Below, piece after piece: positions 1 through 35,577 of a stretch of 35,577 nucleotides of DNA. The stretch lies in contig JAHEJM010000036.1 in the NCBI GenBank assembly GCA_024638815.1, positions 1 to 35,577 on the forward strand, in the 5' to 3' direction. Each line of letters begins with the position of its first letter. Position 1 is the first letter of the stretch. Made by a program: the position numbers and the translations under genes. The DNA is from Acidimicrobiales bacterium (lineage in GTDB: Bacteria > Actinomycetota > Acidimicrobiia > Acidimicrobiales > SZUA-35). The notes beneath the pieces were generated by a model, which ran no database searches, was not told the origin of the DNA, and worked only from the letters and a program-made list of their open reading frames with translations.

Positions 1-237
1 CGGACACCCGGCCCGAGGTGAGCGGCTCCAGCGCAGCCAGGCGATGAAGGAGCGTCGACTTTCCCGATCCCGACGGCCCAATGGTGGCCGAGAATCGGCC
101 GGACTCGAAGGCCACCGAGATCTCGTTGAGGGCCCGAACTCGTGTCAATCCTTCGCCGACGTCCTTCGTCGCCCGCTCCGCGCTCGAGGCCGGGGTGGTC
201 GAAGTGGTGGCCGCTCGTGTCTGAGAAGCGAGGCCAT
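1..237 (-). CDS. ABC transporter ATP-binding protein, N-terminal fragment with apparent frameshift
   Basis: Reading the minus strand from about 210 down to 2 gives the N-terminus of an ABC ATPase of the MacB/LolD type: an ATKDVGEG lead-in, VRALNEISVAFESGR, then Walker A GPSGSGKST followed by LLHRLAALEPLTSGRVS. The rest lies beyond the left edge. The frame that holds Walker A has no ATG or GTG; its only internal candidate is TTG at 148, which would cut off the conserved lead-in. A good start, GGAGGAGGGGCC then ATG at 237, lies one frame away. The simplest reading is a single-base indel between about 200 and 235, either real or a sequencing error. In this family the product energises small export or efflux permeases from the cytoplasmic face. 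The family call is secure; the exact start and whether the gene works are not. Confidence 0.68.
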
Positions 238-484
238 GGCCCCTCCTCCGGATCGTGTCCTACCACCATCCCATCGGAGACCAAGGCAATCCAGGGTCAA
301 AGACCCCGATCGAACGGTCGCTGGGAGTCTTCTTGCTTCGGGCGATGTCGGCTGCGGTGTGGATACGGATCCTGGTGTGACCACGGATGACGAACCTCAA
401 GTGCGGTTTTGTAACAAGGCCTGAGGATGCCGGTACGCTTCGAGACGAAGCCATCCATCCCGGCCACCAGACCAGGAGATATAC
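238..484. other. Divergent intergenic region between ABC ATPase and sodN
   Basis: No gene can be supported here. Frames that cross it on either strand have no recognisable domain and no credible ribosome-binding site. It must hold the promoter of the minus-strand ABC gene and of sodN. A clear Shine-Dalgarno AGGAGA (474-479) lies five bases before the sodN ATG and fixes that start. Confidence 0.5.
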
Positions 485-943
485 ATGAAGTTCACTACCC
501 GCCTGCTCCAGAGCCTCGACGCCGTGCGCCCCGCCTCGGCCGCCTCCGCCCACTGCGACGGCCCGTGCGGTGTCTACGATCCGGCCAGCGCCCGGATCGC
601 CGGCGAGGCCGTTCTGTCGATGACCAAGAAGCTGCTCGACATCGACATGTCGTCCGAGGGTGCTCACAACACCTATATCCGGTACGTGAACATCAAGGAG
701 GAGCAGGCCGAGTTGGTCAAGCGGGAACTCAACATCCTGTGGCATGACTACTTCAAGCCCGAGCATCTCGAGCAGTATCCGGACCTCCATACCACCTTCT
801 GGAAGGCGGCCAAGCAAGCCTCGGCGTGCAAGACCTCGGTCAGCCTCGACGCGGCCAACGAGCTCATGGCCATGATCGAGAACATTCACCACATCTTCTG
901 GGCCACCAAGGGTCGCGACATTCCCTGGTACGTGGCCAGCTGA
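485..943 (+). CDS. sodN: Nickel-containing superoxide dismutase
   Basis: The product dismutates superoxide to oxygen and peroxide in the cytoplasm, using one nickel ion per subunit of a homohexamer. The 152-residue precursor has a 22-residue leader, then HCDGPCGVYDP beginning at His23. In the mature enzyme this is the nickel hook: His1, Cys2 and Cys6 (here H23, C24 and C28). The helical body follows, with the family's NIKEEQAELVKREL and WHDYFKP segments. Length and leader are normal for NiSOD. The start is fixed by AGGAGA at 474-479. Nickel loading needs removal of the leader, and the matching protease gene sodX lies directly downstream, as is usual for this pair. All three nickel ligands are present, so the enzyme should be active. 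Confidence 0.97.
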   Translation: MKFTTRLLQSLDAVRPASAASAHCDGPCGVYDPASARIAGEAVLSMTKKLLDIDMSSEGAHNTYIRYVNIKEEQAELVKRELNILWHDYFKPEHLEQYPDLHTTFWKAAKQASACKTSVSLDAANELMAMIENIHHIFWATKGRDIPWYVAS

Positions 944-1108
944 TCGCACGGGCGGCCCCGTCACCGGTGCCTGCGGTGCCGCATTCGGACCGCCATTGAA
1001 TGTCATGACCTCGTACCCGAGCCGGTTCGGCGCCCTGCGGCGTCGTCCGGCTCGGTCGTGGTTTTCGCACCTGTCGATCGGTTCGATCCCGCTCCTCGGT
1101 TCGACTCC

Positions 1109-1507
1109 ATGATCGTGCATCCGCCCACCATCCGGGCCATCGCCGAGGGTCTGGCCTGGATCATCGGCCGTCGCCGTCGGATTCGAGTCTCGGGCCACTC
1201 GATGGAACCCACTCTCCACGACGGCGAGTTCGTGCTCATCGATCCCGAACGTCGCCACCCGAAACCAGGTCGGCTGGCGGTGGCTCGCCATCCCACCGAA
1301 CTCGACACAACCAGCGGGGACCGACTACTGGTCATCAAGCGGGTCGGCGATTGGGGCGACGGGGGGGTGTGGCTGACCAGTGACAATCCAACGGCTGGAA
1401 CCGACAGTCGAACCTGGGGTCGACTGCCGGCAGCGGACATTGTCGGAACCGTCACCGTGGTTCTCGATCACCCGACCACGGCCGACCTCGGACCGCCAGT
1501 AGCCTGA
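1109..1507 (+). CDS. sodX: Nickel-type superoxide dismutase maturation protease
   Basis: This is a small S26-family (signal-peptidase-like) protease that in known sodN-sodX pairs trims the SodN leader to expose the nickel-binding histidine. The sequence has the Ser box RVSGHSMEPTLHDGEFVLID, in which the Ser before Met is the nucleophile, and the Lys box RLLVIKRVGDWG with the general-base Lys. A late SDNP segment (TSDNPTAGTDSR) matches the usual S26 C-terminal box. I see no clear membrane anchor, as expected for a cytosolic SodX. I chose ATG 1109; an in-frame GTG at 1058 would add 17 residues, and neither has a strong ribosome site. The gene ends four bases before the next start, so it is probably co-transcribed with the ABC-F gene. 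Confidence 0.92.
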   Translation: MIVHPPTIRAIAEGLAWIIGRRRRIRVSGHSMEPTLHDGEFVLIDPERRHPKPGRLAVARHPTELDTTSGDRLLVIKRVGDWGDGGVWLTSDNPTAGTDSRTWGRLPAADIVGTVTVVLDHPTTADLGPPVA

Positions 1508-1511
1508 ACCG

Positions 1512-3500
1512 GTGCTCACCGTGTCCGGTCTCACGAAGTCCCACGGCGCCCGTACTTTGTTCCGGGACGTCACATTTCGGCTGTCGCCGGGGCGCCGGAT
1601 CGCCCTCATCGGCGGCAACGGAGTGGGCAAGACCACCATCCTGGAGATCATCATGGGTCTCCAGGAGGCCGACGGCGGGGAGGTATCGCGGCCCAACGAC
1701 TACCGGATCGGCTACCTGCCCCAGGAACTGCTGGAGTCGTGGTCGGGGACCGTGCTCGAGGAGGTGATGCGTGGCGCCGACGACATCGTCGGCCTGGAAC
1801 GGCAACTGCGGGGGCTGGAGCAGGAGATGACGACGACCAGCGGTGCCGACCATGACCGGGTGGTCAGGCGTTACGGCGAGATCCAATCCCGATTCGAGAC
1901 CTTGGGAGGCTACCAGGTGGAAGCCGAGGCGCGCCGGATTCTCGGAGGCCTGGGGTTCTCCACTGCCGACATGGATCGCCCTCTGGGCGAGATGTCCGGT
2001 GGCTGGCAGATGCGGGCCGCCCTGGCCCGTCTGCTGCTGCAGCAGCCGGACTGCCTGCTGCTCGACGAACCGACCAACCATCTTGACGTCGACTCGGTGG
2101 CCTGGCTGGAAAACCAGCTGGCCTCGTGGTCCGGGGCCATCCTGTTCGTTTCCCACGACAGGGATTTCATCGACGTCGTGGCCGAGCGTGTGGTCGAGGT
2201 GGCGTTGGGGTCGGCCCTGGAATACGTCGGAGGCTTCGCTGAGTTCGTTGTGGCCCGGGAGGAACGGTTGGCGTCGTTGGAAACGGCGGCCAAGCGCCAG
2301 GCCAAGGAGATTGCCCGGGTCGAGCGCTTCATCGAGCGCTTCCGTTACAAGGCGACCAAAGCTCGTCAGGTCCAATCCCGCATCAAGACCTTGGAGAAAC
2401 TGGAGCGGATCGAGGCTCCGAGTGCCGAGGAGCTGAAGTTGGCCTTCGGTTTTCCTGATCCGCCACGGTCGGCCCGGGTCGTGATCGAGATTGCCGACGC
2501 CACCATCGGCTATGACGGCACACCACTGCTCGAAGGGGTGAATCTGGTGGTCGAGCGGGGCCAGAAGCTTGCTCTGGTCGGCCCCAACGGCGCAGGCAAG
2601 TCGACCCTGCTCAAAGCCATCATGGGCGAGCTCGCCCCGATCTCGGGTTCAGCCAGGCTCGGGGCCAACGTCGGCGTCGCCTTTTTCGCTCAGCACCAGG
2701 TCGACGCCCTGGATCTGAACCTCACGGTGGAGCAGGAGTTCCGTCACGCCGTGGGCGAGCAGCCCAAGAACCGCAACATGCGAACCGTGCTGGGTTCGTT
2801 CGGCTTCTCGGGAGACGCCGTCGATCGCCTGGTGGGCGATCTGTCCGGTGGCGAACGAACCCGGTTGGCCCTGGCGGAGATCATGTGCAACCCGGTCAAT
2901 CTGCTGATCCTCGACGAGCCGACCAACCACCTCGATCTCCCCAGTTGTGACGTGCTGGAGGACGCCCTGTCGGCCTACCCGGGAACGGTGTTGATCGTGA
3001 GCCATGATCGCCACCTGATCCGGACCACAGCGGAGCAGCTGGTCGAGGTCAGAAACGGCGCGGTGACTCACCATCTGGAGCTGGACGAGGCCGTCCTGTC
3101 TCCCGCGGTGACCGTGGGAGGGGCTTCCGGCTCCATGACGCTGGCCCGATCGGGCGCCGATTCCGCCGGCCGGGTCGCCGGTCGAGGCCGGGCTTCCAAT
3201 CGGAGCAACGGGTCGGGTTCGCCGGCCGACGCCGACGGCGGCAATCGACGATCGGGACGATCCAACGTCGACGGCGACAGCCGACGGATACGGGAGTTGC
3301 GCAAGCGCGTCAATCGACTGGAGAAGCAGGCGATCGAGGCCGAGACGATGGTGGCCGAGATCGAGGCATTACTGGCCGATCCCGCTGTCTATAAGGATCA
3401 AGCCAGAATGAACGACCTGGTGGTGGAGTACGAGAAGGTGAAGTCGAGGGCCAACAGGCTTCTCAGCGAGTGGGAGACGGCCAGCGCCGCCGTCGAGTAG
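1512..3500 (+). CDS. ABC-F family ATPase (duplicated ABC domain, ribosome-associated type)
   Basis: This is a soluble protein with two ABC domains and no membrane segment, 662 residues long. Domain 1 has Walker A GGNGVGKTT (about 34-42), signature MSGGWQMRAALA and Walker B CLLLDEPTNHLD. A charged linker follows (about 240-310, rich in Arg and Lys, with RFRYKATKARQVQSR), matching the ABC-F P-site tRNA interaction motif. Domain 2 has Walker A GPNGAGKST (about 357-365), LSGGERTRLALA and LLILDEPTNHLD. A disordered Ser/Arg/Gly stretch (about 550-595) leads to a C-terminal coiled coil (RELRKRVNRLEKQ onward), as in Uup-like members. ABC-F proteins act on the ribosome in translation or antibiotic protection; which role applies here cannot be read from the sequence. 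The start is GTG, four bases after sodX. Confidence 0.93.
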   Translation: MLTVSGLTKSHGARTLFRDVTFRLSPGRRIALIGGNGVGKTTILEIIMGLQEADGGEVSRPNDYRIGYLPQELLESWSGTVLEEVMRGADDIVGLERQLRGLEQEMTTTSGADHDRVVRRYGEIQSRFETLGGYQVEAEARRILGGLGFSTADMDRPLGEMSGGWQMRAALARLLLQQPDCLLLDEPTNHLDVDSVAWLENQLASWSGAILFVSHDRDFIDVVAERVVEVALGSALEYVGGFAEFVVAREERLASLETAAKRQAKEIARVERFIERFRYKATKARQVQSRIKTLEKLERIEAPSAEELKLAFGFPDPPRSARVVIEIADATIGYDGTPLLEGVNLVVERGQKLALVGPNGAGKSTLLKAIMGELAPISGSARLGANVGVAFFAQHQVDALDLNLTVEQEFRHAVGEQPKNRNMRTVLGSFGFSGDAVDRLVGDLSGGERTRLALAEIMCNPVNLLILDEPTNHLDLPSCDVLEDALSAYPGTVLIVSHDRHLIRTTAEQLVEVRNGAVTHHLELDEAVLSPAVTVGGASGSMTLARSGADSAGRVAGRGRASNRSNGSGSPADADGGNRRSGRSNVDGDSRRIRELRKRVNRLEKQAIEAETMVAEIEALLADPAVYKDQARMNDLVVEYEKVKSRANRLLSEWETASAAVE

Positions 3501-3515
3501 CAGAGGCGACGACGA

Positions 3516-3530
3516 CCGGTCGGCGACCGG
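3516..3530. terminator. Short hairpin in convergent gap
   Basis: CCGGTC, a three-base loop GGC, then GACCGG lies in the 38-bp gap between the converging ABC-F gene and the trehalose-phosphatase/GH15 gene. The place suits a bidirectional terminator, but the stem is only six pairs and no T-run follows, so this is a weak call. Confidence 0.35.
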
Positions 3531-3538
3531 ACGGACCC

Positions 3539-6100
3539 TCAGCGGTCCAGCAGAAGGGCGTTGTTGATCAAACCGAGATGAGCGTAGGCCTGTGGGATGT
3601 TGCCCAACGATCGTTGGTGCTCCGGGTCGTACTGTTCCGACATCACCCCGGTTGTCCCGGCCAGATCACACAGATCCTTGAACAGCTGCTCGGCCTCCGA
3701 ACGTCGCCCGATTCGACACAGGGACTCGACCAACCAGGAGGCCATCAGACTGAAGCCGCCGTGGCGTCCGGGCAAACCGTCGTCGTCCAGATAGCTGTAG
3801 ACGGTCGGACCCCGCCGGAGTTCCCGCTCGACGGCCTCGACGGTGGATACGAAGCGAGGATCGTCGGCGGCCAGCAGGCCACACAGCCCGATGACCAGCA
3901 CCGACGCGTCGAGGTCATCGCCGTCGTAGGCGGCGACAAAGGACCGGCATGATTCATTCCAGCCGTTGGTCAGCACGTCCTCGGCGATTTGGTCCCGCAG
4001 GTCGACCCAGGCCGCCGGTTCCCGATCCAGGAACTGGTCGGCGATGGCGATGGCGCGATCCACGGTCACCCAGCCCATCGCCTTGGAATAGACGTGGTGT
4101 CGAGCAGGGCGCCGGATCTGCCAGATTCCGTGGTCGGGCTCGTGCCAACGACGAGAGACCGCCAACACCATGGCTTCGACCAGATGCCAGTGCTCGGCCG
4201 AGATCGCCTCGCCCTTCTCCAGCAGCAGGTGGACCAGATTGACCACCGGTCCGAATACGTCGAGCTGGACCTGACCATCGGCGGCATTTCCGATCCGGAC
4301 CGGTCGACTACCCCCGTAGCCGGGAAGGTCGGCGATCTCGGCCTCAGGCGGTAGGTGCCGGCCGGTCACGTTGTAGAGAGGGGCCAGGCGTTCGGGGTCG
4401 GATCTGGTTTCGAGCAGTTGCAGAACCCAGTCCAGAAAGGCCATAGCCTCGGCCCGGGAGTCCAGCCGAACCAGGGCGGCGGCGGCCATGGCCCCATCCC
4501 GAAACCAGCAGTACCGGTAGTCCCAGTTGCGAACGCCGCCCAGGTTCTGAGGCAGGCTGGTGGTGGCGGCGGCGACGATGGCACCGGTGGGGCCGTGGCA
4601 CAGGCTTTTGAGCATCAGAGCGCTACGGCCCACCAGTTCCCGCTCCAGTATCGGAAGCTCCAGCTTGGACACCCAGTTCGACCAGAAGTGGGCGGTATCG
4701 TTCAGTCGATCGCCGGGACCTCTGGCGTCGGGTCGAACCGTGGCCGTACCGCTTCGTAGCTCCAGATAGACCGGCCGGCCGGGATCAAGATCCACTGTTC
4801 CGACCGCGGTGTGGTGACTGCCGTCCTCGACGATGTCCCACTCGACGTCGGGGGCACGCAACACCAGCAGATCGGCGGTCCCCTTCACGATGATGCCGTC
4901 CCCCGACTTGTAGGCGAGCCGAGTCGGCACTCGACCGAAGTCGAGGCGGGGGGCGAACTCGATCCTGGCCCGTCCCTCGCCCTCCAACACCCGGATCAGG
5001 TCCGACCGTCCTGCCAGCCGTCGGGTTCGGCCGCTGGAACAGTCGAGGAAGTCGGTCACCGTGAACGACTCGAATTTCGACTCCAGCACCATGGTGTTGG
5101 TGATGTAATGCTGGTGGCGGGGGTGGGGACGGTGCTCCCCATCGTCATCGGCCGGAACCTGGGTCACGGTGAAATGTCCGGCCGACGGCCCGCCCAACAG
5201 TGAGGCGAAGATGGCCGTCGAGTCGATTCTGGGCACGCACATCCAGCACACCGACGCCTTGGTGTCGACGATGGCTGCGGTACGTAGATCGGACAGCACC
5301 GAATGATCGGAGATGGGCACCAGCCCCTCGCCCCGCAGCCACTTGCCCCTGATCTCGGCCAGCAGGGCCAGGATGCGGGCCACCGTTTCGGTGTCGGCCA
5401 CCCGATGCTTGGCAACGGTCGGGCCGTCGCCGACCTTGACGCCGACATCGGGACCGGTCAGGGTGCGAAAGCTCTCCTCGTCGGTCACATCGTCGCCGAC
5501 ATAGATGACGGCCGATGCCCCGACCTGATGGCGGAGGGTATCGAGTGCCACTCCCTTGTTGGTACTGATGACGGAGAACTCGATGATGTCGCGACCGTTT
5601 CGGACATAGATCCACTCGTGACCGGCGGGGCCCCGGACCAGTTCCTGACGGGCTGCCTCCTTGATCCCGTCGTCGAGGCCCCGGAAGTGGAACGTGATGC
5701 CGGTCGGCTTCTCCTCGACCCTGGCCCCGTACTTGAAGCCCAGAGCCCGAACCTCGCGGGTGATGATCTCCCGTTTGTCCAACAGATCCTCGTCGAGTCG
5801 TGAGGCGAAGCCGAGGTCGAATTCGCTTCCATGGCTGCCGACCAGCCGGATCGTCTCCGGCAGTCGGGACAGGGTGGCCAAATCCCGCAGGCTGCGTCCG
5901 GACACAACGGTGACGGTTGTGTTGGCCTGCTCGGCCAGCTGGCGCAGGGCTGCGGCGCAGTTCCTGTTGGGTCGGGCCTCCATCGGATCGTCGACCAGGG
6001 AAGCGATGGTGCCGTCGTAGTCACAGGCGACGAGAAGGTTGGGGACCCGGGCAAGATGCCGGATTTGTTCCGCCAGCTCACCCAGATTGTCACTTGTCAT
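3539..6100 (-). CDS. Trehalose-6-phosphate phosphatase fused to a GH15 glucoamylase/trehalase-like domain
   Basis: This is a two-domain cytosolic protein of 853 residues. Residues about 1-245 are a HAD-type trehalose-phosphatase: CDYDGT (nucleophile D27, acid D29), VVSGR, SHGSEF and a late GDDVTDEESF metal-binding motif. Residues about 260-853 are a GH15 fold of the bacterial glucoamylase/trehalase type: a beta-sandwich with WMCVPRIDS, then the (alpha/alpha)6 barrel with GVRNWDYRYCWFRDGA, GQVQLDVFG, SKAMGWVTVDRAIAIA and SEQYDP. The last keeps the catalytic base Glu (about 822). The general-acid Glu normally follows GIW; here it is Gln661 (codon CAG, complement of 4118-4120). The phosphatase half looks competent; normal hydrolysis by the GH15 half is doubtful. 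No trehalose-phosphate synthase lies in the window. AGGGAAG precedes the ATG. Confidence 0.9.
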   Translation of the reverse strand: MTSDNLGELAEQIRHLARVPNLLVACDYDGTIASLVDDPMEARPNRNCAAALRQLAEQANTTVTVVSGRSLRDLATLSRLPETIRLVGSHGSEFDLGFASRLDEDLLDKREIITREVRALGFKYGARVEEKPTGITFHFRGLDDGIKEAARQELVRGPAGHEWIYVRNGRDIIEFSVISTNKGVALDTLRHQVGASAVIYVGDDVTDEESFRTLTGPDVGVKVGDGPTVAKHRVADTETVARILALLAEIRGKWLRGEGLVPISDHSVLSDLRTAAIVDTKASVCWMCVPRIDSTAIFASLLGGPSAGHFTVTQVPADDDGEHRPHPRHQHYITNTMVLESKFESFTVTDFLDCSSGRTRRLAGRSDLIRVLEGEGRARIEFAPRLDFGRVPTRLAYKSGDGIIVKGTADLLVLRAPDVEWDIVEDGSHHTAVGTVDLDPGRPVYLELRSGTATVRPDARGPGDRLNDTAHFWSNWVSKLELPILERELVGRSALMLKSLCHGPTGAIVAAATTSLPQNLGGVRNWDYRYCWFRDGAMAAAALVRLDSRAEAMAFLDWVLQLLETRSDPERLAPLYNVTGRHLPPEAEIADLPGYGGSRPVRIGNAADGQVQLDVFGPVVNLVHLLLEKGEAISAEHWHLVEAMVLAVSRRWHEPDHGIWQIRRPARHHVYSKAMGWVTVDRAIAIADQFLDREPAAWVDLRDQIAEDVLTNGWNESCRSFVAAYDGDDLDASVLVIGLCGLLAADDPRFVSTVEAVERELRRGPTVYSYLDDDGLPGRHGGFSLMASWLVESLCRIGRRSEAEQLFKDLCDLAGTTGVMSEQYDPEHQRSLGNIPQAYAHLGLINNALLLDR

Positions 6101-6396
6101 CGAGACTTCCCTTCGCCTCGTGGGCCGCCGGTCACGCCCCGAAACTGTCGGAGAAGCCGGGGATGGTGGCCATAGTGAGATATCGGTGGCGCCGGTGGCA
6201 AATCAAACAGCTCGATGGTAGCGACTCCGGTTGGTGTTTCGGCGCTGTCTCGGACAGAGGCACGAGCTGGGGTGACGTGTTGACGGCCATCGGTTCAACC
6301 GCTGAGGAACACTGTACCGTCTCGACGGCCTGACCTCGTGGGTCGAACGGCCGGTCCGTCGGGTGGTTGGCCCGGAGCGTTTCAACCCATTGCCCC

Positions 6397-6804
6397 ATGC
6401 CGTCTTTCGGCTACACCAATTGCCCCGATGTCTGCCCGGCGACGATGTCAACCGTGACCCCGGCCCTGGATCAGCTTGATCCCGCAAAGCGGGTCCGAAC
6501 CGAGGTTTGGATGGTCTCGGTCGATCCCGGCCGGGACGACGCCGTGTCCCTCCAGACCTACGTGGAGTTCTTCGACCCCGAGTTCCGAGGGGTCACCGGC
6601 ACGGTCGAGGCCACCGATCAGGCCTCCACCCAGTACGGCGTGTTCCATGAGCTGGAGCCGACGGCGGCCGAGGGGGCCGATGACTACCTGGTCGACCATA
6701 CGGCCAGCCTGTTCGGCGTCGGGCCCGACGGGACGCTGCGAGTCGTCTGGTCGCCGACGGTGACGGCCGAAGAGCTTGGAGCCGACCTGCGAGAGCTGTT
6801 GTGA
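6397..6804 (+). CDS. Sco1/SenC-type copper chaperone, N-terminally truncated
   Basis: Sco proteins are membrane-anchored thioredoxin folds outside the cytoplasmic membrane that deliver copper to, or reduce, the CuA site of cytochrome oxidase. The reading begins almost at the copper motif, FGYTNCPDVCPATM (both Cys present), and continues through VWMVSVDPGRDD, FFDPEFRGVTGT and VDHTASLFGVGPDG, where the conserved His ligand is present. What is missing is everything before FGYT: the lipid or membrane anchor and roughly 40-50 residues of the first strands. I found no frame upstream that supplies them. ATG 6397 and TTG 6367 are the only near starts. The stop overlaps the next gene (GTGA at 6801-6804), suggesting old translational coupling to a second copper protein. 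It is probably a broken gene or one with an upstream sequence error. Confidence 0.7.
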   Translation: MPSFGYTNCPDVCPATMSTVTPALDQLDPAKRVRTEVWMVSVDPGRDDAVSLQTYVEFFDPEFRGVTGTVEATDQASTQYGVFHELEPTAAEGADDYLVDHTASLFGVGPDGTLRVVWSPTVTAEELGADLRELL

Positions 6805-7284
6805 CGCAACGCCGGCCATCGGACCGGCGTTGTCCGAAGTTCGCCACCACCGTGTGGTCGGCGCTGGCGGTGGCCGCCATGGTGACCTTCTCCGCTTGCG
6901 GCAATGGCACGGGTTCGATCACGGTCAGCGATCCGTGGGCTCGGCCCTCCCCACCCGATACCGACACAACGGCGATCTACGTCGTGCTCACCAACGACAC
7001 CGATGACGAGCATCGGCTGGTTGCAGCCGAGAGCGGTCGTTGTGAGCGGACCGAATTGCACAAGACCGAGATCGCGACGACGGTGTTGGCCTCGATGGTG
7101 CCCGGCGGTCGATGGCGATCTCGTGTTCGGACCGGGGGAGGAATTGGCCTTCGAGCCCAACGCCCTCCATGTGATGTGCATCGGTATCGAGGAGCCGTTG
7201 GTGATCGGGGAGCGTTTCGACGTCGAGTTCACCTTCGCCGAAGGCGAGCCGTTGACCGTGGCCGTCGCCGTCCGCCAACCCTGA
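6801..7284 (+). pseudogene. PCuAC-family periplasmic copper chaperone, frameshifted
   Basis: PCuAC proteins bind Cu(I) outside the membrane and work with Sco in cytochrome oxidase assembly. The first frame starts at GTG 6801 with a hydrophobic lipoprotein-like leader ending MVTFSACGNG. It continues as ITVSDPWARPSPPDTDTTAIYVVLTND and the ELHKTEIATTVLASM segment. From about 7108 the family continues in a different frame: DGDLVFGPGEELAFEPNALHVMCIGIEEPL, then GERFDVEFTFAEGEP, to a stop at 7284. The metal ligands (His and Met in the first part, HxM in the second) are all still readable, so a single-base indel between about 7093 and 7110 explains the break. It may be an assembly error or a recent loss. 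The gene ends 32 bp from the converging NHL gene. Confidence 0.75.
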
Positions 7285-7316
7285 GCCTTGAACGGCGATC
7301 GTCCCGCCGCCGGCCG

Positions 7317-8924
7317 TCAGCCGACCCGCAAGGCCGAGGCCATCACCGGCCGGGCGGTGGCGGTGGCGGATGGTTCGATGCCGGGCTTGGAACCGACGTC
7401 GGCCAGCATTCGTCGTTGGGCCCGGCTCAACATCCGGTCCATACCCTGGAACGACACGGGCCACGCCTGCCGTCGACGAGGCTCCAGCGCCACGATCCGG
7501 TGGTTCCCGGTGTCGGCCACCAGCGCATGGTGTGAGCCGAGGCGACAGATGGCGGTGGGCCGGTTCAAACCGGTGAGTCCCAGCGTCTGGACCTGGCGGC
7601 GATGGAGCAGGCGCAGCCGGTTGTTGCCGGTGTCGGTGATCAGGATCGAGTCGTCGGCCAGGCGGCACAGATCACTGGGTCGTTGGAGTCGGGCCCGGTG
7701 GGCGGCTCCGTCGACCAGACCCCACTGGTAGAAGCCGTTGTCGGTGATGTCGACGATCTCGCCATCATCGGTGAGAAGCCGGACGTTGGAAGTGGCGGCG
7801 TCGAGGAAGACGAGACCGGCGGCGCTGCGGGCGCCAGCCACCGGCTGGGCGAGCTCGGCTTCTGCCGCCGGCCCCGGCCTGTTGCCGCAGATGCCGGACC
7901 CGGCGATGGCGCCAACGGTGAAGGCTCGGGTAATCCGGAAGAGCTGGTTGGCGGCCGGATCGGTCACCACCAGGCTGCCGTCGGCATCCAGCGAGCAGCC
8001 GGTCGGTCGCTCGAGCCGATCAGTCACCAGATCCCGCTGCCCGGTGGCCAGGTCCATCAACCACAGCCGGTGGCCGGCCCGCTCGACGACCACGATCCGG
8101 TCGTCGCCGGCGTGGACCAATCCGGTCGGTTCCTCGAACAGCTCGATCGGGTGATCGAGCACGCAGCCGGTCAAGTCCTCCGTCAGATGACCCACCAGCA
8201 GCCGGTCGTTGCCGGTATCGGCGACCACCATGCGCCCATCGGGCAGAGCCACCACACCTTCCGGGTAGTGCAGTTGCCGTCGCCTCTCCACCGACATCGG
8301 GCCCAGGTCATGATCGGCCCGATGGGACCGGTGGTCGAAGATCGGCAGTCGGCGACGCTCGACGTCCTCACGGCGCCGCCCGGCTCCTGCCGCCGGTTCC
8401 GAGGCCCTGCCCTTCCCGTTGTCGCCCCGGGCGGTGAGTGCCAGCAGCACGGCCTCGGCCACCACGGCCACGTCGCCGGTTCCGGCCTGGATTCCGGTGA
8501 GACGACTCCGACCGTCGATGACCGCCGTGGACGGCCATCCGTGAGGGTTGTAGCGGTTCCATGTCACATAGTCGGGATCGTGGACCACGGTGAACGGGAT
8601 GCGATGGCGATCCATGGCGGTGCGAACCGTGTCCAGATGTTCGTCGTGGGGAAACCGCGGCGTGTGCACGGCCACGAGATCAACCGCTGCTCCGTCGAGC
8701 CGGTCCTTCAATGACGGCTCGGACCGATCCGATGGTCGACCGGCGATCAACAGCTCCTCCAGTTGCCGGAGCCGATGCAGTGAGGCCTCACATCCGGCCG
8801 ACCAGAAGACCACGATAGTGACGGATCCGTCCAGGGCGTCCAGGGGCACGGGATCGAGGAACGGATGTCCCGGTTCGGGACTGATCCAGGCCGCGCCGTC
8901 GATGGGGGGAGCTTTGGGAGCCAT
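7317..8924 (-). CDS. Thioredoxin-like domain plus NHL-repeat beta-propeller protein (NHLRC2-like)
   Basis: This is a soluble protein of 535 residues. Residues about 1-170 are a TlpA/thioredoxin-like domain: VTIVVFWSAGCEAS, AVDLVAVHTPRFPHD, then NPHGWPSTAVID with the cis-Pro. A charged linker follows (about 175-225), then a propeller of NHL repeats such as YPEGVVALPDGRMVVADTGNDRL, RPTGCSLDADGSLVVTD and RPTAICRLGSHHALVADTGNH. The layout resembles NHLRC2, whose cellular role in bacteria is unknown. The thioredoxin active site is reduced to one cysteine: GCEAS (C45) where WCxxC is usual, so a standard dithiol oxidoreductase activity is not expected. No signal peptide or membrane segment is visible. 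It is transcribed away from the acyl-CoA synthetase gene and towards the PCuAC gene. Confidence 0.85.
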   Translation of the reverse strand: MAPKAPPIDGAAWISPEPGHPFLDPVPLDALDGSVTIVVFWSAGCEASLHRLRQLEELLIAGRPSDRSEPSLKDRLDGAAVDLVAVHTPRFPHDEHLDTVRTAMDRHRIPFTVVHDPDYVTWNRYNPHGWPSTAVIDGRSRLTGIQAGTGDVAVVAEAVLLALTARGDNGKGRASEPAAGAGRRREDVERRRLPIFDHRSHRADHDLGPMSVERRRQLHYPEGVVALPDGRMVVADTGNDRLLVGHLTEDLTGCVLDHPIELFEEPTGLVHAGDDRIVVVERAGHRLWLMDLATGQRDLVTDRLERPTGCSLDADGSLVVTDPAANQLFRITRAFTVGAIAGSGICGNRPGPAAEAELAQPVAGARSAAGLVFLDAATSNVRLLTDDGEIVDITDNGFYQWGLVDGAAHRARLQRPSDLCRLADDSILITDTGNNRLRLLHRRQVQTLGLTGLNRPTAICRLGSHHALVADTGNHRIVALEPRRRQAWPVSFQGMDRMLSRAQRRMLADVGSKPGIEPSATATARPVMASALRVG

Positions 8925-9134
8925 GGTCTATTGGTCGGCCCGTCACCGATCGACTTGACGGCAATGCCTCCTTCCGCTCGCCCGACTCCCAGGACCGTTC
9001 GTGTCCGTCAGCTACCGCTTGGTGGCTCCGTTGGAACCGCTCTGGGCCGGAGCGCTACATTGGACCACGCAGCCGGGGCCTCATGGTCATCCGGCCGGCA
9101 GGACACATCGACTCGAGCAGGGGGAGCGATCTTC

Positions 9135-10670
9135 ATGAAGGTCCCACTAACGATCAACGACTTTCTGGACCGGGCGGTGGCCGTGTACCCGGATCGGGTG
9201 GCCATCGTCGACGAGCCCGATCAGATCGCGCCGCCGCTCGAGGCGATCACCTATGGCCAGTTCGGGGACATCCGTCGGAGCATGGGTGTGGTCATGGACA
9301 ATCTCGGTCTCGAATTCGGATCCCGGGTGGCCATGGTGTCCCACAACTCGGCCCGCCTACTCACCTCTTTCTACGGTGTGAGCGGTAATGGCCGGATCTT
9401 CGTGCCCATCAACTTCCGGTTGAGTGCCGCCGAGGTTTCCTACATCGTCGATCATTGTGGGGCCGAAGCCCTGCTCATCGATCCCGAACTGGCCGACACT
9501 CTGAGCGACATCGACTGCAAACACAAGTGGATCATGGGACCGGAGTCGGACAAGGTCTGGTATGGCCAGGACGGCGAGCCACAACCCTGGACCCCCGACG
9601 AGGACGCCACCGCCTCGATCAACTACACCTCGGGAACCACGGCTCGGCCCAAAGGCGTGGAACAAACCCACCGGGCCCGATGGATCAACGCCGTCACCTT
9701 CGGCTGGCATACCAGCGTCACCGACCGCGATGTCTACCTCCACACGTTGCCGATGTTCCACTGCGATGGCTGGGGCATGCTGTACACGGTGACCGGTATG
9801 GGGGTCAAGCACGTCGTGTTGCGCAAGATCGACGGGCCCGAGATCCTACGTCGGATCGACGAGCACGGTGTGACCCTGATGTGTGGTGCCCCGGCGGTGT
9901 GCGCTGCTGTGCTCGACGCCGCTCAGAACTGGGACGGCGAGATCCCGGGTCGGGGTCGGGTTCGTATGGTGGTGGCCGGGGCCCCGCCGCCCACCACGAC
10001 CATTCAACGCATGGAGACCGAGTTGGGTTGGGAGTTCATCCAGCTCTACGGCCTGACCGAAACCGCTCCGCTGCTGACCATGAGCCGGGGCCGCAGCGAG
10101 TGGGATGACCTCAGCACCGAGGAACGGGCCAAGAAGCTGAGTCGGGCCGGTGTCCCAACCATCGGTATGACCATGGATGTGAGCCCGTCGGGTGAGCTGC
10201 TGGCCAAGGGCAACCACATACTCGAGGCCTATTGGGACAATCCCGAGGCCACCGAAGAGGCACTCGAGGGTGGCTGGTTCCACACCGGGGATGGCGGACA
10301 GCGGGACGACGAGGGTTACTACGCCATCACCGACCGCAAGAAGGACGTCATCGTTTCCGGTGGGGAGAACGTCTCCTCCATCGAGGTCGAGGACTGTATC
10401 TTCTCCCATCCCGACGTGAATGAGGTGGCCGTGATCGGTGTACCCCACGAGAAATGGGGGGAGACGGTCAAGGCCCTGGTGGTGATGGGCGACGGCTCGA
10501 CGGTGACCGAGCAGGAGCTGATTCAGCATTGCCGGGACCGCATTGCTCACTACAAGTGCCCCACGTCGGTAGAGTTCCGCGATGAGCTGGCGCGAACCGC
10601 AACCGGAAAGCTGCAGAAGTACAAGCTCCGGGCCCCCTATTGGGAGGGCCGGCAAAAGATGGTCAACTAG
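9135..10670 (+). CDS. Acyl-CoA synthetase (AMP-forming, fatty-acyl-CoA ligase family)
   Basis: This ANL-superfamily enzyme activates a carboxylic acid with ATP to an acyl-adenylate and transfers it to coenzyme A. It has 511 residues, the usual size. Motifs in order: the phosphate loop YTSGTTARPKGVEQTH, TLPMFHCDGWG, VVAGAPPP, YGLTET, GGWFHTGD, the hinge DRKKDVIVSGGENVSSIEVE, and the C-terminal ATGKLQKYKLR whose Lys completes adenylation. All key residues are present. The substrate cannot be fixed; neighbours such as a thioesterase and an SDR fit fatty-acid or other acyl metabolism. ATG 9135 with GGGGAGCG upstream is preferred; the frame is open further upstream to 8865, but that part overlaps the divergent gene and shows no conserved sequence. 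Confidence 0.93.
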   Translation: MKVPLTINDFLDRAVAVYPDRVAIVDEPDQIAPPLEAITYGQFGDIRRSMGVVMDNLGLEFGSRVAMVSHNSARLLTSFYGVSGNGRIFVPINFRLSAAEVSYIVDHCGAEALLIDPELADTLSDIDCKHKWIMGPESDKVWYGQDGEPQPWTPDEDATASINYTSGTTARPKGVEQTHRARWINAVTFGWHTSVTDRDVYLHTLPMFHCDGWGMLYTVTGMGVKHVVLRKIDGPEILRRIDEHGVTLMCGAPAVCAAVLDAAQNWDGEIPGRGRVRMVVAGAPPPTTTIQRMETELGWEFIQLYGLTETAPLLTMSRGRSEWDDLSTEERAKKLSRAGVPTIGMTMDVSPSGELLAKGNHILEAYWDNPEATEEALEGGWFHTGDGGQRDDEGYYAITDRKKDVIVSGGENVSSIEVEDCIFSHPDVNEVAVIGVPHEKWGETVKALVVMGDGSTVTEQELIQHCRDRIAHYKCPTSVEFRDELARTATGKLQKYKLRAPYWEGRQKMVN

Positions 10671-10671
10671 C

Positions 10672-10720
10672 GGGAGGCTCCGCCTCCCAGCCTCCGGCTG
10701 GTGGAGCCGACTTCGTCGGC
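10672..10720. repeat. Three back-to-back perfect hairpins with three-base loops
   Basis: Directly after the synthetase stop lie GGGAGGC-TCC-GCCTCCC (10672-10688), CCAGCC-TCC-GGCTGG (10687-10701) and GCCGAC-TTC-GTCGGC (10706-10720). Each stem is perfect and each loop is exactly three bases. The position suits transcription termination; no T-run follows. The same design recurs at 13555-13597 and 32498-32599, so this may be a repeat family rather than a plain terminator. Confidence 0.75.
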
Positions 10721-10768
10721 ACTCATACCGATCCGGGCAATCACGCATCTTCAGTGCGATTCGGCGGG

Positions 10769-10825
10769 ATCTCTTGGGGTCGCCAACTCTTGTCACAAAA
10801 TCACGAGTCGCCGACCCCAAGAGAT
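10769..10825. repeat. Long imperfect inverted repeat upstream of the lipoprotein gene
   Basis: The two 21-base arms (10769-10789 and 10805-10825) pair at 19 positions around a 15-base A-rich loop (10790-10804). The outer 14 pairs are perfect (ATCTCTTGGGGTCG and its complement). It sits between the synthetase gene and the lipoprotein reading frame. It could be a terminator, a binding site or a short dispersed repeat; no T-run follows either arm. Confidence 0.7.
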
Positions 10826-11307
10826 GTCGCACCGGCAACCCGCTTCGGGTTCGGTGGCCGTCCTGGCTGGTGGCGGGAACCCTGTCGCTGGTGGTGATCG
10901 GTTGCAGCAGCACCGTCGATCGGGACGACCTTATCGAGGCGTTCGAGACCAACAACCCCGACGTGTCCACCGAGCAGGCGACCTGTGTCGTTGACCGCCT
11001 GCTCGGCCGATACGAGCTGGCAGGCCTCCAAGCCGAACTCGAGTCCGAGGTCCTCACCGCCGATTTCGAGGAGGCCCAGTTCCGGGACATGTTCGCCTGC
11101 GGTCTGCAAGGTGATGTCCGGGAACAGGTCACCGACCAGCTCGAGGCCAGCGGCGTGGGCGCCGAGTACGCTCCGTGCGTGTCGGACGAGTTGGTATCGG
11201 GCTTGACCGACTCCGATATCGACGTCCTCCTGTCGGGAGAGATCACCGACCCCTTCTATCAGAAGTTTTTCGCCGCGATGGAAACCTGTGGAGCAATCGA
11301 TCAATGA
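10774..11307 (+). CDS. Putative secreted lipoprotein of unknown function
   Basis: The mature part follows a lipobox: a hydrophobic stretch WLVAGTLSLVVIG and then Cys (codon 10903-10905), with SS after it, as in actinobacterial lipoproteins. The rest is about 134 acidic residues (DRDDLIEAFETNNPDVSTEQATC onward) with four further Cys, which could form two disulfides outside the cell. I do not recognise a named family. The start is unsure. In-frame TTG 10774 gives a long basic leader but places the inverted repeat inside the coding region. ATG 10824 would suit a leader (MSHRQPASGSVAVLA) but lies one frame away, so a small indel is possible. The stop overlaps the next gene by ATGA, so the two are probably co-translated. 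Confidence 0.72.
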   Translation: MGSPTLVTKSRVADPKRCRTGNPLRVRWPSWLVAGTLSLVVIGCSSTVDRDDLIEAFETNNPDVSTEQATCVVDRLLGRYELAGLQAELESEVLTADFEEAQFRDMFACGLQGDVREQVTDQLEASGVGAEYAPCVSDELVSGLTDSDIDVLLSGEITDPFYQKFFAAMETCGAIDQ

Positions 11308-12779
11308 ACGCCTTCGACGTGACCCCATTCGACGCCCGGCAGGCCGGCGACCATATCGCCGAGCTCTGGACCAAGGACATCGTGCCTCGGCTCCACGACT
11401 ACATCGCCATTCCGGCCCTGTCCCCGGCCTTCGACGCCGACTGGGCTGATTCCGGGCACATCGACGATGCCGTCACCATGGTGAAGGACTGGATGGCGTC
11501 CCGGCCGATCGAAGCGATGACGGTGTGGGTGCAGCGACTGGAGGGAAGGACACCGCTGATCGTGGCCGAGATCGAACCGTTCGGGTCGGCCGGCGGCGGG
11601 ACCACGACCACCGTGCTCTACGGCCATCTCGACAAGCAGCCGGAAATGGAGGGGTGGCGACCGGGACTGGGCCCGTGGACCCCGGTGATGGAGGGAACCA
11701 GGCTCTACGGCCGGGGCGGGGCCGACGACGGCTACGCCGCCTTCGCAAGCCTGGCCGCCATCGAGGCGATCCAGTCCGCCGGTGGCAGTCACGGGCGCCT
11801 GGTGGTACTGATCGAGGCCTCCGAGGAGTCGGGCAGCCCTGATCTTCCGGCCCATGTCGACGCCCTGGCCGATCGGCTGGGCCAGGTCGGCTTGGTGGTC
11901 TGTCTGGACTCCGGCTGTGCCACCTATGACACCCTGTGGCTCACCACCTCACTGCGGGGCCTGGTTGGCGGTACCTTGACAGTGAAGATCGTGGAGGAAG
12001 GCATGCACAGTGGTGCCGCCGGCGGCATCGTGCCATCGAGTTTCCGGATCATGCGTATCGTCCTCGATCGCATCGAACGGGCCACCGATGGGGCCGTCCC
12101 ACTGCAGTCGGCCAACGTCGAGGTCCCCGAGCATCGCCGTCGCGAGGCGGCGTCGACGGCCGCTCTTCTGGGCCGTGGTGTGTACGAACGTATGCCTCTG
12201 GTCGATGGTGCCCGACCGGCGATCGAGGATCACACCGAGGCGTTGTTGGGCAAGACCTGGCGGCCGTCGCTGTCCTATGTCGGCATCGACGGTGTGCCGC
12301 CCACTGCCAAGGCCGGTAATGTGCTGCGACCGTCGACGTCGCTCAAGTTGTCGCTGCGTATCCCTCCGACCGCCGATGCCGAGGCGGTACGGTCCGAGTT
12401 GATCTCGGTCATCGAGGGCGACCCTCCCTACGGAGCGCAGGTGAGCTTCGGCGACTCGGAGGGTGCCACCGGCTGGAACGCCCCGGACCTCGCCCCCTGG
12501 CTCCAGGCCGCCCTGAGCCGGGCGTCGAACGACAACTTCGGCCGGGACATGCAGCTCTACGGTGAGGGTGGCACCATCCCGTTCATGGGGATGTTGGGCG
12601 AGAAGTTTCCATCGGCCCAGTTCGTCATCACCGGAGTGCTCGGCCCCGGGTCCAACGCCCACGGTCCCAACGAGTTCCTGGATGTCGCCTACGCCGAGGC
12701 TCTGACCCGCTGCCTGGCCTCGGTGCTGGACTCGGCGGCCCGTACCGATCCAACCGCGGCTTCAGGGTCGATGTCATGA
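11304..12779 (+). CDS. M20-family metallopeptidase / dipeptidase
   Basis: This is a two-zinc exopeptidase of the M20 (carboxypeptidase G2 / carnosinase-like) family, 491 residues, probably cytosolic. Metal and catalytic motifs in order: VLYGHLDKQPEMEGW (first zinc His and catalytic Asp), YGRGGADDGYA (bridging Asp), VVLIEASEESGSPD (catalytic Glu and zinc Glu), VCLDSGC (zinc Asp) and GSNAHGPNEF (last zinc His). The dimerisation insert contains MHSGAAGG with its conserved His and runs from about residue 215 to 370. Length and motifs match M20 dipeptidases that split small peptides. It overlaps the lipoprotein stop (ATGA) and its own stop overlaps the SDR start in the same way, so these three genes form one translational unit. 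Confidence 0.93.
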   Translation: MNAFDVTPFDARQAGDHIAELWTKDIVPRLHDYIAIPALSPAFDADWADSGHIDDAVTMVKDWMASRPIEAMTVWVQRLEGRTPLIVAEIEPFGSAGGGTTTTVLYGHLDKQPEMEGWRPGLGPWTPVMEGTRLYGRGGADDGYAAFASLAAIEAIQSAGGSHGRLVVLIEASEESGSPDLPAHVDALADRLGQVGLVVCLDSGCATYDTLWLTTSLRGLVGGTLTVKIVEEGMHSGAAGGIVPSSFRIMRIVLDRIERATDGAVPLQSANVEVPEHRRREAASTAALLGRGVYERMPLVDGARPAIEDHTEALLGKTWRPSLSYVGIDGVPPTAKAGNVLRPSTSLKLSLRIPPTADAEAVRSELISVIEGDPPYGAQVSFGDSEGATGWNAPDLAPWLQAALSRASNDNFGRDMQLYGEGGTIPFMGMLGEKFPSAQFVITGVLGPGSNAHGPNEFLDVAYAEALTRCLASVLDSAARTDPTAASGSMS

Positions 12780-13534
12780 GCGAAGCCGAATTGTCGGGAC
12801 GGGTTGCCCTGGTCACCGGATCGTCGAGCGGGATCGGGGAGGCCACGGCTCGAGCCCTGGCCGCTGTTGGGGCCACGGTGGTGGTCAATTCGTCGTCGTC
12901 GATCGAAGCCGGGCGACGAGTGGCCGAGTCGTTGCCGGTGGAGTCCCTGGGTAACGAGTCGCTGTATGTCCAAGCCGACATCTCCAATCGGGAACAGGTG
13001 GAACACCTGGTCGAGACCGTCATCGACCGATTAGGACGGCTCGACATCCTGGTCAACAACGCCGGCTGGACGACGGTGGTACCCCACGACGACATCGAAG
13101 CCCTGACCGATGAGATCCTCCTCAAGACCTTCGAGGTCAACGTGTTCGGTACCTGGAGGCTCACCAGGGCTGCGTTGCCCTACATCCGGCAATCGGATGA
13201 CGGATCTGTCGTGACCATCACCTCGGTGGCCGGGATTCGCCCCGTCGGCTCCTCCATGGCCTATTCGATGGCCAAGGCCGCCCTCAATCAGATGACGGCG
13301 TTACTGGCCAAGTCCCATGGTCCGGTCCGGTTCAATGCCGTGGCCCCAGGCCTGGTCGACACCCCGTGGACCGCCGACTGGGATGCCTTGCACCGGGCGG
13401 TTGCCGAGACGGCTCCGCTACGGCGTTCGGCCACACCCGAGGACTGTGCCGAAGCGGTGCTGGCCCTTATCAGGATGAAGTACGCCACCGGGCAGGTGGT
13501 GGTGGTGGACGGTGGCACGACGTTGGTGAGCTGA
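12776..13534 (+). CDS. Short-chain dehydrogenase/reductase (SDR)
   Basis: This is a classical SDR of 252 residues, an NAD(P)-dependent oxidoreductase in the cytoplasm. The nucleotide site is TGSSSGIGEA near the N-terminus, followed by VQADIS and LVNNAGWT. The active site is the Ser of TITSVAG with YSMAK (Tyr and Lys). The C-terminal part ends TGQVVVVDGGTTLV, as in FabG-like proteins. The residue after the second strand is Asn-Ser rather than an Asp, so the cofactor preference is unclear. The substrate is unknown. The start ATG overlaps the M20 stop (ATGA). The catalytic set is complete. Confidence 0.94.
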   Translation: MSEAELSGRVALVTGSSSGIGEATARALAAVGATVVVNSSSSIEAGRRVAESLPVESLGNESLYVQADISNREQVEHLVETVIDRLGRLDILVNNAGWTTVVPHDDIEALTDEILLKTFEVNVFGTWRLTRAALPYIRQSDDGSVVTITSVAGIRPVGSSMAYSMAKAALNQMTALLAKSHGPVRFNAVAPGLVDTPWTADWDALHRAVAETAPLRRSATPEDCAEAVLALIRMKYATGQVVVVDGGTTLVS

Positions 13535-13554
13535 CCTCGATTGAGCCGGGCGAT

Positions 13555-13597
13555 GTTCGGCGAAGCCGAACTCGAGGCGAACCGCTGTGCGGTTCGC
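13555..13597. repeat. Two perfect three-base-loop hairpins across the start of the GDT1-type gene
   Basis: GTTCGGC-GAA-GCCGAAC (13555-13571) and GCGAACCGC-TGT-GCGGTTCGC (13577-13597) stand in tandem. The second contains the GTG start codon of the next gene in its loop. They occupy the place where the first half of that protein's first membrane helix should be encoded. They follow the same rule as the hairpins at 10672-10720: a perfect stem and exactly three loop bases. Confidence 0.75.
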
Positions 13598-14129
13598 ACC
13601 CGAGTTGGGGGACAAGAGCCAGCTCATGGCATTGGTCTTCGCCACCCGCTATCCGGCGTGGCCGGTGCTGATCGGTATCACGGTGGCCACCGCCATCGTC
13701 CATTTCGGGTCCGTCCTCCTCGGTGCCGCCCTAGGTGCAGCCCTGCCGATCGACGCCATAGCGATCATGGCCGCTGTCGCCTTTGTCGGTTTCGGACTCT
13801 GGACGCTGCGGGGCGACTCGTTGACCGGCGACGACGAGGCCAGAGCGGCGCGCCACGGTCGAAGCGCTGCCTTGACGGTGGGAACTGCGTTCTTCCTGGC
13901 CGAATTGGGGGACAAGACGATGTTGGCCACCGTCACGCTGGCCACGTCGGAGGAGCCCGTAGGTACCTGGCTCGGCTCCACCCTGGGCATGGTGGCAGCC
14001 GATGCGCTCGCCATCTGGCTGGGCACCACACTCGGCGCTCGCCTGCCCGACAAATCCGTGCGCATCGGGGCGGCGGTTGCCTTCTTCATCTTTGCCCTGT
14101 GGTTGACGCTCGACGTTGTCTTGACTTGA
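13587..14129 (+). CDS. GDT1/TMEM165 (UPF0016) family divalent-cation transporter, short N-terminus
   Basis: This family exports Mn2+ or Ca2+ across the membrane through two copies of an E-x-G-D-K-(S/T) motif. Both are present: ELGDKSQLMALVFATRY at the N-terminus and AELGDKTMLATVTLA in the second half. About five hydrophobic helices can be seen (for instance VLIGITVATAIVHFGSVLLGAALG and AIAIMAAVAFVGFGLWTL), with a charged loop between the halves. The first helix should begin some ten or more residues before the first ELGDK; here only MRFAP precedes it. Upstream in the same frame there is a TGA at 13542 and no other good start, and the gap is filled by palindromes. The protein is therefore N-terminally clipped. 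It converges on the fumarase gene with 23 bp between. Confidence 0.8.
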   Translation: MRFAPELGDKSQLMALVFATRYPAWPVLIGITVATAIVHFGSVLLGAALGAALPIDAIAIMAAVAFVGFGLWTLRGDSLTGDDEARAARHGRSAALTVGTAFFLAELGDKTMLATVTLATSEEPVGTWLGSTLGMVAADALAIWLGTTLGARLPDKSVRIGAAVAFFIFALWLTLDVVLT

Positions 14130-14152
14130 GGTGAACCGGCCGGAGTCCGGGG

Positions 14153-15796
14153 TTACAGCTTGAGATCGACCGGGCGGGCGGTGTCGGCGTAGAAGTCGTT
14201 GCCTTTGTCGTCGATGACGATGAAGGCCGGGAAGTCCTCGACCTCGATCTTCCACACCGCTTCCATGCCTAGCTCCGGGTATTCGAGGACCTCGACGTGG
14301 CGGATCGAATCCTTGGCCAGACGGGCTGCCGGGCCCCCGATGGAACCGAGGTAGAAGCCACCGTGACGCTTGCAGGCGTCGGTCACCTGCTGGCTTCGAT
14401 TTCCCTTGGCCAGCATGATCAGTGAGCCGCCGGCGGCCTGGAACTGATCGACATAGGAGTCCATTCGGCCCGCCGTGGTGGGCCCGAACGAGCCTGAGGC
14501 GTAGCCCTCCGGGGTTTTGGCCGGTCCGGCATAGTAGATGGGGTTGTCCCGCAGATATCGGGGCATGGGCTCGCCGGCGTCCAACCGTTCCTTGATCTTG
14601 GCGTGGGCGATGTCACGGCCGACCACCAGGGTGCCGGTCAGCGACAGCCGGGTCTTGACCGGATACTGCGACAGCTGGGCCCGGATCTCCTCCATCGGTC
14701 GATTGAGGTCGATCCGGACCGTCTCGCTCGACAGGTCGTGCTCAGTGACCTCCGGCAGGTACTTGGCCGGGTCCCGCTCCAACTCCTCCAGGAAGACGCC
14801 CTCAGCCGTGATCTTGGCCAGGGCCTGGCGATCGGCCGAGCAGCTGACGGCGACCCCTACGGGCAACGATGCCCCGTGACGGGGCAGGCGGATGACGCGG
14901 ACATCATGACAGAAGTATTTGCCTCCGAACTGGGCCCCGATACCGAATTCCTGTGTCAGCTTCAGGATCTCGGCCTCCATCTCCCGGTCCCGAAATCCGT
15001 GGCCCAGGGCCGAGCCCTCGGTCGGCAGAGAATCCAGATAGCGGGTCGAGGCCAGCTTGGCCGTCTCCACTGCGAATTCGGCCGACGTGCCACCGATGAC
15101 CACGCCGAGGTGGTAGGGGGGACAGGCCGATGTGCCGAGAAGTCGGAGCTTCTCGTTCAGGAATGCCCGCAGGCTTTGAGGGTTGAGCAGCGCCTTGGTC
15201 TCCTGGAACAGGTAGCTCTTGTTGGCCGAACCCCCACCCTTGGTCATGAACAGGAACTTGTAGCTGTCACCGGGGACGGCCTCGATCTTGATCTCACCCG
15301 GAAGGTTGGTCTTGGTGTTGACCTCCTCCCACATGGTCAGTGGAGCCATCTGGGAGTACCGCAGGTTCGAGGTCTGGTAGGTGTCGTAGGCCCCGTGGGC
15401 CAGGGGCTCCTTGTCATTGCCCTCCGTGAGCACGAACTGGCCCTTCTTGCCCTTGATGATGACGGTGCCGGTGTCCTGGCACCCGGGCAGCACGAAACCG
15501 GCGGCGATGTTGGCGTTCTCGAGGAGCTCGGCGGCCACGAATCGGTCGTTGGCCGACGCCTCCGGATCGTCGATGATGTTGCGCAGCTGTTGGAGGTGGC
15601 CGGGCCGGAGCAGGTGGGAGATGTCCTTGATCGCTGTGGCCGACAGCACCCGCAGCGCATCATAGGAGACGCTCAGGAAGCGCCGGCCGCCCAGTTCGAC
15701 CGACTCGACTCCGTCGTTCGTGACCAGGCGATACGGAGTGCTGTCCTCGTCGAGGGGAAGCAGATCGGTAAAGACGAATTCAGGTCCTTCAGCCAT
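14153..15796 (-). CDS. Class I fumarate hydratase (4Fe-4S, single chain)
   Basis: The enzyme interconverts fumarate and malate in the citric-acid cycle with an oxygen-sensitive 4Fe-4S cluster. At 547 residues it matches the single-chain FumA/FumB type, with the alpha and beta parts joined. The three cluster cysteines are visible: LPGCQDTGT (C106), [10 protein letters not shown] (near 225) and AVSCSADRQ (near 319). Further family segments are [25 protein letters not shown], and in the beta part [16 protein letters not shown] and [19 protein letters not shown]. The start ATG is clear and the family N-terminus is complete. Class II FumC is the more common form in aerobic actinobacteria; whether the genome also carries one cannot be seen here. 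It converges on the GDT1-type gene. Confidence 0.96.
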
Positions 15797-15853
15797 GGCT
15801 TCACGCTACCCCATCCGCCCCGATGTCTGGCCAGTGGTGGCGGGAATGAGCCA

Positions 15854-15888
15854 ACCCTCGGGCCGGATGGTGAAGTGAGGCCGAGGGT
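15854..15888 (-). terminator. Hairpin after the 82-residue protein gene
   Basis: ACCCTCGG (15854-15861) pairs perfectly with CCGAGGGT (15881-15888) across a 19-base loop. It lies six bases past the stop of the small minus-strand gene and before the fumarase gene, a normal place for a terminator. No T-run is seen. Confidence 0.45.
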
Positions 15889-15894
15889 GCCCGC

Positions 15895-16143
15895 TCAGTC
15901 GGCCACCCAGACCGGACCCAGGCGGTGGACCAGGCTGTCGAACTCGGCCGTCAATTCCTGCCACAGTTCGGCCTCATCGGCCGATTGGAGCACGATGTCG
16001 TCGTCATCGACACCGAGTTCGACCGCCCGCTGCAGGGCGACGACCCGATGCGCCGGCACCGATCGGAAGGGGGGAACGGATGCAGTGGGCAGGCGACTCG
16101 ATGCCGTGACGGATCCAAGCGACGTGGTCGTTGCGGTGCTCAT
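15895..16143 (-). CDS. Small hypothetical protein (82 residues)
   Basis: I do not recognise this protein. It starts MSTATTTSLGS, has a Ser/Thr/Pro-rich first third, and ends in an acidic, probably helical part (VDDDDIVLQSADEAELWQELTAEFDSLVHRL). No membrane segment or cysteine is present. It lies between the helicase and fumarase genes on the same strand, 85 bp after the former, and is followed by a hairpin that could end its transcript. No clear Shine-Dalgarno precedes the ATG. The acidic helical tail is protein-like, but the call as a gene is moderate. Confidence 0.5.
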   Translation of the reverse strand: MSTATTTSLGSVTASSRLPTASVPPFRSVPAHRVVALQRAVELGVDDDDIVLQSADEAELWQELTAEFDSLVHRLGPVWVAD

Positions 16144-16228
16144 GGCATCACTATGACCGCGGGCTGTGACACTGGGGGTGCGGTCACCCTGGGTTTGACC
16201 GCGCCGTCCGGGCCGGTTCCGACTGCGC

Positions 16229-19200
16229 TCAGGCCACGATGCCCAGTATCTCGTCGCCGTAGGCTTCCAGTTTGACCGGGCCGATGCCGGGGACGGCGGC
16301 CAGATCGGCCAGGGTCGACGGAGCGTCGCGGGCGATGGTGTCCAGTGTGCGATTGTTCATGACAACGTAGGCCGGCACCGAATCGGCTTTGGCCCGCTCA
16401 CTTCGCCACCGGGTGAGGGCCTCTCGTCGCTCGGCCTCCTCGGCGCCGGCCGGTCCGATCCGTTCACCTGCGGCGGCGCTGGCCGCCCCGGACCGGGAGC
16501 CGGATCGAGGGCGCACGACCGGGGCGGCCGTCGTCGGCGATGGCCCTGCCGTCGGGCTCACGGATCGATCGTCAGCGGGCCAGGGGTGAGTGCGAGGTTG
16601 TGACAGTTCGGCTACGAACGGCGAGGGGGGACCGGCCACGGTGACGGCCACCGACTCGATCCCCCGGGTGATCGCCACATGGAAGATGCGTCGCTCCTCC
16701 TCGACGTCATCGGCCAGTCGGTGTGGGTAGAGACCGTCCCGACAGTCATGGACGACGACATGGGGCCACTCCAGACCCTTTGTGGTGTGGATCGTGGCCA
16801 AGGTGAGGGCGGGCGGGATCGAGGCGTCGCCGTCGGTGGTCAGGGTCGTATCGTCGGCGCCGAGCGAGCTCGAACGCGGCGCTGACACAAGGCCCTCTCG
16901 CAGCCATGGCTCGAATCGGCCGGGATCAGGTTCCAGGCGGGCGACCGCAACCAGGGCAGCCAGGTCGTCACTGTGAGTGGCTCGGCGGGCGGAGCGCTGG
17001 GATCCGTCGAGCTGACCGGCGGCGCCGAGCAGTCCGATCTTCTCGTAGACGTGGTTGAGAACCTGCTCGGTGGTGGCGCCATCGTCGACCAGGGTGCGCA
17101 GTGCGGTGATGTCGTCGGCCAGGCTTCGGACCGATTGGGAGTCCCGCTCGGTGTTGAGCCGCTGCGACAGCCGCTCCAGCTGGGCCACCGAGTCCTGCTC
17201 GCACACCCAATCGACGATACGAGGGTGAAGCGATCGGGGTGGCCGACGCAGCACCAGGCGGAGATCGCCGGGTTCGAATCCTCGGGCCGGACCGGTGGCC
17301 AGCCGGAGCCAGGCCAGGGTGGCAGACGCCCCCGACCGATCGAGCATGGTGTGATCCAGACCCGGCGGCCGGACGGTGGGGATCCCGACCGATTCCAGGA
17401 ACAGTGCCGCCGGGAGCAGGGCGGCATTGACCCGGGCCAGCACCGCAACCTCCGCCGGGGAGACCGTAGCGGTTGCGCCGCCACCGTCGGTGTCGTTGCC
17501 GTTGGCGCCGCTCGAGCGGCCACTGTTCGTGCCGCCGTCCTCGCCGGGGGCGACTAGTGATCGCACATGCCGGACCAGGTTGTCCTGGGCGTCGCCCTGG
17601 TGGTAGACGATGAGTCCGCTCGGACCGGATCGGGAGTTGTGGTCGTCGCCGGCCCGAGGGCCGGCGGTCACCGTCTTGGCCACCCGCACCCGGTTGTGGG
17701 ACAGCAGCGAACCGGCGGCCGTGACCACCGGTCGGGGACAGCGATAGTTGACCGTCAACGGGTGGTCGACGGAACCGGGGAAGTAGCGATCGAACTCCAC
17801 CAGCCATCGGGGCGAGGCACCGGAGTAGCCGTAGATGGTCTGGTCGTCGTCGCCGACACAGAACACCTCGGCCGCCGGACCCGTCACCAGCCGCACCAGC
17901 AGTAGATGGGCCGGCGTCAGGTCCTGGAACTCGTCGACCAGGAGAACCGGCGTCACACTTCGGGCCGCGGCCCGGGTGTCGGGTTCGGTGGCCAGCCGTT
18001 CCACGGCCTGAACCACCTGCTCATCGAAGTCGACGACATTGCGACGCCGGAGTTCCCGGCGGTACTGGTCGAGGATCTCAGGGAACCCGTCGACATCACC
18101 CCCGTAGGCGTCGGCCACCTCGTCGGGATCCCGCAACCCCAGACGACACGCCGACAGGGCGTCGATCCATGGTTCCAGAGGGTCGGTGAGCTGCCGGCGT
18201 CGGCGGCCGGGGATGAGTCGGGACAGGATCCTCCTGACCTCGGGCTCGGTGATGGTGGTCGGAGCCGCTCCACCCCGAGGCGGGGCGAAACCACCCCGGC
18301 CGGCGGTGATGGCCAGAGCCAGGCTGTTCAGGGTTCGAATGGTGACCGGACCAACATCTCGGCCCGAGCCCGGCCCCAGGCGATCCACCATTTCCTGGCG
18401 GGCCCGTCGGTTGAACGCCACCAGGGTGGCGGCCCGGGGCACCACCCCGGCGGTCTCCACCAGGTATCGGGTTCGCTCGGTCAGAACCCGGGTCTTGCCC
18501 GACCCGGCCGGGGCCAGGATGCGGGCCGGGCCGCTTCGGTGGGTCACGGCCGCCAGCTGATCGGGGGCCAATTCCATTGCCGATCGGGGAGTGGCCGACG
18601 CGGCCACCTCCCCGGACCGGAGGGGCCGTAGCACTCCGGCGGTCAGGTGAACCAGGGGGATGACGGCGTGATCAAGTGCAAGATCGAGCGGACCGCCGTC
18701 GACGTGGGCCCGACCGCCGTCGGACGTCACCACCCGACCTTCCCCATCGAATTCCGGCGTGCGGCCCGCGCCGCGGGAGATGGCGGCCGCCCGGTCAAGG
18801 GATGGGAACGAGATCTCCCCGTTGACGGCCCAGACCGCATTGGCGGTCACGGAGAACCACAGCCGTTCCCCCGGTGGTTCGTCGTCGGGCTGCAGCCGGT
18901 GGAACGGGCCGGCCAGCACGCCGGATCCAGCGGGGTTGAGCGGCGACCGTTCCGGGCCGCCCCAGCGGATGACCAGCCGCTCCCGGTCCCGCCACGCCCG
19001 GTGGAGGTGGTCGGCCAGCTCCCGATTGGCTTCCGGACCGGCGGCGATGACAGGACACCCGGCCCAGGGGGCGGGTACGGAATCGCCGGAGCCGATGACA
19101 ACGCTGCGAGCCAGCTCAACCGGCCCGGCCAGTGCGTGTAGCGGGATGGTGGACGATGGTCCGGGAACCGGCGATGACGGCCCGATTCCGGGTGGGGACG

Positions 19201-19315
19201 CCGGCGCCGCCGGTTTCGGTGTCGGGGGCGGGGCATTCCCGGTGGAACAGGCCCGGACCTCGGCCACCGAGCCATGGCTTCGACCACAATGGCCGCAGGC
19301 GATGGAGCGACTCAT
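16229..19315 (-). CDS. UvrD/PcrA-type superfamily 1 helicase with HRDC-like C-terminus and a novel N-terminal extension
   Basis: This is an ATP-driven DNA helicase of the actinobacterial UvrD2 type, 1028 residues, much longer than the usual 660-720. The motor begins near residue 255: QLAAVTHRSGPARILAPAGSGKTRVL (motif I, near 266), LLVDEFQDL (II, near 455), GDDDQTIYGYSGA (III), VNYRCPRPVV (IV), TIHTTKGLEWPHVVVHD (V) and EERRIFHVAITRG (VI). The last 75 or so residues resemble an HRDC domain (AYVVMNNRTLDTIA, then DLAAVPGIGPVKLEAYG). Before the motor lie about 250 residues: a CxxC pair with a third Cys (C7, C10, C23; possible zinc site), a Pro-rich linker, and a region with IRWGGPERSPLNPAGSG that I do not recognise. 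Its likely role is DNA repair or recombination. It overlaps the thioesterase stop by four bases. Confidence 0.93.
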   Translation of the reverse strand: MSRSIACGHCGRSHGSVAEVRACSTGNAPPPTPKPAAPASPPGIGPSSPVPGPSSTIPLHALAGPVELARSVVIGSGDSVPAPWAGCPVIAAGPEANRELADHLHRAWRDRERLVIRWGGPERSPLNPAGSGVLAGPFHRLQPDDEPPGERLWFSVTANAVWAVNGEISFPSLDRAAAISRGAGRTPEFDGEGRVVTSDGGRAHVDGGPLDLALDHAVIPLVHLTAGVLRPLRSGEVAASATPRSAMELAPDQLAAVTHRSGPARILAPAGSGKTRVLTERTRYLVETAGVVPRAATLVAFNRRARQEMVDRLGPGSGRDVGPVTIRTLNSLALAITAGRGGFAPPRGGAAPTTITEPEVRRILSRLIPGRRRRQLTDPLEPWIDALSACRLGLRDPDEVADAYGGDVDGFPEILDQYRRELRRRNVVDFDEQVVQAVERLATEPDTRAAARSVTPVLLVDEFQDLTPAHLLLVRLVTGPAAEVFCVGDDDQTIYGYSGASPRWLVEFDRYFPGSVDHPLTVNYRCPRPVVTAAGSLLSHNRVRVAKTVTAGPRAGDDHNSRSGPSGLIVYHQGDAQDNLVRHVRSLVAPGEDGGTNSGRSSGANGNDTDGGGATATVSPAEVAVLARVNAALLPAALFLESVGIPTVRPPGLDHTMLDRSGASATLAWLRLATGPARGFEPGDLRLVLRRPPRSLHPRIVDWVCEQDSVAQLERLSQRLNTERDSQSVRSLADDITALRTLVDDGATTEQVLNHVYEKIGLLGAAGQLDGSQRSARRATHSDDLAALVAVARLEPDPGRFEPWLREGLVSAPRSSSLGADDTTLTTDGDASIPPALTLATIHTTKGLEWPHVVVHDCRDGLYPHRLADDVEEERRIFHVAITRGIESVAVTVAGPPSPFVAELSQPRTHPWPADDRSVSPTAGPSPTTAAPVVRPRSGSRSGAASAAAGERIGPAGAEEAERREALTRWRSERAKADSVPAYVVMNNRTLDTIARDAPSTLADLAAVPGIGPVKLEAYGDEILGIVA

Positions 19316-20133
19316 GACTTCATGGGTCGCAACAGCAGGGTCTGCAGGGCCCGCCCGACGGTGCCTCGGTGATCGAACAACAGGGCATCGGCCAGCCCGA
19401 TTCCGGTTGGCTGCCAGAAGGACACCGCCTCGCTTCCCAGCCAGAGCCCTTCGGGAGGGCGGTGGAGCACAACGGTCAGGTCGGGATTGACGAATCCGAC
19501 CTCGTCCGGTTCGGCATTGCGACCGATGGCGTTACCCGAGTCGGCCAGAGGACAGATGCGTTGGAACGGCGACGGCTCCTCGCCGGCCAGCAGCGGTATG
19601 GTCCGCATCCAGGCAGTGGTTGGTCCCGGTCTGCGGTCCTGGCCCGGGGGATAGCGCATCGACACCCCGGAGCGGAAGCCGGTCAGGCCGTGCAGGGTGG
19701 TCGCGATGGGGAAGCCGCCGGGCCGGGAGTGGGCGAGCGGTGGGGTGTCGATCGAGACGGTGGGGAACTCGTGCTCGTCGGCGGTCGGAGCCAGATGCAG
19801 TCCCTTGGCCCGAACCCGGACCTGACCGTCCTCATCCTCCAGATGGGTGGCCGTGGTGACCACCTGCCGTCCATCGTGCTCGATGGCAGCTCGGATCCGG
19901 AAGCCGGCCATGGGCACAGGCCTGATCAACTCGACGGTGATTCGAACCAGCTGCTTGTCCGGTACCAGCTGCTCGGCCGCCCGGGCCAGCAGGCCGGTGG
20001 GAGGGCCGGCATGACAGGCCTCGGGATTCCACGGGCCTCGGGCATAGTCGCTGGCCACGAAGCGTTCACCGTCGGTGACGAAGAAGGAGGCGTCGGGAAG
20101 CTCTCCGGCATCAAGCTGGTCGTCGGACGTCAT
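19312..20133 (-). CDS. Acyl-CoA thioesterase-like protein (double hot-dog fold)
   Basis: This looks like a member of the TesB-like / acyl-CoA thioesterase family, in which two hot-dog halves form one chain; 273 residues is the usual length. The N-terminal half includes GPWNPEACHAGPPTGLLARAAEQL (the HxGPPxGLLAR element on the long helix), VRITVELIRPVPM and a strand with ATHLEDEDGQV. The C-terminal half has AWMRTIPLLAGEEPSPFQRICPLADSGNAIG and ends with a strand pair around LTVVLHRPPEGLWLG. It would hydrolyse an acyl-CoA in the cytoplasm; the chain length and physiological substrate are unknown. Its stop overlaps the helicase start (ATGA), so they share a transcript, although no functional link is obvious. 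Confidence 0.85.
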   Translation of the reverse strand: MTSDDQLDAGELPDASFFVTDGERFVASDYARGPWNPEACHAGPPTGLLARAAEQLVPDKQLVRITVELIRPVPMAGFRIRAAIEHDGRQVVTTATHLEDEDGQVRVRAKGLHLAPTADEHEFPTVSIDTPPLAHSRPGGFPIATTLHGLTGFRSGVSMRYPPGQDRRPGPTTAWMRTIPLLAGEEPSPFQRICPLADSGNAIGRNAEPDEVGFVNPDLTVVLHRPPEGLWLGSEAVSFWQPTGIGLADALLFDHRGTVGRALQTLLLRPMKS

Positions 20134-20190
20134 CTGCCGCCATGGTAACCCGTGCGACCTCCATGTCGGGCGGACATCTGTTCGAACCGG

Positions 20191-21230
20191 TCAGCGACCG
20201 GGCCGGACCTCGTAGTAGAGGTTGGAGGGATCGTCGACATCGTGGACGGTGACGGCGGCGAATCCGTTGTCCTTCACCAGTTCACGGAGGCGATCGGGGT
20301 GTCGTAGGCCCAGGGTTGCCCGGGGCCATTCCGCCCGGTTCGGACATGGCCGACTGCAGGCACGATGTCAGCGAGTAGCCGTAGAACAGGGCCAGGAGTG
20401 GATGACGGTTGTCGGTCTCGAACCGGCCCGTGCAGCGGATGTCCTTGATCAGGAACACCCCGTCGTGGGCGATGACCGATCGCACCGCCCGAGCTGCGGC
20501 GTCGGGATGGGGCATGTCGCGAAGACGGCCGAAGGCCAGAATCAGGTCGAATCGGTCCCGGTTGTGTGGGTCGGCGCCGTCGTCGGCGGCTCGTCGCCGG
20601 GCCAGGGCGACGGCATGGAAGGTGAGACCGACGCCGGGTCCGGAACGACTCGACGACGGCATCGATGATCGAGCGTTCGAGTCCTCCCTGGAACGGGCCG
20701 GCCGAGAAGTCGACCGAGCCGTCCTCGTCGGCCGGCACGGTGGCCTGGACCGGCGACAGCCAGAACCGTTCGTCCTCGGTCGCCGCTTCGCCCTTCCCCC
20801 CGTCATGTGACGAGTCCGGTGAGCCATGAGTGCCGGGTGTCTCGCCCAGCCGATGGATCAACCCGGCGGCGGCCTGCCCACGCAGCCATTCGGTGACCAG
20901 CCGCTGGTTCAGCCCGATCCGCCCGGCCAGCTCGTCGGCCCGGACCGCCTGCTCCGACGGGTCGTGTCGGGCCAGTTCGCGATAGAGGCCGAGGCGATCA
21001 CCGATGTGGATGGCCAGGGACACCATCTCGCCCATCTTGTAGCTCCACACGGTGAAGGCAAAGGTGTTGACGGCGTCGGTGTCGAGTCCACTCCGGTGCT
21101 CGGCTCGGGAATCGGGCGGTATGGGCGACGTTACGGCCGCGACTGTGGTGGAGCCGTTCGGTCCGGCGGCAACCGTCCGCCGGTGCCGAGTCCAAGACGG
21201 AATCGGCCCGCTTTCCTCACGGCGTGACAA
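20191..21230 (-). pseudogene. SAM-dependent methyltransferase (winged-helix plus class I fold), multiply broken
   Basis: Three frames on the minus strand together spell a methyltransferase like the Rv2258c group. Frame 1 holds the N-terminal winged-helix part (FTVWSYKMGEMVSLAIHIGD, then DELAGRIGLNQRLVTEWLRGQAAAGLI) and the segment up to IIDAVVESF. Frame 2 continues with RFDLILAFGRLRDMPHP and GVFLIKDIRCTGRFETDNRHPLLALFYGYSL. Frame 3 ends with TLGLRHPDRLRELVKDNGFAAV and NLYYEVRPGR to a stop at 20191. Between frames 1 and 2 the glycine-rich SAM-binding motif (usually DxGCGxG) and following strands, perhaps 40 residues, are absent. Two frame changes plus an internal deletion make a functional protein impossible. 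The start is unsure; TTG 21230 is the furthest candidate. Confidence 0.82.
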
Positions 21231-21256
21231 CGTAACTACAGTAAAAGGGTGACAAC
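21224..21256. promoter_or_regulatory. Direct repeat GTGACAAC at the divergent promoter
   Basis: GTGACAAC occurs at 21224-21231 and again at 21249-21256, 25 bases apart, in the narrow AT-richer gap between the broken methyltransferase and the oxidoreductase gene. The second copy includes the oxidoreductase GTG start. A stretch with AACTACAGTAAAAGG lies between. It may be a regulator site, but eight bases twice is weak evidence. Confidence 0.3.
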
Positions 21257-24200
21257 TCTTGACGACTACACCCTGTCCGACCGGTACACCAACGACGACG
21301 GCACGGTGTTCCTGTCCGGTGTGCAGGCCTTGGTCCGACTTCCCATCGAACAGCTCCGTTTGGACAGGGCCAACGGTGTCCGCACCGCCGCGTTCGTGTC
21401 CGGTTACCAAGGGTCACCGCTCGGTGGTTTCGACATGGAGATGGCGAGGGCGGTCGGCCAGGTCGCCGATCTCCCCATCGTCTGCCGGCCGGCGGTGAAC
21501 GAGGAGTTGGCGGCCACCGCGGTCATGGGGTCCCAGCTGGCCAACAACCTGGGAACCGGCCGCTATGACGGTGTGGTCGGTGTCTGGTACGGCAAGGCCC
21601 CGGGCCTGGATCGGGCCGGGGATGCCATTCGTCATGGCGTCTACGCCGGCGCCGGGGCTCTCGGTGGCGCCGTGGCCCTTGTCGGCGACGATCCGGCGTG
21701 CAAGAGCTCGACCCTGCCGTCGTCGTCGGACATGGGCATCATCAATCTCCGCATGCCGATGCTGTATCCCGGTGATGTCCAGGAAGTGCTGGAGCTGTCG
21801 CGCCATGCCGTGGCCCTTTCCCGGTTCTGCGGGCAGTGGACCGCCATCAAGGTCACCACTGCGGTGGCCGATGGAACCGGCACGGTGAGCCTCGACTCCG
21901 GCCGCTCCGACCTGGTCGTGCCCGACTCCCGTATCGACGGTGTCGAGTATCGGCCCCATCCCAACGGCAATCTCATTGCCCCCTTCACCAACGAAATGGA
22001 ACGAGAGATCATCGAGGTCCGGCTGCCGCTGGCCCGCCGCTACAGCGAAGCCAACGGCCTCAACACCGTCACGGCCGGGGCCGGCGAGGCCTGGATCGGG
22101 ATTGTGGCCGCCGGCTACACCTACCGGGAGACGGTCAAGGCTCTTGGTCGGCTCGGTTTCGCCACCGCTGATGAGCTGTCGGCCGCCGGCATCCGACTGA
22201 TGCATCTCAAGATGCCGTTCCCGCTTGCCGCCCAGCCGGTTCTCGACTTCGCCCGAGGACTGGAGAAGGTCATGGTGGTGGAGGAGAAGGGCCCGGCGTT
22301 GGAGTGGCTGATCAAGGACCTGCTCTTCAATCAGGTTTCCCGGCCCCGATTGGTGGGGGCCGGGGACGAGGCCGGTGGGAGCCTCATCCCCCAGCACGGG
22401 TTCCTCACCGCCGAGCAGATCGAGCCCGCTCTTCGACGACAACTCGAAGGACGGTTGGGTGATCGGTTGAAGCCGGATCCGGGGCCGGAGCGGGAGAGGG
22501 TGCTGATTCCGCTGTCCACCCAGCGTTCGCCCTACTTCTGCTCCGGGTGTCCCCACAACTGGGGAACCAAGGTTCCCGAGGGTTCCACCGTGGGGGCCGG
22601 CATCGGATGCAGCGGCATGGCCCTGCTCATGGAGTCCGACAAGGTCGGCGATATCACCGGCATCACCTGCATGGGTGGGGAAGGTGTCCAGTGGGTTGGA
22701 ATGGAGCCCTTCGTCGACACCGAGCACTTCATTCAAAACCTGGGCGACGGCACGTTCTTCCACTCAGGTCAGCTTGCCCTCCAGGCCGCCGTGGCGGCCG
22801 GGGTCCACATGACCTACAAACTGTTGTACAACGGCACGGTGGCCATGACCGGCGGACAGGACCCCGAAGGCCATGTCGGCGTACCCGAGATCGCAGCCAT
22901 GGCCCTGGCCCACGGCGTGACCGAGGTTGTCATCACCACCGACGATCCCGATCGATACCGTCACGTCGAGCTGCCCACCGGGTCCGACGGTGCGAAGATC
23001 AAGGTGTGGGACCGGACCCGGATCGTCGAGGCCCAGGAGCACCTAGCGGCCAAGCCCGGGGTGACCGTGCTCATCCATGATCAGGCCTGTGCCGCCCAGA
23101 CCCGTCGCCTACGCAAGCGCGGCCTCGTGGCCACACCGGGGTTCCGGGTTGCCATCAACCAGCGGTTGTGCGAGGCCTGTGGCCACTGCGGCGAAGTCAG
23201 CAACTGCCTGTCGGTCCACACCATGGACACCGATCTCGGTCCCAAGACCGTCATTGACCAGACCTCGTGCAACCTCGACTTCTCGTGCCTCAACGGTGAC
23301 TGTCCGAGTTTCATGACGGTTGAGATCGACGACGACCGCGAGCGGGGCCGTCTCGGATCGGCGGTATCCAAGCTGCGAAGCCGGCTGTCGTCGGCGGATG
23401 AGGGCGATCCCCTTCCCGATCCGCCGAAACCGGGAACCGACGCCGTCAACATCCGCTTCGCCGGCATCGGCGGGACCGGAGTGGTGACCGTGGCCCAGAT
23501 CCTGGGAACGGCGGCCATGCTCGACGGGTGGAGTGTTCGGGGCCTTGACCAGACCGGCCTGTCCCAGAAGGCGGGTCCTGTCATCTCCGATCTACGGCTG
23601 TCGCGGGCCGAGGCGCCCCAGTCCAATCTGATCGGCGACGGCGAGGCCGATGTCATCCTCGGCTTCGACCTGCTGGTGGCGGTTTCGGATCGCGCCCTGG
23701 CCGCTGCGTCCCAGGATCGAACGGTCATGATCGCCTCGGCCGCCCAAACGCCGACCGGTCAGATGATCGGTCGCCCCGAGGTCGAGTACCCCAGCATGGA
23801 ATCGATGACCGATCGGGCGTCGGGTAGCACTCGGAGCAACGACAATCGGTTCGTCGATGCCGCCGCTCTGACCCGATCGCTGCTGGGTGATGCCGCCACC
23901 GCCAACGTGTTCCTTCTCGGGGCGGCGGCACAAGCCGGTGCCCTGCCGGTGTCGCCCGATGCCCTGGAGCGGGCCATCGAACTCAACGGGGTGGCGGTCG
24001 ATGCCAACCGCCGATCCTTCCAATGGGGTCGGCGCTGGGTCGTGGACCCCACCGGTGTGGAGCAGGCCCGACGGTCGGTGGCCAATGGTGCGGTGACGGG
24101 TCCTTCCGTCGACGATGTGATCGTCAAGCCGCCGCCGGTGTCGATTGTGGCCGCCATCGAGCAGCTCGGGCTCAGCCCCGAGCTGCACGAGCGGGTCAGC

Positions 24201-24788
24201 TTCCTGGCCGCCGATCTTGTCGAGTATCAGGACGAGCCCTATGCCCGGCGGTTCGTCGACTTCATCGGGGAGATGGCAGCGGCCGAGCACGCCGTATCCG
24301 GCGACGATCGGGTGTTCGCCCTGGCCGTGGCCGATGGTCTGCACAAGCTGATGGCCTACAAGGACGAATACGAGGTGGCCCGTCTTCTGCTGGCACCGGA
24401 AGCCGACGCCATGGCCCGGTCAATCGGCGGCGAGAGGGCCAAGGTGAGCTGGCGGCTCCATCCACCCATGCTCCGGGCGCTGGGCATGACATCAAAGCTG
24501 GCCATCGACACTCGGGTCGGCAAACCCATGATGAGGGCGCTGGCCGAAGGCAAACGGCTGAGAGGAACCAGGCTGGATCCGTTCGGCTATGCCCATGTCC
24601 GCCGAGTCGAGCGACAGATCATCGACGACTACCGGAGGGTCATGACCGCCCAGGCGGAGCGATTAACGGTCGAGCGATTGTCGGCGGCCGCCGATCTGGC
24701 CCGATCGGCCATGGACGTGCGGGGATACGAGGACATCAAGCTGAAGCGGGTCGAGAAGTTTCGAGCCCGACTCGACGCAGCCGAGTGA
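21249..24788 (+). CDS. Indolepyruvate:ferredoxin oxidoreductase family protein, fused single chain
   Basis: This is a large thiamine-diphosphate enzyme, 1179 residues, that decarboxylates 2-oxo acids (classically aryl pyruvates from aromatic amino acids) to acyl-CoA and passes electrons to ferredoxin or a similar carrier. The N-terminal part is the pyrimidine-binding domain (ALVRLPIEQLRLDR, FVSGYQGSPLGGFD). The middle is the TPP-binding part (YFCSGCPHNWGTK, GAGIGCSGMALLM, GDGTFFHSG). A Cys-rich segment (CEACGHCGEVSNC, then CNLDFSCLNGDC, near 640-690) should carry an iron-sulfur cluster. The gamma-like domain begins VNIRFAGIGGTGVVTVAQILG, with LDQTGLSQKAGPV. A helical C-terminal part follows. 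All four blocks are present in one uninterrupted frame. The start is GTG 21249. Confidence 0.94.
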   Translation: MTTLDDYTLSDRYTNDDGTVFLSGVQALVRLPIEQLRLDRANGVRTAAFVSGYQGSPLGGFDMEMARAVGQVADLPIVCRPAVNEELAATAVMGSQLANNLGTGRYDGVVGVWYGKAPGLDRAGDAIRHGVYAGAGALGGAVALVGDDPACKSSTLPSSSDMGIINLRMPMLYPGDVQEVLELSRHAVALSRFCGQWTAIKVTTAVADGTGTVSLDSGRSDLVVPDSRIDGVEYRPHPNGNLIAPFTNEMEREIIEVRLPLARRYSEANGLNTVTAGAGEAWIGIVAAGYTYRETVKALGRLGFATADELSAAGIRLMHLKMPFPLAAQPVLDFARGLEKVMVVEEKGPALEWLIKDLLFNQVSRPRLVGAGDEAGGSLIPQHGFLTAEQIEPALRRQLEGRLGDRLKPDPGPERERVLIPLSTQRSPYFCSGCPHNWGTKVPEGSTVGAGIGCSGMALLMESDKVGDITGITCMGGEGVQWVGMEPFVDTEHFIQNLGDGTFFHSGQLALQAAVAAGVHMTYKLLYNGTVAMTGGQDPEGHVGVPEIAAMALAHGVTEVVITTDDPDRYRHVELPTGSDGAKIKVWDRTRIVEAQEHLAAKPGVTVLIHDQACAAQTRRLRKRGLVATPGFRVAINQRLCEACGHCGEVSNCLSVHTMDTDLGPKTVIDQTSCNLDFSCLNGDCPSFMTVEIDDDRERGRLGSAVSKLRSRLSSADEGDPLPDPPKPGTDAVNIRFAGIGGTGVVTVAQILGTAAMLDGWSVRGLDQTGLSQKAGPVISDLRLSRAEAPQSNLIGDGEADVILGFDLLVAVSDRALAAASQDRTVMIASAAQTPTGQMIGRPEVEYPSMESMTDRASGSTRSNDNRFVDAAALTRSLLGDAATANVFLLGAAAQAGALPVSPDALERAIELNGVAVDANRRSFQWGRRWVVDPTGVEQARRSVANGAVTGPSVDDVIVKPPPVSIVAAIEQLGLSPELHERVSFLAADLVEYQDEPYARRFVDFIGEMAAAEHAVSGDDRVFALAVADGLHKLMAYKDEYEVARLLLAPEADAMARSIGGERAKVSWRLHPPMLRALGMTSKLAIDTRVGKPMMRALAEGKRLRGTRLDPFGYAHVRRVERQIIDDYRRVMTAQAERLTVERLSAAADLARSAMDVRGYEDIKLKRVEKFRARLDAAE

Positions 24789-24860
24789 GGGTGGTGAGGA
24801 TCCGAGGATTCGTGCCCACCAACGCGATGGCGACCGATCCCCGTCGAGTTTGCTACCCGT

Positions 24861-24897
24861 GGGGCGTGGCCGTGCCGCCGCGCATCGGCCACGCCCC
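24861..24897. terminator. Strong hairpin between converging genes
   Basis: GGGGCGTGGCCG (24861-24872) pairs perfectly over 12 bases with CGGCCACGCCCC (24886-24897) across a 13-base loop. It lies 73 bp after the oxidoreductase stop, between that gene and the converging pseudokinase gene. No T-run follows, but the stem is very stable. Confidence 0.65.
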
Positions 24898-25211
24898 GAT
24901 CTTGGGTCTCACAACCGGTATCGTCTCGATACATCGGTGAGACACCCGTTGATCAGCCCACGCTGTTCAACTGAGCGCCTGATTCCGCCATCTTGTCCGC
25001 CGGTATTCGTGTCCAAGGATACAGCGGCATCGACGTGATCGGAGTTTCCATCGGTCGTTCTTCAACCGTCGTTTAGGATTCGATGCCGGGCCGTACACCT
25101 ATCTTGCGGCGACGGTCCCGGTGCCGAAGCTGTCACCGACGCTCGGGGCCGGCCGAGGTGCTGACCACTGGGCCGACTGTCGGTTTCGACAACCGCGTGT
25201 CACCGGGGCTC
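24898..25211. other. Convergent intergenic stretch without a recognisable gene
   Basis: I see no gene here. Its composition is less GC-rich than the flanking genes near 24940-25080. Open frames that cross it lack ribosome sites and any family resemblance. It separates the oxidoreductase hairpin from the end of the pseudokinase gene. Confidence 0.45.
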
Positions 25212-26354
25212 TCAGGGTTCGTCGTCGTCGCCGGTCACGTCGCGGTCCTCCGGCGCCGACGGCAGCCCGCTGAGGGTCTCGACCATGGCTTCGAGCTCGA
25301 GTTCGGCGGCGGATCGGGGATCGGCGGCGGATCGGGGATCGGCGGCGGATCGGACATTGGCGGTCGGCCGGTGATAGCGAACAGCCGGTCTGGTACTCCC
25401 GGACTCGAGCAGATCATGGAGCGGTCCGCCGTCGGGCCGCGGTTCCCCACGACCGCCCTCGACCTCGTCGAGCCACGTCATTGCCGTCGTGGTCACATTC
25501 GGCGTCGTGTCGTGGTCGTCGACGGTTGATGTTGTGCCGGCACCGTTCGTCATCCCGACCGGTGGATCGGAGGCGTCCTCGGTGAGATCGACCAGTAGCC
25601 GGGCGATGGCCCGATGGAGAAGCGCGGCGCTGGCGATCCGGTTCGTCACTCGAGACGACATGGTGTGGTCGAGGAGGTCGATCACCTCGTTCGGAATCGA
25701 GTCGGGCAGCGACGCGATGAGATCGTTGGCCGACTCGCCGGGCCTGCGTTGCCGGCCGGCAAGCAACTCGGCCAGGATCAGGCCGAGGGTGTAGACGTCC
25801 GATGCGGTTGTCGCTTCGGAGCCGGCCTGTTGTTCCGGTGCCAGGTACTGGGTGGTGCCGTCGTCGAATCGCCGGGTCGACATGCCGAAAACGGAAACCA
25901 TGACGGTGTCGTTGTCGACGAGGAGATACGACGGTCGAAGGCACCCCAGGGCCAACTTCTGGGCGCCGAGTTGTCCCACGACGGCGGCGGCTTCGCCAAC
26001 CAGGGACAATGACGGACGCCAGTGGCCACTCTGCCCCAACCGATCCAGCAGACTGCCGTCGGGGTAGTAGGGCTGCACGATGTAGTCGAGTCCGTCGATG
26101 CTGGTTCCGGTCCCCAGCACGGGAGCCCATCCATCGGATCGTTCCACGGACCGAATGAGCTTTCGGGACCCGGCCCGATGGCGGCCGGGGAGAATCGGTT
26201 CGAACTCCGGCTTCAGGAGTTTGATCACGACGGTGTGGGTGGAATCAGCCGAACAATGGGCCCGAAGGACCACGTTACGGCGGGAATCGAGCACATCCAC
26301 GACCTCGAAGCCTTCGAGATGGAGTTGGGATGGATCCGGAAGGGTGTCCGCCAT
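25212..26354 (-). CDS. Predicted pseudokinase (Ser/Thr protein-kinase fold lacking catalytic residues)
   Basis: The first 250 or so of 380 residues follow the PknB-type kinase fold: VVIKLLK (the ATP-anchoring Lys, K45), IVQPYYPDGSLLDRL (hinge), YLAPEQQAG (activation-segment APE) and ASDVYTLGLILAELLAGRQ. The catalytic set is gone. The catalytic loop HRDLKPxN reads LGCLRPSY (136-143), DFG reads VFG (155-157), the Gly-rich loop has no glycines (VLDSRRNVVLRA), and no Glu sits where helix C should pair with K45. So H, R, D, K and N of the loop and D of DFG are all replaced in an intact frame. The C-terminal third is acidic and Thr-rich, ends in short RSAADP repeats, and has no membrane segment. 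Its likely role is a cytosolic scaffold or allosteric partner for the kinase encoded upstream; this is inference. Confidence 0.85.
   Translation of the reverse strand: MADTLPDPSQLHLEGFEVVDVLDSRRNVVLRAHCSADSTHTVVIKLLKPEFEPILPGRHRAGSRKLIRSVERSDGWAPVLGTGTSIDGLDYIVQPYYPDGSLLDRLGQSGHWRPSLSLVGEAAAVVGQLGAQKLALGCLRPSYLLVDNDTVMVSVFGMSTRRFDDGTTQYLAPEQQAGSEATTASDVYTLGLILAELLAGRQRRPGESANDLIASLPDSIPNEVIDLLDHTMSSRVTNRIASAALLHRAIARLLVDLTEDASDPPVGMTNGAGTTSTVDDHDTTPNVTTTAMTWLDEVEGGRGEPRPDGGPLHDLLESGSTRPAVRYHRPTANVRSAADPRSAADPRSAAELELEAMVETLSGLPSAPEDRDVTGDDDEP
25303..25353. repeat. 18-bp tandem repeat inside the pseudokinase gene
   Basis: The unit GGATCGGGGATCGGCGGC occurs at 25311-25328 and 25329-25346, with partial units on both sides. 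In the protein it encodes a repeated RSAADP hexapeptide in the C-terminal tail. Such a repeat can vary in copy number by slippage without breaking the frame. Confidence 0.85.
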
Positions 26355-26577
26355 TTTCCGCCATCAAGTCTTCAGCCGGGCGCACAGCGCAGGTCGCCCG
26401 CCGAGACGTCTGTCTCTTCGGCACCGACGTGATATGTCCGTCGCACCTGGTGAAAAGGGTAGCGATGCCGCACCCGCCTCGCCGGTGCAGCAGACCGATT
26501 GTTCCGTATGACTCACTCGGTACCCGGGTAAGACTGCCCGGATGGGAACCAACGATGGTCGCCGGTGCAGTCGGTTT

Positions 26578-27138
26578 TCAGTCCCGAAGGTCGATTTCGT
26601 CGTGGTCGGTGATCGGACGTCCACCGAGGTAGTGGGTGACGGTGTCGTCGTCGTTCGTCATGAGATACCGGAAACCGTCGCGCTGGCGGTCGGCCAGGCA
26701 GCCGAGTTCGATGTCGATCTGGTCGTCCCAGGTCGACGGGTCCACCTTGATGGCGAGACCCGATCCGAGGTCCCGATCGGGGTCGGCGAGATCGATACGA
26801 TCCTGACGCCAGATCACTTTGAGCGCCTTGACCCGGGCCTCGAGCTTGTCGGCAGTGCGAAGATAGACCCAGCCTCCTCTGCGGAGGTAGTGGGGGAAGA
26901 CCCGGGCGGCCAAGGTCGACGAGCCGATGGCCCCATCAACCGAGAACACCGGCAGCGACATGTCGAGATCTCCGGCGAGTGGAGAAATCTTGTCCGACGA
27001 CGAACTCGGGCTCTTGGTGGCTCGGGGAGTGGTGGGCGGCGGTGGGGTGACTTTCTTCGGCATGGCCAGGCATTCGAGACAAGCGGCCTCGACCTCTTCG
27101 TGTTCGCAGTAGGCGATCGATGCCGTCGATGTACCCAT
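26578..27138 (-). CDS. Hypothetical protein with Cys-containing N-terminus, in the kinase cluster
   Basis: I do not recognise this 186-residue protein. The N-terminus has YCEHEEVEAACLECL, three Cys and a His within 13 residues, which could hold a metal. A Pro/Thr/Ser/Lys-rich linker follows (about 28-58). The remaining 125 residues look globular and mixed alpha/beta, with GGWVYLRTADKLEARVKALKVIWRQD and IDIELGCLADRQRDGFRYLMTNDDD. There is no signal peptide or membrane segment. It lies 152 bp after the kinase gene and 223 bp before the pseudokinase gene, all on the minus strand, so it probably belongs to the same signalling group. The Ser/Thr-rich linker would be a reasonable substrate site for that kinase, but this is only inference. 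Confidence 0.75.
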   Translation of the reverse strand: MGTSTASIAYCEHEEVEAACLECLAMPKKVTPPPPTTPRATKSPSSSSDKISPLAGDLDMSLPVFSVDGAIGSSTLAARVFPHYLRRGGWVYLRTADKLEARVKALKVIWRQDRIDLADPDRDLGSGLAIKVDPSTWDDQIDIELGCLADRQRDGFRYLMTNDDDTVTHYLGGRPITDHDEIDLRD

Positions 27139-27290
27139 GAGCGTGTACCCCTTTCACCCTTCGACTCGAACTCTATCCTGCCTTCGACGACTGTAGTTGT
27201 CGTCCCTCCTCGAACCGGGACCTCAACACAAACGCAAAGTAACGGCGCGCGATCGTTCATAAAGGGAGGAACAGGCGTTCGCCCCCGATG

Positions 27291-29426
27291 TCAGTCGGTG
27301 GTTGCGACCACCTGATCGTCGTCCCGTGTGCCATCGCCGTGAAGGGCAATCACACTGATCGTGTAGGTGGTGTTGGGCCGAAGACCACGGATGGTCTCGG
27401 CCATCCTGGTCACACACTGACCGTCGGCGAAGGTCCTGGAGAGGCTGTCCGAGCTGTCGGGACCGGTCCAGCTCAGTCGATACGAGGCCATGCAGTCGCT
27501 GGCCTGGATCTCGACGACCAGGTTGGTTCGACGGGCTCCCGTCTGGGACACCGTGACCGCAAACGGATCCGGTTCGTTGTCGGGAACGTCGACGGTGACG
27601 GCAGCGGTGAGGTCTGACTGAGCGCTGTCCGAGCCGATCGAGGCCAGCCGGTAGTTGTGGGATCCCGGTCCGACCGTGTCGTCGACGAACGGCGAGGAGG
27701 GGACCGTGTTCACCATCTCCCCGTCTCGGTACACGGCGTAGGCAATGGGTGCCGGGCCGGACGATGGTGGCGACCACGTAAGGGTGACCACTCCGTCGGC
27801 GAAGGAGCCTGACAGATTCCCCGGCGGCTGCAGATCGCCCACGGCGATGGTGATCGAAGTGGTGCTGGACGATGTCGACGTGGACGACGAGGTCGTGGCC
27901 TCGGTCGTCGACGTGGTACTGGAGCTGGTGCTGGACGAGGCGGTTGCCGCCGTGCTCGAGGTCCCGCCGGTTGTGGCCACCGTGGCCGACGACGTGCTCC
28001 GGCCAATTGTGGTGGTCACCGCCGAGGTCACCGTGGTGGTCGCGTCGTCCTGGCCGGCGATGAGACCGTTGGTGGTGTCGGCCTCGGGGTCGACCGAACC
28101 TGACAGGTCCAGGGCGCCCTGACCTCCGGAGTCGGCGTCGACGGTGGGTGACGCCGGGTCGCCGCCGACTTCGGCGTTGTCGCTGACCGCCATTTCCGAA
28201 CCCGAGTCTCGGGTGAAGGCCCAGATCGACAGAAGACCGACGCCGATGAGGGCCAGCAGACCCACCACCACCGGACCGATCTGCAGCCGATCGAAGTCGA
28301 GCAGCGGATGCCGTTCGTCCGGTGGCTCGGAGTAGGTGACGGCGTGTGGTGCAACCTCGTGCTCGGGCTGGAGCAGGGAGCGTGAGCGGCCCGGTTCGCC
28401 GTTGGATCCGTAACTGTAGGGCGGTGAAGCACCCCGAGCGTAGTCGTCGACTCCGGTCCCCATGGCCGGCGGCCCGGGGTGGTAGGCGGCAGCAGCGGCG
28501 GCGGCTCCGGCCGCCGCCGCCGGCCCCGGTCCGATCGTGCGGGCCGACGGAATCAGCGGCGGTTGATTGCCGAACACCTTGGTTTGTTCGTTCCTGCCGC
28601 CCCGATCGGTGGCGGCGCCGGTCACGGCGGCCCGGAGTGCGGCCGAGAAGTCGGCTGCGGTGGCAAACCGGTCGCCGGGTTGTTTGGCCAGGGCCTTGTA
28701 GATCACCTGGCAAACCGACGCCGGTGCGAGATGGCCGACGTCGCCCACCGTGTTGTTCACGACCCGTCCAATTACGGCCATGAGGTTGGCGTCGTCGCCC
28801 GGGGTGAGGAACGGGGGATGGCCGACCAATAGGGCCCAGAGTGTGGCGCCCAGGCCGTAGACATCGGCCGCCGGGCTGGCTTCGCCGTCGAGGAAGGTCT
28901 CCGGTGCGCTGTAGGCCGGGGTAAAGGCGGTGCCGGTGGTGCGGGCGGTGGAACCGGCCGAGGTCAGCTTGGCGATCCCGAAGTCGGCGACGCGGGGTGA
29001 GCCGTTGCGGGTGAGCAGGATGTTGGCCGGCTTGAGGTCGAGATGCACGACACCTGCGGCGTGGGCGGCGGCGATGGTCTCGGCCGCGGCCTGCACGTAG
29101 GAGACGGCAACCTGCCACGGCATCGGTCCGGCATCGATTTGATCCTGGAGGGATCCGCTCGGATAGTAGGGCATGACCAGGTAGGGATCGCCTTGAGCCG
29201 TGAGCCCCGTGCTGTAGACGGGAACGATGCCTTCGTGGTTGGAAAGCCGACCCATGGCCTTGCGCTCGCGGTCGAATCGCCGGGCCACGTCGGCGTCATG
29301 ACCGGAGTTGATGACCTTGACCGCAACCACCCGGTCCAGCAGCGACTGATGGGCGCGATAAACCCGGGACGAACCGCCGGTGCCGATCTGCACCACGTCC
29401 TCGAGACCGTCGATTCCCAGGCTCAT
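27291..29426 (-). CDS. Membrane Ser/Thr protein kinase with extracellular fibronectin-III-like domains
   Basis: This is a PknB-type kinase of 711 residues. The cytoplasmic kinase domain (1-275) has the Gly-rich loop IGTGGSSRV, VAVKV (K37), helix-C Glu (E54), catalytic loop HLDLKPAN (D130, K132, N135), DFG (148-150) and SAPE. All catalytic residues are present; the usual HRD Arg is Leu129, so activation-loop control may differ. An Ala/Pro/Gly-rich juxtamembrane linker leads to one membrane helix (about 386-405, VVVGLLALIGVGLLSIWAF). Outside lie a long Ser/Thr-rich stalk (about 455-525) and two Fn3-like domains (beginning LQPPGNLSGSFADGVVTLTWSPP, then DPFAVTVSQTG onward). These could sense cell-wall or carbohydrate ligands. 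It lies 110 bp downstream of the FHA-protease gene. Confidence 0.93.
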   Translation of the reverse strand: MSLGIDGLEDVVQIGTGGSSRVYRAHQSLLDRVVAVKVINSGHDADVARRFDRERKAMGRLSNHEGIVPVYSTGLTAQGDPYLVMPYYPSGSLQDQIDAGPMPWQVAVSYVQAAAETIAAAHAAGVVHLDLKPANILLTRNGSPRVADFGIAKLTSAGSTARTTGTAFTPAYSAPETFLDGEASPAADVYGLGATLWALLVGHPPFLTPGDDANLMAVIGRVVNNTVGDVGHLAPASVCQVIYKALAKQPGDRFATAADFSAALRAAVTGAATDRGGRNEQTKVFGNQPPLIPSARTIGPGPAAAAGAAAAAAAYHPGPPAMGTGVDDYARGASPPYSYGSNGEPGRSRSLLQPEHEVAPHAVTYSEPPDERHPLLDFDRLQIGPVVVGLLALIGVGLLSIWAFTRDSGSEMAVSDNAEVGGDPASPTVDADSGGQGALDLSGSVDPEADTTNGLIAGQDDATTTVTSAVTTTIGRSTSSATVATTGGTSSTAATASSSTSSSTTSTTEATTSSSTSTSSSTTSITIAVGDLQPPGNLSGSFADGVVTLTWSPPSSGPAPIAYAVYRDGEMVNTVPSSPFVDDTVGPGSHNYRLASIGSDSAQSDLTAAVTVDVPDNEPDPFAVTVSQTGARRTNLVVEIQASDCMASYRLSWTGPDSSDSLSRTFADGQCVTRMAETIRGLRPNTTYTISVIALHGDGTRDDDQVVATTD

Positions 29427-29536
29427 GACGTTCAGCGTCCACGCTCCTTCATGCCGATCCTAGCCATGGTAGTCCGTTGGCGAGAATTGGCACCGTCGGT
29501 CGGGACGGGCCGTACGACCCATCGCCTCCGACTCCG

Positions 29537-31519
29537 TCACTCGTTGGCCGCCACCACCGATGACAGCCAGCCGGCGAAGGCGTCGGTGGTAATGCTTCTC
29601 GACACATCACTGCCGGTATCTGAACCGGCGAAGACCACGGCCACAACCTCCCCGTCGGCAACCACCGGGCTTCCTGACGCGCCCTCGCCACTGGTGAAGG
29701 AGGCGATGAGCACGGCATCATCGATGTCGCCGTCGGCCGAGCAGGTCACCGTGGCAGGGGCGTCGGCCGGGATGAAGTCGGCGAAGTCGGGGTTCGAGCA
29801 GCCGGGCCAGATGGCCAGATTCTCGGCCTCACCCCGTGTGGTGGCCACCGGCGACAGCCGAAGATTCCCCTCGTCGTCGGCACTCGATATCGACAATCGA
29901 CCGGGGAAGCCGGTGCTGTAGATCGGATCGCCGATGGTGACGGTCGACGAATCACCGATGATGAGGGGAGGCTGGACGGATCCCTCGACGGCATCGCCGA
30001 TGGTCACGCTGCCCTCGGCGTTGATCTCGGCCCGATTGGCGACCCGGACCACGGCCAGATCCAGATAGGGATGGTTCTCCACCAGGTTGGCGACATAACG
30101 GATCTGAGCCGGTTCGTCGGCTTCCTCCGACACCGCCACCACCAGCTGATCGGCCAGGCCGGCCACATGCTGGTTGGTGACAATCAGCGAGTCGGTGACG
30201 AAGAACCCTGACCCCTGGCCGGTGTCACCGAGCAGCATGACGGTGGCCCGCTTGGCCCGTTCCAGCTGTTCGGCCTCGGTGGCATCACCGCGGAACATGA
30301 GCCAGGCCAGAAGGCTGACCAGGATCAGGGCCGAGGCGGCCGCGGCGGCAATGGCGATGCCGGCGATGTTGCGTGGTGGCTTGTGGGTGCCGGCCGCCAC
30401 CACCCGCAACGGGGTCCCCGCCTGCTGGTCGCCCATCTGCACGATGAACGCCCCCTCGACCCGGTATGGGCCGGTGACCCGGCGCCGGTCGATATAGCTG
30501 CCCTTGGACGACGTGTCCTCCAGCCACCAGCCGCCATGGCTATGTCGAAACACCAAGTGATTCCGAGAGACCAGAGTGTGGCGTTCGTCGACGTGAACCG
30601 TGCAGCGAGGATCGCGGCCGACGGTCACCTCATGGCCCGGGAGCAGCACATGATCGTCGCCATCGATGCTGAGACGCAGGGTGTCGGATTCGACCATCGT
30701 GGCCGCCGGCCCCGAGACCATGGGTTCGGAGCGGTCCGACGCCACCGGTCGGTCGTCCTTCGAGTGCGGCATCGATGCCGGTTGCGCCCTCGGCCCCCTG
30801 TAGTCGTGGCCCTGTTCAGGTGACCATGGCGCGTCCTGCTCTTCGGAGCGGAGGTCGATGACCGCCTCGGACCGAGCGTCGTCGGCCGACGGCGCCGGCC
30901 ATTGATACCGAGACTCGGCCCCGACGGCGGTGTTGGATCCGCCGCCGACGTCCTCCGGTTCACCCGAACTCCCGCCACCGGATCGGGGAATGGAGGCCAC
31001 CGGTTCGCGGTCCGGGTCGGACCGAGGCTGATCGGCCGGACCGTCGAGCGGGTGGGGAGCGCCTGGCTCCGGTTCGGCTTGTCGGAGATCGATGTCGTCG
31101 GCGGTGCTTCGACCGGTGCCGTCGCCGGACGGAGGTGGCGGCGGACCGAAGTCGATCATGGTCGGCGGTGACTCGGGGTCGTCGTAGATCCCGGCCCGGG
31201 CCAGACGCTCGGCCAGCGCCCGGGTTATCAACCGGACCGACATTTCGGGACCTTCCGGGCCGCCGAGACGGAACACGGTGTCGGTTCCGACGATCCAAAC
31301 GGGGGAGAGGCGAACTCCGATCGGGTCGTAGCAGCCGTGGGTGGAGACATCCTCGGCCCGCCAGCTGGCCCCGGTCCAGGTGAAGATGACGTGGCGACGA
31401 GAGACGATGCCGTCGGTGACGATGACCGAGGAGCTGGAGGACCGGCCGACGACGATCGGAGAGTCGTCAGGGCCGAAGCGGGCCCGCCCGTCCCGCCAGC
31501 TGATTTCAAGATCGTGCAT
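29537..31519 (-). CDS. FHA-FHA-transmembrane-trypsin-like serine protease
   Basis: This is a 660-residue membrane protein. Two forkhead-associated domains lie in the cytoplasm: residues 1-100 (VVGRSSSSSVIVTDGIVSRRH) and about 285-375 (VTVGRDPRCTVHVDERHTLVSRNH). An acidic, Pro-rich linker of about 180 residues separates them. One membrane helix follows (about 383-407), then an outside trypsin/HtrA-like domain with VTNQHVAGLADQ (His), HPYLDLAVVRV (Asp) and SGEGASGSPVV (Ser), so the triad is complete. FHA domains bind phosphothreonine, and the adjacent gene is a Ser/Thr kinase, so the kinase may recruit or control this protease across the membrane. GGAGG five bases before ATG fixes the start. 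The conserved FHA Asn-Gly loop reads His-Gly in domain 1 and Lys-Gly in domain 2. Confidence 0.9.
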   Translation of the reverse strand: MHDLEISWRDGRARFGPDDSPIVVGRSSSSSVIVTDGIVSRRHVIFTWTGASWRAEDVSTHGCYDPIGVRLSPVWIVGTDTVFRLGGPEGPEMSVRLITRALAERLARAGIYDDPESPPTMIDFGPPPPPSGDGTGRSTADDIDLRQAEPEPGAPHPLDGPADQPRSDPDREPVASIPRSGGGSSGEPEDVGGGSNTAVGAESRYQWPAPSADDARSEAVIDLRSEEQDAPWSPEQGHDYRGPRAQPASMPHSKDDRPVASDRSEPMVSGPAATMVESDTLRLSIDGDDHVLLPGHEVTVGRDPRCTVHVDERHTLVSRNHLVFRHSHGGWWLEDTSSKGSYIDRRRVTGPYRVEGAFIVQMGDQQAGTPLRVVAAGTHKPPRNIAGIAIAAAAASALILVSLLAWLMFRGDATEAEQLERAKRATVMLLGDTGQGSGFFVTDSLIVTNQHVAGLADQLVVAVSEEADEPAQIRYVANLVENHPYLDLAVVRVANRAEINAEGSVTIGDAVEGSVQPPLIIGDSSTVTIGDPIYSTGFPGRLSISSADDEGNLRLSPVATTRGEAENLAIWPGCSNPDFADFIPADAPATVTCSADGDIDDAVLIASFTSGEGASGSPVVADGEVVAVVFAGSDTGSDVSRSITTDAFAGWLSSVVAANE

Positions 31520-31817
31520 CGTGGCCTCCGGCGGTCACCTCGCCGGCCATGGCGGCTCGTCACCCGGTTGTCTGCTCCACGGAACCGAGCGAGCGACACG
31601 CAGCCATGCCGGCGAATACCTGACCGCATCACGATACCCGACCCAGCGCGGTCAGCGGGGACTGGGGCCGGACGCGCCATAAATCTCACCGGCGCCGGAA
31701 GGCCCTCGAGACCGATATCGGTCGCAACGCTACGGTACCGGTGGTGAGCGGTTCTCGTCGCTCGACGCCGTGGGGCGGGGTTCGACGAACCCGATGTCTT
31801 GGCGTTGGATGGTGGCG
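31520..31817. promoter_or_regulatory. Upstream region of the FHA-protease/kinase cluster with a 14-bp palindrome
   Basis: No gene is visible here. A perfect 14-bp palindrome, GACCGATATCGGTC (31710-31723), stands about 190 bp upstream of the protease start and could be an operator. A second symmetrical sequence, GGGTTCGACGAACCC (31778-31792), lies after the stop of the 59-residue gene and could help end its transcript. Confidence 0.4.
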
Positions 31818-31997
31818 TTACACCGCGGCGCTGATGGCGTAGATATCCGATGGACGAACCCGGACCACGTTGCGGTCAACGGCGATGGTTACGCCCTTGG
31901 CGCCCACGGCAAGAATGGTGCCGTTGATGGTGCCGTCCGGGGTCTCGACCCGGGAGTGCCTTCCCAACATCATTGTAGGGTCAGTCATGCTCTGCAT
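31818..31997 (-). CDS. Small conserved-looking hypothetical protein (59 residues)
   Basis: This is a short gene on the minus strand. The protein begins MQSMTDPTMMLGRHSRVETP, then DGTINGTILAVGAKGVTIAV and DRNVVRVRPSDIYAISAAV. It looks like a small all-beta barrel: a short basic turn, then alternating hydrophobic strands with Gly turns, as in KOW- or SH3-like folds. I cannot name a family. AGGAG lies 11 bases before ATG 31997; a second in-frame ATG at 31988 would shorten it by three residues. An operator-like palindrome sits immediately upstream. It is in the same direction as the FHA-protease gene, about 300 bp ahead of it, so it could be the first gene of that cluster or a separate unit. Confidence 0.65.
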   Translation of the reverse strand: MQSMTDPTMMLGRHSRVETPDGTINGTILAVGAKGVTIAVDRNVVRVRPSDIYAISAAV

Positions 31998-32012
31998 CTC
32001 GTTGTCTACTCC

Positions 32013-32038
32013 TATGTCGCGCTCCGTTGAGCGACATA
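32013..32038 (-). promoter_or_regulatory. Operator-like inverted repeat before the 59-residue gene
   Basis: TATGTCGC (32013-32020) and GCGACATA (32031-32038) form a perfect 8-10-8 inverted repeat. It overlaps the ribosome-binding region of the small minus-strand gene. The spacing is typical of a dimeric repressor site; it could also fold as an mRNA hairpin in front of the Shine-Dalgarno. Confidence 0.55.
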
Positions 32039-32157
32039 CTTTGAGCGTAACTGATCGGAAACGCCGTTGCGAGATCGGCTGGAGAAATAGCCCAGAAAAA
32101 CCCCGCCGCTCTCGTTCTCAATGCCTAATGACGACTCCCGGTGATGGTTCGGGAGAC

Positions 32158-32277
32158 CTAGTTTCACTTGGCGGCTTGGATGTTCACGATTGAGTCAAGT
32201 TCCGGCGACGTTTGGCCGGAGGCCAAACTCAAGCCGTCCTCGGCCGGCGGCAGGGGCGCCGTCCCGGCGAACACTAG
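32158..32277 (+). repeat. CTAG-bounded dispersed repeat, copy A
   Basis: The 120-bp unit begins CTAGTTTCACTTGGCGG and ends GAACACTAG. It contains the palindrome GTTTGGCC-GGA-GGCCAAAC (32210-32228) and a GC-rich block that can fold on itself. Copy B repeats almost the whole unit in opposite orientation. No coding frame fits it. Confidence 0.75.
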
Positions 32278-32497
32278 ATGATTGGTTCCAAGGGGTTGGT
32301 GGTCGGCTGGTTCGGATTTCGGGTCAGTCGTGGCACGGAGGGTGTGATTGGCGAGGGTGTCCAGGCCAAGGTTTGCCGTTCCCCCGGGGCCCGGCCCCGG
32401 CCCGGGTCTATTCGGCTTTCAAGGTTCAGGTGTGGAGCGGCGCGAGTCTGCCGGTTCAGGCCACGGCCTGTACGTGGTCGCGGTGTGGACGCCACCC

Positions 32498-32599
32498 CGA
32501 GTTTGGCTGAGCCAAACTCGCCTTCCGCTTGTTGTCGGGGTCGCAGTATTGCCGGGCGCTGCCCGGCAAACCCGAGTTTGCCGAAGGCAAACTCGGGTT
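32498..32599. repeat. Cluster of three perfect palindromes with three-base loops
   Basis: CGAGTTTGGC-TGA-GCCAAACTCG (32498-32520), TTGCCGGGC-GCT-GCCCGGCAA (32549-32569), and a 14-bp stem AACCCGAGTTTGCC with loop GAA and its exact complement (32569-32599). All stems are perfect. They lie where the DUF222 similarity stops. The GAGTTTGGC/GAGTTTGCC arms resemble the palindrome inside the CTAG repeats. Confidence 0.85.
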
Positions 32600-33275
32600 G
32601 GACTTGCGAAGCAGGCCATACGGTGTCGGGATCGACGAACCGCTCCAAGGAGTTCTCGAGGATCTTCTGTCCGATCGCCAGATTCACCAACGGGGTGGTG
32701 GTGGCCGACCCCGGTGCTTCGGCCCCACCGATGACCAGGCCGACCAGGGCTTGGCCCCGGCGGCGGTTGATGGGGTCGGCTTTGCCGTCGCCTTCGGATT
32801 GCTGGCCGAACAGTCGCTGCATCTCATCGCACAGCGCGGTACCGACCGCCACCGCCGACAAAGGATCCAAGTGGAACCGGCCATCGATGGAGCCGTCGGT
32901 GTTGGTGTCCCAGGTGCACGAGGTCTTCTTGACCTGTTCTTGCACCTCGTCAGTATCGGTGTGGTTGATCAACCAGACGGTGACCCGGTTGGTGAACTCC
33001 ACAAAGTCGTGGTCCCGGGCGGCGGCCACCAGCTCGTCCTGTGAGGCGACGAGGGCGTCGTGGCGCTGGGGTTTGTCCAACGATTTCAGCTCTCGCAGGT
33101 ACCGCAGGGTCAACACCCCGGCGGCGGCCTGGGCGAGGACCGGTCAAGCAGTTCGGCCATAGGACGGCAGTCGAGGTTGGTTACCAACACCGCATCGTCA
33201 GCGGTGTGCATCAGCGTCAGGTCGTCGCTGTGTGGGTGTGGTGCCAACCCGCCGTCGGTCTCGCCTTCACTATGG

Positions 33276-33289
33276 CAAACATACGTTCT
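33276..33289 (-). promoter_or_regulatory. LexA/SOS-box-like site upstream of the DUF222 remnant
   Basis: On the minus strand the site reads AGAACGTATGTTTG. Against the actinobacterial LexA core GAAC-N4-GTTC it has one mismatch (GTTT). It precedes the first recognisable DUF222 residues in the direction of that gene. Several 13E12-family genes of Mycobacterium tuberculosis are reported to be LexA-controlled, which supports the reading. A single near-match alone is modest evidence. Confidence 0.45.
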
Positions 33290-33310
33290 ATACGCAAGCT
33301 GCTTCAACAA

Positions 33311-33539
33311 CTAATGGAAGATGAATCTGTCGGTTCACGCTCGTGAAGTGTGGGCGCCTACCGGGCCGGAATCGTCGCCGTGTGTAGGCGTGACCCGCTA
33401 GCACCCAGCCCTCAAACCTGAACCCGAACCCCCTAACCCGACACCCAAACCACCACAAACCCTCAACGCCAAACAAACAAACCCGGCCCAGCACGATCCC
33501 TCACACCCACGTGATCTCCAACCTCTTGGAACCAATCAT
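33311..33539. other. Non-coding, AC-rich stretch inside the putative element
   Basis: No gene is seen. From about 33411 to 33484 the plus strand is almost free of G and T, with runs such as CCACAAACCCTC and CAAACAAACAAACCC, a strong strand skew found nowhere else in the window. The minus-strand open frame across it gives a Phe/Gly/Arg-rich product without family resemblance. Confidence 0.6.
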
Positions 33540-33657
33540 CTAGTATGGCGAGACGGCGCCCCTGCCGCCGGCCGAGGACGGCTCGAGTTTGGCCTCCGGC
33601 CAAACATCGTCCAAACTTGACATGATCCTGAACATCCAAGCCGCCAAGCGAAACTAG
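33540..33657 (-). repeat. CTAG-bounded dispersed repeat, copy B
   Basis: The 118-bp unit is in opposite orientation to copy A. It starts and ends with CTAG, carries the palindrome GTTTGGCC-TCC-GGCCAAAC (33587-33605) and shares the GC-rich block with copy A. Differences from copy A are scattered substitutions plus a two-base length change near the inner end. It ends 26 bp before the stop of the flavin/F420-type gene. Confidence 0.75.
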
Positions 33658-33683
33658 GTCATCGATCCGGTCGATCCGCCGAC

Positions 33684-34088
33684 TCAGTCGATCGGAACCC
33701 GGCCAACCAGCTTGTCGACGGCGACTTCGATCACCACCCGGTCATCCCGATCCTTGGGTGGTCGGTATCGGTCCCGGTACCGGCGGACGGCCTCCCCGAC
33801 CGCGATCGGTTCGTCGGTCACGGTGGCCCGCCCGTAGATCGTCAACCACCGGCCGCCGTCGACCTGGCAAACCGCCACCCGTTGACCGGGATCGGCCGCG
33901 ATGTTCCGGGCCTTGACCGAGGCCGCCCAGGTGATCACCCGGGCTATCCGCCGCTGTGGATCGTAGGTGACGCCGACCGGCGTCACCTGAGGTGAACTGT
34001 CCGTACCGGTCGTGGTCAGGGTGGCAAGATGGCGTTCGGTGAGAAACGCCAACACGGCATCGGGTAGCTGATCCAGATCGAAGTTCAC
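33684..34088 (-). CDS. Pyridoxamine 5'-phosphate oxidase-like split-barrel protein (probably F420-dependent)
   Basis: This is a 134-residue protein of the flavin/deazaflavin oxidoreductase split-barrel family, similar in layout to Mycobacterium Rv1155-type proteins. It begins MNFDLDQLPDAVLAFLTERH, followed by LATLTTTGTDSSPQVTPVGVTYD, the strand with ARVITWAASVKARNIAADPGQRVAVCQVDGGRWLTIYGRATV, and ends with VVIEVAVDKLVGRVP. The KARNI segment is the common phosphate-binding part of the F420-using members. It would reduce an unknown small substrate in the cytoplasm. The gene lies exactly between two CTAG repeats in opposite orientation (copy B past its stop, copy C before its start), so it too could have been moved with them. 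Confidence 0.86.
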   Translation of the reverse strand: MNFDLDQLPDAVLAFLTERHLATLTTTGTDSSPQVTPVGVTYDPQRRIARVITWAASVKARNIAADPGQRVAVCQVDGGRWLTIYGRATVTDEPIAVGEAVRRYRDRYRPPKDRDDRVVIEVAVDKLVGRVPID

Positions 34089-34097
34089 ACCACGACC

Positions 34098-34205
34098 CTA
34101 GTTTCGCTTGGCGACCATGATGCTCACGAATGAGTCAGATCCGGAGTGTTGGGCTTGAGCGGTACCCGGGAGCGAAACTTGAGGCGCCGCTTGCGGCGTA
34201 CCTAG
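34098..34205 (+). repeat. CTAG-bounded dispersed repeat, copy C (diverged)
   Basis: The 108-bp unit begins CTAGTTTCGCTTGGCG and ends GTACCTAG. Its first 40 bases match copy A closely, including TGAGTCA at the same distance. The middle differs, with a KpnI-like palindrome GGTACC and a short GCCGC-TT-GCGGC hairpin in place of the GTTTGGCC palindrome. Both ends are CTAG, as in copies A and B. It lies about 100 bp before the P-type ATPase start and ten bases from the divergent split-barrel gene, so it occupies their shared promoter region. Confidence 0.6.
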
Positions 34206-34307
34206 TCACGGGCTGGTGGGAACAAGCCACCGCCGAGGAGCCGGCGGCGGTGGTCGTTGCCGACATCGGACCCTATAGGCTGAGCAATTCGACGACAGTG
34301 AGGTGCT

Positions 34308-35577
34308 GTGACGGCTCAGGTCTCGACCGATACCCGGCAGTGGTGGACTCAGGATGCCGCCTCGATTGCAGCCCTGCTCGACACGGACCCCGAGCGGGGG
34401 CTGCTCACGGACCAGGTAGCTGATCGACAGGCCCGCTATGGGCCGAACGAGCTCGAGGAGGAGCCGGTCCGGCCACCCTGGCGTCTCTTCCTCATGCAGT
34501 TCGCCAACACGATGATCGTCGTGTTGCTCGTTGCCGCCGTGGTGATGGTGTCGATCGGGGAACCGACTGACGCCGTCGTCATCGGCGCCATCGTCATCCT
34601 CAATGCCTTCATCGGGTTCTTCCAGGAGTACCGGGCCGAACGGGCAATGGCAGCGTTGCGCACCATGACCGCTCCCGCGGCGCGCGTGATACGGGACGGC
34701 GCCGAGTTCGCCGTTGCCGCCACTGCACTGGTGCCGGGTGACGTGGTCGCGCTGGAGGCGGGCGACATCGTTGCTGCCGATGCCCGGCTGGTCGAGAGCC
34801 CGAATCTGAGGGTCAACGAGGCTGCGCTGACAGGTGAGAGCGTTCCGGTCGACAAGGACGAGGACCTGCTCCCGGATGGGGCGGGTGAGGTCATCGGCGA
34901 CCGCCGCAACATGGTGTTCAAGGGTACCTCGGTGGTCTACGGTCGAGCCCGCGGCATTGTCGTGGCCACCGGCATGGCTACGGAACTGGGTCAAATCGCC
35001 GGCCTGCTGCAGACGCACCAGGCGCCCAGGACCCCGCTGCAGAAACGGCTCGCCGTGATGGGACGCTGGCTGGCAGTGGCCGCCATCGCCATCTGCGTCA
35101 TTGTCTTCGGCGCCGGCGTGGCCCGGGGTGAGGACGTCGAGGTGATGTTCCTCACCGCAGTCAGTTTGGCGGTGGCGGCGATACCCGAGGCGCTGCCTGC
35201 GGTGGTGACCATCGGTCTGGCCATGGGAGCCCAGCGCATGATCCGCCACAACACCCTGATCCGCCGTCTTCCGGCGGTGGAGACCCTGGGCTCGGTCACC
35301 GTCATCTGCACCGACAAGACCGGCACCCTCACCCAGGGTCGGATGCTTGCCGAGCGGCTGTGGACCCTCGAAGGAGAGGACACCGTCACCGGATCGGGCT
35401 ACAAACCATCGGGGGAACTCGTGCGCAACAGCGTGCGCCGCGAAGTGACGGAAGGATCGCCGCTTGCTTCCCTGCTGACGGCCGCCGCGCTGTGCAACGA
35501 TGCGGTGCTCGTACCGCCCGGCACCGACGACGAGTGGAGCATCGTGGGCGACCCGACGGAAGGGGCGTTACTTGCTG
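34308..35577 (+). CDS. P-type cation-transporting ATPase (P2, calcium-pump-like), partial
   Basis: This is the N-terminal 423 residues of a membrane cation pump, cut by the right edge. The start is GTG 34308 after AGTGAGG. It begins VTAQVSTDTRQWWTQD, then a cation-ATPase N-terminal domain with ARYGPNELEEEP. Two membrane helices follow (MIVVLLVAAVVMVSIG, VVIGAIVILNAFIGFFQEY), then the actuator domain with LTGESVPVDKD. Helices 3 and 4 come next (WLAVAAIAICVIVFGAGVA and AVSLAVAAIPEALPAVVTIGLAMGA, with the PEALP ion-binding kink), then the phosphorylation site CTDKTGTLTQG (Asp near 335). PEALP and the N-terminal domain place it in the P2 group that pumps Ca2+, or Na+/K+ in other members; the ion cannot be decided because helices 5 and 6 lie beyond the window. 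Confidence 0.94.
   Translation, partial: MTAQVSTDTRQWWTQDAASIAALLDTDPERGLLTDQVADRQARYGPNELEEEPVRPPWRLFLMQFANTMIVVLLVAAVVMVSIGEPTDAVVIGAIVILNAFIGFFQEYRAERAMAALRTMTAPAARVIRDGAEFAVAATALVPGDVVALEAGDIVAADARLVESPNLRVNEAALTGESVPVDKDEDLLPDGAGEVIGDRRNMVFKGTSVVYGRARGIVVATGMATELGQIAGLLQTHQAPRTPLQKRLAVMGRWLAVAAIAICVIVFGAGVARGEDVEVMFLTAVSLAVAAIPEALPAVVTIGLAMGAQRMIRHNTLIRRLPAVETLGSVTVICTDKTGTLTQGRMLAERLWTLEGEDTVTGSGYKPSGELVRNSVRREVTEGSPLASLLTAAALCNDAVLVPPGTDDEWSIVGDPTEGALLA

Follow-up and report, generated by a model that had tools for sequence, protein, structure and literature searches.

Bacterial Ser/Thr phosphorylation and envelope proteolysis are usually studied apart, and a group of five genes in an uncultured member of the Acidimicrobiia raises the question of whether the two processes meet in one locus. 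The genes lie in a 35,577-nucleotide stretch of a metagenome-assembled contig (the window), and all features described below are on its minus strand. A sequence-only reading had described a one-directional layout in which a 59-aa gene is followed by genes for a protease (660 aa), a kinase (711 aa), a 186-aa protein, and a pseudokinase (380 aa), with gaps of 110, 152, and 223 bp among the last four. All of these reading frames are present as described, the gap between the 59-aa and protease genes is 298 bp, and relatives retain the frames at ≈27-79% identity. We give about an even chance to the interpretation that this is a membrane kinase locus specific to the lineage that follows the PknF-Rv1747 plan, made up of the kinase, a two-FHA protease, and a linked pseudokinase, with the 186- and 59-aa genes as inherited neighbours. 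If the inferred steps of the mechanism set out below hold, Ser/Thr phosphorylation and envelope proteolysis would be combined in one locus, with the conserved pseudokinase as a natural partner.

Protease, kinase, and pseudokinase

The 660-aa protein (29537..31519) is a single-pass membrane, trypsin-like serine protease with two FHA domains, in agreement with the earlier description. Pfam matches mark FHA domain 1 (31301..31456; 34.3 bits) and FHA domain 2 (30431..30628; 46.9 bits), both predicted to be cytosolic and both above the cut-off of 20.7, and a Trypsin_2 peptidase domain predicted to lie outside (29636..30214; 55.4 bits; cut-off 27.6; E = 1.5e-14); a hydropathy scan places the transmembrane (TM) segment at 30311..30367 and finds one such segment in the protease of each of the 12 genomes compared. 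Phospho-binding residues are intact in FHA domain 1 of 11/11 genomes (G001, where a contig end cuts the domain, was left out) and in FHA domain 2 of 12/12. A Cys pair in the protease domain is conserved in all 12 genomes and the His-Asp-Ser triad in 11; the remaining protease (G009) has retained its architecture and lost the His and Ser of the triad. A TxV[D/E] motif was considered as a conserved phospho-site of the linker and dropped, being found in only part of the relatives. A tblastn search of 72,556 plasmid records gave no match to the protease.

The 711-aa protein (27291..29426) was identified by profile searches and hydropathy scan as a single-pass Ser/Thr protein kinase with a Thr/Ser-rich linker and an Fn3-like ectodomain. 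As had been proposed, it carries a kinase domain (28668..29399; Pkinase E = 3.1e-39), one TM segment (28215..28271), and an fn3 domain predicted to lie outside (27318..27521; PF00041, 27.8 bits; cut-off 25); a further beta-sheet match (RGI_lyase, 545-606) does not reach its cut-off, and its Fn3-likeness was judged by eye only. The kinase Lys, HLDxKPAN, and DFG are intact in 12/12 genomes. The single TM segment and the domain order of each protein would place the FHA and kinase domains inside and the protease and Fn3 domains outside, which fits the claim that the protease acts across the membrane from the FHA and kinase domains, and the TM segments and the two conserved protease Cys residues agree with this predicted topology. 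Strong PADLOC matches of the kinase (PD-T4-6, E = 1.1e-61; mad6, E = 1.3e-54) and weak matches of the protease to RT-Protease models (E = 1.1e-8) were read as general domain likeness, and assignment to a defence system was rejected.

The 380-aa protein (25212..26354) matches kinase models weakly (Pkinase, 29.7 bits vs a cut-off of 31.7; PK_Tyr_Ser-Thr, 24.6 vs 23.1). With the DFG Asp and the metal-binding Asn missing as well, the earlier pseudokinase call stands. Both residues are absent in 12/12 genomes and the catalytic Asp in 6/12, the beta-3 Lys is kept in 11/12, and FDDG occurs in the would-be activation segment of all 12. The conserved loss of catalytic residues among the orthologues fits a pseudokinase that is predicted to be inactive. 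Most orthologues have a TM segment and a tail beyond it (TM in 10/12 genomes, counting the window); the TM-less proteins are that of the window and that of G006, which is cut by a contig end. Inspection by eye of the three minus-strand frames downstream revealed no TM-like continuation that would point to a frameshift, and we therefore read the window protein as a truncation or loss, although its shortness may stem from an assembly fault.

Gene order and co-occurrence in relatives

The conserved gene order anticipated by the sequence-only reading was found for part of the locus. In all 12 genomes that have the stretch on one contig, the protease, kinase, and 186-aa genes share one order and strand, uninterrupted by other genes, and the intact receptor-like kinase and the two-FHA protease are fixed neighbours. 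The pseudokinase gene adjoins this block in only 4 of the 12; in the other 8, genes of both strands intervene (up to 6.5 kb), which implies that block and pseudokinase do not form one conserved operon and rules out a single operon that includes the pseudokinase. Moreover, gaps of 110-365 bp make the block itself unlike a tight operon. A consensus scan found 0 promoter-like sites (1.0 in shuffled sequences) and 2 terminator-like sites (4.5 in shuffled sequences), neither count being informative.

Among 39 genomes of the family, the protease occurs in 18 (E <= 1e-20), the kinase orthologue (E < 1e-100) in 13, every one at the protease-kinase locus, and the pseudokinase orthologue (E < 1e-100) in 14, all of which have the protease (Fisher p = 2e-7, not corrected for kinship). 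The pseudokinase is fast-evolving and genetically tied to the protease. Linkage of kinase, protease, and pseudokinase is seen across one genus and extends to at least one further genus in the family. The protease and pseudokinase genes of G017 are 5 kb apart with neither the kinase nor the 186-aa gene between them, and G047 encodes a 902-aa kinase, which has fn3 matches, ≈0.5 kb from an FHA protease; the latter is weak evidence in a lineage so rich in kinases (16 matches at E <= 1e-40 in G013). Because the kinase gene has stayed beside the FHA-protease gene in the family, the two may together form a signalling unit governing the cutting of extracellular proteins. What survives of the envelope module proposed earlier is the linkage of kinase, two-FHA protease, and pseudokinase, with their signalling residues conserved; the 186- and 59-aa genes probably do not belong to it as parts.

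Known systems and competing explanations

The closest known arrangement is PknF-Rv1747 of M. tuberculosis, described in an excerpt of PMC3908365 as a two-FHA membrane effector, an ABC transporter, encoded beside a Ser/Thr kinase. Two intact FHA domains recur here, an adjacent kinase gene on the same strand is present in 12/12 genomes, and the Rv1747 FHA domain is the only solved chain that the protease matches at E <= 0.001 (through FHA domain 2). The locus nevertheless appears to work like PknF-Rv1747 at most and not to be a member, since its effector, with a Trypsin_2 domain and one TM segment, is no ABC transporter; further differences are the linked pseudokinase and an fn3 match in the kinase ectodomain. 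PknB-FhaA-MviN likewise places a Ser/Thr kinase, an FHA protein, and a phosphorylated pseudokinase in one envelope pathway (excerpts of PMC3601408 and PMC11898655). All three types of protein are present here too, but the FHA domains are fused to a protease and the pseudokinase has no flippase match: the window protein gave kinase-type matches only, and two relatives scanned (L025, L085) gave no MviN match. The protease shares a membrane-anchored trypsin-like domain and a conserved triad (11/12) with HtrA, DegS, and MarP, from which it differs in its FHA pair across the membrane and in lacking any PDZ match (E up to 1); models of DegP, DegS, and MarP match it weakly, with scores far below cut-off. 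The kinase resembles the PASTA kinases (PknB/Stk1), its best NCBIfam match, in kinase domain, single TM segment, and ectodomain, but 198 bits fall below the 450-bit cut-off, and it has an fn3 match and no PASTA match.

On the PknF-Rv1747 plan, the kinase, under the influence of its Fn3-like ectodomain, would phosphorylate Thr residues on itself, the pseudokinase, or the cytosolic linker of the protease. The FHA domains of the protease would then dock on these phosphothreonines and so place or gate the trypsin-like domain outside the membrane, and the pseudokinase, which is similar to the kinase and usually membrane-anchored, could be a docking partner or an allosteric regulator. This full scheme, a kinase-gated inside-out protease in which a receptor-like kinase and its dead sister kinase control an outside protease through tandem-FHA phosphothreonine docking, is tentative and falls short of an even chance. 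Searches of an open-licence paper library turned up no described case of it, and we know of none.

Several observations run against the PknF-Rv1747 plan: the syntenic flank, the detached pseudokinase (8/12), the TM-less window pseudokinase, the triad loss in G009, and FHA-trypsin proteins without any kinase match nearby (G050, G048, G148, and one G009 paralogue). An alternative is that there is no module at all, and that five separately transcribed genes have stayed together through slow rearrangement, with kinase, protease, and pseudokinase in different pathways. The upstream flank is indeed syntenic too in many relatives (PPOX shares the contig in 9/11 relatives compared, and additional genes recur in 5 to 7 loci apiece), so conserved order may be inertia and by itself does not prove function; moreover, several promoters are suggested by the gaps, by a conserved block that precedes the 186-aa gene, and by the separate leader of the 59-aa gene, and the 186- and 59-aa genes are found without protease and kinase. 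We nevertheless consider this explanation rather unlikely, given that the block is uninterrupted in 12/12 genomes whereas the interval immediately downstream ranges from 0.2 to 6.5 kb, that the orthologous pseudokinase was not found without the protease (14/14), and that FHA domains and a kinase make biochemical sense together.

It is also conceivable, and in our judgement improbable, that the kinase acts mainly on transcription or nucleic-acid processes, with an HTH protein (F12) and SNF2-, SWIM-, and PUA-like genes as outputs and the protease as a side branch. In six relatives, the F12 gene lies between the 186-aa and pseudokinase genes, and an F12-type gene is found no more than 3 kb from a listed kinase in 15/32 places (6 at the protease-kinase locus; ≈0.12 expected at random), although these places are not independent. 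SNF2- and SWIM-type genes, calls that were Pfam-checked for the G017 genes only, are near the protease, pseudokinase, or 186-aa gene in G017, G050, G020, and G024, and a SWIM-type gene is nearby in G012; within the genus, however, none was seen at the protease-kinase locus. F12 itself has no match in the window genome at E <= 1e-5, and its FHA-likeness is uncertain (no Pfam FHA at E up to 0.1; hhalign probability 39.6%). Its predicted structure has a pLDDT of 48, and it matched no solved structure at E up to 1. The PknF-Rv1747 plan remains our preferred reading for the kinase, protease, and pseudokinase.

The 186- and 59-aa genes

The 186-aa protein (26578..27138) was correctly described as a Cys-containing unknown protein: it has an N-terminal CxH...CxxC, absent in 1 of 20 aligned sequences (the distant relative L039), and Pfam gave no match for it at E up to 1. 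Fold prediction leans towards a perhaps PUA-like, nucleic-acid-binding domain, and the PUA-like superfamily (ASCH, EVE, YTH) is the closest known candidate; a Foldseek search with the model returned nothing at E <= 0.001, and a solved-structure search with the family returned nothing at E up to 1. The protein has no TM segment in 12/12 genomes, and in other genera its gene lies next to SWIM/SNF2-type genes, with neither kinase nor protease present. These features speak against an envelope protein; the gene is probably a neighbour and not part of the module, and its product perhaps has another, nucleic-acid-related job.

The 59-aa gene (31818..31997) is probably a neighbour as well, because it occurs in 31/39 family genomes vs 18/39 for the protease and has a leader structure of its own. 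A single module of four or five genes is thus not upheld, given the separated pseudokinase and these two neighbours. The small protein is so far known, in the genomes examined, from one family only: the 4 of 198 genomes of the order that encode it all belong to this family. Rfam gave two matches around the leader, both far below gathering. Independently of the kinase-protease reading, comparison of leaders revealed a covarying hairpin (32008..32045) whose six-pair core is paired in 29/29 leaders examined, with compensatory change at 5 of the 6 core pairs. A covarying hairpin associated with a single small protein across most of a family may interest RNA biologists.

Architecture and gene order of the kinase-protease locus

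ORF and domain searches agreed with the sequence-only reading of the ORFs, gaps, and domains of the five genes. The protease (660 aa; 29537-31519, minus strand) consists, in order, of two FHA domains, one TM segment, and a trypsin-like domain, and the kinase (711 aa; 27291-29426, minus strand) of a kinase domain, one TM segment, a Thr/Ser-rich linker, and an ectodomain with an fn3 match. Conservation was scored in 12 genomes (the window and 11 relatives) at the residues that define the kinase, FHA, and protease motifs. The β-3 Lys, HLDxKPAN, and DFG of the kinase are each kept in 12/12 genomes, as is the single TM segment of both proteins. FHA1 residues are kept in 11/11 proteases (one gene is cut by a contig end), FHA2 residues in 12/12, and the protease triad in 11/12. 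Two Cys residues of the protease domain are conserved in 12/12, which fits its predicted outside location. The G009 orthologue (locus L026, 12534-14663, minus strand) has its triad His and Ser replaced and retains the FHA domains, TM segment, and architecture; judged from its sequence, it is perhaps a natural pseudoprotease.

Gene order was compared in 12 genomes carrying the stretch on one contig; 11 come from the genus, which has 12 members, and one, G013, from another genus. The protease, kinase, and 186-aa (Cys) protein genes (the last at 26578-27138, minus strand) follow one another on the same strand with no gene in between in 12/12. In G003, the contig breaks inside the kinase and the 186-aa gene was not detected, and the G023 locus is split across several contigs. 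The 59-aa gene (31818-31997, minus strand) lies upstream of the protease in 11/12 genomes; the G001 contig ends before it, and the 59-aa gene and an FHA1 piece stand at the end of another contig. The pseudokinase gene (380 aa; 25212-26354, minus strand) is downstream on the same strand, directly (223-297 bp) in 4/12 genomes, after 1.8-2.0 kb in two, and after 5.3-6.5 kb in six. Some intervening genes are on the opposite strand in 8/8 genomes with a distant pseudokinase, implying that the four genes are not one conserved operon.

The intervening genes include an Rv2466c-like mycothiol-dependent nitroreductase in 7/8 genomes (one example checked by Pfam) and, in six (L024, L025, L026, L027, L030, and L034), the HTH protein F12, whose N-terminal half is FHA-like by weak profile match only. 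In 15/32 places, six of them at this locus, an F12 family member and a listed kinase lie at most 3 kb apart. The gap between the kinase and 186-aa genes (27139-27290) contains a promoter-like block with TACAGT exact in 10/12 genomes.

Linkage of the pseudokinase and protease

The pseudokinase is kinase-like with broken motifs: the DFG Asp and metal-binding Asn are each present in 0/12, the catalytic Asp in 6/12 (Cys in the window), and the β-3 Lys in 11/12. Despite overall identity to the window protein of only 27-35%, all 12 contain FDDG in the would-be activation segment, and the pseudokinase therefore appears to be maintained rather than decaying. A TM segment was found in 10/12, the others being the window protein and that of G006 (cut by a contig end).

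Searches covered 39 family genomes, 248 and 198 sampled from the order, and 296 from the class. Pseudokinase orthologues (E < 1e-100, a level at which weaker kinase matches may hide further pseudokinases) occur in 14/39 family genomes, 14/14 of them among the 18 protease-positive genomes; the four remaining are G003 (fragmented), G050, G047, and G048. The Fisher p of 2e-7 for this co-occurrence overstates the association, because the 39 genomes are kin to one another. At E ≤ 1e-30, the protease profile matched 5/248 order genomes, of which only G148 is not a family member, and at E ≤ 1e-25 it matched 2/296 class genomes, both in-family; four candidates were scored per genome in these samples, and weak relatives may escape.

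Conserved order could reflect mere inertia of slow rearrangement, as the upstream genes (PPOX, a cold-shock-like gene, and others) are likewise syntenic in many relatives; PPOX shares the contig in 9/11 relatives, and in G001 it accompanies the 59-aa gene on the other contig. Two results speak for more than inertia: protease-kinase-186 contains zero insertions in 12/12 genomes, compared to 0.2-6.5 kb immediately downstream, and pseudokinase orthologues were found solely in protease-positive genomes.

Elsewhere, one G017 contig carries PPOX and the end of an FHA-containing gene, and a second carries an FHA-protease, a 283-aa gene, SNF2, SWIM, and the pseudokinase. G050 encodes a two-FHA protease and a TM protein without kinase; by eye, SNF2- and SWIM-like genes are present there as well. 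A 902-aa kinase with fn3 matches lies ≈0.5 kb from the FHA protease of G047, separated by an opposite-strand RidA-like gene (by eye); this proximity is weak evidence, because kinases are common in the lineage. No kinase match was found in the stretches examined around the FHA-trypsin proteins of G148 and G048 and a G009 paralogue. In other family genera (L035, L036, L037, L085, and L086), SWIM-type genes, mostly along with SNF2-type ones, are repeatedly found close to the 186-aa gene or FHA protease.

The 59-aa gene, its leader, and the 186-aa protein

The 59-aa protein gave no domain match above cut-off, and its gene occurs in 31/39 family genomes and in 4/198 order genomes, all four in-family. 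Its leader contains a hairpin (32008-32045, minus strand; loop starting CAAyG) 29-40 nt upstream of the ATG. Among 29/31 leaders (the window and 28 relatives, with two at contig edges left out), a six-pair core is fully paired in 29/29, with compensatory changes in five pairs, and two outer pairs hold in just 58.6% of cells. The covariation score over eight pairs was 0.505, compared to 0.210 shuffled and ≤ 0.117 slid, and RNAalifold predicted the same core. Sites were chosen as the CAAyG place of lowest folding energy within 80 nt upstream, a rule biased toward hairpins; the compensatory changes, together with the slid controls, argue against this bias as the whole cause of the signal. A covariance model trained on these leaders, scored on up to 150 first candidates per genome so that further copies are possible, matched at least 30/39 family genomes at E ≤ 0.1, with 28/34 rows at the 59-aa gene and the best row elsewhere at E 0.0017 (G044); it missed G016 and G049, both in the training set. 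Rfam gave no match near gathering score in the leader. From these sequence comparisons, we read the hairpin as a putative cis element of the 59-aa gene.

Between the 59-aa and PPOX genes lies an ≈1.5-kb element (32155-33660) with ≈145-bp terminal inverted repeats, 89% identical, and no copy in the other loci compared. An ORF within it may resemble DUF222/HNH repeat proteins, a likeness that Pfam did not confirm.

The 186-aa protein had no match in Pfam, NCBIfam, or PADLOC at the limits used and no TM segment in the 12 genomes scanned. The locus is real and conserved and corresponds in part to the envelope signalling-proteolysis module proposed earlier, namely in the kinase, the protease, and, more loosely, the pseudokinase; the Cys protein and 59-aa gene most likely lie outside it.

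Known systems and a possible mechanism

A kinase with a two-FHA membrane effector is an already known plan. PknF is reported to share an operon with Rv1747, a membrane effector whose two FHA domains are both required in a two-hybrid assay (PMC3908365). This is the nearest precedent for the kinase-protease pair; the Rv1747 FHA domain is the sole solved chain matching the window protease at E ≤ 0.001. PknB-FhaA-MviN is the precedent for combining a kinase, an FHA protein, and a pseudokinase (PMC3601408, PMC11898655). As far as our searches show, the present locus varies the kinase-effector plan in a new way: the two-FHA effector is a protease, and a pseudokinase is linked to it. On the PknF-Rv1747 model, the neighbouring kinase would make phosphothreonines on which the FHA pair of the protease would dock, and docking may bring or gate the protease, with the pseudokinase as a possible docking partner.

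In the window genome (4.7 Mb, 227 contigs, 90.8% complete; the window is contig C67), a PknG-like kinase with a zinc-ribbon-like start (L130, contig C198) adjoins a PP2C-like gene (by eye), and at L129 (contig C210, 3-836) an FHA domain that matches protease FHA1 follows an apparent ABC ATPase end (by eye).
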